This document shows, piece after piece, positions 1-64,000 of a DNA stretch of 64,000 nucleotides; the first letter of the stretch is position 1, and each line of letters opens with the position of its first letter. The notes below the pieces were generated by a model. The model made no database searches and had not been told where the DNA came from. It saw only the letters and a list, made by a program, of their open reading frames with translations. The position numbers were made by a program, and so were the translations under genes. Source of the stretch: Micavibrio sp. GTDB taxonomy: Bacteria; Pseudomonadota; Alphaproteobacteria; Micavibrionales; UBA9664. Location: positions 1 to 64,000 of the forward strand of contig PAAR01000027.1 of NCBI GenBank assembly GCA_002699085.1, read 5' to 3'.

Positions 1-82
1 GTACAGGGGAGGTCATGAATAACAAAAACGCAAAAATTAATATTTTATACATGCAATTAAGTGTACATTAATTTTGTTAAAA

Positions 83-112
83 AAGAAATAACGAATACAG
101 GGGTTATTTCTT
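83..112 (-). terminator. Rho-independent terminator of trkH
   Basis: Positions 83-92 and 103-112 form a perfect 10-bp stem with a 10-base loop. On the minus strand the stem is followed by a T-rich run (complement of 76-84). The 3' half of the stem contains the trkH stop codon at 104-106, so the terminator overlaps the end of the gene. Confidence 0.75.
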
Positions 113-1555
113 CCAAAAATCAGGGCTAAATAAAATAAGCACTGTTACAATCTCTAAACGACCAAGCAACATACCAAAAGATAATAACCATTTGGCTGTA
201 TCTGGGAGTGATGAGAAATTACCTGCTGGGCCTATGACTTGTCCTATACCAGGGCCCACATTCGCAATCGCCGTTGCCGCAGCACTAATCGCTGTATCAA
301 AATCTAGCCCTGTCATAGCCAATGCCACGGCTAGAGCAGCATTTGCTGTTACATATAGACACATAAAACCAAGAATATTCATCGTCATAGATGGATCAAC
401 AGCCTTACCCTCATACATAACTGGAAAAACACCATGCCTGAAACGAAGCGTCTTTAAATGCGCTGATACTGTTTTAAAAATAACAAGAAGCCGAACAAAC
501 TTTAACCCGCCAGAGGTGGAACCAGAACATGCCCCCAAATAGGTTACGAACATAAACACACTGATAGCGAGTGGCCCCCATAAAGTATAATCAATAGTTG
601 CAAATCCTGTTGTCGTAACCACTGAAATGATATTAAAAGCCACGTAACGCAACGACGTTAAAAAGCCATAACCAGGCACTTTAAACATCAGCCAAACAGT
701 AAGAAAAATGATAATCCAGCCCGTCACAAAAAAGAAAGTTTTGACTTGCTCATCTTTGAAAAAATTAAACTCTTTTTTATATAAAAAACGAATATAAAGA
801 ACAAATGGAATACCACCACTGAGCATAAACACCATACAGGCAATCTCTAATGCAGGGCTATTAAAATGGCCAAAGGAGTCATTGTAAATCGCATAACCGC
901 CTGTCGAGATAGTTGTCATGGCATATGTAATAGCCTCAAAAGCTGTCATCCCTAATGCCATATAGGTCGCAAAACAAAGCAAGATAAGTGCAAAGAATAT
1001 TGAGACGAGTGATAAGATAAAGTCTTTTGATTTAGGTAACGCTTTCAAAGACTTATCAGAGCTTTCTGAATGAAAAAGTTGCATTGACCCTACTTTTAAA
1101 AATGGCAAAAGCAAAATGGCAAAAGCGATAATCCCAATACCGCCAATCATCTGCATCATCGCACGCCATAATAGCTGGCCATGAGACAGTAAAGTGATAT
1201 CTGGTAAAATTGTCGAACCTGTCGTTGAGATACCTGAAATAGCCTCAAAGAAGCTATCGGTAAAGGATAGATTGAGATCGGAAAAGTAAAGTGGTAAAGC
1301 ACCGATCACGCTTAATGTTAACCATGCTAATGTTGTAAGTAAAAATGCACCCTTAACAGTGATGTTCTCTTTCAAAACAGTACGGTTAACCATACATAGC
1401 ATAACACCAAAAAAACAGCACAACACAGCTGACACAAAAAAAACGTGACCATGCTTGTCGCCCATTGAATAGTCAATAGCAGCAGGAAACAACATGCAGA
1501 ATGCTGAAAAAAGCAATAAAGAGCCGATAGAGAAGAAAACGATACGCAAACCCAT
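104..1555 (-). CDS. trkH: TrkH-family potassium uptake membrane subunit
   Basis: The 483-residue polytopic membrane protein matches the TrkH/KtrB superfamily in length and repeat pattern. The four selectivity-filter loops can be seen: TTGST near residue 111, STGGYA near 217, TTTGFA near 313 and NVGPGI near 432, each between hydrophobic helices. Members of the family carry K+ (sometimes Na+ coupled) across the inner membrane and normally need a cytoplasmic TrkA ring for gating; no trkA lies in this window. The gene is the last one on the left and ends in its own terminator. The ATG start gives an immediate hydrophobic first helix, as expected for the family. Confidence 0.93.
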   Translation of the reverse strand: MGLRIVFFSIGSLLLFSAFCMLFPAAIDYSMGDKHGHVFFVSAVLCCFFGVMLCMVNRTVLKENITVKGAFLLTTLAWLTLSVIGALPLYFSDLNLSFTDSFFEAISGISTTGSTILPDITLLSHGQLLWRAMMQMIGGIGIIAFAILLLPFLKVGSMQLFHSESSDKSLKALPKSKDFILSLVSIFFALILLCFATYMALGMTAFEAITYAMTTISTGGYAIYNDSFGHFNSPALEIACMVFMLSGGIPFVLYIRFLYKKEFNFFKDEQVKTFFFVTGWIIIFLTVWLMFKVPGYGFLTSLRYVAFNIISVVTTTGFATIDYTLWGPLAISVFMFVTYLGACSGSTSGGLKFVRLLVIFKTVSAHLKTLRFRHGVFPVMYEGKAVDPSMTMNILGFMCLYVTANAALAVALAMTGLDFDTAISAAATAIANVGPGIGQVIGPAGNFSSLPDTAKWLLSFGMLLGRLEIVTVLILFSPDFWKK

Positions 1556-1606
1556 GATACTATTTTAACGGCATTTATATAAATAGCCAGATACAGTTAC
1601 TGGATA

Positions 1607-2305
1607 TTATTGCTGCCACGCATCCATTTGTTTAAGTGAATATTTTTTACGACGTCCTCTGTTCCATGTGATATCTCGGCGGATCACTTTAGCCGGCACG
1701 CCTGCCAGAACAGTGCTTTCTTCATCGAACTTGCCACTGACGAAAGACATTGCGCCAATCGTTGTATCCGTTGGAACGACGGCACCTTTTGTAATAACAG
1801 AGCGCACCCCTATCCAAACGTGATCGCCGATATTAACAGAAGCCGCTGGGTTAATTCGTTCCCTTGTGTTTCGATCGATAAGAGCATGTGCGTCTGTAGT
1901 GCGTATCTCAACATCACGAGAAAACATACAATAGTTACCAATAAGCACATTGCAGCCTTCACTGCATAATATATAAGTGCCGCCACCAGTCGTGGTATGA
2001 TCTCCAATTGCTACTGTCTGACCATCACCTTTTATGAGTATTTCACCACGAAAAATACAATTTTTTCCCATACTCACCACGTTATTTGAGCCTTCAATCG
2101 TCAGTGTGCCAGAGAACTTGGTGTTCTTGCCAATCGTAACAACATTATCCTCGCCTGATTTGAAATCAATGCGACCCGTTAATAGAGAGTCTTTGTAATT
2201 TACTGTATTCTTGTGTTTACCAATAATATGGACACCAAATTTACGAAAAATTGGTAGTTTCAACATATCTATAACGAACGGTAGTCTCAAGACATACAGA
2301 AACAT
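1607..2305 (-). CDS. Hexapeptide-repeat (left-handed beta-helix) acyltransferase
   Basis: This 232-residue protein has many imperfect hexapeptide repeats from about residue 45 to 200 (for example VTIGKN, VSMGKN, VAIGDH, VLIGNY, VNIGDHVWIG). The late turn ending in AGVPAKVIR is typical of WcaF/LbH acetyltransferases that modify sugars of surface polysaccharide or LPS. Such enzymes work as cytoplasmic trimers using acetyl-CoA or acyl-ACP. The substrate cannot be read from sequence. Its ATG overlaps the typA stop codon by one base, so translation is probably coupled to typA. The neighbours do not point to a particular polysaccharide locus. Confidence 0.85.
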   Translation of the reverse strand: MFLYVLRLPFVIDMLKLPIFRKFGVHIIGKHKNTVNYKDSLLTGRIDFKSGEDNVVTIGKNTKFSGTLTIEGSNNVVSMGKNCIFRGEILIKGDGQTVAIGDHTTTGGGTYILCSEGCNVLIGNYCMFSRDVEIRTTDAHALIDRNTRERINPAASVNIGDHVWIGVRSVITKGAVVPTDTTIGAMSFVSGKFDEESTVLAGVPAKVIRRDITWNRGRRKKYSLKQMDAWQQ

Positions 2306-4128
2306 TACACAGCCTTTGCACGCTCCGCACGTTTACGATCATTTGCATCTAAATGAACTTTACGCAAACGCAGTGAGTTTGGCGTTACCTCGACCAATTC
2401 ATCTTCATCAATCCAGCTCATCATATCTTCTAAGCTCATCTTACGTGGTGGAATAAGTGTCACAGCCTCATCCGTACCCGATGCACGCATATTTGTAAGC
2501 TTTTTGCCTTTTAGAACATTGATTTCAAGATCATTTGAACGGTTATGCTCGCCTACAATCATACCTTGATAAACTGGCGTTTGGTGACTGACAAACATCG
2601 CACCACGATCTTGTAAGTTAAAGATCGCATAAGCAGCTGCTTCACCGCTATCTGTTGAAATAAGAGCCCCGTTGCGACGACCAGTAATGTCGCCCTTATA
2701 TGGACCATAATGAGAGAAAAGACGGTTCATCACCCCTGTTCCACGTGTATCAGTCATAAATTCAGACTGGTAACCAATAAGACCTCGAGATGGTGCTTTA
2801 AAGGTTAAACGCACTTTACCAGCACCAGATGGACGCATATCGATCATTTCAGCCTTACGTGGGCCTGTCATTTTCTCCATGACTGATCCTGAATATTCAT
2901 CATCAACATCAATGATAACATCTTCATATGGCTCTTCTTTTACACCATTTTCAGTGCGCAATAGTACACGAGGGCGTGAGACTGAAAGCTCAAAACCTTC
3001 ACGGCGCATTGTTTCAATCAAAACACCTAATTGTAATTCGCCACGGCCACCCACTTCAAAGGCATCTTTACCCGCTGTTTCATTCACTGTGATCGCTACA
3101 TTCGTCTCTGCTTCGGCGTATAATCTGTCACGAATAAGTGTTGATGTTACCTTCTTACCGTCTCTACCTGCTAAAGGTGAGTTATTCACCGAAAGCGTTA
3201 CCGCCATTGTTGGTGGATCAATCGGTGTCGATTTTATAGGTGTGGTCACTTCAGGTGCACAAATTGTATCTGATACAGATGTCGTATCTTTCATCCCTGC
3301 CACAGCGATAATATCACCCGCAACAGCTTCTTCAATTGGCAATCTGTTAAGACCAGAAAAACCTAATAATTTAGTTAAACGAAATCCTTCAACCTTCTGA
3401 CCTTCAAGGTTTAATGCTTGTACGGTAGAATTAACTTGCGCCGTTCCGCTATAGACACGCCCAACCAAAATACGACCTAAATACGGGTCTTTATCCAATA
3501 ATGTCGCAAGCATCGAAAATGGCGCTTTACGGTCAACATCTGGTGCAGGCACATGCGTTAGCACTAAATCCAACAGAGGGTTAAGATTTTCACGAGGATC
3601 GGTAAGTTCTTTTGTACACCATCCATCACGCCCCGAAGCATATAAAATAGGAAAATCAAGCTGGTCATTCGTTGCGTCTAGTGAGGCAAAAAGATCAAAA
3701 ACCTCATCCACCACCTCATCAGGACGTCCATCAGGACGGTCAATTTTGTTAATCACAACAATTGGACGCATACCTAACGCCAAAGCCTTAGATAACACAA
3801 ATTTTGTTTGTGGCATCGGACCTTCAGCAGCATCTGTAAGTAAAATAACGCCATCCGCCATAGACAAGACACGCTCAACCTCACCACCGAAATCAGCGTG
3901 GCCAGGTGTATCAATGATATTAACTTTAACGCCCTTCCACTGGATAGCAGTACATTTAGCCAAAATAGTAATACCACGCTCTTTTTCAAGATCATTACTA
4001 TCCATAGCACGTTCATTAACCTGCTCATTCACACGGAATGATCCAGCTTGTTTTAAAATATTATCAATCAGTGTCGTTTTACCGTGGTCAACGTGGGCGA
4101 TAATGGCGACGTTACGTATTTCAGTCAT
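2305..4128 (-). CDS. typA: Ribosome-associated translational GTPase TypA/BipA
   Basis: The 607-residue protein has full family length. The GTPase motifs are intact: AHVDHGKTTL (G1, near residue 10), ERGITI (G2), DTPGHADFGGE (G3) and NKIDRPDG (G4). They are followed by EF-G-like domains and the TypA-specific C-terminal part ending in a basic tail. TypA binds the 70S ribosome and supports ribosome assembly and stress or cold adaptation. The AAGGAATTT sequence just upstream of ATG 4128 supports the start. A possible 37-codon leader ORF ends with a TGA overlapping this ATG, and the hexapeptide acyltransferase follows with a one-base overlap. Confidence 0.97.
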   Translation of the reverse strand: MTEIRNVAIIAHVDHGKTTLIDNILKQAGSFRVNEQVNERAMDSNDLEKERGITILAKCTAIQWKGVKVNIIDTPGHADFGGEVERVLSMADGVILLTDAAEGPMPQTKFVLSKALALGMRPIVVINKIDRPDGRPDEVVDEVFDLFASLDATNDQLDFPILYASGRDGWCTKELTDPRENLNPLLDLVLTHVPAPDVDRKAPFSMLATLLDKDPYLGRILVGRVYSGTAQVNSTVQALNLEGQKVEGFRLTKLLGFSGLNRLPIEEAVAGDIIAVAGMKDTTSVSDTICAPEVTTPIKSTPIDPPTMAVTLSVNNSPLAGRDGKKVTSTLIRDRLYAEAETNVAITVNETAGKDAFEVGGRGELQLGVLIETMRREGFELSVSRPRVLLRTENGVKEEPYEDVIIDVDDEYSGSVMEKMTGPRKAEMIDMRPSGAGKVRLTFKAPSRGLIGYQSEFMTDTRGTGVMNRLFSHYGPYKGDITGRRNGALISTDSGEAAAYAIFNLQDRGAMFVSHQTPVYQGMIVGEHNRSNDLEINVLKGKKLTNMRASGTDEAVTLIPPRKMSLEDMMSWIDEDELVEVTPNSLRLRKVHLDANDRKRAERAKAV

Positions 4129-4238
4129 GTAAATTCCTTTAAATTCTCTTGTTGCAGTGCATGCTTAACGAATTTAACAAAAATAGTCGAGTAAAATCTT
4201 GCTTCATATCTCGACAAGCCTAAGAAAAAAGCTATCAT
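4125..4238 (-). CDS. Possible 37-residue leader ORF upstream of typA
   Basis: An ATG at 4236-4238, preceded by AAGGA about ten bases upstream, opens a 37-codon frame beginning MIAFFLGLSRYEAR. Its TGA overlaps the typA ATG (ATGA arrangement). No family is recognised. The start region lies inside the left copy of an inverted repeat, so the apparent ribosome site may be only a copy of the aminopeptidase start region at 4501-4518. The coupled overlap favours a leader peptide or chance upstream ORF. Confidence is low. Confidence 0.3.
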   Translation of the reverse strand: MIAFFLGLSRYEARFYSTIFVKFVKHALQQENLKEFT

Positions 4239-4240
4239 TG

Positions 4241-4264
4241 AGAGGCTATCCTTATAATATTTAT
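4241..4264. repeat. Inverted repeat, left copy
   Basis: These 24 bases are the exact reverse complement of 4491-4514. Similarity extends outward with single-base gaps to about 4236-4275 versus 4480-4518. Both copies carry AAGGATAGCCTCT followed shortly by ATG, one reading left toward typA and one reading right into the M17 aminopeptidase. They enclose the small gene at 4298-4516. Confidence 0.9.
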
Positions 4265-4297
4265 ATAATTCTGTTCAAAAGAAAGGGCGTAAATACA

Positions 4298-4516
4298 ATG
4301 AAAACAAGTGAAAGCATAGCCAATGCTACGGTGAACTTGTTTGAAGCAGTAGGTGCGCCTTTTCTTTTGAACCCAGAATGGGCGCAGCTAAAATTTGCGC
4401 CGGACGTCGTTAAAGCCCTTAACCATAAGCCCTCCTATGCTTTACGGGCTTTGCCTAGCCGAACACAAATTTTTGACGTGCGCAGAATAAATAAATATTA
4501 TAAGGATAGCCTCTAA
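4298..4516 (+). CDS. Small hypothetical protein coupled to the M17 aminopeptidase
   Basis: The 72-residue product begins MKTSESIANATVNLFEAVG. The ATG at 4298 is chosen because GAAAGGGCG lies at a suitable distance upstream; the longer frame from 4199 lacks such support and would run through the left inverted-repeat copy. The protein is soluble, with a basic C-terminus (INKYYKDSL). I do not recognise a family. The stop codon overlaps the aminopeptidase ATG by one base (TAATG), so the two genes are co-transcribed and probably translationally coupled. The last codons are written by the right inverted-repeat copy, which is unusual. Confidence 0.65.
   Translation: MKTSESIANATVNLFEAVGAPFLLNPEWAQLKFAPDVVKALNHKPSYALRALPSRTQIFDVRRINKYYKDSL
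4491..4514. repeat. Inverted repeat, right copy
   Basis: This is the exact 24-base reverse complement of 4241-4264. It holds the end of the small ORF and the Shine-Dalgarno (AAGGA) of the following M17 aminopeptidase gene. Confidence 0.9.
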
Positions 4517-5925
4517 TGTTTCCATTTTTTACAACAAAAACACCCGATGACACCATTAGTATCTATCCTGTAAGGACGGATTCTTTCGAACGTTGGTATG
4601 AAAGTCGTTCAGCGACAACAAAAAGCCAAATCACAATCGCCCGTTTTACTGCTAAGGCTGGTGAAACCATTATCATTCGTAATGAAAAAGGTGAATTAAA
4701 ACGTGTTTATTACGGTGTTTCGAATCCTATCTCTTCTTATGATATTGCATCCCTGCCAGCTTATCTTCATAGCCGTTTAAGTGATGACGCCTTACAAAAC
4801 GTTGTTTTTGAGCTGAAAGAGGTTGGTACAGAAGAAGATACAAATCGCCTTGTATTAGGATGGGGTTTAGGTTGCTACCATTTTGATAAATACAAAACAA
4901 TCAACCGTACCAATGAATTCTGGCCTGTATTAAAATTGCCAGAAGGTAAAGAAACACATCACGTTATCAATGCTTTACAGGGTGTTTTTACCTGCCGTAA
5001 CCTTATTAATGAACCACCGAATAAATTAGGACCGCAAGAGCTTGTCAAAGCCGCACAGGATCTAGCTAAAAAATTTAAAGCTGATTGCTCGGTCATTCAA
5101 GATAAGGACTTACTCAAGAAAAACTACCCAATGGTTTTCACTGTTGGCGACTCCAGTGAACGTCGCCCTGCTCTTGTTGACATTCGCTGGGGTGATAAAA
5201 AGCATCCGATGGTCACGCTCGTTGGTAAAGGTGTTGTTTTTGACACTGGTGGTGTCAACGTCAAGCCGGGCGAGTCAATGAAAACGATGAAAAAAGATAT
5301 GGGCGGTGCCGCACATGTTCTGGGTCTTGCCCATGCCATTATGCTCAGCGAACTACCCATCCGCCTTCGTGTTCTTGTGCCTGCTGTTGAAAATGCCATT
5401 TCTGGCCGTGCGTTCAGACCAGATGATGTTTATCCAACACGTAAAGGGATCACCGTTGAGATTGAGAATACGGATGCAGAAGGTCGTTTAATTTTATCTG
5501 ATTGTCTTTATGAAGGTAGCTCAGAAAAGCCTGAGATCATCATTGATTTTGCGACACTCACAGGCCACGCCCGCATTGCAACAGGCTATGAAATACCACC
5601 ATTCTTTGCTAACAAGCATGAATTGGAAGAGAAAATCAAAAAACTCTCTTTTGCCGTGGAAGATCCTGTTTGGCCATTGCCCCTTTGGAAAGGCTACCGC
5701 AAAGAATTAAACAGCGATGTCGCTGATATCTGCCACATTGGTAAAGGTAAAGCTGGGCACATTACAGCCGCTCTTTTCTTGCAAGAATTTATTGAGCATG
5801 ATGTGCCTTGGCTCCACTTTGATGTTGCCGCTTGGTCTTATTTTGACCGTGCTGGCCATCCTAAGGGAGGTACGGATATGGGCTTACGAACAATCTTTGA
5901 ATATCTACGGAAGACCTATAAGTAA
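4516..5925 (+). CDS. M17 leucyl aminopeptidase family protein
   Basis: The 469-residue protein has an M17 catalytic half with GKGVVFDTGGVNVKPG near residue 240 (catalytic Lys and metal ligand Asp), MKKDMGGAA, and NTDAEGRLILSD near 320 (metal ligands and catalytic Arg). M17 enzymes are cytosolic hexamers with two divalent metal ions that remove N-terminal residues from peptides. The N-terminal part is divergent, so it belongs to the alphaproteobacterial PepA/PepB-like branch rather than clear PepA. It is coupled by TAATG to the small upstream gene and by a second TAATG to the NlpC/P60 gene. This context suggests degradation of cell-wall or nutrient peptides. Confidence 0.93.
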   Translation: MFPFFTTKTPDDTISIYPVRTDSFERWYESRSATTKSQITIARFTAKAGETIIIRNEKGELKRVYYGVSNPISSYDIASLPAYLHSRLSDDALQNVVFELKEVGTEEDTNRLVLGWGLGCYHFDKYKTINRTNEFWPVLKLPEGKETHHVINALQGVFTCRNLINEPPNKLGPQELVKAAQDLAKKFKADCSVIQDKDLLKKNYPMVFTVGDSSERRPALVDIRWGDKKHPMVTLVGKGVVFDTGGVNVKPGESMKTMKKDMGGAAHVLGLAHAIMLSELPIRLRVLVPAVENAISGRAFRPDDVYPTRKGITVEIENTDAEGRLILSDCLYEGSSEKPEIIIDFATLTGHARIATGYEIPPFFANKHELEEKIKKLSFAVEDPVWPLPLWKGYRKELNSDVADICHIGKGKAGHITAALFLQEFIEHDVPWLHFDVAAWSYFDRAGHPKGGTDMGLRTIFEYLRKTYK

Positions 5926-6692
5926 TGAGCGCTATCATGCAAATTGCCATGCCCTTCACCATTTTATTTGAAGAGCCAAAACCAGTTCTAGAAATAAATC
6001 AAAAAGTAACACAACTCCTCTTTGGTGAAGCGTTTGAAATCACCGAACAGGAAGGGCCTTTTGTTAAAGGTATCTGCAAAACTGATGACTATAAAGGCTG
6101 GATACATCAAGATAGCCTTACACCACAAACATGGTTGCCCACGCATTTCGTCGATGCATTATGGGCACCTGTTTTTCCAAAAGCAGGCCATAAAAATTGG
6201 GCAATGGTTTCATTACCATTTATGAGCCGCATTGAAATTGAAGAAGAAAAAAATGATGGTGACTATGCCTTCATCCCTGCTTTGCGAGGATATGTGCACA
6301 AAAGTCACATAAAACCACTGACTGATCTAAACAAAGAGCAAGACTATGTAGATACAGCGCTACGCTTCCTTCAAGCGACCTATCAGTTTGGTGGACGTAC
6401 CTATGCAGGCCTCGATTGTTCCGGGCTTATACAACTTGCTCTGCTACGTTCTGGCTACAAATGCCCAAGAGATTCTGGCGATCAAGAAAAAGCCTTAGGT
6501 AAAGAGATCAACGATGCCCCTCAACGTGGCGATCTTGTCTTCTTAGAGGGGCATGTTGGCATTATGATTAACGAGACGAATATTCTGAACGCCACAGCTC
6601 GTTCTATGCTAGTTCAAATTGAACCATTCAATGACTTTATCAAAGCATACCAAGATCAAGGGCTTGAAATAACTTCAATAAAAAGAATTTAA
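5925..6692 (+). CDS. C40 (NlpC/P60) peptidase with SH3-like N-terminus
   Basis: The 255-residue protein has bacterial SH3-like segments over residues 10-130 (FVKGICKTDDYKGWIHQDSL is typical) and a C-terminal NlpC/P60 domain. The catalytic Cys is in TYAGLDCSGLIQLAL and the catalytic His in LEGHVGIMI. Related dipeptidyl-peptidase VI-type enzymes cleave gamma-D-Glu-DAP bonds in cell-wall peptides. No signal peptide is visible, so it is probably cytosolic and acts on recycled muropeptides. It follows the aminopeptidase with a one-base overlap. Its 3' end overlaps the end of the convergent Mur ligase by 4 bp. Confidence 0.9.
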   Translation: MSAIMQIAMPFTILFEEPKPVLEINQKVTQLLFGEAFEITEQEGPFVKGICKTDDYKGWIHQDSLTPQTWLPTHFVDALWAPVFPKAGHKNWAMVSLPFMSRIEIEEEKNDGDYAFIPALRGYVHKSHIKPLTDLNKEQDYVDTALRFLQATYQFGGRTYAGLDCSGLIQLALLRSGYKCPRDSGDQEKALGKEINDAPQRGDLVFLEGHVGIMINETNILNATARSMLVQIEPFNDFIKAYQDQGLEITSIKRI

Positions 6693-8092
6693 GCACTTAT
6701 AACTTTAGCTACCGTCAAGGAATCTAGGACATTCTGAGCGAAGGCACTCAAGCTATCATCACGTGCCCCCATAATAACAATACGATCTCCGTCATGTGCG
6801 CTAAGTGTTAAAAAATCCCCACATTCTTGACGTGTTTCGAAAAACTGTGCCTGACGACCTGCTGCCTGCACATCATTAATCAAATCCTTTGATGAAATCG
6901 AGCGTTCAGCTGTACCACCTGCATAATAAATTTCAGGCATGACCAAAATATCTTCTTCCGTCATATTCGACGCAAAAGCCTCAACGATTTCTTTGCGCAT
7001 CATTTTCATAGGACCAAAGCCATGTGGTTGAAAAAACAACAATAAACGCCCGTCAAACTCATTAAGTGCCTTGAGAGAAGCAGTTATTTTATCTGGATTA
7101 TGGCCAAAATCATCATAAACAGTGATATTACGTTCTATATTTTTGCCAACTATTTCCAGCCTACGTTTTGTCCCTTTAAATCCCTCTAATACTTTACACA
7201 CCTTATCTAAAGGCAGTGATAAAGCTTTAATTGTTGCCAATACCGCCATTGCATTCGACACATTATGTGCCCCTGGTACATTCAGCACACAATCATATCG
7301 TTTATTTGAACGCTTATCATAAACCTCAAAAGAGATGCCTGCCTGCGCTGGCTTAAGGTTTTGCGCTTGTAAGTCTGCGTCTTTATTACTAATCGCAAAA
7401 ATTACAGCACTTTTAACGCTAGATTGCTTTAAAACATCCATTGCCTCGGCATTATCACCGTTAACAATTACTGCATGACTACTTGCTTCAAGATATTTTT
7501 TAAATATCTCCCGTAATTCAGTCAGCGGCTTATGGTCTAAGGCTATGTTATTAAGCACAGCGATGTGAGGGTTAAAAAATGAGATAGAACCATCACTTTC
7601 ATCCGTTTCTGTCACAAAATAAGCGCCCTTACCCATAACCATCGCTTGATCGGCAAAGTTTTTCATCATCCCGCCATTAACGATCGTCGGCTCTTGGTCT
7701 AACTGTGATAGTACATATCCCATCATAGCCGTCACCGTCGTTTTACCCGATGTACCTGCAACAGAAATGCCTTTTTGCGCATTAAATAATTCAGCCAAAA
7801 TTTCTGCACGCTTTTTGATAGAAATGCCCAACTCCAAAGAAGCTTTCACATCAGGAATTGACGGCTCCACAGCACTTGATACAACTAAGAAATCCACTGA
7901 AGAATTAATACCACTGCCATCTTGAGGGCATAGAACAACCCCCATTTTTTCCAAAACCTTAAATTTTTCGGGAAATTTTCCTTGGTCGTAAGAACGATCA
8001 GAGCCTTTTACAGTATGGCCTTTAGTAAGTAGTAATTGCGCAAGTGGAAACATGCCGCTTCCACCAATCCCACAAAGAAAATAGGTCGTCAT
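6689..8092 (-). CDS. MurC-like Mur ligase family protein
   Basis: The 467-residue protein carries the Mur ligase fold. It has an N-terminal Rossmann motif (CGIGGSGMFPLAQ), the ATP-binding loop AGTSGKTTVTAMMG near residue 112, a central DESDGSISFF segment, and a C-terminal domain with DDFGHNPDKI. It resembles MurC/Mpl enzymes that add amino acids or peptides to UDP-N-acetylmuramate. The GSDRSYDQGK and PQDGSG segments place it in a MurC-related paralogous branch that I would not equate with housekeeping MurC. Convergence with a cell-wall endopeptidase fits a peptidoglycan recycling role, as for Mpl; that role is inference. Confidence 0.85.
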   Translation of the reverse strand: MTTYFLCGIGGSGMFPLAQLLLTKGHTVKGSDRSYDQGKFPEKFKVLEKMGVVLCPQDGSGINSSVDFLVVSSAVEPSIPDVKASLELGISIKKRAEILAELFNAQKGISVAGTSGKTTVTAMMGYVLSQLDQEPTIVNGGMMKNFADQAMVMGKGAYFVTETDESDGSISFFNPHIAVLNNIALDHKPLTELREIFKKYLEASSHAVIVNGDNAEAMDVLKQSSVKSAVIFAISNKDADLQAQNLKPAQAGISFEVYDKRSNKRYDCVLNVPGAHNVSNAMAVLATIKALSLPLDKVCKVLEGFKGTKRRLEIVGKNIERNITVYDDFGHNPDKITASLKALNEFDGRLLLFFQPHGFGPMKMMRKEIVEAFASNMTEEDILVMPEIYYAGGTAERSISSKDLINDVQAAGRQAQFFETRQECGDFLTLSAHDGDRIVIMGARDDSLSAFAQNVLDSLTVAKVISA

Positions 8093-8098
8093 GTTTTA

Positions 8099-8698
8099 CT
8101 ACTGCGCATTTGAATTAGATTTAGCGAAAGGATCAACATAATTAGACGGGCTTCCTTTACTCTTAGGCAAAGAACCACCCACAGGTGTCGTCGTGCTAAT
8201 GCGGCTAGCATGCCCACCAAGTCCTTGTCTTGTTTGTTGCGCTATACGGCCATTCAGACCGTATAAATCTTGCTCAACAGTTTGCTCATAGGACAAAGGT
8301 GGAGGGGTTTCATTAACCGCCGCAGTCACTGCTTCAAAATCAATCGTGATAATTGATGGGTAAGACCATGCCGTTTCTTCAAACACATCTTCAACGAAAC
8401 CTGCGCCCGCATTTAAGATATTCCATTTTGACGTATCATTTACTGATGTAGCAATTTGCTTTTCAATACTATCACCATTGGTTGTATTACAATACACAAC
8501 GGCGTCAAAACGAGACCGTTGCACCTTAGCGTAGCCAGGCGCATCAAACTGCACACGCTGATGCGGTGTTTCAAACATACAACGTGCCGTTACATTAATG
8601 TCATTCGCTAAATCAAAATAAATTTCTTGTGTCGGCTCATCAACTAATGTTGCGCATCCAGTCAAAAGAATTGATGTAAGTAATAAAAAACGTTTCAT
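8099..8698 (-). CDS. Predicted lipoprotein, unknown function
   Basis: The 199-residue protein starts MKRFLLLTSILLTGCATL, a lipoprotein signal with lipobox LTGC and Cys15 as lipidation site. The mature part has two further Cys residues and a Thr/Pro/Gln-rich tail. No family is recognised with confidence. The region around residues 25-75 resembles small conserved lipoproteins of proteobacteria that keep a paired Cys after the lipobox. Cys15 is followed by Ala rather than Asp, which suggests outer-membrane sorting. It lies between clpB and the Mur ligase on the same strand. Confidence 0.75.
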   Translation of the reverse strand: MKRFLLLTSILLTGCATLVDEPTQEIYFDLANDINVTARCMFETPHQRVQFDAPGYAKVQRSRFDAVVYCNTTNGDSIEKQIATSVNDTSKWNILNAGAGFVEDVFEETAWSYPSIITIDFEAVTAAVNETPPPLSYEQTVEQDLYGLNGRIAQQTRQGLGGHASRISTTTPVGGSLPKSKGSPSNYVDPFAKSNSNAQ

Positions 8699-8741
8699 AC
8701 GTTTACGTTACCCTGTTCGCTTTATGGCGACAAGACAGAAT

Positions 8742-11351
8742 CTAAACAGCGAGCTTCTCTGATTTTTGGCTAGCTTGCTTAACGTCAAATGTAAGCTCGT
8801 CTTTTTTTACATCTATAGCAACAACAGAACCGTCCAGAATATCTCCTTTAAGAATCATCTCGGAAAGTTTATTCTGCAACTCTTTTTGCATCACACGCTT
8901 AAGCGGTCGTGCGCCATACATAGGATCATAACCTCGATCACCCAAAAGCTCTTTTGCCGCATCACTAAGCGACAAACTAACATGGCGGTCTTGTAATAAT
9001 TTTTCCAAACGCTTGAGCTGTATCTCAACAATCGCTGTCATATGATCCCTTGCTAAACGACGGAACAACAAAATTTCATCGATACGATTAATAAACTCAG
9101 GTCTGAATTGCGCTCTTACACGCTCCATCACTTGATCCCTAACGAGTTCAACATCTGCGCCAGCAGCTTGCTCTGCCAAGATATCTGCCCCAATATTCGA
9201 GGTCATAATCATCAATGTATTTGTGAAATCTACCAAACGACCTTGGCCATCGGTTAAGCGCCCATCATCAAGCACTTGCAACAACACGTTAAACACATCT
9301 GGATGCGCTTTTTCAATCTCATCAAACAATATCACTTGGTATGGTTTACGGCGAACAGCTTCTGTCAGAGCACCACCTTCTTCATAACCAACATATCCCG
9401 GAGGCGCACCGATAAGACGAGCGACAGAATGCTTCTCCATATATTCAGACATATCTATACGGATCATCGCCCCATCATCGTCAAATAAAAACTCCGCTAA
9501 AGCCTTCGTTAGCTCCGTCTTACCCACACCAGTCGGGCCTAAGAAAATGAATGAACCTATAGGACGATTAGGGTCTTGAAGCCCTGCCCTAGCACGGCGA
9601 ACCGCCTGCGCTACAGCGGCGATTGCTTGGTCTTGTCCCACAACACGTTTTTCCAGTGACTGCTCAAGCGTAAGAAGTTTCTCACGTTCACCTTCCATCA
9701 TTTTTGACACAGGAATACCTGTCCAACGACTAATGACCTCTGCAATATCTTCTTCAGTAACAGTCTCATTGATAACTGTGCTATCTGGTGCTTCAGAAGC
9801 CGCCGCAAGTGCTTTTTCCAGTTGCGGTATCTTCGCATAAGTCAGCTCACCAGCCTTTGTCCAATCGCCTTCACGTTCTGCACGTTCTAATTCTTGTCGA
9901 GCCTTATCTAGCTCTTCCGTCAATTTTTGTGCAGAACCAAGTTTTTCTTTTTCTGCTTTCCATTGATCTGTCAGCGCATCTGATTGCTCTTCCAATTCAG
10001 CAATTTCTGTCTCAAGTTTCTCCAAACGGTTTTTAGACGCCTTATCTTCTTCTTTACGCAACGCTTCACGCTCGATGCGTAACTGCATCAGACGGCGATC
10101 TATCTCATCCAGTGCTTCTGGCTTACTATCCACCTGCATCCGCAACCGTGACGAAGCCTCATCAACCAAATCAATCGCCTTATCTGGCAAAAAGCGGTTA
10201 GTAATATAGCGATGCGACAAATTAGCCGCTGCAACGAGCGCATTATCACTGATCCGCACCCCGTGATGTACTTCATATTTTTCTTTAATACCGCGCAAAA
10301 TTGAGATCGTATCCGCCACCGTAGGCTCATCCACCATCACTGGCTGAAAACGGCGTGCAAGTGCTGCATCTTTTTCAATATATTTACGATATTCATCCAG
10401 CGTTGTTGCGCCAACCATGCGCAATTCACCACGTGCCAAAGCAGGTTTAAGCATATTCCCAGCATCCATTGAGCCTTCGCCTTTACCAGCCCCTACAAGC
10501 GTGTGCAACTCGTCAAGAAATAAGACAAATTCACCATCAGAGGCTTTAATTTCATCTAAAACAGCTTTTAAACGCTCTTCAAATTCACCACGAAATTTTG
10601 CGCCAGCGATCAACGCACCAAGATCAAGTGCTAAAAGCGTTTTATCTTTTAAGCTTTCTGGCACATCACCATTGATAATACGTAGTGCCAAACCTTCAGC
10701 AATCGCTGTTTTACCGACACCTGGCTCACCAATCAGCACAGGATTATTTTTTGTACGGCGAGATAATACCTGCACCGTGCGGCGAATTTCTTCGTCACGG
10801 CCAATTATTGGGTCTAATTTCCCATCACGTGCGGCCGCAGTTAAATCATGGGCATATTTTTTTAACGCTTCATAGCGATCTTCGGCATTAGCAGAATCAA
10901 TCGTACGGCCTTTACGCATCGTCTCAATCGCTTTATTCAGTGCCTTATCCGTCAAACCACAATCATCAATGATTTCAGAAACATGTGCAGCCTTAGCCAG
11001 CATCATCGCTTGCAATATGCGCTCACCTGAGACAAAGGCATCGCCAGATTTTTGCGCCAAAGATAACGCTTCATCAAATATTTTACTTAGATCAGTTGAG
11101 AGTCTTAACTGTCCTGCCCCGCTTCCTGTGACAGATGGCAGTTTTGACAAAGCATAATCAACATCAGCATGAAGCCTTGAGATATCACCTTTAGCATCTT
11201 GGATAAGGCTCGGTATATGCCCTTCCGTATCATCTATCATCACCTTGAGCAGATGTTCAGGCTCCAAAGATTGATTATTACGACGTCCAGCCAGCGTTTG
11301 CGCTTGTTGGATATAACTACGTGACTTTTCAGTAAATTTATCAAATTCCAT
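8742..11351 (-). CDS. clpB: ATP-dependent disaggregase ClpB
   Basis: The 869-residue protein has typical ClpB length. It has an N-terminal Clp repeat domain, a first AAA module with GEPGVGKTA near residue 204, a long middle coiled coil around residues 400-530, and a second AAA module with GPTGVGKTE near 603, then sensor-2 and the C-terminal D2-small domain. ClpB works with DnaK/DnaJ/GrpE to pull apart aggregated proteins after heat stress. The coiled-coil middle domain and the absence of a ClpP-binding tripeptide separate it from ClpA/ClpC. It sits downstream of the DUF4167 gene, an arrangement common in alphaproteobacteria. Confidence 0.97.
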
Positions 11352-11415
11352 ACCCTTAAATATAAGAGCATAAAGGTTAATTTTCTAGTAAATAAAGAAA
11401 GCTTTTTTAGTTTAT

Positions 11416-11802
11416 TTAAGCGCTTTGCAACTCTTGTGTTTCTGCAGCATCCTCAGATGCAGAATTCGCAGGCTTCAAAATTGTTTCAGGCAGAGCCAAA
11501 TCTTCTTCACGGCTTTGCTTATAACGCTCTTCTGACTCAACAAAGCTATTCAGTAAACGCTGATAATGTTCGGCATGTTGATAATAATTTTCAGCCAAAA
11601 CACTGTTATCTGATGTCAGTGCATCTTTCGCCAAAGCCATATATTTATCAGCAACTTGCTGAGCTGTACCCCGTATGCGTACATCTGGGCCATTACTGTC
11701 AAATACCTGTGATTTGTTATTACCCTGAGATCTATTGCTCGATTGATTGCGGTTTTTGCCACCACGTGATCTTCTCGCATTATTGTTGTTCGTGTGTCTC
11801 AT
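11416..11802 (-). CDS. DUF4167 domain protein
   Basis: The 128-residue protein has an Asn/Arg/Ser-rich N-terminus (residues 1-40). It is followed by the DUF4167 signature, RIRGTAQQVADKYMALAKDA then ENYYQHAEHYQRLL. The family is almost restricted to alphaproteobacteria and is typically encoded beside prmC, prfA and clpB, as here. The basic disordered start suggests RNA or ribosome contact, but its function is not established. An acidic tail follows the domain. Confidence 0.9.
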   Translation of the reverse strand: MRHTNNNNARRSRGGKNRNQSSNRSQGNNKSQVFDSNGPDVRIRGTAQQVADKYMALAKDALTSDNSVLAENYYQHAEHYQRLLNSFVESEERYKQSREEDLALPETILKPANSASEDAAETQELQSA

Positions 11803-12005
11803 ATTTATCCCTTAAATTCTTTCATCCCAAAATGTTATACACATTTTATCAACAGTTTTACTCACATACATCATTGTACTCTGTAACATTTTAAAAATGC
11901 AAAAAACGGCTCACTTTTGTCGCTTTTATACACAAGATGTTTCAGAGACAGCGCTTATGTGTTCAAACTGTAAACTGCGTTGCAAAAGGATCACAAGATG
12001 TTTTT

Positions 12006-12869
12006 TTATTTTTTCCCTGTGGATATTGCAACAATTCTGTCATGTCCTGCTAAATCCTGAAACACCTTACGCACCACGACTCTGCTGATGCTGGCGATTC
12101 TCTCTATATCTGCACGCTGGTTCCACCCTATTTCAAAAAAACCCATACCCTGTGGACGAATCAGTGTTTCAAGCAGTGGGAAAATATTTTTATATGGATT
12201 TAATCCATCATCACCGCCATCAAGAGCCAAAATAGGGTCATGATTCTTCACTTCTTTCTGCAGTTTCTCAATATCTGCCGATGGGATATAAGGTGGATTC
12301 GACACAACAAGATCAAAAGATTCGTCGATAGAATCCGAAAAATCTCCCAAAACGAATCTCGCGCGGTCATCAACATGGTGCTTTAGGGCATTATCTGCAG
12401 CAATTTTTAACGCTTCTGGCGATATATCAACACCCACAGCTGTGGCTTCTGGCAATTCTTTTAATAACGTTACCAAAATACAGCCAGACCCAGTCCCTAA
12501 ATCAAGAATCGACCAATCTTTTTTATCAGGATATTGCTGCACAAAACCTAAAACAGCCTCGATCATAGTTTCTGTATCTGGACGAGGATCAAGCACATCT
12601 TCATTAACCTTAAACACACGCCCATAAAATTCTTTTTGACCGACAATTTTTGAAATAGGCAGCCCAGCAATACGCTTTTCAAGCAAATGGTCAAACAACA
12701 CTGATTCAGCAGGCAATAATAAACGCTGCGGCTGTGCAATTATTTCTTCTGGAGATAATTGTAGAGCGAACTGCAAAAGCAGCCGCACATCTAATGCTGC
12801 CGTTTCTATGCCTTCTTGAGTCAATATACGCCGCCCTTTTTGCGCTATATCGCTAAGTGTATCAGCCAT
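12006..12869 (-). CDS. prmC: Release factor glutamine methyltransferase PrmC
   Basis: The 287-residue protein has an N-terminal helical domain (residues 1-80). The SAM-binding methyltransferase domain has [14 protein letters not shown] near residue 122 and the N5-glutamine methyltransferase signature VVSNPPYIP near 187. PrmC methylates the Gln of the GGQ motif in RF1/RF2 and so increases termination efficiency. Its start overlaps the prfA stop region by 8 bp, so it is translated from the same message as its substrate RF1. About 200 bases without a convincing gene separate it from the DUF4167 gene. Confidence 0.96.
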
Positions 12870-13926
12870 TAAACTCTGCCAGCTTATTTGCCTGATCTTC
12901 CGCAGTCAGTGCATCAATAATTTCATCAAGGCTCTCACCAGATAAAATACGATCAAGCTTTTGCAACGTTAAGTTAATACGGTGATCCGTCACACGACCT
13001 TGCGGGAAATTATAGGTTCTAATACGATCTGAACGATCCCCTGTCCCAACAAGTGATTTACGATCCGCTGAACGTTCATCATGCAGTCTTTGACGCTCTG
13101 CCTCATACAGACGTGATTTAAGAATTTGCAAAGCCTTTGCCTTATTCTTGTGCTGAGATTTACCATCCTGTATCGCCACGGATACACCTGTAGGAATATG
13201 CGTCACACGCACCGCTGATTCTGTTTTATTAACATGCTGTCCCCCAGCGCCACTGGCACGATACACATCGATACGCAAATCATCATCACGCATTTCAAAA
13301 TCAACATCTTCAGCCTCAGGTAATATCGCAACAGTGGCCGCCGACGTATGGATACGTCCACCACTTTCAGTTTCAGGCACACGTTGTACACGATGTGCGC
13401 CTGATTCAAATTTTAATTTGGCGTAAACACCCACGCCATTAATCTCTGCGATAATCTCTTTATAGCCACCAATATCATTCTCAGCCATTTCAACAACTTC
13501 TAAGCGCCACCCATTATTCGACGCATAGTTTTTATACATAGAGAACAAATCCGCCGCAAAAAGGGCAGCTTCATCACCCCCTGTTCCAGCGCGGATTTCT
13601 AATATGGCTGATTTATCATCTGCGGAATCTTTTGGGATCAACGCTAATTGAATTTCTTTTTCTAACTCTGGCAGCTCTGCTTTGATACGATACAGATCAT
13701 CTTCCGCCATGGCCTTCATTTCTGGATCGTTAAGCATTTCCTCAAGATCAACCTGCTCGCTCAACGCTTTTTCATAAGCATTGATAACTTTCATCACTGG
13801 CTCAAGATCCGCATATTCTTTAGAATATTTTACAAATTCATCGCCTTTAAGGTTACCGCCGCTCATTAAAACAGATAGCTCCTCAAAACGTGATTTAATT
13901 GGCGATAGTTTTTCTACTAATGACAT
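12862..13926 (-). CDS. prfA: Peptide chain release factor 1
   Basis: The 354-residue protein has normal RF1 length. The catalytic GGQ is in [17 protein letters not shown] near residue 227. The anticodon-like tripeptide region and the RF1-type N-terminal helices are present. RF1 releases peptides at UAA and UAG. In many alphaproteobacteria hisS precedes prfA; here hisS is at 32743 and a YgjV-like gene on the opposite strand occupies the space. prmC follows with overlap. Confidence 0.97.
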
Positions 13927-13993
13927 TATTATCCTCTATTTACCTAAGATTAAGACATTCTAGGCATAATAAGAGCAAGAGCAAGAGGGTTTG

Positions 13994-14542
13994 ATGAGCT
14001 TATTTATTTTAGCACAGCTAGTTGGGACAATAGGGTTATTGATTAACCTATATAGCTTTCAGAAAAAAACATCTAATGAAATGATCCGTCTCCATGTGCT
14101 TTCAAATGCAACTGGTATAGCCCATTATTTACTATTAGCCCAATCAACGGGTGTTGCCTTTTGTATCCTCGTTATGGCTCGTAACATTCTTAGCCTTAAG
14201 CTACCACATTATTTTACAAAGATTATCGTTGCTCTCAGCATTATAATAACTTGGGTGATCGTATACATGACCTATAAGAATATCGGCGATATTTTTGGTG
14301 GTATTTGTCTTACCTTTGCATCGACAGCTCTTTTATACAGAGACACCCCGCTCTTATTTAGAAGCAATCATATCATCGCTGGATTTTGCTGGTTTATATT
14401 TTCCATTACAAGCCTATCAATCCCAGGGGCGATTAACTCATTGTTGAACATTAGCTCAAACATTATTGGTGCTATACGCAAAGAAGAGTTTTTTGAACCT
14501 CTAAGACTAAGGTTAAATGCAGTACGCTTATCGTTTAAGTGA
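13994..14542 (+). CDS. YgjV-family inner membrane protein
   Basis: The 182-residue protein is very hydrophobic, with about six predicted membrane segments. The spacing and motifs, such as LINLYSFQKKTSNEM near the start, resemble the YgjV family (Imp-YgjV). The family is conserved but without a defined role. ATG 13994 is preferred over TTG 13991 because AGAGGGT at 13984-13990 sits better for it. It lies alone on the plus strand between two minus-strand blocks. Its end overlaps the end of the small membrane gene on the other strand by 15 bp. Confidence 0.8.
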   Translation: MSLFILAQLVGTIGLLINLYSFQKKTSNEMIRLHVLSNATGIAHYLLLAQSTGVAFCILVMARNILSLKLPHYFTKIIVALSIIITWVIVYMTYKNIGDIFGGICLTFASTALLYRDTPLLFRSNHIIAGFCWFIFSITSLSIPGAINSLLNISSNIIGAIRKEEFFEPLRLRLNAVRLSFK

Positions 14543-14716
14543 TTGTGGCTCACTAGCCTCTGACAAAGACTGTTGCGCAAAACATTTAGACCAAGTTGGG
14601 CTTAGAATAAGCATTGCGGCTAAAAATACACCGCCAATACATAGCATTGTATTATTTTCTACAAAAGTTGCTAACTTATTATCAGCGGCACCCTCATAAT
14701 CATCTTGAATAGACAT
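14528..14716 (-). CDS. Small single-pass membrane protein
   Basis: The 62-residue protein has an acidic start (MSIQDDYEGAADNK), one hydrophobic segment (residues 24-41, MLCIGGVFLAAMLILSP) and a polar tail. No family is recognised. It lies 39 bases downstream of the methyltransferase gene on the same strand, so it may be the last gene of the rodZ-like/ispG operon. It overlaps the end of the convergent YgjV-like gene. Confidence 0.5.
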   Translation of the reverse strand: MSIQDDYEGAADNKLATFVENNTMLCIGGVFLAAMLILSPTWSKCFAQQSLSEASEPQSLKR

Positions 14717-14755
14717 ATTCTTATTTTTAGCAGCTTAAAGAGATATGTAAAGACT

Positions 14756-15322
14756 TTATTGTTTTTTATACACATATAACCACCCTTGATGCGGGTATTT
14801 CGTCTCTATTGTTACCTTCTCTAACAATACCCACGGCGCTTCTAATTTATAAGAATTGCTAAACACTAAAGCACCTTGCTGCAACTCGTCTGCGAGCTTT
14901 ACACTAATAGCAGACATAAATTTTTTACCCATGTATATAGTTACTGCATCTGTATCGCCCATATCATAGGCCATTGCATTTCCCCGAATAAAACGAACAT
15001 TCTGTATCCCTCTTAGCCACGCAATAAGACGCGCACTCCAACACGCTATGCGGTCTATTTCGATCCCAACCACCTGTGCTTGCGGATACGCCTTGGCCAA
15101 AGCCATCGCCATAAAGCCAAACCCAGCACCCATATCAACAATTTGGTAAGGAGAACTGGTTTCATGCTTTTTTATGTCTTGTTGAAGGCGTTTAATAATC
15201 TCATCACGGATTATCGGAGCTGTCCTGTAATGCGGTACACCCTTACAAAAAATTTCTATATACGGAATATACAAGAAGACACTCACACCAAGCCAAAATA
15301 AAATTGTGTTTAGTATCTCCAT
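14756..15322 (-). CDS. Membrane-anchored class I SAM methyltransferase
   Basis: The 188-residue protein begins with a hydrophobic helix (residues 4-25). It is followed by a Rossmann methyltransferase core: VDMGAGFGFMAMALAKAYP near residue 63 (motif I), VVGIEID (acidic loop), and a GNAMAYDMGDTDAVTIYM segment. The substrate is unknown. The DAVTIYMGKKF region resembles lysine methyltransferase-like bacterial enzymes of the FAM173 type, but that is a weak resemblance. Only three bases separate it from ispG, so it belongs to the same transcription unit. Confidence 0.75.
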   Translation of the reverse strand: MEILNTILFWLGVSVFLYIPYIEIFCKGVPHYRTAPIIRDEIIKRLQQDIKKHETSSPYQIVDMGAGFGFMAMALAKAYPQAQVVGIEIDRIACWSARLIAWLRGIQNVRFIRGNAMAYDMGDTDAVTIYMGKKFMSAISVKLADELQQGALVFSNSYKLEAPWVLLEKVTIETKYPHQGWLYVYKKQ

Positions 15323-15325
15323 GTT

Positions 15326-16477
15326 TTAAGCAGCCTTTTGTTCTAGCTTATGAAGCTCTGCCGCTTTTTCTTCAACCATTTGAACAATATGTTCAATCAG
15401 GTCTTCGTCATTTTCAGACACACGATGCGCTGTCTTGCCGTTAAGATACATTTGATGCGTGCCTTTACCGCCACCTGTCAGACCTATATCGGTCATAAGT
15501 GCTTCTCCAGGGCCATTCACCACACAGCCAATGATAGATAATGTCAGCGGTGTTGTAATATGCGCTAAACGATCTTCTAAAATCGCCACAGTCTTAATCA
15601 CATCAAATTGTTGACGCGCACATGACGGGCAAGAAATAACATTAACTCCTCTGTGTCTAAGACCGAGAGACTTCAGCATATCAAAGCCCACTTTTACTTC
15701 CTCTACAGGATCAGCAGAGAGTGACACACGAATTGTATCCCCTATCCCTGCCCATAATAACGAGCCCATACCAATTGACGACTTTACAGTCCCAGTGCGC
15801 AGCCCCCCTGCCTCGGTGATGCCTAAATGTAATGGATAATCACAGACCTCTGCTAATTGTTGATACGCTGCACACGCCATAAAGACATCTGATGCTTTAC
15901 AAGAAATTTTGAAATTAAAGAAATCATGGTCTTCTAAGATTTGAATATGGCGCAAAGCTGATTGTACCATCGCTTCTGGGCAAGGCTCGCCGAACTGTTC
16001 TAATAAATCTTTTTCTAATGAACCAGCATTTACGCCTATACGGATCGAGCAATTATGGTCACGTGCGGCCTGAATGACTTCTTTAACACGTGCGGCTGAT
16101 CCAATATTACCCGGATTAATACGCAAACATGCTGCACCATTTTGAGCGGCCTCTATACCACGCTTATAATGAAAATGAATATCGGCGACAATCGGTACAG
16201 ATACTTCTGGAACAATATGTTTCAGTGCGGCGCTAGATTCTTCATCAGGGCAAGAAACCCGAACAATATCAGCACCAGCCTTCTCCATTGCATGAATTTG
16301 CGCTATCGTTGCTTTGATATCGGTGGTTGGGGTATTGGTCATAGATTGCACGGTAATCGGTGCATCACCGCCTACAGGCACATTCCCCACCATAATCTGA
16401 CGAGACTTACGACGCTGTATCATGCGCCACGGTCTGATATGTGTATGATCTTGTGCGTTTGCCATGTTAATACACAT
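15326..16477 (-). CDS. ispG: (E)-4-hydroxy-3-methylbut-2-enyl-diphosphate synthase
   Basis: The 383-residue protein contains the IspG TIM barrel ([20 protein letters not shown] near residue 28) and the 4Fe-4S domain with [11 protein letters not shown] near 285 and [10 protein letters not shown] near 320. IspG converts MEcPP to HMBPP in the MEP isoprenoid pathway. Two in-frame ATGs (16477 and 16465) are possible and neither has a clear Shine-Dalgarno. Both lie inside a 7-bp perfect hairpin at 16461-16480. The gene follows a rodZ-like gene by nine bases and precedes the methyltransferase gene. Confidence 0.96.
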
Positions 16478-16486
16478 GGCGTTTTT

Positions 16487-17299
16487 TTAGTCTTTTTGCA
16501 AGGTTTTTAGCGTATCAAAGCTTAAATCGACGTTTTTTCTAACCTCACCGAGCTCTCCGCCCATATCTATCTTTTGTCCACCGAGATAAATTTCCAGCGC
16601 ACCCATATTACCTGTATTCATAACGGCCTTCACATTATCGGGGATTGTAACCACATCACCCGCTTTCATAAGCTTTGCCGCAATACTATTACCTTCTGCG
16701 TCTCTAACGCTAACCCAGCTTTCACTTACGGCTCGAATTTCAATCGATTTTGCGGCTGCTGCTTCTTTAATTTTTCGTTTCTTCGTTTCTTTCTTTTCGG
16801 TTTTAACCTCAGCCTGGTCTAAAACAACATCCTCTACTTGTTTCGGCACTTCTGGAATAGGCTGATCGGACATATCCTTTGGACTGCCTATCCATGACCA
16901 CAGCATAAACACCGCCAAACAAAAAACGGCTGATATGGCCAGTAACTTTTTACTCGGCAATTGCCCATCATCCATCGGTGTCGGCATCGCATAATCTACT
17001 TTTTTATCATGGCCAACTTTTTGATTTTTAAAAAGATAGACGAGCTTATCGCCATTAATACCCAAAAACTCAGCATAACTACGCACAAACCCGATTGCAT
17101 AGACACGCCCTGGCAATGTTGAAATATCATCTTTCTCAAGTGCCTCAAGATAGGCACTACGGATTTTTAATAACTCAGCGACCTGCTCTACAGTATAGCC
17201 TTGGTGTTGACGGGTGCGCCATAATATCTCCCCCACTGACATGCCATCATAGGCATCCAATGTTTGCTTTTCATGCTCATCGAAAACGACATCACCCAT
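16487..17299 (-). CDS. RodZ-like HTH and DUF4115 membrane protein
   Basis: The 270-residue protein has an N-terminal helix-turn-helix of the HTH_25 type (residues 17-80, with GYTVEQVAELLKIRSAYLEA), one membrane helix (residues 126-147), a Lys/Glu-rich linker and a periplasmic DUF4115 domain (residues 180-255). This architecture is that of RodZ, the MreB anchor that supports rod shape. In alphaproteobacteria such genes commonly sit directly upstream of ispG, as here. It is divergent from ubiG. Confidence 0.88.
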   Translation of the reverse strand: MGDVVFDEHEKQTLDAYDGMSVGEILWRTRQHQGYTVEQVAELLKIRSAYLEALEKDDISTLPGRVYAIGFVRSYAEFLGINGDKLVYLFKNQKVGHDKKVDYAMPTPMDDGQLPSKKLLAISAVFCLAVFMLWSWIGSPKDMSDQPIPEVPKQVEDVVLDQAEVKTEKKETKKRKIKEAAAAKSIEIRAVSESWVSVRDAEGNSIAAKLMKAGDVVTIPDNVKAVMNTGNMGALEIYLGGQKIDMGGELGEVRKNVDLSFDTLKTLQKD

Positions 17300-17350
17300 C
17301 TTCTTGTTTTCGCCCCTTTACAAAACTCTATATTACGTCATCTTATAGGC

Positions 17351-18085
17351 ATGACTACAGTTGATAAAGTAGAAATTGAAAACTTTGAACGTGTTGCCGA
17401 TGATTGGTGGAACGAAACAGGTGCTTTTAAGCCCTTGCACAAACTCGGCCCTACACGTATTAAATATCTACGCAGCCAGTTAGATCCTCATTTTTCATGC
17501 GATCTCAACAACATTAAACCCTATTCCAAACTTAGTATCTTAGATATTGGTTGCGGCGGTGGTCTTGTCTGTGAGCCCTTGGCACGACTTGGCGCAAAAA
17601 TGACTGGTGTTGATGCCTCCACCAAAAATATAGAAAAAGCAATCACACACGCTGCTGAATCTAACCTTGATATTGAATATCTTCCTGTTACAGCAGAAAG
17701 TCTTGTAGAGAAGAAAAAGCAATATGATGCAGTCCTTGCATTAGAGGTTATTGAGCATGTTGCAGATGTTGCACTATTTGTTGAGACCTGCACAAAGCTC
17801 GTTAAACCGAATGGATTAATCATTTTTTCAACGCTTAACCGCACCCCAAAATCATTTGCCCTGGGCATTGTTGCGGCAGAATATATTCTGCGCTGGGTGC
17901 CAGCCGGCACACATGATTGGAAGAAGTTTCTACGCCCTTCTGAGATTGCTGCACAGCTACGCCGTCATCAATATATACCTTCCGACATTACGGGTATGAC
18001 CTACAACCCTATAAACGATAAATTTTCTTTGTCGAAAGATGATCTGGCCGTTAATTACTTCCTTACCGCAGTGCGACAGAAGTAA
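17351..18085 (+). CDS. ubiG: Ubiquinone biosynthesis O-methyltransferase UbiG
   Basis: The 244-residue protein shows the SAM motif ILDIGCGGGLVCEPLARLG near residue 63 and the UbiG hallmark FERVADDWWNE at the start. UbiG performs both O-methylations in ubiquinone synthesis. The start at 17351 is chosen because the longer frame from 17264 would overlap the divergent rodZ-like start and adds residues foreign to the family. The HIG1 protein and ETF genes that follow all serve the respiratory chain. Confidence 0.95.
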   Translation: MTTVDKVEIENFERVADDWWNETGAFKPLHKLGPTRIKYLRSQLDPHFSCDLNNIKPYSKLSILDIGCGGGLVCEPLARLGAKMTGVDASTKNIEKAITHAAESNLDIEYLPVTAESLVEKKKQYDAVLALEVIEHVADVALFVETCTKLVKPNGLIIFSTLNRTPKSFALGIVAAEYILRWVPAGTHDWKKFLRPSEIAAQLRRHQYIPSDITGMTYNPINDKFSLSKDDLAVNYFLTAVRQK

Positions 18086-18134
18086 TACGCTTTTTTTAGG
18101 TGATTTTTAAAACAAATCATCTATCTTTGTAGCT

Positions 18135-18329
18135 ATGAGTAATATATTCACCATATTTATGGCGATCGCCATGCTGGCTTGTTTAGGAGCTTTAATTATC
18201 GGCCTATTAAGTTTTGCAAAAGGTGGAGAGTTTAACAAAAAACACGGCAATCGCCTGATGCGTTTACGTGTTCTATTTCAAGGTATAGCCTTAGCCATGT
18301 TTGCTTTAGCTATCATCACGCATTCTTAA
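18135..18329 (+). CDS. HIG1-domain twin transmembrane protein
   Basis: The 64-residue protein has two membrane helices (residues 6-26 and 45-62) joined by a polar loop with GGEFNKKHGNRLMRLRVLFQ, the HIG1 signature. Alphaproteobacterial HIG1 proteins are related to mitochondrial Rcf1/HIGD factors of cytochrome oxidase and are often found next to etfB. The exact bacterial role is not settled. It lies 21 bases upstream of etfB on the same strand. Confidence 0.85.
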   Translation: MSNIFTIFMAIAMLACLGALIIGLLSFAKGGEFNKKHGNRLMRLRVLFQGIALAMFALAIITHS

Positions 18330-18350
18330 AATATAGAGGGGACATAAAAA

Positions 18351-19115
18351 ATGAAGATACTGGTACCAGTAAAACGCTGCGTTGATTACAACGTCAAAAT
18401 TCGTGTAAAAGCCGATAAATCAGGTGTTGAACTCGCCAATGTTAAAATGAGCATGAACCCATTTGATGAAATCGCCGTTGAAGAAGCCGTAAAATTAAAA
18501 GAAGCAGGCAAAGCAACAGAGATTGTTGTTGTAACAATCGGCCCTGCTGCTGCCCAAGACATCTTGCGCACAGCCATGGCAGTCGGCGCAGACCGTGGCA
18601 TACTCGTACAGACAGATAAACCAACTGACCTTGGCGGCGTTGAGCCATTAGCGGTTGCCAAAGCACTTAAAGCCATCGTTGAGAAAGAAAGCCCTGATCT
18701 TGTTATCATGGGCAAACAATCCATTGATGATGACAGCAACCAAACAGGCCAGATGCTTTCTGCTCTTCTTGGTTGGTCACAAGCGACCTTTGCATCAAAA
18801 GTTGAATTAGGGTCTAACACAGCAGATGTAACAAGAGAGATTGACGGCGGTCTTCAAACACTGACGGTTAAGCTACCCGCCATCATCACCACGGACTTAC
18901 GTCTTAACGTACCACGTTACGCCGCATTGCCGAACATTATGAAAGCCAAGCAAAAGCCCCTTGATACAATCAGCGCCGATGATCTAGGTGTTTCTTTTGA
19001 ACCTCGCTTAAAAATCGTCTCTGTATCAGAGCCTGAAAAGCGTAGCGCCGGTATTAAAGTGCCTGACGTCGATACACTTATCGACAAGCTGAAAAACGAA
19101 GCAAAAGTACTGTAA
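18351..19115 (+). CDS. etfB: Electron transfer flavoprotein beta subunit
   Basis: The 254-residue protein fits EtfB. It begins [18 protein letters not shown], contains the signature VEEAVKLKE, and the AMP-binding region around [19 protein letters not shown] near residue 125. With EtfA it accepts electrons from acyl-CoA and other flavin dehydrogenases and passes them to ETF-ubiquinone oxidoreductase. GAGGGGAC lies upstream of ATG 18351. etfA follows after 14 bases. Confidence 0.97.
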
Positions 19116-19129
19116 GGGAGATTAAAAAC

Positions 19130-20056
19130 ATGAGCATTTTAGTAATCGCAGAAATAGACGGACAAAAATTAGGTGCCGCAACATTAAACACAGTAGCCGC
19201 CGCCAAAGAATTGGGCGGTGACATTGATCTACTAGTTGCAGGAAAAGGCATTGCGGAAGCAGCCAATGCTGGCGCAAAGCTTGATGGTGTGAAAAAAGTT
19301 TTAAAGGCAGATGCTGCGCATTTAGATAATGGGTTAGCCGAGAATATGGCCCCACTTATTGTTGAATTGGCAGCCAATTATAATCATATCGTCATGCCTG
19401 CTACGACTTACGGCAAAAATATTGCCCCACGTGTTGCAGCGCTTATGGATACACAACAAATCTCTGACATCACCAAAGTGATTAATGACAAAACTTTTGA
19501 GCGTCCAGTTTATGCGGGTAATGCTCTAGCTGTTGTTGAAAGCAGTGATGATAAAAAAGTCATCACAGTCCGTGGTACAGCTTTTGACAAGGTTGCTGAA
19601 ACTGGCTCAGCCTCTATTGAAGATGTAACATCTGGTTCTGACACAGGTCTTTCTTCATTCAAATCAGCAGAACTCTCTAAATCAGAGCGTCCTGAACTAA
19701 CATCCGCTGAGATTGTTATCTCTGGTGGCCGTGGTATGGGCTCAGGTGAAAACTTCGCTTTGATTGAAAAACTAGCTGACAAATTAGGTGCTGCCATTGG
19801 CGCATCTCGAGCAGCGGTTGATGCTGGTTACGTCCCCAATGATTATCAAGTTGGTCAAACGGGTAAAATCGTTGCCCCTAATCTTTATATTGCTGTTGGT
19901 ATCTCAGGCGCAATTCAACATTTAGCAGGTATGAAAGACTCAAAAGTCATTGTGGCCATTAATAAGGACGAAGAAGCCCCTATCTTCCAAGTCGCTGATT
20001 ATGGTCTTGTCGCTGATCTTTTTGAAGTTTTGCCTGAACTTGAAAAGAAATTGTAA
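19130..20056 (+). CDS. etfA: Electron transfer flavoprotein alpha subunit
   Basis: The 308-residue protein has the N-terminal ETF domain. The C-terminal FAD-binding domain has [12 protein letters not shown] near residue 198, [20 protein letters not shown] near 223 and the [18 protein letters not shown] signature. EtfA holds the FAD of the EtfAB heterodimer. GGGAGATT upstream supports the ATG. A palindromic element lies directly after the stop and may end the transcript. Confidence 0.97.
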
Positions 20057-20061
20057 AAACA

Positions 20062-20125
20062 TTGTCATGCCCGCTTTATGCGGGCATCCGGATCCCCGCA
20101 TAAAGCGGGGATGACAAAAACAATG
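20062..20125. repeat. Palindromic intergenic element (REP/dRS3-like)
   Basis: Two arms each form a short hairpin (CCCGCTTTATGCGGG at 20070-20084 and CCCGCATAAAGCGGG at 20095-20109). They are roughly reverse complements of each other, bounded by TGTCAT and ATGACA, so they can also pair as one long hairpin. The design recalls the small mobile palindromes of many proteobacteria. Only this copy is visible here. Placed just behind etfA, it can also act as a transcript end. Confidence 0.75.
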
Positions 20126-20158
20126 TAACCTTCGGGATGTGCCTGCGAATAAGCTTGT

Positions 20159-20686
20159 ATGAAAAAATTTATACTGCCTAGCTTATTCACGCTTTTTATT
20201 GTTGCCGTTATATCAATTTCGGCAAATGGAGGAACTGATATGAACAAACAAGCCACAACCAAAGATGATCTATCGCATTTAACCGAAGAGCAAAAAGCCA
20301 TTACTTTGCATGGCGGTACAGAACCGCCTTTTAAGAACGCCTATTGGAACGAAAAACGGGACGGCATCTATGTTGATGTGATTAACGGTAAACCTCTTTT
20401 CTCTTCTACCGATAAATTCGACAGCGGTACAGGCTGGCCCAGCTTCACGCGCCCTATACAAGACAATTTTGTCAAAGATGAAGTCGACACAAAATACGGC
20501 ATGGTAAGGACAGAAGTAAAATCCGCTGAAACGGACAGCCATTTAGGCCATGTCTTTAATGACGGTCCTGCTGAGGCTGGCGGGTTGCGCTATTGCATTA
20601 ACTCTGCTTCCCTGCGCTTTATCCCTAAGGAAAAAATGGAAAAAGAAGGTTATGGCGAATATCTCGTCCTATTTGATGAAGAGTGA
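20159..20686 (+). CDS. msrB: Exported peptide-methionine (R)-S-oxide reductase MsrB
   Basis: The 175-residue protein starts with a membrane or signal segment ([20 protein letters not shown]) and then a full MsrB domain. It has [14 protein letters not shown] near residue 97, the His/Asp region [12 protein letters not shown] near 123, and the catalytic Cys in [15 protein letters not shown] near 143. MsrB repairs methionine-R-sulfoxide. The usual CxxC zinc pair before PLF is absent ([13 protein letters not shown]), so it belongs to the zinc-free type. The leader implies action in the envelope. Confidence 0.92.
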
Positions 20687-20806
20687 GCCACCACCATTAA
20701 CTAAAAAAGCGTATAAATAAATAACGACCATTACAAAAAACAGGCAAGCAATTAAAGGCCCCCATTTTTTTCTGCTTTTAGGCTTGTCCTTTTTTTTGAT
20801 TTTCAT
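20669..20806 (-). CDS. Small single-pass membrane protein (45 residues)
   Basis: ATG at 20804-20806 opens a frame starting [18 protein letters not shown], a strongly basic head followed by one hydrophobic helix (residues 17-36) and the tail [21 protein letters not shown] lies upstream. The layout of basic head plus one helix is typical of real small membrane proteins. Its 3' end overlaps msrB on the other strand by 18 bases. No family is recognised. Confidence 0.5.
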
Positions 20807-20820
20807 GTAGTCTTAGCCTT

Positions 20821-20958
20821 ATGCGTATTATCATCTGTTCAATCATTATTACACTAAGCCTAGCAGCTTGCGGGGTAAAGCCAAAATCACTTTCTGCACC
20901 AGACGGCTATAGTGGCAAAGCCTACCCACAAAGCTACCCGAACAATGTTAGCGATTAA
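20821..20958 (+). CDS. Small LptM-like lipoprotein
   Basis: This 45-residue frame starts MRIIICSIIITLSLAACG, a clear lipoprotein signal with lipobox LAAC (Cys17), and ends with a Tyr/Pro-rich tail KAYPQSYPNNVSD. Small lipoproteins with a CG..K start and YPxxYP tail stand before lysA and the TIGR02302 gene in many alphaproteobacteria and are annotated as LptM-like (LPS translocon maturation). Here lysA is missing and the DUF4175 gene begins inside its last codons (14-base overlap). Confidence 0.7.
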   Translation: MRIIICSIIITLSLAACGVKPKSLSAPDGYSGKAYPQSYPNNVSD

Positions 20959-23275
20959 AAAAGCTTTTGCATGGCTGAGTCTTTTTATTGAAAGCGTAGC
21001 ACTAGCTTGCTGGATGCCACTTACACTCACATTCTTCTATTCGGCCCTAGCTATAGTTTTCACCCTGCCATTGTGGGCTTACGGGCTCTGGCTTATGGCT
21101 GCGCTATTATTGCTTATCAAAGGCTTTAAACATTGGCACCTTCCGACCACGCAAGAAATCAACAAAACATTAGAATCCAGAAGTCACGTTACAGGTCGTC
21201 CTATTGAAAGTCTTGAAGATACAACGCTTACAGAGCCGAGTGACTTCCAAGCACATCTTTGGCACGCCTCACAAGAAAAGAAACGTAAACATCTAAAAAG
21301 CTTACATTTCTTGCATCCCTCTATTCGCTTGGAGACAGTAGATTCAAATGCATTACGCATTGCTGCTGTCCTTTTATTCATCATCGCTCTTGTTGTAACA
21401 GGTCAGTATTTTCCACAAAAAATGAAAGCAGCCTTTTGGCCGTTTACGCAGAGTGATGACAGCAGCACTATCTTAACTGTAACGCCACCACAATATATCA
21501 AAAAGCCTTTGCAGCGCATTGCCGGATTCAATAACGAAGTGCCTGTAGATATCTATGAAGGCAGTAAAATTAGTGTGAGTCATACACAACCTATTCTCAA
21601 ACCTAAACTTATTATAAATGAAAAAGAAATATCTTTTAAAAACAATATAGAAGAGGTTATTTCTAATCCTTTAGATAAAGTTATTTTATCCTATGCACCC
21701 TTGCTTAAAAGACAGTGGAACGTCAATTACATTGAAGATCAAAACCCCACGATTAAAGTTACAGACAAGCTAAGCCACTCATCCATCGGGGCACTTGAAA
21801 TACCTGTTAGTCTTTATGATGATTTTGGCATTAAAGAAATTCAGTTCTCCTTTGATCTTGCACCTGTCGTCGAAGAACAACCACTCTTTGGCACAGCTTA
21901 TGAAGAAACCAAAGCATTAAACACCAATGAAGATGAAACGCTTGAAACATCGTTAAAATTTGATGTAACCGAACATTTATGGAGCGGTTTACCCGTGACA
22001 CTAACATTACAGGCTATGGATTTTGCAGGGCAAAAAAGTGAGATACTGAATATTGATGCTATTTTGCCTGAAAGAGATTTCTTGGATAAGCGTGCACAAA
22101 AACTTATTGCCGCACGTAAACGTCTTGCATGGGAGGGTGTCGATGCCTATAGCGATATTCAACAGGAGATAACACCTATCCTTGAATCCGCCGATCTTGA
22201 ACGCCTAGATATCTCTATCTATTTAGCCGCTAAGACACTCCTTGAACGAATAAAGACCAAAGATAAAAATGTTTTGGACAGCATAAGCCTTCTATGGAAA
22301 GTAGCTTTAGAGATGGAAGATCAAGGCCTGACTCGTGAATATGACGCCCTTAAAAAAGCCATTCAGGATTTAATGAAAGCCCTTCAAGATAATGCTGAAG
22401 ACAAAAAACTAGCGCAAAAGTTTGGCTCACTCTCTGAACAATTAGATCGCTATGTCGACAAACTAAGCAAAGACATGAAAGAAAAGTCTCAACAAAAACT
22501 CGGCGACAAAACACCTGAAAATATTGACGATATGATGCTTTCTCAAGAAGATTTCGATAACTTCATGGAAGATTTATTGCGAGATCTTCAAAAGGGTAAA
22601 AGCGATCAAGCACAAGACAAACTCTCTCGTCTTGAGGACTTTATTGATAATATCGTGCCTGACCTCAATGAAGAACTACCCCCTGAGATAGATTTCAGCA
22701 TGAAAAGTATTGATGAACTTGATCGCCTGATTGAGGCTGAAGAAGACCTGCTGAAGCGCACAAAAGAAGCTGCGCAGAACCTTAGCTCTACGCAACCTTT
22801 AGCCTTAGAACAAAACGCCCTTCGCCTTATTCTTGGCCAACTTATCGCCGAAGCCGCAGAGCGTTTAGATAATATCCCTCAAGGCCTTGGTATGGCGGAA
22901 TTAGAGATGCGGGTTGTTACACTCGACCTAAAACAAGAAAACGCAGAAAGCGCTATACCGCATGAAGAAAAAGTCATTGAATATTTACGTGAAGGCCAAG
23001 AAGAACTGGAACAGCAGCTTGAACAACAAATCGCTCAAATGCTTAACCCGCTCGGTAAAGACGGTATGAACGGCAAAGACCCACTTGGCAGACCTATTCC
23101 AGGTGGCAAAGGTGATAAAACCAATCCTCTAAATGACAATACTGTTAAAATCCCTGATGAAGCCGAGCAAAAACGTCTCCGTGAAATCCTCGATACCTTG
23201 CGTGAACGGGCTGGTGAATATGATCGCCCAAAAGAAGAGCTAGAATACATCCGTAAACTGCTTGAGAAGTTTTAG
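20945..23275 (+). CDS. DUF4175 (TIGR02302) membrane protein
   Basis: The 776-residue protein has two N-terminal membrane helices and a third near residues 140-165, then a large periplasmic part. From about residue 500 it has long Glu/Lys/Gln-rich coiled-coil helices, ending in a GKDPLGRPIPGGKG Gly/Pro segment and a conserved C-terminal helix (LREILDTLRERAGEYDRP). This is the architecture of the alphaproteobacterial TIGR02302 family of unknown function. ATG 20945 (MLAIKKAFAW) is preferred to 20912 because it removes an unrelated basic head and overlaps the lipoprotein only slightly. It converges on the CNNM gene with one base between stops. Confidence 0.88.
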   Translation: MLAIKKAFAWLSLFIESVALACWMPLTLTFFYSALAIVFTLPLWAYGLWLMAALLLLIKGFKHWHLPTTQEINKTLESRSHVTGRPIESLEDTTLTEPSDFQAHLWHASQEKKRKHLKSLHFLHPSIRLETVDSNALRIAAVLLFIIALVVTGQYFPQKMKAAFWPFTQSDDSSTILTVTPPQYIKKPLQRIAGFNNEVPVDIYEGSKISVSHTQPILKPKLIINEKEISFKNNIEEVISNPLDKVILSYAPLLKRQWNVNYIEDQNPTIKVTDKLSHSSIGALEIPVSLYDDFGIKEIQFSFDLAPVVEEQPLFGTAYEETKALNTNEDETLETSLKFDVTEHLWSGLPVTLTLQAMDFAGQKSEILNIDAILPERDFLDKRAQKLIAARKRLAWEGVDAYSDIQQEITPILESADLERLDISIYLAAKTLLERIKTKDKNVLDSISLLWKVALEMEDQGLTREYDALKKAIQDLMKALQDNAEDKKLAQKFGSLSEQLDRYVDKLSKDMKEKSQQKLGDKTPENIDDMMLSQEDFDNFMEDLLRDLQKGKSDQAQDKLSRLEDFIDNIVPDLNEELPPEIDFSMKSIDELDRLIEAEEDLLKRTKEAAQNLSSTQPLALEQNALRLILGQLIAEAAERLDNIPQGLGMAELEMRVVTLDLKQENAESAIPHEEKVIEYLREGQEELEQQLEQQIAQMLNPLGKDGMNGKDPLGRPIPGGKGDKTNPLNDNTVKIPDEAEQKRLREILDTLRERAGEYDRPKEELEYIRKLLEKF

Positions 23276-23276
23276 G

Positions 23277-24569
23277 TTATTTCTGCTTTTCAGGTGGATA
23301 GATTTTCACTTCCATGATTTGATTGCGCTGACGTTTTGTTACTTTGAAGCGGAACCCTTGGAAATTAAAGACCTGCCCTACTTCTGGGATCATTTTGCTC
23401 TCATATAAAATCAAACCAGCGACAGTCGAGTAGTCTTCTTCATCAGACAAATTCCACTCAAACTCACGATTAAGGTCACGAATAGCCACCGTACCTTCTA
23501 CAACATAGGCTCCATTCGGCATTGGCGTCACACCAGGAACTGGTACATCATGCTCGTCATCAATCTCACCAACGATTTCTTCTAAAATGTCTTCAAGCGT
23601 TACAACACCCATTAATGCACCGTATTCATCAATCACAATAGCAAAATGTTCTTTACGCTCTTTAAATGCCTGCAACTGGTCAAACAGCGTTGTCGTTTCT
23701 GGAATAAACCACGCTTCAGAAGCAACCTCACCAAGATTTAATTCCTTGTAGTTATCGCCCATTTTTTGTAGCTCACGCATCAGCCATTTCGCATGAATAA
23801 TACCAATAATATTATCTTGATTATCTTTCCAGATCGGCAGCCTCGTATATGGGCAATTTAAAACTTCTGTGATAATTTGATCGAGCGGGGTTTCAACATC
23901 AATCATCACCATGTTTTTACGGTGCGTCATAATCTCACTAACTTCTACCTCAGCCAAATCAAGAATAGAGCGCAGCATCGCCCGTTGTTCCCAACGCTCG
24001 ACATCTTGGCCTTCGTGTAACTCAATAGCACCACGTAGCTCTTCTTCAGAAGTATCAGCAATGTTACTTGTATCAATGCCAAAGACACTCAAAATTTTAT
24101 AAACAAGCCAAACAACCGCTTCTGTGATAGGGCCAAAAATCAGCACTATATACTTAACAACAGGCGCAACAACCAAAGCCATGCGGCTTGAATAAAGCAA
24201 CGCATATGTTTTTGGCATCACTTCTGAGAATATTAAAACTAACAATGTCATAACAAGTGTCGCCCAAACAACACCGCTTTCACCCACAAGTTTTAGGAAT
24301 AAAACCGTAGCTAAAGCAGAAGCCAAGATATTCACAAGATTATTACCAAGCAATAAAGCACCAATCATTTTGTCTTTACGCTCCCGCAATCGATTAACTA
24401 AAGAAGCTCGCTTATTCCCCTCTTTCTCTAAACCATGCATACTCGCTTTGGAAGCTGCTGTTAAAGCTGTTTCCGACCCCGAAAAGAAGGCTGACAATAC
24501 TAACAAAAAAAGAATGACGAACATCACAAAGAATGTTTCAAATGTCCAAACAGATTGTTCAATATCCAT
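23277..24569 (-). CDS. CNNM/CorC-type transporter with CBS pair (HlyC/CorC family)
   Basis: The 430-residue protein has an N-terminal DUF21 membrane domain (residues 10-190, with FFSGSETALTAASKA), a CBS pair (residues 210-330, with DEYGALMGVVTLEDILEEIV) and a C-terminal CorC_HlyC domain. CNNM-like proteins are linked to Mg2+ or Co2+ efflux and resistance; the old label haemolysin is misleading. The FSGSE and ALLLGNNLVNI membrane motifs are intact. In related bacteria it lies near xerD, aroK and aroB; here xerD is nearby but the aro genes are not. Confidence 0.92.
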   Translation of the reverse strand: MDIEQSVWTFETFFVMFVILFLLVLSAFFSGSETALTAASKASMHGLEKEGNKRASLVNRLRERKDKMIGALLLGNNLVNILASALATVLFLKLVGESGVVWATLVMTLLVLIFSEVMPKTYALLYSSRMALVVAPVVKYIVLIFGPITEAVVWLVYKILSVFGIDTSNIADTSEEELRGAIELHEGQDVERWEQRAMLRSILDLAEVEVSEIMTHRKNMVMIDVETPLDQIITEVLNCPYTRLPIWKDNQDNIIGIIHAKWLMRELQKMGDNYKELNLGEVASEAWFIPETTTLFDQLQAFKERKEHFAIVIDEYGALMGVVTLEDILEEIVGEIDDEHDVPVPGVTPMPNGAYVVEGTVAIRDLNREFEWNLSDEEDYSTVAGLILYESKMIPEVGQVFNFQGFRFKVTKRQRNQIMEVKIYPPEKQK

Positions 24570-24634
24570 AGTTTTTCTTTCTAATCCTTAAATCACCACT
24601 TTACAGTGAAACAAATTCTTTTATATAACAAAGC

Positions 24635-24850
24635 ATGGCTTTAATTCAGACACAACCAAGACGTAAAAGACCGATGAGTCCGCTCCCGTTAAAAGGGATC
24701 GTGATGGTACTTATCTTAATTGGCTTTATTGCCCTTCTTTATACGCTTTTTAAACCAGTTCCTGTGACAACACAAGAGATCACAAAGCAATATAGCTATG
24801 ATGATTTCAACGCCCTACTTAAAAACAACGATACAGCAAGCACTCAATAA
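24635..24850 (+). CDS. Small single-pass membrane protein
   Basis: The 71-residue protein has a basic cytoplasmic start (MALIQTQPRRKRPMSPLP), one membrane helix (residues 21-42) and a polar outside tail. No family is recognised. It is divergent from the CNNM gene and nine bases ahead of the next secreted-protein gene, so the two may form an operon leading to xerD. Confidence 0.65.
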   Translation: MALIQTQPRRKRPMSPLPLKGIVMVLILIGFIALLYTLFKPVPVTTQEITKQYSYDDFNALLKNNDTASTQ

Positions 24851-24859
24851 GGATAAGGC

Positions 24860-26341
24860 ATGCGCTTTTTACTCATTTTATTGCTCATAACTATGAGTGC
24901 TACAGCCTCGGCCGCCGAAAGACCCTATTATGCGGTAGGCTTTACCAATAAAGACCAGCAAACATTTGACAATGATCTTTGGGCTGGGTTGTCGATGAAA
25001 AAATACTACACATTAGTCGAATCGATTGGCTCAAACTTGTCTAAAACAGAACGTGGCCTTTTGAGAGATTTACTGACAACCGAAGCCAAACCGCCTGTGA
25101 GCAACGCCGCAGATGCAGAAAAAGACTATTTAGCTGTACGGATGAAAAAACTCATTGAGTTAGGCTACCCGCAGGACTCAGTCGTACTTTATCAACTGGC
25201 ACAAAAATATGATTTACCTAAAGACATCCATAAACTCGGGATAATGGCAGGTTTCTTTAGTGATAAAGGCGATTTAGCATGCCTAGACTACCGTGCAGCA
25301 GTGCAAAAGACACAATTGGATAAATGGGAAGATGCTGAAATTTTATGCGGCATGATTGATACGGACTTTGAAGATGCACCAAAGAAATCAATTTCGATTG
25401 AGAACTTTAATAAACTACCTTTTGAAAAGCAGTCACTGATTTTTTCTCATAAAAACATCACACTCAAACACAAAGAAACCGTCTCTTTAAAAGATCGCCC
25501 TGCACCACTCACTCTTTTATTTATTGCGCAAAAAATGGGTGACACACCTTCTTTACATTACAAAATCAAGCTTCTATTGGATGATTACGGCATTAAGTCG
25601 GTGGCATTTGATAAAAACGAAACCGAAGCATCGCCTGATTTCAAACTATACAAACAACGCCAAACGCTTTTAGATAAGGATGCGGATAAGGAAGATAGAG
25701 CAGAATCTTTTAAGGCTATTCTAAAACAAAGATTATCTATACCCGCCGCTTTCTTTGCACCTCTAATGCAGAAAAACTATGCCGCTGAGCTAGAAATAAA
25801 ACTATCAGCTATTGAGATATTCGATTTAGCAGCTATTGCCGAAGAATTAAATATCGAATCACCTTATAAAAACGAAGAATTAGAGTCTAATCCAGCCCTT
25901 CCATTTGTGCTTTTGCACAATAAATCTTCAATTAAACCAGAGATGCTAGAAAACTGGTTCAATAATTTCTGCTTCGATACGCCTGTCTTTAACCCCAGAT
26001 TCTGCATGAATACTTACCTTTTAGCTGATAAGCAATTGGGGAAGAATTTCACGCCTGAAATAAAAAAACAGATTTATGGTAAATTTTTTACCTTGACATC
26101 ATACGTAAATTATGCGATGCCTATTGATGATATTTTAGGACTTTATCCGTCTAAACCGTTAAATAAGAACAAAGGATATAACCTACTATATGGCTTACGT
26201 TTAGGAAGTGATGGTGTAAATACATTGAGCTTCCCTCTTTTTGAGGTTACTATGTCCTTAGCAGAGGATGGTGTGCTGGCTAAAAAAACAGCACATCAAC
26301 TAAGCATAAAAAACATGGTGACGTTAAAAGAGACTAATTGA
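24860..26341 (+). CDS. Secreted protein of unknown function
   Basis: The 493-residue protein begins with a signal peptide (MRFLLILLLITMSATASAA, cleavage near residue 19). The mature part is mostly helical, with TPR-like features but no clear consensus, and holds several Cys. I do not recognise a domain. Large exported proteins of low conservation are seen at this position before xerD in related bacteria. GGATAAGGC supports the ATG. xerD follows after 21 bases. Confidence 0.75.
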   Translation: MRFLLILLLITMSATASAAERPYYAVGFTNKDQQTFDNDLWAGLSMKKYYTLVESIGSNLSKTERGLLRDLLTTEAKPPVSNAADAEKDYLAVRMKKLIELGYPQDSVVLYQLAQKYDLPKDIHKLGIMAGFFSDKGDLACLDYRAAVQKTQLDKWEDAEILCGMIDTDFEDAPKKSISIENFNKLPFEKQSLIFSHKNITLKHKETVSLKDRPAPLTLLFIAQKMGDTPSLHYKIKLLLDDYGIKSVAFDKNETEASPDFKLYKQRQTLLDKDADKEDRAESFKAILKQRLSIPAAFFAPLMQKNYAAELEIKLSAIEIFDLAAIAEELNIESPYKNEELESNPALPFVLLHNKSSIKPEMLENWFNNFCFDTPVFNPRFCMNTYLLADKQLGKNFTPEIKKQIYGKFFTLTSYVNYAMPIDDILGLYPSKPLNKNKGYNLLYGLRLGSDGVNTLSFPLFEVTMSLAEDGVLAKKTAHQLSIKNMVTLKETN

Positions 26342-26362
26342 GTTAATTAAGGAGATAAAATA

Positions 26363-27352
26363 ATGGCTAGACCTGGACGCCCGGCACTGCCGAGAGACCC
26401 TAACCACCCGATGATCCAATCATATCTTGATATGCTTGTATCTCAAAAAGGGGCTGCCCAAAATACAGTTGCTGCCTATGAAAGAGACTTAAACGACTTT
26501 CATACCTTTGCTAAACAGGAAGGTTTTGACGTTGTCAAAGCGACTCCTGAAAACGTAAAAGCCTATATGGGTGATCTAAGCACACGTATCCATGTAAAAG
26601 GTCAGAAAGAAGGAAAAATTTCAGAACGTACGAAAGCACGTCGTCTATCGGCACTTCGTCAGTTCTACATGTTCACTATTTCAGAAGGAAAGCGCGATAG
26701 CGATCCAACATCAAATATTGAAAGCCCGAAACAAACAAGAACATTGCCAAAAACACTGACAGAATCTGAAGTGACACACTTAATCACAACAGCAGGTAAA
26801 TCTGGTACACCAGCGTCTAAACGTTTGGTATGTCTACTTGAAATGCTTTATTCAAGTGGTTTGCGTGTATCTGAGCTTGTTGGCCTACCACTTTCATCAA
26901 TTGGCGAAGGCTCACAATTTGTTCTCGTTGCTGGTAAAGGCGGACGTGAACGTATGGTGCCTCTTTCTGAGCCTGCTCAAGATGCAATTAATGCCTATCT
27001 TGCTGTGCGTCAGAACTTCATCAGCCCAGATGATAAAGGTACACAAGCACAGTGGTTATACCCTTCTAAAACATCTGTTGTCGGTCATTTGACACGTCAA
27101 CGTTTTGCTCAGCTTCTGAAAGATTTATCTGATGACGCTGGTATGCCAGAAGGCAAAGTAAGCCCTCACGTTCTTCGTCACGCATTTGCGACTCACCTTC
27201 TCAAAAATGGTGCAGATCTTCGTGTTGTACAGAAAATGTTGGGTCACGCTGATATTGCGACAACACAGATTTACACACATGTGATCGGTGAAAACCTCAA
27301 GAAAACAGTTGAAGAGAAACATCCATTAAACAAGAAAACAGGCACTAAATAA
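26363..27352 (+). CDS. xerD: Site-specific tyrosine recombinase XerD
   Basis: The 329-residue protein has an N-terminal SAM-like core-binding domain (residues 15-125) and a catalytic domain. The catalytic residues are visible: Arg in SSGLRVSELVGLP, Lys in VAGKGGRERMVPL, His-x-x-Arg in SPHVLRHAFATHLLKNG, His in LGHADIATTQ and Tyr in IYTHV. XerD with XerC resolves chromosome dimers at dif. ATTAAGGAGAT supports the start. A strong terminator follows. Confidence 0.93.
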   Translation: MARPGRPALPRDPNHPMIQSYLDMLVSQKGAAQNTVAAYERDLNDFHTFAKQEGFDVVKATPENVKAYMGDLSTRIHVKGQKEGKISERTKARRLSALRQFYMFTISEGKRDSDPTSNIESPKQTRTLPKTLTESEVTHLITTAGKSGTPASKRLVCLLEMLYSSGLRVSELVGLPLSSIGEGSQFVLVAGKGGRERMVPLSEPAQDAINAYLAVRQNFISPDDKGTQAQWLYPSKTSVVGHLTRQRFAQLLKDLSDDAGMPEGKVSPHVLRHAFATHLLKNGADLRVVQKMLGHADIATTQIYTHVIGENLKKTVEEKHPLNKKTGTK

Positions 27353-27428
27353 GCCTGTTTCGCCATTTTTGTGGACAAAATATTCAATAATCGTTTTGAT
27401 TTCAAAGATAAAAATGCTAAAGATTATA

Positions 27429-27450
27429 AGCCCTCGAAAGAGGGCTTTTT
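27429..27450 (+). terminator. Terminator after xerD
   Basis: A 7-bp stem (AGCCCTC/GAGGGCT) with a GAAA tetraloop is followed by a run of T. It separates the xerD unit from accA. Confidence 0.9.
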
Positions 27451-27466
27451 AATGATAGTGAAATAG

Positions 27467-28417
27467 ATGAGCCAATTAAATTTTGAAAAACCAATTCTTG
27501 AGCTAGAAGGCAAAATCGCCGAGCTACGCCACATGACCAATGATGACGCAGGCCTAAACATAGCGGATGAGATCACCCGCATGGAAGGCAAGATAGAGCG
27601 TCTCTTAAAACAAACTTACAGCAAACTCACCGCTGCACAGGTTGTGCAAGTGGCACGCCACCAAAACCGTCCACATTTTGTGGACTATGTCGATCAGCTC
27701 ATTACAGATTTCACACCACTAGCGGGCGACCGTAACTTTGCAGAAGACCATGCTCTTATTGGCGGTTTAGGACGTTTTAACGGGCAACCTGTTGTTATTA
27801 TGGGGCAAGAAAAAGGCCATGACACACAAAGCCGTATTAAACACAATTTCGGCATGACACGTCCTGAAGGCTATCGCAAAGCACAGCGCCTTATGCATAT
27901 GGCAAACCAATTCGAACTGCCGATTTTGACGCTTGTTGATACAGCAGGCGCATACCCTGGTGTGGGTGCAGAAGAACGCGGCCAATCAGAAGCAATTGCG
28001 AAATCTATTGAGACATGTTTACGTGTTGAAACGCCCATCATCACCGCAATCATCGGTGAAGGCGGTTCTGGTGGCGCTATTGCGATTGCCACAGCTGACC
28101 GCATTATGATGCTGGAACATTCAATTTACAGTGTTATTTCACCCGAAGGCTGTGCGTCTATTTTATGGCGCAGTGCTGAACATGCAAAAGAGGCCGCAGC
28201 GGCTTTAAAATTAACGGCACAAGACCTGAAGGCATTAAAAATTATTGACGATATTATCCCAGAACCACTTGGCGGCGCACATCGCAATCCAAAATTGACG
28301 ATTCAAAATGTCGGTAAAAAAATCGAAGAGAACCTAAAAACACTCATGAAAAAGCCTAAAAACAGCCTCAAAGAGGCTCGACATGAGAAGTTTTTAGCGA
28401 TGGGCACTAATCTTTAA
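27467..28417 (+). CDS. accA: Acetyl-CoA carboxylase carboxyltransferase subunit alpha
   Basis: The 316-residue protein matches AccA along its length, with an N-terminal coiled region (FEKPILELEGKIAELRH), GRFNGQPVVIMGQEKG near residue 100, DTAGAYPGVGAEERGQSEAI near 160 and GEGGSGGAIAIATADR near 195. With AccD it transfers the carboxyl group from carboxybiotin to acetyl-CoA, the first step of fatty acid synthesis. It lies alone between the xerD terminator and the convergent RHH gene. Confidence 0.97.
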   Translation: MSQLNFEKPILELEGKIAELRHMTNDDAGLNIADEITRMEGKIERLLKQTYSKLTAAQVVQVARHQNRPHFVDYVDQLITDFTPLAGDRNFAEDHALIGGLGRFNGQPVVIMGQEKGHDTQSRIKHNFGMTRPEGYRKAQRLMHMANQFELPILTLVDTAGAYPGVGAEERGQSEAIAKSIETCLRVETPIITAIIGEGGSGGAIAIATADRIMMLEHSIYSVISPEGCASILWRSAEHAKEAAAALKLTAQDLKALKIIDDIIPEPLGGAHRNPKLTIQNVGKKIEENLKTLMKKPKNSLKEARHEKFLAMGTNL

Positions 28418-28425
28418 AATCCTTC

Positions 28426-28851
28426 TTAATAAGCACGTACGTGTACATCTTTAAAACGAGTCACATAGGCTTGCATAGCTGGTTTCTCGACCCGATAGTC
28501 CTCGTAAATTGGCACGTTTTTCTTTTCTAAATCGAGGCCTTTTTCTCGCTTTTGCATAGCACGATCACGCATGGCTTTAAAATTTCCATGGCCTGCACGA
28601 ATATGCCCCTCTTCTGTTGTTGCTGAACGATAATAAAGCATCAAAAAGACACGAATAGCCGCCGTTAATGATGTACTCTCATTTTTTTTGATCTGCACCA
28701 ATGTACAAAGATCATGAATATTACATTTCTCTCGTGCTGCTATTTCATTAATAGCCAACCACATTTCAGGCTCTAATCGTACAGAAGTACGGCGCCCGTT
28801 GATCGTAATGTTTTTACTAACAAGCGTTGAATTTATATTGCTTTCAGCCAT
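28426..28851 (-). CDS. Ribbon-helix-helix (RHH_4) domain protein
   Basis: The 141-residue protein holds the RHH_4 pattern in residues 15-80 (ITINGRRTSVRLEPEMW, then a helix with AIRVFLMLYY). It is followed by a basic C-terminal region. RHH_4 proteins are probable DNA-binding regulators found throughout alphaproteobacteria; no target is known. The gene converges on accA and is followed upstream by bolA on the same strand. Confidence 0.8.
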   Translation of the reverse strand: MAESNINSTLVSKNITINGRRTSVRLEPEMWLAINEIAAREKCNIHDLCTLVQIKKNESTSLTAAIRVFLMLYYRSATTEEGHIRAGHGNFKAMRDRAMQKREKGLDLEKKNVPIYEDYRVEKPAMQAYVTRFKDVHVRAY

Positions 28852-28922
28852 CGTCTTTGTCTCCCTTAGTTACTTACACTAGACAAAAACTATACTAAAG
28901 TATTATAAAATACAACCGAAAG

Positions 28923-29213
28923 TTATATTTTATTATGCGCTGTATTCAGTTCATTAGGCGTCAGAAGCTTCAAATTCACCGCGTGCAAGCCGTTTTCAAG
29001 CTCATTTTCCAGCAAATCATTCATAAAGCGGTGCCTACATATGCGTGTTTTGCCTTCAAAGAGTACAGATACAACCTGAAGATGTATGTGTGTCACCTGC
29101 CCTTCAATAAACCCACCATGGCCACGATGCGACTCACTTTTGTCCTTCACGCTAACTACAGCATTTGGATCTTGCTCTTTTATGAGACTTGTAATTACTT
29201 CTAAACGAGACAT
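28923..29213 (-). CDS. bolA: BolA-family protein
   Basis: The 96-residue protein begins MSRLEVITSLIKEQ. It carries the BolA fold, with the loop SESHRGHGG, then THIHLQVVSVLFEGK and RICRHRFMNDLLENEL. BolA proteins pair with monothiol glutaredoxins through an Fe-S cluster and affect iron handling and morphology. The start at 29213 is taken because AAGGATAAGAAT stands just before it; the longer frame from 29321 runs into the divergent DnaJ gene. bolA divergent from DnaJ-cobS-cobT is a conserved alphaproteobacterial layout. Confidence 0.93.
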   Translation of the reverse strand: MSRLEVITSLIKEQDPNAVVSVKDKSESHRGHGGFIEGQVTHIHLQVVSVLFEGKTRICRHRFMNDLLENELENGLHAVNLKLLTPNELNTAHNKI

Positions 29214-29259
29214 ATTCTTATCCTTTGTGATATAATGAGAAAAAAAACAGAAAGATGCA

Positions 29260-29877
29260 ATGCCAGTTAGACGGGTTAGATTGAAAGAAAAATCACCTGA
29301 GTTTTGGGAACCAGAGACCAAGACGACATCTCATATATGTGAGCATACTGGCTGCCGTCAAGACGGTGAGTTTAAAGCACCAAAAAACCGTGGCCTCAAC
29401 GAATATTATCGTTTCTGCCAAGAGCATGTCCGTGAGTATAACAAACAGTGGAATTTCTTTGACGGCATGTCTGATAAAGAAATGGAAGAGCATATTTACC
29501 GCACAAATACATGGGATAGGCCAACTTGGGGCTTTTCCGACCAGCAAAAAATGGAAGATTATTTGCGCCAGCGTGTCCATGAGGATTTCTATACCGAGCA
29601 AGGTTCACGTCGTCGTCCACATAATCAAAAAGAACATCAAGAAAACATTTTCCGTTTCACCAACACCCCTGAATCGGAAGCACTGGCGATCATGGATTTA
29701 GTGCCACCTATTACACTAAAAGATATTAAAGCACGCTATAAAACACTGGTAAAAAAACATCACCCAGACATGAATGGTGGCTCCAAGGAATCAGAAGAGA
29801 TATTTAAGAAAGTAAGCATGGCTTACACTGTTCTTAAAGTCGCTTATGAGAGCTTTGAGAAATTAGATGCTGTATAG
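29260..29877 (+). CDS. DnaJ (J-domain) protein, alphaproteobacterial type
   Basis: The 205-residue protein has a Cys/His-containing N-terminal half ([18 protein letters not shown], residues 27-45) and a C-terminal J-domain. The J-domain holds the HPD tripeptide in [20 protein letters not shown] near residue 165. J-domain proteins stimulate DnaK. The lack of a G/F region and zinc fingers separates it from DnaJ itself. Its place between bolA and cobS is conserved in alphaproteobacteria. Confidence 0.88.
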
Positions 29878-29921
29878 ATTTAAAGCTGTTTTCCTCTAAA
29901 AACCATGCTACCCTTACTCTC

Positions 29922-30869
29922 ATGAACACACATCTTGATATAAAAATTGATACAGAAATTGATGCGGGTAAAACATTCGACATTGATTGTAACTGGAAAG
30001 TCCCTGCTTTTAAAACCCGCACTGATTACGTGCCAGAAATAGATACTAGCTATCTGTTTGACCCAGCCACTACCAAAGCCATTCTTGCAGGCTTCATTTA
30101 TAATAAGCGTGTGCTGGTTCAAGGCTTCCACGGTACAGGGAAATCAACACATATCGAGCAAATTGCCGCACGTCTTAATTGGCCATGTATCCGGATTAAT
30201 TTAGATAGCCATATCAGCCGTACCGATCTGATCGGTAAAGACATCATTACCTTAAAAGACGGCAAACAAGTCACTGAATTTCAAGAAGGCTTGCTACCTT
30301 GGTCATTGCAAAACCCCGTTGCTCTTGTATTCGATGAATATGATGCAGGTCGCCCTGATGTGATGTTTGTTATTCAACGTATATTGGAAGCAGAAGGCCG
30401 TTTGACACTTGTTGATACAAACAAAGTTTTAACCCCTCACCCTGCTTTCCGCCTATTCGGTACAGCTAATACAATTGGTTTAGGCGATGCGACAGGTCTA
30501 TACCACGGTACGCACCAGATTAACCAAGGCCAAATGGATCGTTGGAACATTGTCGCTAGCCTGAATTATTTAGAAGAAAATGAGGAAGTAAACATCATCC
30601 TATCTAAGGTAAAAGCCGATAAAGCGCTTGTTTTACAAATGGTGCGCTTGGCTAATCTGACGCGCCAAGGCTTTATGAATGGTGATTTATCAACCCTAAT
30701 GAGTCCCCGAACCGTTATGTCTTGGGCAGATAATAATTTGATCTTTAGTGATTTGATGCATAGCTTTGAGCTGTCATTCTTGAATAAATGCGACGAGTTG
30801 GAGCGTGCCACTGTCCTTGAATATTATCAACGCTGTTTTGGTGACACAAAAACGACAGCCCTTGCATAA
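29922..30869 (+). CDS. cobS: Cobaltochelatase-like AAA+ ATPase CobS
   Basis: The 315-residue MoxR-like AAA+ protein has Walker [19 protein letters not shown] near residue 67, Walker [16 protein letters not shown] near 130 and an arginine-finger segment. CobS with CobT forms the ATPase part of the aerobic cobaltochelatase CobNST, which inserts Co2+ into hydrogenobyrinic acid diamide. cobST is kept in many alphaproteobacteria whether or not other cobalamin genes are present. No cobN or other cob gene is in this window. cobT follows after six bases. Confidence 0.93.
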
Positions 30870-30875
30870 AAGATC

Positions 30876-32693
30876 ATGTCAAAAGATCAAAAAAGCACAG
30901 ATAGTTTTAAAGATGCCAATGCAGTGGCCTTTAAAACACTAGCAAACAAAAAAGATCTTGATGTTGTGTATGCGCCGAAATCAGAACAGCCTTTTTCTGC
31001 CTATACCATTGGCAAAATCGCCAAACTGCCACACCCTTCCCTGCATACAGATCCCGAGGATTTAACCTTGATCCGTGGCCTGTCGGACTCACTCGCTATG
31101 CGCGAAAAGTTCCATACGCCTCGCCGTAATGACCCTTTATCAGAACAAAGCATTGCGCTTTATGATGCATTAGAAAAAGCCCGTTATGAATCCGTAGGCG
31201 GCAATAGAATGCCGGGCCTTAATCAAAATATCTTACAAGCCAATGAGCAAATATATGCACAAAAAGGCTACCACACGATCAGTGAACGATCACAATTACC
31301 AATGAGTGAGGCACTCTACTTACTTGCCCGCAAAGATTTCTCTCACACAAAACTACCTAAAACATCTGAGATGATGCTTGATATCTGGGCAGACTTTTTC
31401 AAAGAAATGCTTGGTAAGGATGGTCTAAATAAGTTATCAGCATCCCTTGAAACCCCTAATACCTTTCGCTTGGAAGCCTTAAAAATCTTACAAAAACTAG
31501 ATCCTTCCCTATCCGAAGATAGTTCTGAAGAAGCCGACAGCACCGAAGAGCAACAATCTGAGCAGCAAAATGCACCAGAGGATAAAGAAGAAGAGACAGA
31601 AGAACAAAAGCGTGAGCAAGCCCAAACATTAAAGGAAGAAAGCACGCAAAGCCTAGAAGATCAATCACAAGGTCAAGAAGGTGAACGTCTTGAGGATATG
31701 GACAATATAGAGGGTGAAACCCCTCAGGAATCGGCCAATCGAAATTTTAGCGATGATGAAGCCCCTGCACATAGCCTTGATTACCGTATTTTCACCACGC
31801 GCTTTGATGAGATCGTCAAAGCTGAAGAGCTCGCTGTGCCGATTGAGCTTAAAAACTTACGTAATGCGCTCGATCATCAATTACGCCCTTCGCTTCATAT
31901 CATCAGCAAACTCGCCAACCGCCTGCAACGCAAACTCATGGCGCAACAACGTCGCTCATGGCTATTTAATATTGATGACGGTATTTTGGATAGTCGCCGC
32001 TTTGCTCAAATCATTGCCGACCCCACGCAACCAGCTCGCTATAAACAAGAAAAACAAACCGAGTTTAAAGACACGGTGGTGTCACTACTGATTGATAATT
32101 CTGGCTCAATGCGTGGTCGTCCGATTTCTATTGCAGCGATGAGTGCAGACCTTCTCGCCCGCACATTGGAACGCTGTGGCGTAAAAGTTGAAATATTAGG
32201 CTTTACCACTCGCTCATGGAAAGGTGGGCAAGCCCGCCAATTATGGACAGAAATGAATCGCCCTGAAAAACCAGGTCGTCTCAATGATATCCGCCACATT
32301 ATTTATAAAGATGCAGATGTGCCAATGCGCCGCGCGAAGAACAATCTCGGGCTGATGCTCAAAGAAGGTATTTTGAAAGAAAATATAGATGGTGAAGCCT
32401 TGTTATGGGGCTATAAGCGTCTCAACAAACGCCCAGAACAACGTAAAATCCTGATGGTTATATCGGACGGTGCGCCTGTTGATGATTCCACCCTATCCTC
32501 TAATCATGCCATGTACCTAGAGTCTGATCTACGCAGCGTGATTGATTTCGTTCAACGCAGTAAAAATGTCGAACTGACCGCCATTGGAATAGGCCATGAC
32601 GTTACCCGTTATTACAATCGTGCCATTACGCTTAAAAATGCAGGTGATCTCGGCGAAACGATGATCCAAGAATTAGAAGATTTGTTTGGTTAA
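30876..32693 (+). CDS. cobT: Cobaltochelatase-like subunit CobT with VWA domain
   Basis: The 605-residue protein has an N-terminal helical domain, a very acidic Glu/Gln-rich stretch (residues 205-290) and a C-terminal von Willebrand A domain. The metal site is intact in [18 protein letters not shown] near residue 405. CobT partners CobS as the MidA-like subunit of a chelatase. The acidic stretch is typical of the family. It begins six bases after cobS, and hisS follows with a short gap. Confidence 0.93.
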
Positions 32694-32742
32694 ACTACAA
32701 ATTCCTTATGTACCTCATTTACTGTCTAGGTTATAAAAAACT

Positions 32743-34068
32743 ATGAGCAATAAAATATACAAACCAAAATCTATTAGTGGCTTTCCAGAATGGTTGCCAG
32801 AAGTACGCCTTGTTGAACAACAATGGTTTGACCATATTCGCCGTGTTTTTGAAAGCTATGGCTATTGCAATATTGAAACCCCTTCGGTGGAAGAATTGGA
32901 CGTCCTACGTGCCAAGGGTGAGGTTGATAAAGAAATCTATGTAATTGACCGTCTGCACAAAGAAGAAGGCGACAAAGAAGGCCGCCTAGCCCTGCACTTT
33001 GACCAGACTGTGCCCTTTGCCCGTTATACGGCACAGCACTTTAATGACCTTGTCTTTCCATTTAAGCGCTATCAGATGCAGCGTGTTTGGCGTGGTGAAC
33101 GCCCGCAAGCGGGTCGTTTCCGTGAGTTCTACCAATGCGATATTGACGTTATCAATGTTGATAACCTACCGATTTCATTCGATGCCGAAATGCCAGCGGT
33201 GATGTGGGAAATCCTCACCGCCCTCCCCGGTATGCAAGACGAAAAAATCCAAATCCGCATCAGTAATCGGAAAGTCTTATTAGGTTATATTGAATCCTTG
33301 AATGTTTCAGAAAATATTGCCGCACAAATACTTGCCATTATAGATAAGATAGAAAAAATTGGCGCTATTGAGACAAGCAAACAACTCAATGAACTTTTAA
33401 AAAACAATCCATTACATGCACTTATGGTCGATAACATATTAAGTTTAACGCAAACAAATGATCTCAAATCAGTCCAGCCTGAAAACGAACAAATGAAGGA
33501 AGGTCTACACGAATTAATCACCGTCATGGATCGTTTGAAACATCTCCCAGAAGGAGCGGTTGTTGCGGATTTATCTATTGTCCGTGGATTGGATTATTAC
33601 ACAGGCACAGTCTATGAAACCGTGTTTTTGGATGATCCGAATTACGGTTCAATCTGTTCTGGTGGGCGGTATGATGATCTGGCGGGGTCTTATATCAATA
33701 AACACTTACCCGGTGTTGGTATCTCCATTGGTTTCTCAAGGCTTTTTGCTCGTATGGTCGATAAGCAAAAGCTTGATTTAAAAGCGAAAACCCCTGCACA
33801 AGTGCTCGTGGTTATTCCTTCGGAAGAGCAACAAGTTGCTGCTGCCGAGACCGCACAAATTTTGCGTAAGAATGGTCACAAGGTTGAGCTTTACCACGCT
33901 GCACAAAAACTTGGGAAACAACTTGGTTATGCCGAGAAAAAAGGCATTCCATTTGTGTGGTTTGTACCGTCTGAAAAAGATGGGATGCACCAGCTAAAAG
34001 ACATGTATAACCGAGATATACCGAATAAGGACTTCAAAGATCCAAGCGAATGGAAAGCTAATGCGTAG
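32743..34068 (+). CDS. hisS: Histidyl-tRNA synthetase
   Basis: The 441-residue class II synthetase has motif 2 RGERPQAGRFREFYQCDID near residue 112, the histidine-binding motif RGLDYYTGTVYE near 280, and motif 3 GVGISIGFSRLFARM near 328. The anticodon-binding domain lies from about 350. The N-terminal SISGFPEWLPEVRLVEQQW and GEVDKEIYVIDRL segments are unlike the RGTKDxLP start of common proteobacterial HisS. It is far from prfA, its frequent neighbour. Its last codons overlap the next gene by 8 bp. Confidence 0.94.
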   Translation: MSNKIYKPKSISGFPEWLPEVRLVEQQWFDHIRRVFESYGYCNIETPSVEELDVLRAKGEVDKEIYVIDRLHKEEGDKEGRLALHFDQTVPFARYTAQHFNDLVFPFKRYQMQRVWRGERPQAGRFREFYQCDIDVINVDNLPISFDAEMPAVMWEILTALPGMQDEKIQIRISNRKVLLGYIESLNVSENIAAQILAIIDKIEKIGAIETSKQLNELLKNNPLHALMVDNILSLTQTNDLKSVQPENEQMKEGLHELITVMDRLKHLPEGAVVADLSIVRGLDYYTGTVYETVFLDDPNYGSICSGGRYDDLAGSYINKHLPGVGISIGFSRLFARMVDKQKLDLKAKTPAQVLVVIPSEEQQVAAAETAQILRKNGHKVELYHAAQKLGKQLGYAEKKGIPFVWFVPSEKDGMHQLKDMYNRDIPNKDFKDPSEWKANA

Positions 34069-34669
34069 TCTATTCTTTGCATTACTACTCTTAATCCCTT
34101 TTTCAGTGCAAGCACAGGAAACATTTACGAACGCCAATTGCGATTTTGAGATTACTTTCCCTGAAGAATATTACTCACAAATCCTATGTCAACAAGGCGC
34201 AGAAACAGCCTCAGACTGTACCGCCAAAGCACGTTACACTTATATGGGCGAAGACGGTGCACTATCGGTTGATGCCGTCTGCGTTCCTTCATCCCCAGAT
34301 CTTTACGACACCTACAATCAGGAAGCTTTAGCCATTTTTACAGGTAAAATGCTAGAGGAGAACGGTATTGACGTGAACAAAGCCGAGTTTAGCTATGATG
34401 AGAGCGTTGAAAAGCGGGTTAAAAACAGTGCAGCATTTGCCGAAGGCATGAGTGGTGAAGCCCCCATGCTGTTTATCGTACAATTATGGTTTTCTGAAAA
34501 TTCTATTTTGACGACAGAAATTAAGTTAGTTGGCCAATTAAAAGACGAAAGCATCCACGCAAAAGCTGCTGAAATTATGAATTCAATCTCTTTAAAGGAG
34601 AAAGCACCCGAGATAATGGAGCCAGCTAAGCCTGAGCTCAATGAAGATCAATCCCCTGCTTCACCATAA
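34061..34669 (+). CDS. Periplasmic protein of unknown function
   Basis: The 202-residue protein has a signal peptide (MRSLFFALLLLIPFSVQAQ, cleavage near residue 19) and several Cys in the mature part (CDFEITFP, LCQQ, DCTA, VCVP). The region from residue 22 to 180 resembles small exported lipid- or stress-related proteins in alphaproteobacteria, but no named family is supported. It overlaps hisS by 8 bp and the convergent sufE by 22 bp. Confidence 0.75.
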   Translation: MRSLFFALLLLIPFSVQAQETFTNANCDFEITFPEEYYSQILCQQGAETASDCTAKARYTYMGEDGALSVDAVCVPSSPDLYDTYNQEALAIFTGKMLEENGIDVNKAEFSYDESVEKRVKNSAAFAEGMSGEAPMLFIVQLWFSENSILTTEIKLVGQLKDESIHAKAAEIMNSISLKEKAPEIMEPAKPELNEDQSPASP

Positions 34670-35076
34670 GATTTAATGCGCTCAACCATCGCATAGAAAC
34701 CATTGCGACGCTGTGCTGTTATATGCTGCTGCAGACCTAAAGCTTCAAATATACCGCTAATATCAACATCTTGAATAGCGTCTTTACGGAGACCATTATA
34801 CGCCAGATAAAGTATATAAATCATACCTTTGGTAATATCGCCATTACTGGTCGCTGTAAAAGTCAAAACATTGTCATCGCTGAAGCTTGGCACCATCCAA
34901 ACCTTACTGATACAACCTGGCACAAAATATGCATCATTCATATGTAAAGGATCAAAAGGAGGAAGGCGGTTACCCAGCTCTATTAAATAAGAATAACGCT
35001 CTTCCCAGCCATCAAAAAGCTGGAAATCATTGATTAAATCATCAATAGGATTATTTTTATTATTAGTATTGGTCAT
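34648..35076 (-). CDS. sufE: SufE-family cysteine desulfuration protein
   Basis: The 142-residue protein starts MTNTNNKNNPIDDLINDFQL. The SufE fold is clear: WEERYSYLIELGNRLPP near residue 23 and the sulfur-accepting Cys in YFVPGCISKVWMV near 52. SufE takes persulfide sulfur from the desulfurase SufS and passes it to the SufBCD scaffold. The start at 35076 is preferred to the longer frame, which would extend through the clpX start. It is divergent from clpX. Confidence 0.93.
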   Translation of the reverse strand: MTNTNNKNNPIDDLINDFQLFDGWEERYSYLIELGNRLPPFDPLHMNDAYFVPGCISKVWMVPSFSDDNVLTFTATSNGDITKGMIYILYLAYNGLRKDAIQDVDISGIFEALGLQQHITAQRRNGFYAMVERIKSYGEAGD

Positions 35077-35185
35077 CTTAACACTTCTTTTATGATTTAT
35101 ACGGCAAGGTAAAGATAAGGGTTGCGCAGGCTCAATGCAATTGGCAAACTTATTAAATTGATTCGACAAACTAGAGGGCAAAAGA

Positions 35186-36493
35186 ATGAGTAAAGACGAC
35201 GATAAAAAAGACAGTAAAAACACACTATACTGTTCATTCTGCGGCAAGTCACAGCATGAAGTACGCAAGCTTATTGCTGGCCCAAATGTTTTTGTCTGTA
35301 ATGAATGTGTTGAGCTCTGCATGGATATTATCCGTGAAGAAGATAAAACACAGCTCGTAAGCTCAGGCGACAAAGTCCCTGCCCCTTCTGAAATTAAAGC
35401 GGTTCTTGATGATTATGTTATCGGCCAAGAAGCTGCAAAGCGCGTATTGGCCGTTGCCGTCCATAACCACTACAAACGTCTTGAACACGGCGGTGGCTCT
35501 GAAGGTGGTGTAGAGATCGCCAAATCAAATATTTTGGTCGTAGGGCCAACAGGTTGCGGTAAAACGCTTCTTGCTCAAACACTTGCTCGTATGCTTGATG
35601 TTCCATTCACAATGGCTGATGCAACAACTCTTACGGAAGCGGGTTATGTTGGTGAAGACGTTGAAAACATTGTTTTAAAACTATTACAATCTTGTGATTA
35701 CAACGTAGAACGTGCGCAACGCGGTATCGTTTACATTGACGAGATCGACAAAATTAGCCGTAAAGGTGACAACCCGTCTATCACACGTGACGTATCGGGT
35801 GAAGGTGTGCAACAAGCCCTTCTAAAGCTAATGGAAGGTACTGTTGCTTCTGTGCCACCTCAAGGTGGTCGTAAGCACCCACAGCAAGAATTCTTGCAAG
35901 TTGATACATCAAACATCCTGTTTATCTGCGGTGGTGCATTTGCTGGCATTGACAAAGTTATTGAAAATCGTGGTAAAGGCACAACAATCGGCTTTGGCGC
36001 TGATGTTAAGATGAAAGAAGACGAGAAAGATATCTCGCAACTTTTAAAAGAACTTATCCCAGAAGATTTAATTAAGTTTGGTCTTATTCCTGAGTTTGTT
36101 GGTCGTCTACCGTTGATTGCCACACTTGAAGACTTGGACGAAGATGCATTGGTAACAATTCTAACAGAACCAAAGAATGCGCTGACACGTCAATATGCGA
36201 AACTCTTTGAAATCGAAGGCGTTAAGCTGACATTCACTGATGACGCCCTTATTGCGGTGGCCAAACAAGCTATTAAACGTAAAACAGGGGCTCGTGGCCT
36301 TCGCTCTATCTTGGAAAACCTACTGCTTGATACAATGTATGAAGTGCCAGACCAAGAAGATGTCGTTGAAGTAATTATAAATGCTGATGTTGTCGAAGGC
36401 GAAGCAAAGCCTGAACTTAAAAAAGGCAAGAAAAATGCTAAAGCTAAAAAAGATGACAAAGATAAAGAGTCAAATCTGACAGCTGCGTCTTAA
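35186..36493 (+). CDS. clpX: ATP-dependent unfoldase ClpX
   Basis: The 435-residue protein has the zinc-binding domain ([14 protein letters not shown], then CNECVELC) at residues 14-47. It carries Walker [16 protein letters not shown] near 119, the GYVGEDVEN pore loop and the ClpP-docking IGF loop region ([11 protein letters not shown]). ClpX feeds tagged proteins into ClpP. In most relatives clpP lies directly upstream and lon downstream; here it is flanked by sufE and glpX. GAGGGCAAAAGA precedes the ATG. A Lys-rich tail extends the C-terminus. Confidence 0.97.
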
Positions 36494-36515
36494 AAGCATA
36501 AAATATAAAGAAATT

Positions 36516-36547
36516 TAAAAAGGGTGGTTTTTTAACCGCCCTTTTTT
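36516..36547. terminator. Bidirectional terminator between clpX and glpX
   Basis: The segment AAAAAGGGTGGTT pairs with AACCGCCCTTTTT over 13 bp, including one G-U, across a short T loop. An A-run precedes and a T-run follows, so it can end both converging transcripts. It touches the glpX stop codon at 36546. Confidence 0.85.
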
Positions 36548-37577
36548 ATTGGTCCGCAGGTTTAAAACCCGTCTTGCGATTGAAGTTATGGTGCGCTGTC
36601 ACTTCACGGATCGTGCCTGATTTAGAGCGCATAATGATTGAATGCGTTGTGGCACGCCCAGCACTACGGCGGACACCTTTTAGCATAGTGCCATCTGTAA
36701 CCCCTGTGGCCGCAAACATCACATTATCGCCATAGGCCATTTCATCCATTGTGTAAATTTTAGAAAGATCAGTAATCCCCCATTTTGCTGCACGTTGACG
36801 CTCACCATCATTACGAAAGACTAAACGGCCTAACATCTGCCCACCTGTACATTGCAATGCGGCCGCCGCCAGCACACCTTCAGGTGCGCCGCCAGTCCCC
36901 CAATACAAATCAACACCCGTATCAGGATCTGTTGTCGCAATAACACCAGACACATCGCCGTCTTGAATAAGCATGATACGTGCCCCAGCTTGACGGATAT
37001 CAGCAATGAGCTCTTCATGGCGAGGACGATCCATCACACAAACTTGCAAATCTCTGATGTCACCACCTTTTGCTTTGGCTAATTCTTTCAACATAGCTTG
37101 TGGTTTAGCATCTAAATCAAGAAAATCTTTTGGCAAGCCTGGCCCTACAGCAATTTTTTGCATGTAGACATCAGGCGCATTTAAAAACCCACCCTCTTCT
37201 GTCATCGCAATAACGGCTAACGCATTCATACCACCTTTAGCCGTAATGGTTGTACCTTCTAACGGGTCAAGGGCAATATCTACCTTAGGGCCTTTGCCTT
37301 TACCGACTTCTTCACCAATATAAAGCATTGGGGCCTCATCACGTTCGCCTTCACCAATGACAACACGTCCCTGAATACCGAGGCTGTTTAACGCTGAGCG
37401 CATCGCATCAACGGCCACTTGATCCGCTGCTTTTTCATCTCCCATCCCGACAAGGCGTGAGGCCGCCAGTGCCGCCGCTTCTGTTACACGGACAGCTTCT
37501 AAGGCTAAATTTCGATCCATTGAAAAGCGCACATCGTCAGGTTGAATAAAGTTATTCTCAATCGTCGCTTTTACCAT
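36546..37577 (-). CDS. glpX: Class II fructose-1,6-bisphosphatase GlpX
   Basis: The 343-residue protein has the GlpX features VIGEGERDEAPMLYIGEEVG near residue 58 and DIALDPLEGTTITAKGG near 83 (metal and phosphate site). It hydrolyses fructose-1,6-bisphosphate in gluconeogenesis. The downstream sequence GGTGGAPEGVLAAAALQ is also typical. It lies one base after the lipoprotein gene and ends in the shared terminator with clpX. Confidence 0.96.
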   Translation of the reverse strand: MVKATIENNFIQPDDVRFSMDRNLALEAVRVTEAAALAASRLVGMGDEKAADQVAVDAMRSALNSLGIQGRVVIGEGERDEAPMLYIGEEVGKGKGPKVDIALDPLEGTTITAKGGMNALAVIAMTEEGGFLNAPDVYMQKIAVGPGLPKDFLDLDAKPQAMLKELAKAKGGDIRDLQVCVMDRPRHEELIADIRQAGARIMLIQDGDVSGVIATTDPDTGVDLYWGTGGAPEGVLAAAALQCTGGQMLGRLVFRNDGERQRAAKWGITDLSKIYTMDEMAYGDNVMFAATGVTDGTMLKGVRRSAGRATTHSIIMRSKSGTIREVTAHHNFNRKTGFKPADQ

Positions 37578-37578
37578 T

Positions 37579-38214
37579 TTAATATCCCGTCAAACGTCTA
37601 GGCGCTGATGAAGCGGTTACTGCCTCAACAGGTGATGATGAATAGGCTGTTAAAGAACGCCCTTGCCTCGCTGGTGCTTTTGGTGCTGAACGTAGAGGCT
37701 CTGCCATAACGGTACGACTTTGTGCCGTATGGCTTGTAACAGCCTTAACGGGTGCTGGATATTCCATAGAACCTTTGACCGTAGGTACGGATGTCCCATC
37801 AAGTGAATAAACAACGACATCAGGTGAATATTGCGGTGTATACAATGCCTCACCTAATTGTTGCATAGAATTTTGGTAATCTTCATCTTTGTTTTTCAGC
37901 ACCTTACTGACCGCACTACGTGGTGTGTTATCGCCACCTACTGGATAAACAGTCACATCTTTACCGTAATTCCCACGCACATAGCTTAGCGCAGATATCT
38001 GATTAGCAGGCGAATTTTCAATCCGTTGTAGCGTTGAATACGTTTCCATCAAAGGGTCTTTTAAAACAGGCATAGCTTGACGTGCTTGCGCTTGATCTAG
38101 TTGCGCCTCCAAAACAGCAACACGGCGTTCAAGAGCTGCATTACTTGCATTTTGTGTTGTCGTGCAGGCAGAAAGACTGAGCAGAATGGTTAATAAAACA
38201 GGCAGAATACGCAT
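37579..38214 (-). CDS. Predicted lipoprotein with coiled coil, unknown function
   Basis: The 211-residue protein starts MRILPVLLTILLSLSACTT with lipobox LSAC (Cys17). A short coiled coil follows (ALERRVAVLEAQLDQAQA), then a Ser/Pro/Ala-rich tail ending APRRLTGY. The start at 38214 is chosen for GAGGAAATA directly upstream. The longer frame would run into the divergent phaC. A good promoter (TTGTCA, 17 bases, TATACT) lies upstream. No family is recognised. glpX follows with no room for another promoter, so the two are co-transcribed. Confidence 0.75.
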   Translation of the reverse strand: MRILPVLLTILLSLSACTTTQNASNAALERRVAVLEAQLDQAQARQAMPVLKDPLMETYSTLQRIENSPANQISALSYVRGNYGKDVTVYPVGGDNTPRSAVSKVLKNKDEDYQNSMQQLGEALYTPQYSPDVVVYSLDGTSVPTVKGSMEYPAPVKAVTSHTAQSRTVMAEPLRSAPKAPARQGRSLTAYSSSPVEAVTASSAPRRLTGY

Positions 38215-38225
38215 TATTTCCTCTA

Positions 38226-38276
38226 TTGATAGACGCTTATGAGTGCTAGTATAAGGACAAGATTGTTCACTGACAA
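38226..38276. promoter_or_regulatory. Overlapping divergent promoters for phaC and lipoprotein-glpX
   Basis: Leftward: TTGTCA (complement of 38271-38276), 17-base spacer, TATACT (complement of 38248-38253). Rightward: TTGATA at 38226-38231, 18-base spacer, TATAAG at 38250-38255. The two -10 boxes overlap, so polymerase can serve only one direction at a time. Confidence 0.5.
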
Positions 38277-38293
38277 CACTTATAGCCAGAATT

Positions 38294-40087
38294 ATGACAC
38301 ACGCACCAACAGATATAAAAACCTTTGATCCAATTGCCTTTGGCCAGCGCTTTACCACCCTGACTGAACGATTATATAAGGCCATGGAAAAGATCGCACC
38401 CAAAGCATTTGATGCCTCACTGGGCGATCAAAACTATGACCCTTTTAATCTCAAGCCAGCGATCTTGGAGTTTTTTGAAAAAGCATGGAAAGACCCCGAT
38501 AGTCTTCTAGCCGCCCAAGTTGACTTACTGCAAGACAACCTCCTTGCCCTGCACGATAGCTGGTATGCATTCTTAAATGGTGAGTATTTAGACGAAAATG
38601 ATACATCAACAAAAGACAAACGCTTTCGTAACCCTTTATGGCACACAAATCCTTATTTCCGCTTTGCTCGTGAAACATATCAAGCAACAGCGCAATGGAT
38701 GCTTAACCAAATATATGCCCGTGCCGATATTGACGAGCATACACGTAAAAAATTATTGTTCTTCACACAACAATATTTAGACGCTATCGCCCCTAGTAAC
38801 TTTCCATTCTTTAACCCTGATGTTATTCAACGTATGATTGATACAGGTGGGCTTAGCATCCTAGAAGGCATTGAAAACCTTATTGAAGACATTGAAAAAT
38901 CAGGTGGCAAATGGGGCTTAACCACCACCGATAAATCCGCCTTTAAAGTAGGTAAAAACCTCGCCATCACTAAAGGCTCTGTAATTTATCAAAATGATCT
39001 GATGCAGCTTATCCAATATGCACCGACAACCGATAAAGTCGCCAAAGAGCCTTTATTAATTATCCCACCTTGGATCAACAAATATTACATTCTTGATATG
39101 CGTCAGGATAATTCTTTCGTGAAATGGCTCGTCGATCAAGGCCATACAGTCTTTATCATTTCATGGGCAAACCCTACAGAAACACATCGTGATATTGATT
39201 TCGATGACTATATGACAATGGGTGTCTTTGAAGCAGTAACCGCCATTCAAAAAGCTACAGGTGAGAAAGAGATGAACGTCATTGGCTATTGCATTGGCGG
39301 TACATTACTAACGGGCACATTGGCTTACCTTGAAGCGACAAAGAAAACGAATCCCTTTAAGTCAGCAACGTTTTTAACCACTCTCGTTGATTTTGAGAAT
39401 GCTGGCGATCTCGGTGTTTTTATTGATGATGCCCAAGTCGATCTTATCGATCATCAGATGAAAGAAACAGGCTATATGCCGGCAGAAATCATGAAAGCGA
39501 CCTTCAGCCTATTACGCGCTAACGATCTTATTTGGTCTTTTGTAATTAATAACTATCTGATGGGCGCTGACCCCTTCCCATTTGATCTACTCTTCTGGAA
39601 TGATGATTCCGTCAATATCCCAGAAAAATGCCACAGCTTTTATCTGCGTAATATGTATCTAAAAAATAATCTCATAAAAAAAGATGCGATTAAATTTAAA
39701 GATGTGCCACTGGATATCACAAAGATCAAAACACCGAGCTATTTTTTATCCAGCAAAGAAGACCATATTGCACCATGGAAAACGACCTATTCTGCCACAC
39801 AGCTATTTTCTGGAGACTGTACATTTACCTTAGCGGCTTCTGGGCACATTGCTGGAGTCGTTAATCCACCTTCTGCAAACAAATATACCCATTGGACATC
39901 TGGTAAAAACAGTAAATCACCCGATATATGGTTTAGAAGTGCGGAACAAAAAGACGGATCTTGGTGGCCACATTGGCAGAAATGGATATCTAAATTTGAA
40001 AGCACGCAAATCCCTGCCCGCAAACCAAAGAACGAAATTGAACCCGCCCCTGGGTCATATGTGATTGGAAAAACCGACAGAGACTAA
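38294..40087 (+). CDS. phaC: Class I polyhydroxyalkanoate synthase PhaC
   Basis: The 597-residue protein has the N-terminal PhaC domain and an alpha/beta-hydrolase core. The lipase-like box is NVIGYCIGGTLLTGTL, with catalytic Cys near residue 335. The catalytic Asp lies in SSKEDHIAPW near 488 and the His in ASGHIAGVVNPP near 517. PhaC polymerises 3-hydroxyacyl-CoA into storage polyester on granule surfaces. Length fits class I. No phaA, phaB or phasin gene is recognisable beside it. Confidence 0.95.
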   Translation: MTHAPTDIKTFDPIAFGQRFTTLTERLYKAMEKIAPKAFDASLGDQNYDPFNLKPAILEFFEKAWKDPDSLLAAQVDLLQDNLLALHDSWYAFLNGEYLDENDTSTKDKRFRNPLWHTNPYFRFARETYQATAQWMLNQIYARADIDEHTRKKLLFFTQQYLDAIAPSNFPFFNPDVIQRMIDTGGLSILEGIENLIEDIEKSGGKWGLTTTDKSAFKVGKNLAITKGSVIYQNDLMQLIQYAPTTDKVAKEPLLIIPPWINKYYILDMRQDNSFVKWLVDQGHTVFIISWANPTETHRDIDFDDYMTMGVFEAVTAIQKATGEKEMNVIGYCIGGTLLTGTLAYLEATKKTNPFKSATFLTTLVDFENAGDLGVFIDDAQVDLIDHQMKETGYMPAEIMKATFSLLRANDLIWSFVINNYLMGADPFPFDLLFWNDDSVNIPEKCHSFYLRNMYLKNNLIKKDAIKFKDVPLDITKIKTPSYFLSSKEDHIAPWKTTYSATQLFSGDCTFTLAASGHIAGVVNPPSANKYTHWTSGKNSKSPDIWFRSAEQKDGSWWPHWQKWISKFESTQIPARKPKNEIEPAPGSYVIGKTDRD

Positions 40088-40089
40088 CG

Positions 40090-40275
40090 TTATTTAGAAC
40101 CCAGCATAACGCTCAAAGTCAAAAATGGCGAAGGTTTACGTGCTGGTCGCTCAGCTCTGTAAATTTGGCCATTAGCCTTAATTTGTGCTCCGTTAGCCGC
40201 TTTAATAGAAAATGCAATACGTTCTGCCTCATTCCACTTATGTGCAACATCTTTAAAAAAACCTGAAATATTCAT
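40090..40275 (-). CDS. Small basic hypothetical protein
   Basis: The 61-residue protein begins MNISGFFKDVAHKWNEAERI and ends with a basic, Pro-containing tail. ATG 40275 is preferred to GTG 40284 because AAGGTG sits six bases before it. It converges with phaC with almost no gap. No family is recognised. The conserved-looking KWNEAERIAFSI segment suggests a real protein. A link to PHA metabolism is only positional. Confidence 0.55.
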   Translation of the reverse strand: MNISGFFKDVAHKWNEAERIAFSIKAANGAQIKANGQIYRAERPARKPSPFLTLSVMLGSK

Positions 40276-40327
40276 TATATACACCTTATATATTTATTAT
40301 GAATACTAACTCAGAAATATAATTATG

Positions 40328-40834
40328 TCAATAAAAATCGGCCTTATCTAGCCACTTATTTAACGCCTTTAAAAATGGGGCTGCACGAGTAAAATAATCC
40401 TCAACAATTTCATCTTTAGAAGCCTCTTCTAAATATGCGGTCTGTTCATCAAAATTATAGAGTTTTTTAACCTTTAAGCCTATAGGATTATCCCCTTCCC
40501 ATGTACAGATGGGAAAGCCTCGTTCTTCAAGTTCTTTGTTCCAACTAGCATCCAAAGCACGCCAATTGCCGTTCTCTTCTATCTCTATATAAAAATGGGT
40601 CGCCAAAAGATCTTCTGGATATAGTTTAACAAGGTCCTTGGGAAGTGGTGTATCGTTCCAATCCATTTCACAAAACCGCCCCCGTACACCAAAACCAAGC
40701 ATACCTAACTCTTCTAACAATTCTTTATTTTTGATATAGCAATTCTGCGCCGTATCATCGGCTGTGACCATCACACGATAAGGACGATCTCTAATTTCTT
40801 CAAAAATTTTCCTTGCTTTGGTATATCTATCCAT
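40328..40834 (-). CDS. Transglutaminase-like fold protein
   Basis: The 168-residue protein shows a transglutaminase-like order of Cys, His and Asp: Cys in AQNCYIKNKELLEELG near residue 32, His in LLATHFYIEIEE near 78 and Asp in WRALDASWNKE near 92. Such a domain acts as cysteine protease, amidase or, in some families, without catalysis. The substrate is unknown. Its ATG overlaps the amn stop (TGATG), so the two are co-expressed. Confidence 0.7.
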   Translation of the reverse strand: MDRYTKARKIFEEIRDRPYRVMVTADDTAQNCYIKNKELLEELGMLGFGVRGRFCEMDWNDTPLPKDLVKLYPEDLLATHFYIEIEENGNWRALDASWNKELEERGFPICTWEGDNPIGLKVKKLYNFDEQTAYLEEASKDEIVEDYFTRAAPFLKALNKWLDKADFY

Positions 40835-42348
40835 CACTGAAATGCGACTTCGTTGAATGATCGAAGTTTACGGCTGTGCAAGCGGTCTGGGCCCATTTTT
40901 CGTAGCGTAGACATCGCCAACAAACCAATTTGCAAATGCTGGTTCACACGCTCACGGTAAAAACTGTCTGCCATACCAGGGAGCTTTAGCTGCCCATGGA
41001 ACGGCTTATCCGATACACATAACAATGTGCCATATGGCACACGGAAACGGAAACCATTGGCCGATATGGTGGCCGACTCCATATCCAAAGCAATTGCTCG
41101 ACTTTGTGAGAGCATGAGATTATTAGTCGCTGCTGGTTGTAATTCCCAATTCCTATCATCAATCGTCGCAACAGTCCCTGTCCGCATAACTTTCTTACGG
41201 TCATAACCTTTAAGACCGATCACTTCTGATACAGCTGTTTCTAACGCTTGTTGAATCTCAGCCAATGGCGGAATAGGAATCCCCACAGGTAAATCTTTAT
41301 TGAGGACGTTATCAAGACGCAGATAACCATGGGCGAGTACATAATCGCCAAGGCTTTGTGATTGACGAAGACCTGCACAATGTCCGAGCATGAGCCATGC
41401 ATGTGGCCTTAAAACAGCAACATGATCCGTAATTGTTTTAGCGTTCGACGGGCCAACACCAATATTAATCATAGTGATCCCATTGCCATCAGCACGTTTT
41501 AAATGATAAGCAGGCATTTGCGGCATACGAGACAAATTAAAGCCTGTTTCCTCTGCCTTATCTGGATAAGCTTCTTGATTATACACCACATGATCGCCAG
41601 GGCTTACAAAACTAACGTAATCAGCGGCATCATCCTGATGTTCATATTTCTTACCATGGCCTTTTTCCATGAGGCCACGAGAGATTTTTACAAATTCATC
41701 AATATAAAACTGATAGTTGGTAAAGATTACAAAGTTTTGGAAATGCTTTGAACTGGTACCGCAGTAATGCCGTAGTCTTAACAAACTTAAATCAACACGA
41801 GACGCCTTAAACAGTGATAAAGGCTTATCCTCATCCATAGCAACCTGATAGGTACAATTAGCAATCTCGTCATCCATAAACTCAAGGTCTGGACGATCAA
41901 AATAATGCGGCAAATCCTCTATGAGTTTTGGCGAGAGATCACTTTCTAAATGGAAGTCCTCGCCAAGCGCAAAATGAACAGGCATATAGCTATCGCTCTC
42001 GCCAATTTCAACGCCACAATCATGGTTTTGTAAAAGCAGCTCTATCTGACGCAGATAATATTCATCGAAAATATCAGGGCGTGTCACAGTCGTACTATAT
42101 GCACCGTTTTTTTGAGCAAAACCAAAAGACACACGAGAATCTTGGCGGTGAATATTCTTCGGTGAAATTTTTATATACGGATAGCAAGCTCTAACGGGCT
42201 TTTTAGGCACAACACCTTTAGCATAGGCCATGAAATTATCGTGTAAAAAAGCCACATTGCGCTCATAAATTTGCTTAATAGCAGCAACTGCTTTTTTAGC
42301 ATCTTTATATTTTTTAGGGGCAATCTTTTTCGGTGATATATAGCTCAT
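40834..42348 (-). CDS. amn: AMP nucleosidase
   Basis: The 504-residue protein fits Amn: an N-terminal AMN domain, then a nucleoside phosphorylase-like C-terminal domain with INIGVGPSNAKTITDHVAVL near residue 298, LMLGHCAGLR near 320 and ALDMESATISANG near 425. The enzyme hydrolyses AMP to adenine and ribose 5-phosphate, helping to adjust adenylate pools. Length and motifs are normal. It is followed by the coupled transglutaminase-like gene. Confidence 0.95.
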   Translation of the reverse strand: MSYISPKKIAPKKYKDAKKAVAAIKQIYERNVAFLHDNFMAYAKGVVPKKPVRACYPYIKISPKNIHRQDSRVSFGFAQKNGAYSTTVTRPDIFDEYYLRQIELLLQNHDCGVEIGESDSYMPVHFALGEDFHLESDLSPKLIEDLPHYFDRPDLEFMDDEIANCTYQVAMDEDKPLSLFKASRVDLSLLRLRHYCGTSSKHFQNFVIFTNYQFYIDEFVKISRGLMEKGHGKKYEHQDDAADYVSFVSPGDHVVYNQEAYPDKAEETGFNLSRMPQMPAYHLKRADGNGITMINIGVGPSNAKTITDHVAVLRPHAWLMLGHCAGLRQSQSLGDYVLAHGYLRLDNVLNKDLPVGIPIPPLAEIQQALETAVSEVIGLKGYDRKKVMRTGTVATIDDRNWELQPAATNNLMLSQSRAIALDMESATISANGFRFRVPYGTLLCVSDKPFHGQLKLPGMADSFYRERVNQHLQIGLLAMSTLRKMGPDRLHSRKLRSFNEVAFQ

Positions 42349-42376
42349 AAGGCTTAGTTTGCCCTAACCACAAAAG

Positions 42377-43549
42377 CTATTCAATCCCTAAAAGCGAGTG
42401 TGCATAATCCTCGGCCTTAAATGGACGCAAATCATCTATGCCTTCACCAACACCAATGAGATGCACTGGCAAGCCAAATTGATCGGCCAGTGATACAAGC
42501 ACACCACCCTTTGCAGAGCCATCAAGTTTGGTAACAATCAATCCTGTTACATCAACCATCTCCTTAAAGGCCTCAACTTGAGAATGCGCATTCTGTCCTG
42601 TCGTTGAGTCAAGCACCAACACACAAGCATGCGGTAAATTCTCATCTTGTTTTTTAAGCACGCGAATGATCTTTGCTAACTCTTCCATTAAGTTCTTTTT
42701 ATTTTGCAAACGCCCTGCCGTATCAACCAACAATACATCAACACCTTCAGCCTTTGCTTGCTCATAAGCTTCATAAGCCACCGCAGCGGCATCGGCTCCA
42801 ATATCCTTTGAAACGACCTTACAAGAGGTGCGCTCACCCCATACTTGCAACTGTTCAACAGCCGCAGCACGGAACGTATCCCCTGCTGCCAACATCACCG
42901 ATTTACCTTGCTGTTTTTTAAAACTTTGCGCCATTTTACCAATGGTTGTTGTTTTACCTGCACCATTTACACCCGCCACCAAAATAACCATCGGCTTATT
43001 GGCGGTCAGTTCCAATGGCAAAGCCACTGGCTTTAAAATCTCTTCAATTTTACCGCTAAGATACGCTTTCACTTCTTCTGGCTCAATATCTTTGCCGAAA
43101 CGCTCTGCACGTAAAGTTTCAACTAAACGAGCCGCCGTTGAAGGGCCAAGATCAGCTGTGATAAGCAACTCTTCAAGCTCTTCTAAAGTGTCATTATCGA
43201 GCTTTTTCTTGGTGAAGATATCACCTATACCTGTCGTCAGTTTTTTCGATGATTTTGACAGACCAGATGTCAGTTTAGAAAACCAGCCACCCTCTTTTGA
43301 ATGGTCAGATAAATCCTCACGCTCCTTAGCATCATCTGTTTTTGTATGTTGCGGGGTTGGCGTAATGGGCGTTTCACGGATCACACCATTTTCAGTACCT
43401 TCAATTTCGTGTTTCGTTTCAAGGTCCAGATCAGAATCTTCCGCATCTGTTGATGGCTCAATATCAGGTGCTTTTTCAGGGTGTAGTAATTTATTATCAC
43501 GAACCTCTTCCTCTTGCGCCTTTTGATTTTTCTTTTTACGCCAAAACAT
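42377..43549 (-). CDS. ftsY: Signal recognition particle receptor FtsY
   Basis: The 390-residue protein has an acidic, low-complexity A region (residues 1-85) and then the NG GTPase. The G1 loop is GVNGAGKTTTIGKMAQ near residue 192. DTAGRLQNKKNL (G3), TKLDGSAKGG (G4) and GVGEGIDDLRPF follow. FtsY receives SRP-ribosome complexes at the membrane. Its partner ffh is close by at 45399 on the other strand. mtaB precedes it by 20 bases. Confidence 0.96.
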   Translation of the reverse strand: MFWRKKKNQKAQEEEVRDNKLLHPEKAPDIEPSTDAEDSDLDLETKHEIEGTENGVIRETPITPTPQHTKTDDAKEREDLSDHSKEGGWFSKLTSGLSKSSKKLTTGIGDIFTKKKLDNDTLEELEELLITADLGPSTAARLVETLRAERFGKDIEPEEVKAYLSGKIEEILKPVALPLELTANKPMVILVAGVNGAGKTTTIGKMAQSFKKQQGKSVMLAAGDTFRAAAVEQLQVWGERTSCKVVSKDIGADAAAVAYEAYEQAKAEGVDVLLVDTAGRLQNKKNLMEELAKIIRVLKKQDENLPHACVLVLDSTTGQNAHSQVEAFKEMVDVTGLIVTKLDGSAKGGVLVSLADQFGLPVHLIGVGEGIDDLRPFKAEDYAHSLLGIE

Positions 43550-43569
43550 ATATTGCCTCGATTTTTATA

Positions 43570-44826
43570 TTATTGTGAGACTATCTTACCAAAAAGACGA
43601 CCGTCCACAAGACTTGTAATATAAACTATGGCGAGAGAACCAATCGGCAAGGGATCATCGAAATGAACTTCCGCAAAACATTCGCTGTGGCCTACATTAT
43701 CTTTTTCAACAATGATCTGCACCTGCTTACCGATTTGACGCTCGTTAAAGACTGCTAATTGCGCCTCACCTAATCCACGCAGCTTGGCGGCACGTTCCTT
43801 ACGTATCGGCACAGGCACTTGTTTATTAGCCGGTATTTTGGCTGCTGGGGTGCCTTCTCGTTCCGAATAAGGAAAGACATGCAGGAATGTTAAATCACAT
43901 TCCTCGACAATCTTCATTGAATTCTCAAACATCTCATCTGTTTCCGTTGGAAAACCAGCGATAATATCAGCACCAAAAGACATATCAGGGCGTAAAGACC
44001 GAGCACGCTTACAGACATCAATAACGTCTTGGCGATTATGACGGCGTTTCATGCGTTTTAAGATCATATCATCCCCCGCTTGTAAGCTAAGGTGTAAATG
44101 CGGCATCAAACGAGGCTCATGCTCAATTAACCACCATAAATCTGCATCAATTTCTACAGGATCCAGTGAAGACAAACGAATACGGGGTAAGTCTGGCACT
44201 AACGCCAATACACGGCGGATCATCTGACCTAATGTTGGCTTTCCTGGTAAATCAGGACCATAGGATGTGACATCCACGCCGGTCAGCACAACTTCTTGAT
44301 AGCCTTGTTCTACCAAATGCTTAACCGCTTGAGCGATCTCGCCAATCGGCACAGAGCGAGAATTACCACGACCATAAGGAATAATGCAAAATGTGCAACG
44401 ATGGTCACAACCATTTTGCACCTGCAAAAAAGCCCGCGCTTTACCGTCAAATCCATTGACCAAATGCGACGCTGTCTCTGTGACAGACATAATGTCATTA
44501 ACCAACAACTTCTCTGTTGGCTTTCCTGTCCATGTTTCTTCCTTGAGTTTTAAATCATTGCCGATAACTTGATCAACCTCTTTCATACCGCCATAACCGT
44601 CTGGGTCAATCTGTGCGGCGCAACCTGTTACAATGATTTTAGCATTTGGATTCTCACGACGTGCTTTACGGATTGCTTGACGAGCAGAGCGTTCTGCCTC
44701 CTTTGTCACAGCGCATGTATTGAAGATAATCGCCTCTTCAAGCCCTGCCTTATCGGCATGCTCTTGCATGACCTGAGACTCATAGGCATTTAAACGACAA
44801 CCAAATGTGACAACTTTTGCGTTCAT
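43570..44826 (-). CDS. mtaB: tRNA t6A37 methylthiotransferase MtaB
   Basis: The 418-residue protein has the three-part MiaB-family layout. There is an N-terminal methylthiotransferase domain with Cys residues (VTFGCRLNAYES, NTCAVT, VTGCAAQ), a radical SAM core with CDHRCTFCIIPYGRG near residue 145, and a C-terminal TRAM domain. MtaB adds methylthio to t6A37 in tRNAs reading ANN codons. ATG 44826 (MNAKVVTFG) is preferred to TTG 44835. ftsY lies 20 bases downstream. Confidence 0.94.
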   Translation of the reverse strand: MNAKVVTFGCRLNAYESQVMQEHADKAGLEEAIIFNTCAVTKEAERSARQAIRKARRENPNAKIIVTGCAAQIDPDGYGGMKEVDQVIGNDLKLKEETWTGKPTEKLLVNDIMSVTETASHLVNGFDGKARAFLQVQNGCDHRCTFCIIPYGRGNSRSVPIGEIAQAVKHLVEQGYQEVVLTGVDVTSYGPDLPGKPTLGQMIRRVLALVPDLPRIRLSSLDPVEIDADLWWLIEHEPRLMPHLHLSLQAGDDMILKRMKRRHNRQDVIDVCKRARSLRPDMSFGADIIAGFPTETDEMFENSMKIVEECDLTFLHVFPYSEREGTPAAKIPANKQVPVPIRKERAAKLRGLGEAQLAVFNERQIGKQVQIIVEKDNVGHSECFAEVHFDDPLPIGSLAIVYITSLVDGRLFGKIVSQ

Positions 44827-44871
44827 AGGCCGCAAATTACATGAAAAAACACCTATAAGTAAAACTATTTA

Positions 44872-44901
44872 TTGACTTCAATGCTATATTTTTAACATAA
44901 T
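44872..44901 (+). promoter_or_regulatory. Putative promoter of the 44907 gene
   Basis: TTGACT at 44872-44877 and CATAAT at 44896-44901 are separated by 18 bases. Transcription from it would begin about at 44907-44909, which is the ATG itself, implying a leaderless message. Confidence 0.45.
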
Positions 44902-44906
44902 ACGGA

Positions 44907-45254
44907 ATGACTTGCGCTTTATACACTTATAACATTCATTTTTTTAATAATGACATTGAGTTAGGCCATTATTGTGCAGCGCTTACAGCGGCGCATAAAG
45001 GCTATGCACAAGATGTTATAGAGATCGTTCAACAAGCCGAAGTTCAATTAGGACAAGGCATAGAGTGGACACATGTAAGTTTAGAAAACCCTGAGCTTTA
45101 CCCAAAAGAGAATTACAAAAAAATAAAAACACTTAGCAAAGCACAGTTAGAAACCTTAAAAGACGTCGCCGCAGAAGATATAAAAGCGGCACAACTGCGC
45201 CAACAAAAATTTATAAAGACTATGCATATAGTGCCTCATATACAGCCTACATAA
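44907..45254 (+). CDS. Hypothetical protein (115 residues)
   Basis: The protein begins MTCALYTYNIHFFNNDIELG and ends with a Lys/Gln-rich helical part. Composition is that of a real soluble protein; no family is recognised. No Shine-Dalgarno sequence precedes the ATG, but a promoter seven bases before it would give a leaderless message. It lies between mtaB (divergent) and ffh and is followed by the ffh promoter. Confidence 0.55.
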   Translation: MTCALYTYNIHFFNNDIELGHYCAALTAAHKGYAQDVIEIVQQAEVQLGQGIEWTHVSLENPELYPKENYKKIKTLSKAQLETLKDVAAEDIKAAQLRQQKFIKTMHIVPHIQPT

Positions 45255-45269
45255 AAACACCTTAAAAGC

Positions 45270-45298
45270 TTGACATCCCTACACCAACCGTGTTTATA
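45270..45298 (+). promoter_or_regulatory. Promoter of ffh
   Basis: A consensus TTGACA at 45270-45275 is followed after 17 bases by TTTATA at 45293-45298. It would start a leader of about 90 bases before the ffh UUG. Confidence 0.6.
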
Positions 45299-45304
45299 TC
45301 CCCC

Positions 45305-45385
45305 ATAATTTCACGAAAGTCTTATATTTTCGTGTCCGAGGATACCCCCCAGCCGGCGTGATACGCTCACTGGGGCTAAAACATA
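45305..45385 (+). promoter_or_regulatory. Structured 5' leader of ffh
   Basis: The leader holds a hairpin with a 7-bp perfect stem (CACGAAA/TTTCGTG) and, after CCGAGGATA, a second hairpin closed by CCCCAG/CTGGGG around an inner GCGTGATACGC hairpin. The ribosome site GGAG lies at 45388-45391. It lacks the conserved core of 4.5S RNA. Structured leaders before ffh have, as I recall, been proposed in marine alphaproteobacteria; whether this is the same motif is not known. Confidence 0.5.
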
Positions 45386-45398
45386 TTGGAGTTTGACT

Positions 45399-47012
45399 TT
45401 GTTTGAGTCACTAGGTGAAAAATTAGGCGGCGTTTTTGATAAGCTGCGTGGCAGAGCGACCCTCTCAGAGGATATCGTTAACGAAGCAATGCGTGAAATC
45501 CGCATTGCCCTTTTAGAAGCCGATGTTGCCCTACCCGTTGTTAAACAATTCATTGCGCAAATCAAAGAAGAAGCCGTTGGCGCTGAAGTCCTTAAATCCG
45601 TTAAACCCGCACAACAAGTCGTTAAAATTGTCAACGATGCCATGGTTGTACTGCTTGGCGGTTCTGATGATGAAACAGCACTTAATTTAGAGGCAAAACC
45701 ACCTGTTGTTTATTTAATGGTCGGTTTACAAGGATCGGGTAAAACAACCTCCTCTGCTAAAATTGGTCGTTTCCTACAAACAAAATTCAAAAAGAAAGTT
45801 TTGATGGCATCGCTAGACGTTCAACGTCCTGCTGCCCAAGAACAGCTTGCCACCTTAGGTCAACAAACTGATGTTGCAACATTAGAAATTGTTAAAGGTC
45901 AAAAACCAAAAGACATTACCAAACGTGCTTTGGATTCTGCCAAAAAAGAAGGCTTTGACGTTCTTATCCTAGATACAGCGGGTCGCCTTTCTATTGATGA
46001 AGACCTAATGACAGAAGTGGCAGAAATTGCCAAACTCTCATCACCTACCGAGACACTTCTTGTCGCCGATGCCATGACAGGTCAAGATGCCGTCAATACC
46101 GCACAAAATTTTAATGCACGCGTACCGATTACAGGGGTTGTTTTAACCCGTATGGACGGTGATGCCCGTGGTGGTGCGGCTATGTCTATGAAGGCTGTTA
46201 CAGGTAAGCCAGTAAAGCTTATCGGGACAGGCGAGAAATGGGATGCGCTTGAACAATTCCATCCAGAACGTGTTGTTAGCCGTATTTTAGGAATGGGTGA
46301 CATTGTTTCTATGGTTGAAAAAGCCGCAGAAACCATCGACCAACAAGATGCTATGAAAATGGCTGAGAAATTTAAAAAAGGTCAATTTGATCTGGATGAT
46401 TTCCAAAGCCAGTTAAAACAAATGCGCAACATGGGCGGCATGGGTGCAATGCTTAAAATGCTCCCTGGTATGGGCAAGCTAAAACAAATGATGGACACCG
46501 CCAATGTTGATGATTCAATGATGGTACGCCAAGAAGCAATCCTCTCGTCTATGACCAAAAAAGAACGAGCGCAACCGGCTATTCTGAACGCTTCACGCCG
46601 CAAACGTATTGCGGCTGGCTCTGGCTCATCTGTGCAGGACGTCAATAGGCTATTAAAGCAATTTGATGGTATGCAACGCATGATGAAACAGCTCAAAAAA
46701 GGCGGCATGGGTGGCATGATGAATGCCATGAAAGGTATGCTCGGCGACGGTGGCATGGATCAATTAATGGGTGCCGCTGGTGGCTCTGCTGAAATGGAAA
46801 AAATGGCTAAAGAGATGGGTATAGATTTACCGAGCTCAAACAGCGGATCACCTTTGGGCGACAATCCGTTCCTGTCAGGTGGTAATATGCCTGCTGGTAT
46901 GCCTACCAACCCAGAAGGTTTAATGAATATGCCAGGCCTACAAGGCCTGAGCCAAGGTATGTCAAAGTCTCGATTCACGAAGAAAAAAGGCTCGAAACGT
47001 AAAAAGAAATAA
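45399..47012 (+). CDS. ffh: Signal recognition particle protein Ffh
   Basis: The 537-residue protein begins MFESLGEKLGGVFDKLRGR and has the NG GTPase domain (GLQGSGKTTSSAKIG near residue 107, DTAGRLSIDEDL, TRMDGDARGG). A long Met- and Gly-rich M domain binds 4.5S RNA and signal sequences. TTG 45399 is taken as start: GGAG at 45388-45391 is seven bases upstream, while TTG 45393 is only one base away. The C-terminal tail with repeated GGMGGM segments is longer than in E. coli. Confidence 0.96.
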   Translation: MFESLGEKLGGVFDKLRGRATLSEDIVNEAMREIRIALLEADVALPVVKQFIAQIKEEAVGAEVLKSVKPAQQVVKIVNDAMVVLLGGSDDETALNLEAKPPVVYLMVGLQGSGKTTSSAKIGRFLQTKFKKKVLMASLDVQRPAAQEQLATLGQQTDVATLEIVKGQKPKDITKRALDSAKKEGFDVLILDTAGRLSIDEDLMTEVAEIAKLSSPTETLLVADAMTGQDAVNTAQNFNARVPITGVVLTRMDGDARGGAAMSMKAVTGKPVKLIGTGEKWDALEQFHPERVVSRILGMGDIVSMVEKAAETIDQQDAMKMAEKFKKGQFDLDDFQSQLKQMRNMGGMGAMLKMLPGMGKLKQMMDTANVDDSMMVRQEAILSSMTKKERAQPAILNASRRKRIAAGSGSSVQDVNRLLKQFDGMQRMMKQLKKGGMGGMMNAMKGMLGDGGMDQLMGAAGGSAEMEKMAKEMGIDLPSSNSGSPLGDNPFLSGGNMPAGMPTNPEGLMNMPGLQGLSQGMSKSRFTKKKGSKRKKK

Positions 47013-47044
47013 CTGATTAATTAACGCTACAAAAGGAGAAAAAC

Positions 47045-47587
47045 ATGGCACTAAAAATCAGACTATCAAGAGGCGGACGTAAAAAACGTCCATTTTATTC
47101 CGTTGTTGTTGCTGACAGCCGTCAGCCTCGTGACGGTCGCTTCATCGAGAAATTGGGTACATATAACCCACTTTTAGCAAAAGATGACGCAAACCGTGTA
47201 ACACTTAATGGCGAGCGTATCACATATTGGTTAAGCCAAGGCGCACAAGCATCTGACCGTGTTGCTATGTTCTTGGGTAAAGCGGGCATAACAGATATGC
47301 CAGCACAAAGAAAGAGCGTTGAAAAAGCAAAGCCAAAAGCAGCAGCATTACAACGTGAAGAAGATAAAAAAGCGAAGCTAGAAGCGAAAAAAGAGGCGGA
47401 AGCTCAAGCGAAAGCTGATGCAGAAGCAGCTGCAGCGGCACCTGCTGAAGAAGAAGCACCTGTTGAAGAAGCTGCGGCAGAAACGCCAGCAGAAGAAACA
47501 ACAACCGAAACATCTGCGACAGAAGAAACAGCAGAAGCGCCTGCTGAAGAAGTATCTGAAGAGAAAAAAGAAGAAGCTTCTGCATAA
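47045..47587 (+). CDS. rpsP: Ribosomal protein S16 with long acidic tail
   Basis: The first 85 residues are a normal bS16 ([39 protein letters not shown]). The product continues to 180 residues with a Lys/Ala region and then an Ala/Glu/Thr-rich repetitive tail, about double the usual length. Alphaproteobacterial S16 proteins often carry such tails. It begins 32 bases after ffh with AAAGGAG in front and leads the rpsP-rimM-trmD-rplS set. Confidence 0.97.
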
Positions 47588-47594
47588 AACTTTC

Positions 47595-47624
47595 ATACTC
47601 TCCCCTGAATATAGGGGAGAGTAT
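47595..47624 (+). terminator. Strong hairpin between rpsP and rimM (attenuator or processing site)
   Basis: ATACTCTCCCCT pairs perfectly with AGGGGAGAGTAT across a six-base loop (12 bp). Only four T follow, so readthrough to rimM is likely. It probably sets the ratio of rpsP to the downstream genes. Confidence 0.6.
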
Positions 47625-47643
47625 ACTTTTATAGGATAGTATT

Positions 47644-48126
47644 TTGAAAAAAGACCGCATTGCGATTGCAAAAATATCTGGCGTGCACGGCATTAAAGGC
47701 TTTGTAAAGCTTTCGCTATTTGATGATGATACCAAACTATTTGATACCCCTCTCTACATTGCCGAAACAGGCGATAAAACTTTAGAAATCACTTTAAAAA
47801 ATCGCATTAAAAAGCAGTATTTAGCTGAAATTAACGGACTGACCGACCGGACTAAAGCCGAGACGATGATCGGCACAGTCCTTTATGCTGAACGTAGTGC
47901 TTTAAGTGCTGAATCAACTGAACACTTAGACCTTATTGACTTGCCCGTTTTCACCAAAGACGGGCAAGAAATGGGTACGATCATTCATATTCAAAATTTT
48001 GGCGCATCAGACTTGCTGGAAATAAAACCGCTTAATGGCGCCAGCTTTTACCTTCCTTATACAGAGAGCTGCGTGCTAGAAATAAAGGAAGATCGTGTTA
48101 TCATTGATCCACCGGAGTATGTTTAA
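47644..48126 (+). CDS. rimM: Ribosome maturation factor RimM
   Basis: The 160-residue protein has an N-terminal RimM barrel (IAKISGVHGIKGFVKLSLF) and a C-terminal PRC-barrel (IDLPVFTKDGQEMGTI to YLPYTESCVLEI). RimM helps mature the 30S head and binds S19. The start is TTG 47644 with AGGA seven bases upstream. Its stop overlaps the trmD ATG by one base. Confidence 0.95.
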   Translation: MKKDRIAIAKISGVHGIKGFVKLSLFDDDTKLFDTPLYIAETGDKTLEITLKNRIKKQYLAEINGLTDRTKAETMIGTVLYAERSALSAESTEHLDLIDLPVFTKDGQEMGTIIHIQNFGASDLLEIKPLNGASFYLPYTESCVLEIKEDRVIIDPPEYV

Positions 48127-48815
48127 TGAGCCTTCACGTAAACATTATCACCCTATTCCCAGAGATGTTCCCAAGTACATTAGGGCAATCGCTTAGTGGT
48201 AAAGCATTAGAACGTGGTGACTGGTCTTATACTTGTATCAACCCACGAGATTTCGCCAAGGACGTCCATAAAACGGTCGATGACACACCTTATGGCGGTG
48301 GTGCTGGCATGGTAATGCGCCCAGATGTATTAGAAAAAGCATTGCTATCGATCAAAGATACAGGCCAAAAACTTTATCTTTCTCCACGTGGAAAAACACT
48401 TAAACAACAACAAGTTAAAAATCTATCTCAAAGCGATACAATAACTTTACTTTGTGGACGTTATGAAGGTGTAGACCAACGTTTTCTGGATGCACATGAT
48501 TTTACCGAACTTTCTATTGGTGATTACGTGCTTTCAGGTGGCGAGCCTGCCGCCATCATTTTAATGGATGCCTGTATTCGCCTATTACCTGGGGTGATGG
48601 GTAATGAAAATACAGCTGATGAAGAAAGCTTTGCTAATGGCCTTCTCGAATACCCGCATTACACACGTCCTGCTGAATGGCTAGACTCTCAAGGAAACAT
48701 GCATAAAGTGCCTGAAGTCCTCACCTCTGGTAATCACGCCAATATTGATAAATGGCGCAAAGAGCAATCCTTGGAACTGACAAAAAAAGTTCGGCCTGAT
48801 TTATTAGAAGAATAG
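48126..48815 (+). CDS. trmD: tRNA (guanine37-N1)-methyltransferase TrmD
   Basis: The 229-residue SPOUT enzyme has the TrmD motifs DDTPYGGGAGMVMRPDVL near residue 53, LCGRYEGVDQRFLD near 112 and SIGDYVLSGGEPAA near 134 (knot). It methylates G37 of tRNAs and prevents +1 frameshifting. Coupled to rimM by TAATG. About 127 bases without a gene precede rplS. Confidence 0.97.
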   Translation: MSLHVNIITLFPEMFPSTLGQSLSGKALERGDWSYTCINPRDFAKDVHKTVDDTPYGGGAGMVMRPDVLEKALLSIKDTGQKLYLSPRGKTLKQQQVKNLSQSDTITLLCGRYEGVDQRFLDAHDFTELSIGDYVLSGGEPAAIILMDACIRLLPGVMGNENTADEESFANGLLEYPHYTRPAEWLDSQGNMHKVPEVLTSGNHANIDKWRKEQSLELTKKVRPDLLEE

Positions 48816-48942
48816 CTTTTTTACTTGCCAAAGTGCTTGAAACTGTGTCATATACGCTTCTGTTAAAACTTTATAAAAAGATAAGTAGCCTGCCTGTGGC
48901 AAAAGCCATGGATTTCGAGGCTCGATAAGAAAGGAAAACGTC

Positions 48943-49374
48943 ATGAACGTTCTACAAAAATTAAACAAAAAGATCGTTGATACTTTATCAGCAGAAAAAA
49001 CTATGCCTGAGTTTTCTACAGGTGACACCGTTAAAGTAAATGTAAAAATTAAAGAAGGCACAAGAGAGCGTGTTCAGGCTTATGAAGGCGTATGTATCGC
49101 CCGTGCTGGCTCTGGTATTGATGCAAGCTTTACAGTTCGTAAAATCAGTTATGGTGAAGGTGTTGAGCGTGTATTCCCTCTTTTCTCGCCACGTATTGAT
49201 AGCGTTGAATTAGTCCGTAAAGGTTCTGTACGTCGTGCGAAACTTTACTATATGCGTGACCGTCGTGGTAAATCGGCTCGTATTGCTGAGCGTACAACCG
49301 GTCATGGTTTTGATAACGCTCAAACGACCGAGACGAAATCTGCGCCTAAAAAGAAAGCCGCAGCAAGTAAATAA
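48943..49374 (+). CDS. rplS: Ribosomal protein L19
   Basis: The 143-residue protein matches bL19: [20 protein letters not shown] near residue 25, [20 protein letters not shown] near 70 and [18 protein letters not shown] near 93. A basic tail extends it to 143 residues. L19 sits at the 30S-50S interface. AGAAAGGAAAACGTC precedes the ATG and a terminator follows. Confidence 0.97.
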
Positions 49375-49382
49375 GATTTTAG

Positions 49383-49406
49383 ATAGGCCTTTCGGGGCCT
49401 ATTTTT
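49383..49406 (+). terminator. Terminator of rplS
   Basis: A 7-bp stem ATAGGCC/GGCCTAT with a six-base loop is followed by TTTT. It overlaps the end of the small gene on the opposite strand. Confidence 0.85.
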
Positions 49407-49494
49407 CCATCACCACTGCAGAGCCCGAACCGCCTTGCCCATGTGTTGCTGGCATAACCATTTTAGAGGGTTTTTTCTTTTTTAACGAAGCCAT
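49399..49494 (-). CDS. 31-residue basic Gly/Ser peptide gene
   Basis: ATG 49494 opens a 31-codon frame starting MASLKKKKPSKMVMPATHGQ with a Gly/Ser-rich middle (GQGGSGSAVVMEK end). GTAAGGAG stands at a good distance upstream and a near-consensus promoter (TTGCGG, 17 bases, TATACT) lies at 49521-49549, so all initiation signals are present. No family is recognised. Its stop lies inside the rplS terminator. Confidence 0.6.
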   Translation of the reverse strand: MASLKKKKPSKMVMPATHGQGGSGSAVVMEK

Positions 49495-49520
49495 GATATG
49501 ATCTCCTTACTGATATATTT

Positions 49521-49549
49521 AGTATAACATATATTATTGTGCGCCGCAA
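49521..49549 (-). promoter_or_regulatory. Promoter of the 31-residue peptide gene
   Basis: Read leftward: TTGCGG (complement of 49544-49549), 17-base spacer, TATACT (complement of 49521-49526). The ribosome site GGAG begins about ten bases further on. Confidence 0.6.
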
Positions 49550-49571
49550 AAATTAGGATATAGTTAAAATT

Positions 49572-50312
49572 ATGCAAAAAAGTATCGATGTTTCAGATTG
49601 GCCTACAAATTTTGACTTTGCACAAGATGAAATCTGTCAACACACATTCAAGCCCTTCATAGAATCAGAATTAAAACTCTTAGAAGAATATGATGCACAA
49701 CGTCCAAAAGACACTAACTATATATTCCATAAACACGCACCACGTGTGGCTGAGGATGTGAGGGACACCTGCGCTCATTTAGGGTTAGCGCCACATATCT
49801 GCGAGAATATGTATTGGGCATTGCTGCCGCACGATATAGGTAAGCGCAAATTACCACTTTATTTATGGGATATGAAAGATAAGCCCACTGATGACATACG
49901 ACAGCTACGCCGCTCCCATACAGATATTGGGGCAGAAATGGTGGAAAAGAAATTCACCGATATCGACCACCCTTTTAAAGACTTACTTATTGCCATCATT
50001 CATCATCACCACGAACAAATGGACGGCAACGGCTATCTTGGTCTAACAGGCGATCAACTTTCAATGCCAGTAAGATTGGCCGCTATTGTTGAGAGTTTTG
50101 ATGGCTACCGTGTATGGCGCCCACATTTTGGTGACCGTGACATTAGCGTTGAGGGTGTTCTAAAGCGTATGCGCAATGAAAAAGGGGCGAGCCATTATGA
50201 TATGGATTTATTTGAAGCCTTTGCCTCTATGAAGCTTGCGCAAAAATCTCCTTCTCCGAAGAAGTCTCAACCACTCCGTATTTCTCCAGATCAGAGACGG
50301 CAAGATCCATAG
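49572..50312 (+). CDS. HD-GYP-like phosphohydrolase domain protein
   Basis: The 246-residue protein has an HD domain with LLPHDIGKRKLPLYLWD near residue 94, HTDIGAEMVEKK and IIHHHHEQMDGNGYLGLTGD near 142, then AAIVESFDGYRV. The order is that of HD-GYP phosphodiesterases acting on cyclic di-GMP, but the GYP tripeptide reads GYL, so activity is uncertain. No receiver domain is attached. It converges on the PilT-like gene with 86 bp overlap; cyclic di-GMP often controls pili. Confidence 0.75.
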   Translation: MQKSIDVSDWPTNFDFAQDEICQHTFKPFIESELKLLEEYDAQRPKDTNYIFHKHAPRVAEDVRDTCAHLGLAPHICENMYWALLPHDIGKRKLPLYLWDMKDKPTDDIRQLRRSHTDIGAEMVEKKFTDIDHPFKDLLIAIIHHHHEQMDGNGYLGLTGDQLSMPVRLAAIVESFDGYRVWRPHFGDRDISVEGVLKRMRNEKGASHYDMDLFEAFASMKLAQKSPSPKKSQPLRISPDQRRQDP

Positions 50313-51258
50313 AGATCATCCCAAAACGAGCCGATGTCTGCATAACAGATTGAAGCTGCATCGTTTTACCGTCTTTAATCAAGTTCTTCACAGCATTCGT
50401 ACCGATCAAAATTTCAAAAGCAGCCATACGTCCCTGCCCTGATTTTTTGGGCAATAATTGCTGGCAAATCACCGCCTCAAGAACGGACGACAATAACTGA
50501 CGCGTCATTTCTTTTTCTTCTACTGGAAAGCTATCGATCAATCGGTTAACGGCTTTCGTGCTTGATGCGGCATGGATCGTTGCAAAGACAAGTATTCCTG
50601 CCTCTGCTGCCTGTAACGCCAATTTAGCCGTTTTGTAATCATTAATCTGGCCAAGATATAATACATTTACGTCTTCAAATAATGCGCTTCTAACCGCTTT
50701 TTCGTAGCTTTCTGTGTCTTGGCCTATTTCCCGCTGCGTCACCAGCGATTTTTGCGGTTGATGAATAAACTCAACAGGGTCTTCAATCGTCAGAATATGC
50801 TTAGCTTGCGTTTCATTGATATGATTAAGCATACAAGCCATCGTTGTAGACTTACCAGCGCCTGATGCGCCAGAAACAATAACAAGCCCACCTTTTTTCT
50901 CACATATTTTTTCAAAAATTGGCGGCAAATCAAGATCTTCAAAACTCGGAATATCCATCGGCACTACACGGAAAACAGCACCCAACCCTGACCTATTATA
51001 AAAAGCATTAACACGAAAACGTGATTTTTCACCAAAGCTTACCGCAAAGTCTATTTCTAGCGCCTGCTCCAAAATAGTGCGCTGTTGATCGTCCATCACC
51101 GCATAAATAATAGATTTAATATCCTGATTTGTAAGAGAGTCACCCTTCAACTTTTTGAGCGCGCCATCAACACGAACCACAGGCGGATTACCTGCAATTA
51201 ACAGTACGTCTGATGCTTGATGCTCTTTTGAAAAAGCTAAAATTTGTGTGATATCCAA
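50227..51258 (-). CDS. PilT/PilU-like type IV pilus ATPase, altered Walker B
   Basis: The 343-residue protein has PilT family layout: N-terminal PAS-like domain, Walker A SGASGAGKSTTMA (residues 130-138), Asp box ILTIEDPVEFIH, and His box ATIHAASSTKAVNRL. PilT-type motors power pilus retraction. The Walker B stretch reads VLYLGQINDY where the family has VGEMRD, so the catalytic Glu is Gln (near residue 204). This points to weak or no hydrolysis, perhaps a PilU-like helper. The start is TTG 51258 with AGGAG seven bases upstream. It is the last gene of the pilus set. Confidence 0.85.
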   Translation of the reverse strand: MDITQILAFSKEHQASDVLLIAGNPPVVRVDGALKKLKGDSLTNQDIKSIIYAVMDDQQRTILEQALEIDFAVSFGEKSRFRVNAFYNRSGLGAVFRVVPMDIPSFEDLDLPPIFEKICEKKGGLVIVSGASGAGKSTTMACMLNHINETQAKHILTIEDPVEFIHQPQKSLVTQREIGQDTESYEKAVRSALFEDVNVLYLGQINDYKTAKLALQAAEAGILVFATIHAASSTKAVNRLIDSFPVEEKEMTRQLLSSVLEAVICQQLLPKKSGQGRMAAFEILIGTNAVKNLIKDGKTMQLQSVMQTSARFGMISMDLAVSDLEKYGVVETSSEKEIFAQAS

Positions 51259-51269
51259 AGCCTCACTCC

Positions 51270-52118
51270 TTAAAGTAGATTATAAAAGAAATCGCGATAC
51301 AAGATCACTAAATACACAGATAGTATAAGCGCAGGACCAAAGGGAAACAAAGCTTCTTTTCGCAAGATACGCCATAAACCACCAACAATCAGCCCGATAA
51401 AACAAGCCAAGAGCAAATAAAACGGCATCACCCCCCAACCAAGCCATAAACCCGCCACAGCAAATAACTTAACATCACCCAATCCAAGACCTTCTTTACC
51501 TGTCACTTGATAAAAACCTGCCCGCATCGCCCATCCAAAAAAGCCATAGAACAACGCACAACCAAACTGCATTGCTACACTCTCAAAGGGCGCAATGTGA
51601 AATCCTGTGAAAAAATTTATAGCAACAAGGTTCATTAAACCAAGAACAGCGAAGCTAGCTGTTAATTCATCTGGCAAAATCAGAAATTCAAAATCAATGA
51701 ATATTGAGGCCATCATCAATGGCAAACTTATCATTAGCAAAACCGACGTTACCGTAAAACCTAGCTGGATATATATTAGCCATAGTATAAAGGCTGTCAT
51801 AAGCTCTATTAATGGGTAGCGTCGTGAGATAGGTGCTTTACAATGACGACATTTACCACCCGCTATGACATATGAGAAAAACGGTATAAGATCCCAAACA
51901 CCCAATATCGTATGACACTTCGTACAGCGAGAGCGTGACTTAAGCCCTGTCCAGAAGGTGGCATTATGCGCTTGTGAGGTTTCGCCTATTTCTTCAAGAA
52001 GCCATGCACGCTGGCGTGGCAGTCGATAGGTTAAGGCTGACGCAAAACTACCAAAAATCAGACCAAGAATAATGATATAAAGATCAATAAGCCAAGATTG
52101 ATCTATCAAAACATCCAT
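51270..52118 (-). CDS. pilD: Prepilin peptidase (A24 family)
   Basis: The 282-residue membrane protein has the N-terminal methyltransferase segment with two CxxC (CTKCHTILGVWDLIPFFSYV and KCRHCKAPISRRYPLIE) and the A24 catalytic Asp residues in FIDFEFLILPDELT and GLGLGDVKLFA. It cuts and N-methylates type IV prepilins and pseudopilins. About eight membrane helices are visible. It sits five bases after the acidic TPR gene. Confidence 0.94.
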   Translation of the reverse strand: MDVLIDQSWLIDLYIIILGLIFGSFASALTYRLPRQRAWLLEEIGETSQAHNATFWTGLKSRSRCTKCHTILGVWDLIPFFSYVIAGGKCRHCKAPISRRYPLIELMTAFILWLIYIQLGFTVTSVLLMISLPLMMASIFIDFEFLILPDELTASFAVLGLMNLVAINFFTGFHIAPFESVAMQFGCALFYGFFGWAMRAGFYQVTGKEGLGLGDVKLFAVAGLWLGWGVMPFYLLLACFIGLIVGGLWRILRKEALFPFGPALILSVYLVILYRDFFYNLL

Positions 52119-52123
52119 GCCAA

Positions 52124-54061
52124 TTAGCGGATCACCGACAAGCGGTCATAAATCTGACCACGAGGCAAGCCGTTTACAGACCCTTGCATTGCATCCAACT
52201 CTAAAGCTTCTTCGTATAAACGTGTCGCCATAGAACGATCCCCTGCACGGTCATAAATAATCGCCGCCGTGTAAGCATGGAGCGCATTGTTTGGCTCTCT
52301 TGCACGCACTTGAGTAATCACAGACATTGCTTGCTGATATTGATTGGCATTGGCCAAAGCGATAGCTTGCTGCGCTGATATAGCGCCTGATTGTGCCACT
52401 GGTGCAGGCTGCTGTGGCGTAGGTTGAGGTGCAGTTGCTGGAGCCGCTGGTTTTGTTGCCATTGGTGCCCCCGCCATTAATTGATCGCGCATGGTTTTTG
52501 CACGTGTATCGTTAGGGCTGATTTGCAAAACTTTGTTATAAGCAGCAATTGCTTCTTCACGGCGCCCCATATATTCCAGTGTTGTAGCACGACCAATGAG
52601 AATATCGTAATTCGTTGGATTTTGACGGGCTAAACGATCATAAATAGCCAAGGCATCATCATATCTTTTACCGCTAACAGCTTGTCTTGCTAGTTTCAAA
52701 TCCTGAGTCTGAATAAGGTTATAAACAGTCGTATTACGTTCAGCATTCTCATAGATATTTGTGTCTGTTTTAAGCTTTGGTTGCTTAGGTGTAGACACTG
52801 GTTTTGCTTTAACAACAGCGACTTCTTTTACGACTTCTGGTTCTGGTGCCTCAACAGCTGGCACTTCAACAACAGGTTCATCTGCGACAATTACCGCCTC
52901 TTCTATCACACCGTCATCTGTTTCAATGACAGCCATATCGTCTTCCACAGGCGGTGCCATAGCGGCATCATCAACGACTGGCAGATCAACTTCGGCTACA
53001 GGTGCCTCCATCATAGGGGCTTCTACAGCTATTTCATCGTTCATTACAGGCGCATCAGTCGACATTTCTGTCATACTCATATCTTCTACAGCAGGCATAG
53101 AAGATTGAGACATATCCTCCATTACTGGTGATTCTGGCGCATTATTTGCGAGTTGTTCTTCAGGAATAATTGGTGCCATTGCTTCTTGGCTTGGCATGTC
53201 AGGTGATAAAACAGGCTCTACCTCTACTGTCTCTGGCACAGACATGTCTTCCATAACAGGCTCAACAGACGGCACAATGGCTGTATCCACAACTGGCTCT
53301 GGCATAGGCAAATTACCGCCCTCAGAAGTCATCATAGCTGGCTCATCTACAGGCGCTACCATAGATTCAGACTCAACCATCGCTGTATCAGCCATAGGCA
53401 TATCATCTGCTGGGGCCACCATATCCGCAAAAGGATCGGCAGGTTCAGCGACAGCTTGGTCAACGGGAGCTGGCGCAGCATCATTATAAATAGGCGATGG
53501 ATCAGTAAAATCTTGAAGATCATCATATTGCGGCACATCCGCAGTAATCGGTGTTGGTTGCGGCATTGCGCTTGGCATATCCGGTGCCATCACAACCGAA
53601 TCTTGAGGCAAATTCTCTGTACTGGATGGTGCTGTATATACAGCACTTTGATCAAAACCATTAATGAGTTTATTAATGTCGTCTTTATAAGTGACATAAC
53701 CATAAATACCACCACCGACAAGACCACCAAGAACAACTAAGGTAAACAGGCTTTTTAAAATACCGCCACCTGACTTAGTTTTCTTCATATCATTTTTAGC
53801 CATACTTGCTTGATCGGCACTTACCTGTTCTTCAAAATCAGCAAAATCTTCTTCGATAGACTTTGTTTCAAATTCTTCTAAACCACCAATATCAGTTTCT
53901 GCAGATTCACCAGTCTCATCCTCATCCCAGACTTCAAATTCATCAATATCATCTAAAGTAACATTCTCAAGATTATCAAAGGTTTCGCCTTCAATATTCT
54001 GATCGTCCTTGTCTACGAGGAATTCGTTTTCATTATTTTTATCGTTTTTATTATCTGGCAT
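52124..54061 (-). CDS. Large acidic membrane protein with TPR domain
   Basis: The 645-residue protein has an acidic cytoplasmic start (residues 1-95), one membrane helix (GILKSLFTLVVLGGLVGGGI, near 103-122), a long Met/Pro/Glu/Asp/Val/Ala-rich low-complexity stretch (residues 140-430), and C-terminal TPR repeats (near 440-640, with YDDALAIYDRLARQNP and EEAIAAYNKVLQISPND). No named family is recognised. The layout resembles pilus assembly or peptidoglycan-spanning scaffold proteins such as FimV or TadD-like factors. Gene position between PilC and PilD supports a role in pilus assembly. Confidence 0.75.
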   Translation of the reverse strand: MPDNKNDKNNENEFLVDKDDQNIEGETFDNLENVTLDDIDEFEVWDEDETGESAETDIGGLEEFETKSIEEDFADFEEQVSADQASMAKNDMKKTKSGGGILKSLFTLVVLGGLVGGGIYGYVTYKDDINKLINGFDQSAVYTAPSSTENLPQDSVVMAPDMPSAMPQPTPITADVPQYDDLQDFTDPSPIYNDAAPAPVDQAVAEPADPFADMVAPADDMPMADTAMVESESMVAPVDEPAMMTSEGGNLPMPEPVVDTAIVPSVEPVMEDMSVPETVEVEPVLSPDMPSQEAMAPIIPEEQLANNAPESPVMEDMSQSSMPAVEDMSMTEMSTDAPVMNDEIAVEAPMMEAPVAEVDLPVVDDAAMAPPVEDDMAVIETDDGVIEEAVIVADEPVVEVPAVEAPEPEVVKEVAVVKAKPVSTPKQPKLKTDTNIYENAERNTTVYNLIQTQDLKLARQAVSGKRYDDALAIYDRLARQNPTNYDILIGRATTLEYMGRREEAIAAYNKVLQISPNDTRAKTMRDQLMAGAPMATKPAAPATAPQPTPQQPAPVAQSGAISAQQAIALANANQYQQAMSVITQVRAREPNNALHAYTAAIIYDRAGDRSMATRLYEEALELDAMQGSVNGLPRGQIYDRLSVIR

Positions 54062-54112
54062 AATTTTCTCTTTTGATGATTTTTAGAAATATAGAAACAA
54101 TAGGATAATACG

Positions 54113-55318
54113 CTACCCCATTAAACTCAAGCTCTGATATAGAGGTGCTGTAATCGCCAAAGCCAGCCATATTATCAATGCAGCTATCAGGGCCATTAAT
54201 GACGGCTCAATATAAGAAATAATACGATCAACCATCATACGTAAGCGTTTATCGCTGTCCTCAGCAATCATTTTAAAGGTCTGTTCCAAGCGACCACCTT
54301 GCTCTCCGAGCGCAATAAGTTCCACTGCATAGCGGGGAAACATGCATGAGCGGCTCAAAGCAGACGTGATGGAAAAGCCCTGCTCAATGGTTTGGTTAGC
54401 TTGTTCTAAAGACTTTTGTATATAGCGATTACGCATCGCCTTTGCAGCGATAACCATAGAACGTCGCACGGACAATCCACTGGCTAAGAGTGCCGAGAAA
54501 ACCCGAGAGAACCTTGCCAAGTCATGTTCTGCTACCAAAGCCCCAATAAAAGGCAAATAAAATAATAGCGCAGAAACAAGGTAATTGAGCACAGGCAGAA
54601 TGTGTAGCAGGATCTTTAACAAAACAATGCCCAATAGAACCCCTACTACGCCAATAAAACCATATGCCTGCAAGAAAGAAGCAAAGCCAATTAAAGAGCT
54701 GGTGGCCAGCGGCATAGGTAAATCATTATAGCCAAAATAAATTAAAATCTGCGGCACAATAGAGGTTGTAATAACCCATGACAACAGAGCGACCATAGTA
54801 AACACAATGAGCGGATATCTGAATGTCCGTGCCATGCGCTCGCTAAGACTATCCGACCATGTTAGATAAGTAATAATATCGCCCAACGCACCCGATAAAT
54901 CACCTGTTTCTTCGGCTGCTTCAATTAGACCAATTTGATGATCGCTAAATATCTTTTTCTGCTGACGCATCGCATCAGCCAAGGTATATCCGAGCCCTAA
55001 AGAGTCTTCCACCATCAATAACGCATTTTTGAGCCGTAGATGATCCGTAACAGCTTCCGCCTTTTTAATCACCTCAAAGACAGATAGTCCTGAATCTACG
55101 AGTGTTTTAAGTGTCATAAATAAAGAGATCATATGTTGTGAGGATATGGTACCAAAACTAGGTAATGTATTACGTCTTGGTTTTAATTTTTCATGTTCAT
55201 CTAAACGCAAACCCTGTAGAGCAAGCTGCTCACGCAAGGCCTCAATGGTTTGCGATTCTTCAAACCCTCTAACAGGACGCCCCTGCGGTGTTAATGCGAC
55301 ATATTTGAAATAAGGAAT
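54113..55318 (-). CDS. pilC: PilC/GspF-type platform protein with AUU start
   Basis: From ATT 55318 the protein has 401 residues, normal for the family, and starts PYFKYVALTPQGRPVRGFEE as expected for PilC/GspF. Two T2SSF domains (residues about 95-215 and 300-395) each end in membrane helices. The motif GLGYTLADAMRQQ and the EQGGRLEQ segment are typical. It forms the inner-membrane platform on which the assembly ATPase works. No ATG, GTG or TTG lies between the upstream stop and 55237; the perfect GGAG seven bases before ATT supports AUU initiation. Starting at TTG 55237 would remove 27 conserved-looking residues. Confidence 0.88.
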   Translation of the reverse strand: MPYFKYVALTPQGRPVRGFEESQTIEALREQLALQGLRLDEHEKLKPRRNTLPSFGTISSQHMISLFMTLKTLVDSGLSVFEVIKKAEAVTDHLRLKNALLMVEDSLGLGYTLADAMRQQKKIFSDHQIGLIEAAEETGDLSGALGDIITYLTWSDSLSERMARTFRYPLIVFTMVALLSWVITTSIVPQILIYFGYNDLPMPLATSSLIGFASFLQAYGFIGVVGVLLGIVLLKILLHILPVLNYLVSALLFYLPFIGALVAEHDLARFSRVFSALLASGLSVRRSMVIAAKAMRNRYIQKSLEQANQTIEQGFSITSALSRSCMFPRYAVELIALGEQGGRLEQTFKMIAEDSDKRLRMMVDRIISYIEPSLMALIAALIIWLALAITAPLYQSLSLMG

Positions 55319-55387
55319 GATATCTCTCCTGTTTTTGTGATATCATTATAACCATATTAAACCAGAAATAAATCATAGAAGGTTAAG

Positions 55388-55840
55388 ATGCCAAAGGAAA
55401 TTCGCCGTTTAGCTTTTTCACATACAGAAACGACAAAAGCCATTCATAACTATAGCCAAAACTTTGATATGGTTTTACCTGAAGGAAAAATTCTACACGC
55501 ACGTTTTGCCACGGCTGGCGAAGAAAACAAAGCAGGTGATGAGTTCGATCATTCAGCCATTTTCCAAGCCTATAATGTCACGGCCAGTAAAAACAATTTA
55601 ATTCTCACCTTTTATGAAGAAGATACGTTTGAGCACCGTTATTGCAATTTAAAAGCTGACTTTGTCTCTGCTGCGCTCGTTGATTATTGCCTAAATCATA
55701 AAATTATGATGCCCAAGAAAGGTACAAAAACTCTTGATGTAACAGAGTTTAATATCTGTCTTGATATCATTATGGACATCGCTGTCGAGAATGAAAACGA
55801 GCCGCTTAGTTTTGCTGATGAGAATGAATTTGCTGATTAA
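55388..55840 (+). CDS. Conserved hypothetical protein (150 residues)
   Basis: The protein starts MPKEIRRLAFSHTETTKAIH and has a soluble alpha/beta composition with a very acidic C-terminus. AAGGTTAAG supports the ATG. I recognise no family. It is divergent from pilC and its end overlaps olsA by 35 bp on the other strand. Confidence 0.7.
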   Translation: MPKEIRRLAFSHTETTKAIHNYSQNFDMVLPEGKILHARFATAGEENKAGDEFDHSAIFQAYNVTASKNNLILTFYEEDTFEHRYCNLKADFVSAALVDYCLNHKIMMPKKGTKTLDVTEFNICLDIIMDIAVENENEPLSFADENEFAD

Positions 55841-56579
55841 TAACGGCCTCCGTTTCCAAAGCCAAAGCTTTTCGATCTTTATTATCTGTTTCAAGCACAG
55901 CTAAGAAATTTACGTCAATTTGATATGACCAACGGCCAAAAAAGCGCCATAAATGCTTAAAAAAGCCAACATCACCCCATGCGTAATATTCATAGTCTTG
56001 TTGTGATAATACTGTATTGCCTTCAACTGCTATAATGTTAAGAGCCACTGGTTGAACAGCAATTGTTGGATTATTTTCGGCGACGCTAAAATAAGACGAC
56101 TTAAACGGCAAAAACTTACCTTTAATAAAGCTATTTGACCCTTCTGGAAACAATATATAAATCCGTGGATCCTGCTTAATTGTTTCGGCCAATTTATTTG
56201 TTCCTTCCATAGTGCCTTTACGGCTGCGTTCAATGAAAACAGTATTTTGAAGATATGCAAATATATTAAAGAAAGGCCATGAGGCCACTTCTTGTTTTGC
56301 CACAAAACGACAAGGTGTTGTGCTGCCAATCACCATGATGTCTGCCCATGACAAGTGATTAGCCATTAAGAGGAGCGGTTTACTTTTAGAAATCTCACCC
56401 CTAACAACCACTTTAATATTTAGTATCCAGCAAATAAGTCGTTGAAATAGTTGTGGGATAACATAAGCCTCTTTAGAGGCCGCCCGCCATAATAGCTGGG
56501 CTATGCCTAAAATAAGTGTGGCAATGAGAAAAAAGAAAAAACGGCATAGTGCCAATAAATGCCGTAATATATCTATCAT
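55806..56579 (-). CDS. olsA: Lyso-ornithine lipid / 1-acylglycerol-3-phosphate acyltransferase (OlsA/PlsC type)
   Basis: The 257-residue protein has an N-terminal membrane helix and the PlsC motifs: NHLSWADIMVIGS (HX4D) near residue 73, FIERSRKGT near 114 and FPEGSNSFIKGKFLPFKS near 139. PlsC-type enzymes O-acylate lysolipids. Four-base overlap with the OlsB-like gene upstream points to the second step of ornithine lipid synthesis rather than phosphatidic acid synthesis; this is context-based. Confidence 0.82.
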   Translation of the reverse strand: MIDILRHLLALCRFFFFLIATLILGIAQLLWRAASKEAYVIPQLFQRLICWILNIKVVVRGEISKSKPLLLMANHLSWADIMVIGSTTPCRFVAKQEVASWPFFNIFAYLQNTVFIERSRKGTMEGTNKLAETIKQDPRIYILFPEGSNSFIKGKFLPFKSSYFSVAENNPTIAVQPVALNIIAVEGNTVLSQQDYEYYAWGDVGFFKHLWRFFGRWSYQIDVNFLAVLETDNKDRKALALETEAVINQQIHSHQQN

Positions 56580-57430
56580 GGTTTTTGTTCAAAAAAGCTA
56601 GGCTCTTGAGTACGACGACGATAATGATCTTTATAACGATCTGTCATACCGCCAATTGGCAAGATAATACAAACATCCAATGAACCCCACTGAACATCCC
56701 GAGAAATACCTTCACCAATTTTACATCCTGCACGTATATAGCCCTTTATCAGAGGGGGTAACTGCGCAAAAGATTGACGCTCATTAATACTTTCAATTGG
56801 GTCAGGCGTAAAAACCGCTCTATTATGTGGCATAGCGACAGGTCTCAACGCTTCATCAATCATATGAAAATGATGCAAATAAGATAACGACTGGCGATGC
56901 TCTTCAACATCTGTACCGCGAAAACTAGCGCACCCAAAGAAATAATCGGCCTTGTAATGCCCCATATATTCTGCCAAACCCTGCCATAATAGTTGCAAAA
57001 TAGGTCTCGTGCGATAAGGCTCTTCCACACATGTCCGACCAACCTCAACCATATCAGTTGCATGCGCTTTAAGTTTTGAGATATCAAATTCATCTTCTGT
57101 ATAAAAATGACCATGTGCTTGCGCTACTTTTTGACGGATAATCCGGTAGTTACCAACAACTTGCGTTTCCAATGTTGGTTTTGACGTATCAAACACCAAT
57201 AAATGATCGGCAACCTCATCAAAATCATCATAATCACGTTTACGCGCCGCCATATCTTTTATAGGCGTTGCCCCTTGTTCTTCATAGAAAACACGGTAAC
57301 GCAAAGCTTGCGCAGCATCTATTTCCTGTTCATTTTTGGCTAAACGGATTGTGATCGGCCCTAAAGATAAACCTCCATCCTCGAGAATGAATGGTTTGGC
57401 CTTATCCATGACGATATTTTCTTGTTTCAC
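56576..57430 (-). CDS. olsB: OlsB-like L-ornithine N-acyltransferase (GNAT fold)
   Basis: The 284-residue protein carries the OlsB/haemolysin-acyltransferase-like GNAT pattern: IRLAKNEQEIDAAQALRYRV near residue 28, DDFDEVADHLLVFD near 67, VEVGRTCVEEPYRTRP near 128 and FGCASFRGTD near 166. OlsB transfers a 3-hydroxyacyl chain from ACP to ornithine. Start at GTG 57430 or ATG 57409 is open; neither has a strong ribosome site. It is coupled (ATGA) to the olsA gene. Phosphate limitation often controls these lipids, but no pho box was identified. Confidence 0.84.
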   Translation of the reverse strand: MKQENIVMDKAKPFILEDGGLSLGPITIRLAKNEQEIDAAQALRYRVFYEEQGATPIKDMAARKRDYDDFDEVADHLLVFDTSKPTLETQVVGNYRIIRQKVAQAHGHFYTEDEFDISKLKAHATDMVEVGRTCVEEPYRTRPILQLLWQGLAEYMGHYKADYFFGCASFRGTDVEEHRQSLSYLHHFHMIDEALRPVAMPHNRAVFTPDPIESINERQSFAQLPPLIKGYIRAGCKIGEGISRDVQWGSLDVCIILPIGGMTDRYKDHYRRRTQEPSFFEQKP

Positions 57431-57464
57431 TGAAAATTTTCTTTTCTCGTTTTATCGTAATTTG

Positions 57465-58688
57465 TTATCGCAACAATACGTGAACTTCTCCAGCCCGTGC
57501 ATCCTCACGTGACGCATTCGACATAGCAATCGCATTAGCGTCAACACCCATTTGCACCATAGAGCGCAAAACACGTTCAGCATTACGCTTAGATTTTGCC
57601 GATTCTATGGCACGCTTTGCAGCATTGCCTGTACCAGGATCAACAGCAACAAGTTCAAATCGTGCACCAGGATACTTATCTTGAGCTTCTGATACCGCCG
57701 TATACAAGGCTTGCTCATAATTTGTATTCGGATCATTGAAACGAATCACCACCAATGGCTGAGTTGACGCTGGACGCTCTGCATTTGGCCCTGGTGTCGT
57801 TGACACAGGGAACATCGCCGCACCTGTTTGCGTGTACAATCTGTTAGATAGATTAGCACCGTAAATATCGCCATTCGCCACAGCCAATGACAAGGTGCGA
57901 AGATTACGACGCTCTGCGGCCAGATAGCCAGAGGCACGTGTAATCTCTTCATTCGTAATATTTAGCAAACGCTCAATATTGGTAATAACACCTGATAAAT
58001 TATCTTCTAAATCTGCCAATCTCTCATGGTCTTCTTTAACAGCGCCTGTAAGACCGTATGTCGCTTGAATAGACTGCATTAAGAAAGAAGCAACAGAAGA
58101 CACATCTGCGATTTGCACGGCTACAGAGTTAAAGTTTGCAATAGAATTAGAAAGGCCTTCAAGATTATCTTGTGCCACATTTAAACGCTCTACCAAACGA
58201 GGGTTACCTGGCGTTGTACCTGCTTGCAATTGTGTTTGAATAGCGGCAACACTTGCATAATATTTAGCAGCTTGCGCACGTCCATCATTTTGGTAGTTGC
58301 GAATTGTCTCTTTAATTTGACCCAGCGCACCTTCTAGCCTGCTATATTCTTTTTGAAGCTCTTGTACTTTTTGTGACGCTTGCGTATCAATCGGTGAACG
58401 ATCAAATTCAAATAACGGGGTGTCTAATCCTTCATTAACCACCTCATCATCAACTGCCTTTGGTTTCTGCACCCGTACCGTATCAACCGACTCAACCCCA
58501 GAGAATACATTCTCAGAACCTTGTCTTAAAATCGTCGGAAGTGGCTTATTCGTAATAACTAAGGTTGGCACCGCATTAGCAGAAGCCTCCTGTGCCAATA
58601 CATCACCACTCACAAAACTTGCGACAACAGCACTCATCAAAATTAAACGGGACATCTTTTTATTTTTTATCATGATTATATTTTCCAA
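57465..58688 (-). CDS. Secreted coiled-coil protein, unknown function
   Basis: The 407-residue protein has a signal peptide ending near VLAQEA (residue 33). A long helical coiled coil follows (residues 105-250), then a C-terminal alpha/beta domain (residues 305-407, with LVVIRFNDPNTNYEQALYTA and KSKRNAERVLRSMVQMGVD). The end faintly recalls OmpA-like peptidoglycan-binding folds but lacks their clear signature. TTG 58688 is chosen for AGGAG seven bases upstream. A hairpin at 58697-58716 can hide that site. Confidence 0.7.
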   Translation of the reverse strand: MENIIMIKNKKMSRLILMSAVVASFVSGDVLAQEASANAVPTLVITNKPLPTILRQGSENVFSGVESVDTVRVQKPKAVDDEVVNEGLDTPLFEFDRSPIDTQASQKVQELQKEYSRLEGALGQIKETIRNYQNDGRAQAAKYYASVAAIQTQLQAGTTPGNPRLVERLNVAQDNLEGLSNSIANFNSVAVQIADVSSVASFLMQSIQATYGLTGAVKEDHERLADLEDNLSGVITNIERLLNITNEEITRASGYLAAERRNLRTLSLAVANGDIYGANLSNRLYTQTGAAMFPVSTTPGPNAERPASTQPLVVIRFNDPNTNYEQALYTAVSEAQDKYPGARFELVAVDPGTGNAAKRAIESAKSKRNAERVLRSMVQMGVDANAIAMSNASREDARAGEVHVLLR

Positions 58689-58696
58689 AACTATTC

Positions 58697-58716
58697 TCCT
58701 GATTGTTTTATCAGGA
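58697..58716 (-). promoter_or_regulatory. 5' UTR hairpin covering the ribosome site
   Basis: TCCTGAT and ATCAGGA form a 7-bp stem with a six-base loop. On the minus strand its 3' arm contains most of the AGGAG used by the gene starting at 58688, so folding would reduce translation. Confidence 0.5.
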
Positions 58717-58904
58717 TCAACATAAAGTGTACAGGGGAGTTTATAATGCTTTCAAGTCCCCCTGCCTACAAAAAACGTCTTTAAAACCAAGTTTTTTTGA
58801 AACGATAAATTTAAACATAAAAAAAAGGCAAAAAACATTTGCATTTGCCAGAGGTTTTAAGTAGTTTGCAGTTCACTTCAAGAAATTTTCTTTGTTGTGG
58901 ATAA

Positions 58905-58981
58905 GCGCCCGTAGCTCAGCTGGATAGAGTGTTTGACTACGAATCAAAAGGTCAGGGGTTCGAATCCCTTCGGGCGCACCA
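58905..58981 (+). tRNA. tRNA-Arg (anticodon ACG)
   Basis: The acceptor arms GCGCCCG and CGGGCGC pair over 7 bp. The D-arm (GCTCAGCTGGATAGAGT), the anticodon arm TTTGA-CTACGAA-TCAAA with anticodon ACG, and the T-arm around GGTTCGAATCC are all present. CCA is encoded at 58979-58981. A recombinase gene reads into it from the right on the other strand, so the 3' half likely serves as attachment site. Confidence 0.97.
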
Positions 58982-59969
58982 CCAAAGGTGATTTATTCAT
59001 TAAATCGTCCATAAAGCAGTAAACAAGCGCTTTAGAAGGATTTGGAAAATTTCTAGCATTTTGATCGTATACCAAGCATTCAGGAAAGACCAAACGCTGA
59101 ACAAGTTGCTTTCTTGCTAAATCACCCTCAATCCAAAGCTTAGACGGTGCCGCAAGCAACTCATGTAAGGTTTTTTGCACTATCTCAAAGCTCTCAAGAT
59201 TTGGAAAAGGTGCCTTTATCTTAGCTTCAAGCATAGATTTTTCTTTCATAAGCTCACCTAGCTGCTCTTCGAACACACTTTTGATTATACTATCTGATGC
59301 GAGCACCATTTCCTGAGCATATTTCTTTACCTTGCCTTCAATCTCTACAAGAGACCGTGACCACTCACCTTGTAACTTTAATCTTTCACCCTTCTCTTCT
59401 TCCCACACCTCTTTCAACAAAGTATTGCTAAAGTTGATTAGCTCAGGCGCAGGTGTAACAGTATTAAGAATATCAACAAACTGTTCATGTACCTCTAAAA
59501 AAGGAATATTCAAATCCTTAAATTCACACCGTCTTTTGCATGTGTAATAGCCATACTTTTGATGCTTTCCTGACGAGAAAGAAGCCGTCATTGGTTGGTT
59601 GCAGCCGACACACAAGATATGCCCTCTCAATGGAAAATGCTTTAGGTGGTCAGTATTATACTTAGGCAGTTTACGTCCTTCCAGACGAGCCTTAATTAGC
59701 TCATAGGTTTCTAAAGAGATTAACGGCTGATGCTTTCCTGCAATTCCTTTGTAATCCCACACTTTGACCTCTATGAAGCCAGCGTAATAAGCTGCATTGC
59801 CGAGTATTTGCTTTTTCGCATTATCTGACTTTAGCTTAACTATATTCCCTCGGTTGTTTTTAAGACCTTTAGACCGTATAGCACTAGCCATTTCAGTAAA
59901 ACTTCCAAAACGCCCATGCGCATAACTCCTTGTTTTTAAATGTTTTTCCGAAGGGATATTCTCCCCCAA
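58944..59969 (-). pseudogene. Large serine recombinase lacking its catalytic domain
   Basis: The 341-residue frame contains the recombinase domain (GSFTEMASAIRSKGLKNNRG to LGNAAYYAGFIEV), the zinc ribbon (HILCVGCNQPMTASFSSG, then YYTCKRRC) and a coiled coil, as in large serine integrases. The N-terminal resolvase domain with the catalytic Ser (about 150 residues) is missing; upstream there is a terminator and an unrelated gene. The only start is TTG 59969 without support. The last residues (VRPKGFEPLTF) are encoded antisense in tRNA-Arg, so the gene was joined to the tRNA by integration. It is most likely a dead remnant. Confidence 0.85.
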
Positions 59970-60006
59970 ATTTTGCTAAGTGTCGCCCTTTATTTTTTAT
60001 GTGAAA

Positions 60007-60030
60007 TAAGCCCCGCTTCCACAGGGCTTA
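60007..60030 (-). terminator. Terminator after the 60046 gene
   Basis: TAAGCCC and GGGCTTA pair over 7 bp with a ten-base loop. On the minus strand TATTTC follows. It closes the unit ending at 60046. Confidence 0.55.
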
Positions 60031-60045
60031 TCTTCAGACTTAATT

Positions 60046-60435
60046 TTATAGTGAATTGTAATAGTGTGCTTGAGCGGTATCCTCAAAAAACTTACTGTCT
60101 GAAACTTTATTGAACTTTTTATAAAAATCCTCCACAAATTCAGCCTGTAAATTTCCAATAATAGGGCAATGCAATTCTACGAAATCAAAGTCATAGCCTT
60201 CAGAAATTTCATACATTGCAATGAACTCTCTTAACAATCCTGCAAGGATTGGTAATCCAACACCAAAGACAAGGGGTTTGAGGCACACCTTTGCATACCC
60301 TTGCGCTAAAGCGTCTCGTGTATAATTATCTATGATCTCATCTTTGAAACTTTGCTCATAAAAAATGCGGTTCTCCATGAGCACTACCCCCACCAGTATT
60401 TTTTCACGCATTTTATTTTCTTCTATTTTTTCCAT
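60046..60435 (-). CDS. Hypothetical island protein (129 residues)
   Basis: The protein starts MEKIEENKMREKILVGVVLM and has one moderately hydrophobic stretch (residues 53-70, LVFGVGLPILAGLLREF). AAAGGAATTT precedes ATG 60435. No family is recognised. It follows a possible 46-residue gene on the same strand. Codon and base use look more AT-rich than the core genes to the left. Confidence 0.65.
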   Translation of the reverse strand: MEKIEENKMREKILVGVVLMENRIFYEQSFKDEIIDNYTRDALAQGYAKVCLKPLVFGVGLPILAGLLREFIAMYEISEGYDFDFVELHCPIIGNLQAEFVEDFYKKFNKVSDSKFFEDTAQAHYYNSL

Positions 60436-60542
60436 GTTTTTAAATTCCTTTCATGGTTAGTTAAATTTAGGCAAAAAGCCCCTGTTCCCGCACTCACCTT
60501 GAGTACGAAATTCTATAAAATTAGTCAGTATTATTGATTGAC

Positions 60543-60683
60543 TTATTGGCTGTTTAAGCCTACATATAAGTACGAATTAACAATCTCTTTACAGAGTTGT
60601 TTGAGTTGAATAGCGATTAGTTCAGTGGCCTCTTTGCCGCCAAATTGCTCTTCTGTATCATTTATCCAAATATTTTTTTTCAC
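60543..60683 (-). CDS. Small hypothetical protein (46 residues)
   Basis: GTG 60683, preceded by AGAGGG nine bases upstream, opens a frame starting MKKNIWINDTEEQFGGKEAT and continuing with an amphipathic helix (ELIAIQLKQLCKEI). Composition is that of a real small soluble protein. No family is recognised. It lies about 108 bases before the 129-residue gene and may share its message. Confidence 0.45.
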   Translation of the reverse strand: MKKNIWINDTEEQFGGKEATELIAIQLKQLCKEIVNSYLYVGLNSQ

Positions 60684-60821
60684 TAATAACCCTCTTTTCT
60701 CGTTAATACATTAATACATACTACATGATACGTAGCGTGAAATTTCCCAACAGATGCTAAAAAAAAGATGAGGCATCTCCCTCTCTTACTCGCCTATAAT
60801 ATCGCGCCTATACGAAGTATT

Positions 60822-61496
60822 TTAACAAGATTGATTAGCATCTAATGGGTCAAATACCTTCTGGACAGATAAAAACAACTCAAGTAATTTTTCTAACTTT
60901 TTATATTTGCATGCCTTTATCGCATTTAAAAAAACATTCGATACCTTAGCGTCAATAGATGCGCAAACATCATACAAAGCTGACAACTCATTGCATTTTT
61001 CATCATATTTCTTAACATCACAATCTCTGTAGATGTGCTGCACTTTATTTAAAATAATATTTAGACGATATGCTGTAGCGCTTTCGACGTTGATCAAATT
61101 CATTATTCCAGCGGCTGTCGTTGGGTTCTTCTCTATTAACTTAATCCATTTTGATAACCTATTTCTGGTATTCGCAAGATATGTTGAGCTAGTAGGCCTA
61201 TTTTTTGTATGACAAATCTGACAAAAAAAATAACGTGTAAATTCTTTTTCAAAGGGCTTATCTACCTTTTTTCTTTCTGCGACTTTTTTCAATTTATCTT
61301 TAACAAGACGGAAATCTCTTCCTTCACAGTACTTACAACACCAACCTTGCTTTAATCTTATCTCTTTTATTAACATCAATATATGTTCATCATTTATATC
61401 TTTACCTCCTGTCAACTCATCATACTTTTTTGCGTAACATAAATTATTATCATTAGGTTGAATTTGAATCTTTATCGTTTCTAGCTGTAGTTCCAT
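60822..61496 (-). CDS. Zinc-ribbon hypothetical protein
   Basis: The 224-residue protein has two Cys pairs (WCCKYCEGRD near residue 54 and FFCQICHTK near 92) spaced as a zinc ribbon, with a Lys-rich loop between them. A helical C-terminal half with four more Cys follows. It may bind nucleic acid; no family is named. GAGAGGCAACT before ATG 61496 supports the start. An inverted repeat at 61511-61542 lies directly upstream. Confidence 0.65.
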   Translation of the reverse strand: MELQLETIKIQIQPNDNNLCYAKKYDELTGGKDINDEHILMLIKEIRLKQGWCCKYCEGRDFRLVKDKLKKVAERKKVDKPFEKEFTRYFFCQICHTKNRPTSSTYLANTRNRLSKWIKLIEKNPTTAAGIMNLINVESATAYRLNIILNKVQHIYRDCDVKKYDEKCNELSALYDVCASIDAKVSNVFLNAIKACKYKKLEKLLELFLSVQKVFDPLDANQSC

Positions 61497-61510
61497 AGTT
61501 GCCTCTCAAA

Positions 61511-61542
61511 GTTATATCCCGAATAATCTCGGGCGGTATAAC
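61511..61542. promoter_or_regulatory. Inverted repeat upstream of the zinc-ribbon gene
   Basis: GTTATA/TATAAC and CCCGA/TCGGG form a nested palindrome around ATAATC. It stands 15 bases ahead of the ATG at 61496, so it may be an operator for a small regulator or a 5' UTR hairpin. The stretch on to 61647 shows nothing else. Confidence 0.45.
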
Positions 61543-61751
61543 GTGTGAGAATCGTTTTAGACTAAAAAAAATTGAAAATAACAATAAAATAATAAAAGTG
61601 TCGTTAATAAAGCAATTAAAATAGATAATAGCTCCAATTAATATTTTTTAATTGCTATCTTCTCGCATGACATCCAACCCTTCAAGATCAAAACGTTTCA
61701 AGGCAGGACACACAATGCATGATCTCGCAAATCGTATTGCAAGCTCAATTT

Positions 61752-62354
61752 CTATAAATGTATTGATATCAGATGTAATACGGTGTGGGTGATCGCAAAT
61801 AGACCGAGAACTACGCTCAGAATTAAGGCGCCAGCCCATCCATTGAGCAGCCAAACAACAATCGAGACAAAAACACCATAGCCCCATTTATTGTACCCTG
61901 CCCACGCTCCACCAAAAATAAAAGCCCACCATGACCAGTAAAGAGTTTTCCCCTCATCTAGCTTAGCTTTAATTTTAAAGTACTTTATTGAATCATCACC
62001 AAAATAGGTTTGAATATCCTCTTCCGATAAGCTCTTAATCAGTTCTCTTTTTTTATTAAATATTCCCATGCTTTTCCCTTTCTCTTTTGCGGCATGTTTG
62101 CGTTTAAAAAGAGAGGTATCGGGCGTATGAAACGTGTTCTTGAAAGTTAGTTTTTTAGCTAATACCAACAAAACCACCGTAAGCGCTATCGACAATATCA
62201 AGAAGAGGTAAGTGTAAATTGAATCTTCGCCATTCCATATCACGCTAATCTCTGTGCCTGTCGTTCTGGCAGCAACAATAATGCCTATAAACAGAACCAC
62301 AGCTAGTACGAGCTTAACAATCAATTTTAAAGTAACAACAATCAAACGTTCCAA
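61752..62354 (-). CDS. DUF2628-like membrane protein
   Basis: The 200-residue protein has two N-terminal membrane helices (residues 6-30 and 44-68) and a cytoplasmic part with LSEEDIQTYFGDDSIKYFKI near residue 110. It ends with the DUF2628 pattern YWSWWAFIFGGAWAGYNKWG near 140 and further helices. DUF2628 proteins have no established role. The start is TTG 62354 with GGGGG eight bases upstream. It is directly downstream of a structured RNA candidate and its terminator. The C-terminus may be shortened by a frameshift. Confidence 0.7.
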   Translation of the reverse strand: MERLIVVTLKLIVKLVLAVVLFIGIIVAARTTGTEISVIWNGEDSIYTYLFLILSIALTVVLLVLAKKLTFKNTFHTPDTSLFKRKHAAKEKGKSMGIFNKKRELIKSLSEEDIQTYFGDDSIKYFKIKAKLDEGKTLYWSWWAFIFGGAWAGYNKWGYGVFVSIVVWLLNGWAGALILSVVLGLFAITHTVLHLISIHL

Positions 62355-62384
62355 CGTCTATACCCCCTTTTTAAACAAAGAAAA

Positions 62385-62413
62385 GTCACCAAAAGAGTTA
62401 TCTCTCTGGTGAC
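62385..62413 (-). terminator. Terminator of the structured RNA
   Basis: GTCACC and GGTGAC close a hairpin with an inner AGAG/CTCT stem. On the minus strand TTTTCTTTG follows. It sits between the RNA candidate and the DUF2628-like gene. Confidence 0.75.
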
Positions 62414-62594
62414 TGGGGATTTACAACTGAAACCATAGGATCAGCCGACGGCTTTTAAGCCGAAGCTCTGGACATGACCGCCGTCCCCAGCCATAAGACT
62501 GAGAACGACATTTTCGATGCGATTACATGTAGTATGAAAACACATCAATCACGGTTAATGCCAACCGCTATGGTTTGAGGTTGTAAAGCCCCAG
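62413..62594 (-). ncRNA. Candidate structured RNA, 182 bases, closed by a long stem
   Basis: Positions 62413-62438 and 62568-62594 are imperfect inverted copies that can form a stem of about 23 pairs with one mismatch and one small bulge. Inside lie further hairpins (CGGTT/AACCG and CGGCTT/AAGCCG among them). CTGGGGA at 62413-62419 can instead pair perfectly with TCCCCAG at 62484-62490, so two exclusive folds exist. No coding frame covers it. A possible promoter (TTGCTT, 17 bases, CATAGT) stands upstream on the minus strand. The family is not recognised. Confidence 0.65.
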
Positions 62595-62687
62595 ATCGAC
62601 CAACAAAGCCGACCCACACTCACTATGCCCCTTATTTTCGTAATAAGCAAAAAGAATTTCTTATTAAGAAGTTGTGTGGATTTTTAA

Positions 62688-64000
62688 TTACAGATATTTT
62701 TTAAGGATAGCGTCTTTAGCTGCGGAAATGTGCTCCAGCTTCTCCTGCAAACCCTTGATCTGCATCTCAGCTTTTTCAATATCTACTGCGATTTGTTTTT
62801 GTTCCTTATAAGGAGTCATAGGGATTTTTACCCCCTTAATTCTGTCTGAGGATGCCCGCTTTGATCTTGAGAAACCTATTCTTTCGCCTTCTTTTAAGAG
62901 CGCATAGGCTAGGTATTTTTCATGCACAATATCGGGCTTTTTCACTCTCAAGACACCGCAGTGATCGGTGGGATAAAATGGCGTGTTTTTAGGAATGGTA
63001 TTGACCATCCAGTCCCCATCAATGCCCCATACCACGGACATGGTGTCAAAATCTGTGATGAGCAAGTCGTTGATGCGCCCAAAGGGTTCAAAAACATTGG
63101 CGCTGTAAACAGGATATTTCCCATCCGGAATTATCTGGCTCTTAAGAACTCTCTGCCCAATGGACACGTGGAATAAATCATCATCACTAAGCCGTACTGA
63201 CTGATCGGCTTTGTTGTGTAAAGTGTTCAGTTTGTCCTCAATAGACGTTTTTAGGCTTTCAATCTGGTTTTTGGCTTCTCGTTCTTCTTTCTCGATTGTT
63301 TCGATTTCCTCAACGATTTTCACCTGCACTTCAACAGGAGGAAGGGGGATTTGGACATTTGATGCTTTATCAATGTTTAAATTGTCTACTGAAGTTCCAC
63401 CAGATGCAAAGCTTTTAAATTGATCTTGCGCCAAATTACTTGAAAGCACATAAAATAGAAAATCTTTTTCAATATTGTCACTAAAATTTGAAAAAACTAG
63501 CCAACCATCATGTATGCACCCCTCAATATTTAGAATGTAGGGCCGTCCGTAGCTCATTGAATTCGATACTATGAAATCCCCAGGATAAACATAGTAAGAT
63601 TTTAAAGCCCCCTCTTTTGTGATCCTATCTTTTGTCGCTTCTATATATTTTGAACCAGACTTTACATCGCCTATTTTGATCCAATTAACCCCATCTATAT
63701 CATCAGTAAGATACTGCCTGATTGGGCGAGGTGATGCGCCTCTGTTAATATTTGCTATTTTCCCCAATTTAAATAAAGGCCATTGGCTCTCAATCTTCAC
63801 TTTTTTTTTAGAGGCTAGAGAGATAGTTTTATCAAATACCCCACGGTCGAAGGTCATCATGTCAATTAGGTCGTGGCGCAAGACATTGCCTTTCAGGCTT
63901 TCGTCAATCTTGGTTTTAAAATCGTCGGTAAAGGCTTTATACAGATAGGTGCTTGCCTTTTTAAGGTTATCAAAACGGTGAGGGTCAAAAAGCTTTGTAC
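62688..64000 (-). CDS. hsdS: Type I restriction specificity protein (5' end outside window; possible M-S fusion)
   Basis: The visible 436 codons contain two target-recognition/conserved-helix units: WPLFKLGKIANINRGASPRP with IPLPPVEVQVKIVEEIETIE near the first half, and SIGQRVLKSQ with IPMTPYKEQKQIAVDIEKAE at the end. HsdS units pair with methylase HsdM to read a split DNA target. The frame is open to the edge; residues before the first unit (LFDPHRFDNLKKASTYLYKA) do not look like an HsdS start, so it may be the linker of a methylase-specificity fusion. It belongs to the tRNA-Arg island. Confidence 0.88.
   Translation of the reverse strand, partial: TKLFDPHRFDNLKKASTYLYKAFTDDFKTKIDESLKGNVLRHDLIDMMTFDRGVFDKTISLASKKKVKIESQWPLFKLGKIANINRGASPRPIRQYLTDDIDGVNWIKIGDVKSGSKYIEATKDRITKEGALKSYYVYPGDFIVSNSMSYGRPYILNIEGCIHDGWLVFSNFSDNIEKDFLFYVLSSNLAQDQFKSFASGGTSVDNLNIDKASNVQIPLPPVEVQVKIVEEIETIEKEEREAKNQIESLKTSIEDKLNTLHNKADQSVRLSDDDLFHVSIGQRVLKSQIIPDGKYPVYSANVFEPFGRINDLLITDFDTMSVVWGIDGDWMVNTIPKNTPFYPTDHCGVLRVKKPDIVHEKYLAYALLKEGERIGFSRSKRASSDRIKGVKIPMTPYKEQKQIAVDIEKAEMQIKGLQEKLEHISAAKDAILKKYL

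Follow-up and report, generated by a model that had tools for sequence, protein, structure and literature searches.

What occupies the gene-free stretch between hsdS, whose last codon lies at 62688, and the downstream gene for a predicted membrane protein in this Micavibrio contig? We analyzed a window of 64,000 nucleotides, meaning the whole stretch of DNA, and found a structured RNA on the minus strand at 62592–62381. The minus-strand fold of 62605–62375 had a minimum free energy of −93.9 kcal/mol (z = −7.3), which none of 200 shuffles equaled, and the plus-strand fold was weaker (z = −4.6). An earlier note on this DNA had described two inverted copies (62413–62438 and 62568–62594), and both are present. 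The long stem between them exists as well, with 21 pairs in blocks of 4, 8 and 9 rather than the approximately 23 proposed. The alternative pairing of CTGGGGA (62413–62419) with TCCCCAG (62484–62490) was confirmed: it is the helix that we call b1/c2, conserved across 85 relatives. The proposed terminator with a T-run (62415–62381, −16.7 kcal/mol) and the downstream gene with its own ribosome site (GGGGG, TTG start at 62354) were likewise found where expected, but the DUF2628-like label given to that gene was unsupported: the 200-aa protein belongs to no Pfam or NCBIfam family, the best Pfam match being Holin_SPP1 below the cut-off (E = 0.086). A strict program scan flagged neither the terminator nor the weak putative promoter, of which TTGCTT and GGCATA are retained in the second RNA copy of this genome; we infer the promoter from its letters. 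The parts are as follows, in the direction of transcription.

62622–62650, minus strand: putative promoter (TTGCTT, 17 nt, CATAGT), by sequence reading, weak relative to the consensus.
62577–62592, minus strand: hairpin H1, GGGG-CTTTACAA-CCTC; its loop, the predicted target 1, pairs with 62427–62420 (pseudoknot PK1) and covaries.
62568–62576, minus strand: 5' strand of P2, AAACCATAG, the predicted target 2, complementary to loop L7 at 62438–62430 (covarying helices 3–5).
62552–62567, minus strand: hairpin P3, CGGTT-GGCATT-AACCG; its loop pairs with 62512–62507 (pseudoknot PK2).
62497–62503, minus strand: segment a (CTCAGTC), which pairs with b1 in the first fold.
62484–62492, minus strand: b1 (GGCTGGGGA), with a or c2 as its partner, both scoring above permuted partners.
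62446–62483, minus strand: the P5/P6 arm with near-invariant unpaired AUGUCCA and UAAAAG, from covariation and the invariant loop letters.
62425–62445, minus strand: hairpin P7, whose loop L7 contains the 3' strand of P2; the stem is present in all copies checked.
62420–62427, minus strand: J7, complementary to the H1 loop (PK1).
62411–62419, minus strand: c2 (TCCCCAGTC), which pairs with b1 and whose last bases form the terminator foot, from the permuted-partner test and fold energies.
62381–62415, minus strand: intrinsic terminator stem-loop and T-tract, from fold energy and covariation.
62384–62492, minus strand: antisense domain, akin to sRNA-Xcc1 and C4 by homology with the Rfam matches of relatives.
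61752–62354, minus strand: downstream gene for the 200-aa predicted membrane protein (TTG start at 62354, GGGGG ribosome site at 62363–62367).

We investigated whether the RNA recurs elsewhere. A scan of the window region against Rfam 15 at E up to 10 gave no match save one chance match, and a DNA search with the window copy in phage, plasmid and E. coli records gave none. Nevertheless, the same genome carries a second copy with 83% identity, and BLASTN matched 33 of 193 genomes of relatives. The covariance model R1, built from 26 copies, matched 114 of those 193 genomes; in samples from the whole class and the whole phylum it matched 42 of 289 and 38 of 299 genomes, respectively, and in the window it gave a single match (E = 6e-41). 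Several copies per genome were frequent, with up to nine (G008 and G015), and named carriers include Micavibrio, Agrobacterium vitis, Mesorhizobium, Phyllobacterium, Sphingomonas and Rhizobium. Among open-access papers, the relevant passages found in two surveys of structured bacterial RNAs (PMC8632094, PMC11109978) do not mention the motif. The sole phage record with the RNA is MT836939.1 (L200), which may be bacterial DNA, because the ORF of about 600 codons that follows the RNA resembles a PAS-domain sensory protein. At L147:5340–5400, some 60 nt upstream of a copy from A. vitis, the sequence has matches at numerous sites on plasmids of Sinorhizobium, Shinella and Rhizobium and is a dispersed repeat adjoining the module.

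Covariation was counted on 87 distinct rows of an alignment fitted to R1; H1, PK2 and b1/c2 are absent from the model. Standard pairs filled 91.4% of cells, compared with 70.7% after shuffling and 40–50% after sliding, and both sides had changed in 47 of 48 pairs. H1 was 97% paired over the 87 rows although outside the model. PK1 was 92% paired with both-side changes in 7 of 7 pairs, and its three central positions used all four Watson–Crick pairs and were paired in 84 of 85 rows. The two other elements outside the model were PK2 (85% paired; both-side changes in 6 of 6 pairs) and b1/c2 (94% paired at the columns counted). P5 and P6 were 99% and 100% paired with many pair types, the P7 stem had 4–10 pairs, and the terminator stem was 96% paired with double changes in 7 of 7 pairs. 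Complementarity of the 5' domain to L7/J7 exceeded that of shuffles in 63 of 85 copies. The letters AUGUCCA and UAAA(A)G are near-invariant although they are unpaired and lie between helices. The earlier note had staked its reading on compensatory changes in homologous regions, and the RNA passed this comparison.

The permuted-partner tests show two mutually exclusive predicted folds, both conserved. Among 85 relatives, b1/c2 had a mean of 9.6 bp and a score of 24.9 (permuted partners: 17.4 ± 0.4), and a/b1 had a mean of 8.1 bp and a score of 18.0 (permuted partners: 14.6 ± 0.3); the pairing of the 5' GGGG with c2 did not score clearly above permuted partners. Kinship among the sequences inflates comparisons of this sort, but the diversity of pair types does not rest on kinship alone. 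The choice between the two folds would bear on the terminator, which is predicted at −16.7 kcal/mol with its GUC/GAC foot and at −7.3 kcal/mol without it; c2 overlaps the foot, and about 9 kcal/mol would be lost when c2 is taken. Judged from sequence, the RNA shows one mark of a riboswitch, a leader whose exclusive folds would control a terminator or a start site. A leader peptide starting from AUGUCC was considered and rejected: neither its frame nor its stop is conserved, and the AUG is missing from some copies.

What kind of RNA is this? When a phylum-level copy was scanned permissively, it matched sRNA-Xcc1 (RF02221; E = 0.0007), with the closing stem of that model corresponding to b1/c2. 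The sRNA-Xcc1 model matched 16 of 20 family copies on the same core at 21–38 bits, below the curated cut-off of 53 bits, and gave no match to the window copy at E up to 10; it also matched many R1 places in relatives and gave no match in 14 control genomes. Some R1 places elsewhere in the phylum exceeded the sRNA-Xcc1 cut-off (e.g., G457:C29 and G525:C269), which links the two sets. sRNA-Xcc1 was isolated in Xanthomonas as a small RNA, 88 nt long by RACE (PMC2996969), and precedes symE in Xanthomonas integron cassettes (PMC12444791). The consensus features of RF02221, found in Xanthomonas and relatives, are all present here: the closing stem (b1/c2), the inner arm (P5) and the second hairpin (P7). 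The two RNAs also share an upstream complement ending AACC/GGUU, several copies per genome and a place before a gene. Among sRNA-Xcc1 loci above the cut-off there is a tendency to carry the first complement at about −95, with this ending (6 of 14 individually at p ≤ 0.05). In contrast, the Rfam model has no long 5' domain, PK2 or segment a, and the present family differs in its sub-cut-off score, its alphaproteobacterial spread and its genes.

The model of C4, an RNA of phages P1 and P7 (RF01695, in clan CL00128 with isrK) that acts on the icd-ant operon of P1 (PMC8198154), matched two members on the same core (E = 0.008 and 0.018), the best at 26.5 bits in a relative against a curated cut-off of 45 bits, with none for the window copy. 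Like C4, the present RNA is the leader of the operon that it would control, and its upstream targets are complementary to two single-stranded parts (PK1 and P2 covary). Upstream of genuine C4 loci over the cut-off stands a GGG-loop-CCC hairpin whose loop is complementary to the strand that precedes the closing stem; another upstream segment is complementary to the hairpin loop. This layout is that of H1/PK1 and P2/L7. Unlike C4, the present RNA scores weakly and has an intrinsic terminator where C4 has its downstream target. Such a target over the ribosome site occurs in 4 of 6 genuine C4 loci and is mostly missing here (11 of 85 copies at p ≤ 0.05; window copy, p = 0.65). The CI RNA of P4 is also an antisense RNA in a leader that acts on transcription termination, pairing with seqA upstream and seqC downstream (PMC4825925), but no downstream target was found in the present family, and the sequence tie runs only via C4-type RNAs. 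We conclude that this RNA family is a new branch within the C4/sRNA-Xcc1 kind: the target lies 5', and a terminator takes the place of a downstream target. Membership of RF02221 or RF01695 is not claimed because the curated scores were not reached and the C4 downstream target was mostly missing.

We then asked which genes lie behind the RNA. A ribosome site and start codon follow 8–55 nt downstream in 113 of 146 copies; the counts in controls were 4 (divergent genes, 5' side) and 13 (random positions on the same strand). No common family was found among 101 downstream proteins, most of which are unassigned; they include six outer-membrane beta-barrels, four TraM, four HTH regulators and three PDDEXK_4, with single matches such as DUF4268, serine recombinase, CpXC, HNH and subtilase. 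Between the two best copies in this genome, the alignment runs from the putative promoter as far as the T-tract and stops there, and unrelated genes follow; the module therefore appears to have been recruited by different genes. In A. vitis, Phyllobacterium and Mesorhizobium, many copies, several per genome, lie ahead of small single-pass proteins (loci including L122, L123, L126, L147, L149, L156 and L158) with the common start YNFWxDLFDTxQSxxDWIKAL...PP, variable ends and no Pfam family. Another copy (L157:2166–2347) directly precedes a complete large serine recombinase gene (2365–4191) with Resolvase and Recombinase domains.

A Rhizobiales copy matched 385 plasmid records, mostly conjugative plasmids of Agrobacterium and Rhizobium. 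In 4 of 5 plasmid regions inspected, a Ti plasmid included, annotated traM lies directly behind the RNA, and the fifth has an unannotated ORF in its place. Seven more TraM genes were then sampled at lower ranks of similarity, and in five of them the RNA lies 24–48 nt upstream; one of these is on the octopine Ti plasmid NC_002377, with the RNA at about 37454–37618. Reviews name a Ti-plasmid sRNA, QfsR. Ti-type copies of the present RNA have no U-tract, yet keep their position before traM, and reading by eye suggests a possible pairing between their c2 (CCCCCG) and a CGGGGG element downstream. On NC_002377 the gene immediately preceding the RNA (L194:132–464) encodes a ProQ/FinO-type RNA-binding protein (PF04352, E = 4e-20), and two other plasmids scanned have TraH_2 at that place. 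TraM is reported to be low in an hfq mutant (PMC4201532), and a review of Agrobacterium quorum sensing states that TraM regulation still wants more critical examination (PMC3907764). None of the open-access papers found mentions this leader of traM.

Sequence comparison shows the fold, its two exclusive pairings, covarying complementarity between target and antisense parts, kinship with sRNA-Xcc1 and C4, and a position just ahead of start codons; antisense-controlled read-through is the mechanism that we infer. We give a probability of about 0.6 to a module of promoter, target domain, antisense domain, terminator and gene that works as an antisense leader of the C4, P4 CI and sRNA-Xcc1 type. 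L7 and J7 are complementary to the 5' strand of P2 and the H1 loop of the same transcript, as the loops of C4 and CI are to their upstream targets. Most transcripts would end at the terminator and yield a short antisense RNA, possibly processed near b1, which would pair with the target domain of transcripts still being made, whether in cis or in trans, and so set the partner of b1. With b1 paired to a, c2 would be free, the terminator complete and the gene off; with b1 paired to c2, the terminator foot would be occupied, and read-through would turn the gene on. One accessory gene would thereby be expressed in a self-limiting, dosage-sensitive way. Copies within one genome did not show separate target specificities: identical loop cores made up 9.4% within genomes versus 6.1% in shuffles, so that such copies do not avoid shared target sequences, whereas separate antisense specificities might predict avoidance. 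Cis action is thus as likely as trans action.

The main rival is a riboswitch-like cis switch, in which a pocket of AUGUCCA and UAAAAG would bind a small molecule or second messenger and move b1 between a and c2, with L1/J7 and P2/L7 as ordinary tertiary contacts. The near-invariant unpaired letters inside covarying helices, the exclusive folds at a terminator, the output parts that differ between lineages and the many copies ahead of diverse genes, as in second-messenger riboswitches, all suit it. Unlike those riboswitches, however, the present RNA has no Rfam match and no known ligand, and its kin are antisense RNAs, with whose target layout it agrees; moreover, L1/J7 uses all four pairs freely, which is unusual for a fixed tertiary contact. 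We regard a riboswitch as unlikely. Less likely again is a trans-acting small RNA gene for which the terminator is a mere 3' end and the next gene is not under its control: the isolation of sRNA-Xcc1 as a small RNA (PMC2996969) and the terminator that the RNA owns fit this, but the start codons at 8–55 nt do not, nor do the Ti-type copies, which retain their place before traM without a U-tract.

An hsd gene flanks two of the three RNA copies in this genome, the window copy included, and the earlier note had raised a type III toxin–antitoxin system or the RNA part of a defense module tied to the restriction island. We consider this highly improbable. Some downstream genes are nuclease-like or match candidate defense models, and sRNA-Xcc1 precedes symE in cassettes (PMC12444791); on the other hand, tandem repeats and ToxN matches (E ≤ 1) were absent, and the downstream genes share no family and are unrelated from copy to copy, leaving the functional tie to the restriction system unsupported. 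The other suggestion of that note, a control RNA arranged like an attenuator or like C4, has good support from covariation, the sRNA-Xcc1 and C4 cousins and the target layout of genuine C4 loci. Least credible of all is an element that acts as DNA, for instance a site of recombination or the end of a mobile cassette, with the fold as a by-product: several copies per genome on plasmids and islands and the cassette-borne sRNA-Xcc1 (PMC12444791) recall one, whereas the fold is asymmetric between strands, orientation and spacing to start codons are fixed, and the pseudoknots covary.

Regarding the surroundings of the RNA, the third copy in this genome (L181:5576–5755, G000:C31) also adjoins a type I restriction gene, a divergent HsdM-like ORF with an HsdS-like end (3078–5246), and precedes a zinc-ribbon membrane protein. 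In the window, a tRNA gene (58905–58978) overlaps the end of an ORF (58944–59969) with weak recombinase and zinc-ribbon matches, in which the catalytic domain was not found; 58905–59969 resembles the border of an integrated island whose large serine recombinase has been truncated.

Returning to the antisense leader, RNAs of the C4/CI type have been described in phage immunity and in a small number of integron cassettes, those of sRNA-Xcc1 among them (PMC12444791). The present RNA joins sRNA-Xcc1 and C4/CI, two little-explained families, through a common target-plus-antisense layout, and extends this kind to alphaproteobacteria, where a single genome can hold as many as nine copies and where one stands before traM on Ti and rhizobial plasmids. 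We tentatively suggest, at slightly under even odds, that such leaders form a general, unrecognized control layer of alphaproteobacterial accessory genomes, a transferable module of promoter, target, antisense part and terminator that would give whichever gene follows it self-limiting, dosage-sensitive expression and would, among other effects, set the level of TraM and thus the quorum threshold of Ti conjugation. As the structured leader is conserved on the classical octopine Ti plasmid, the question of TraM regulation becomes directly testable.
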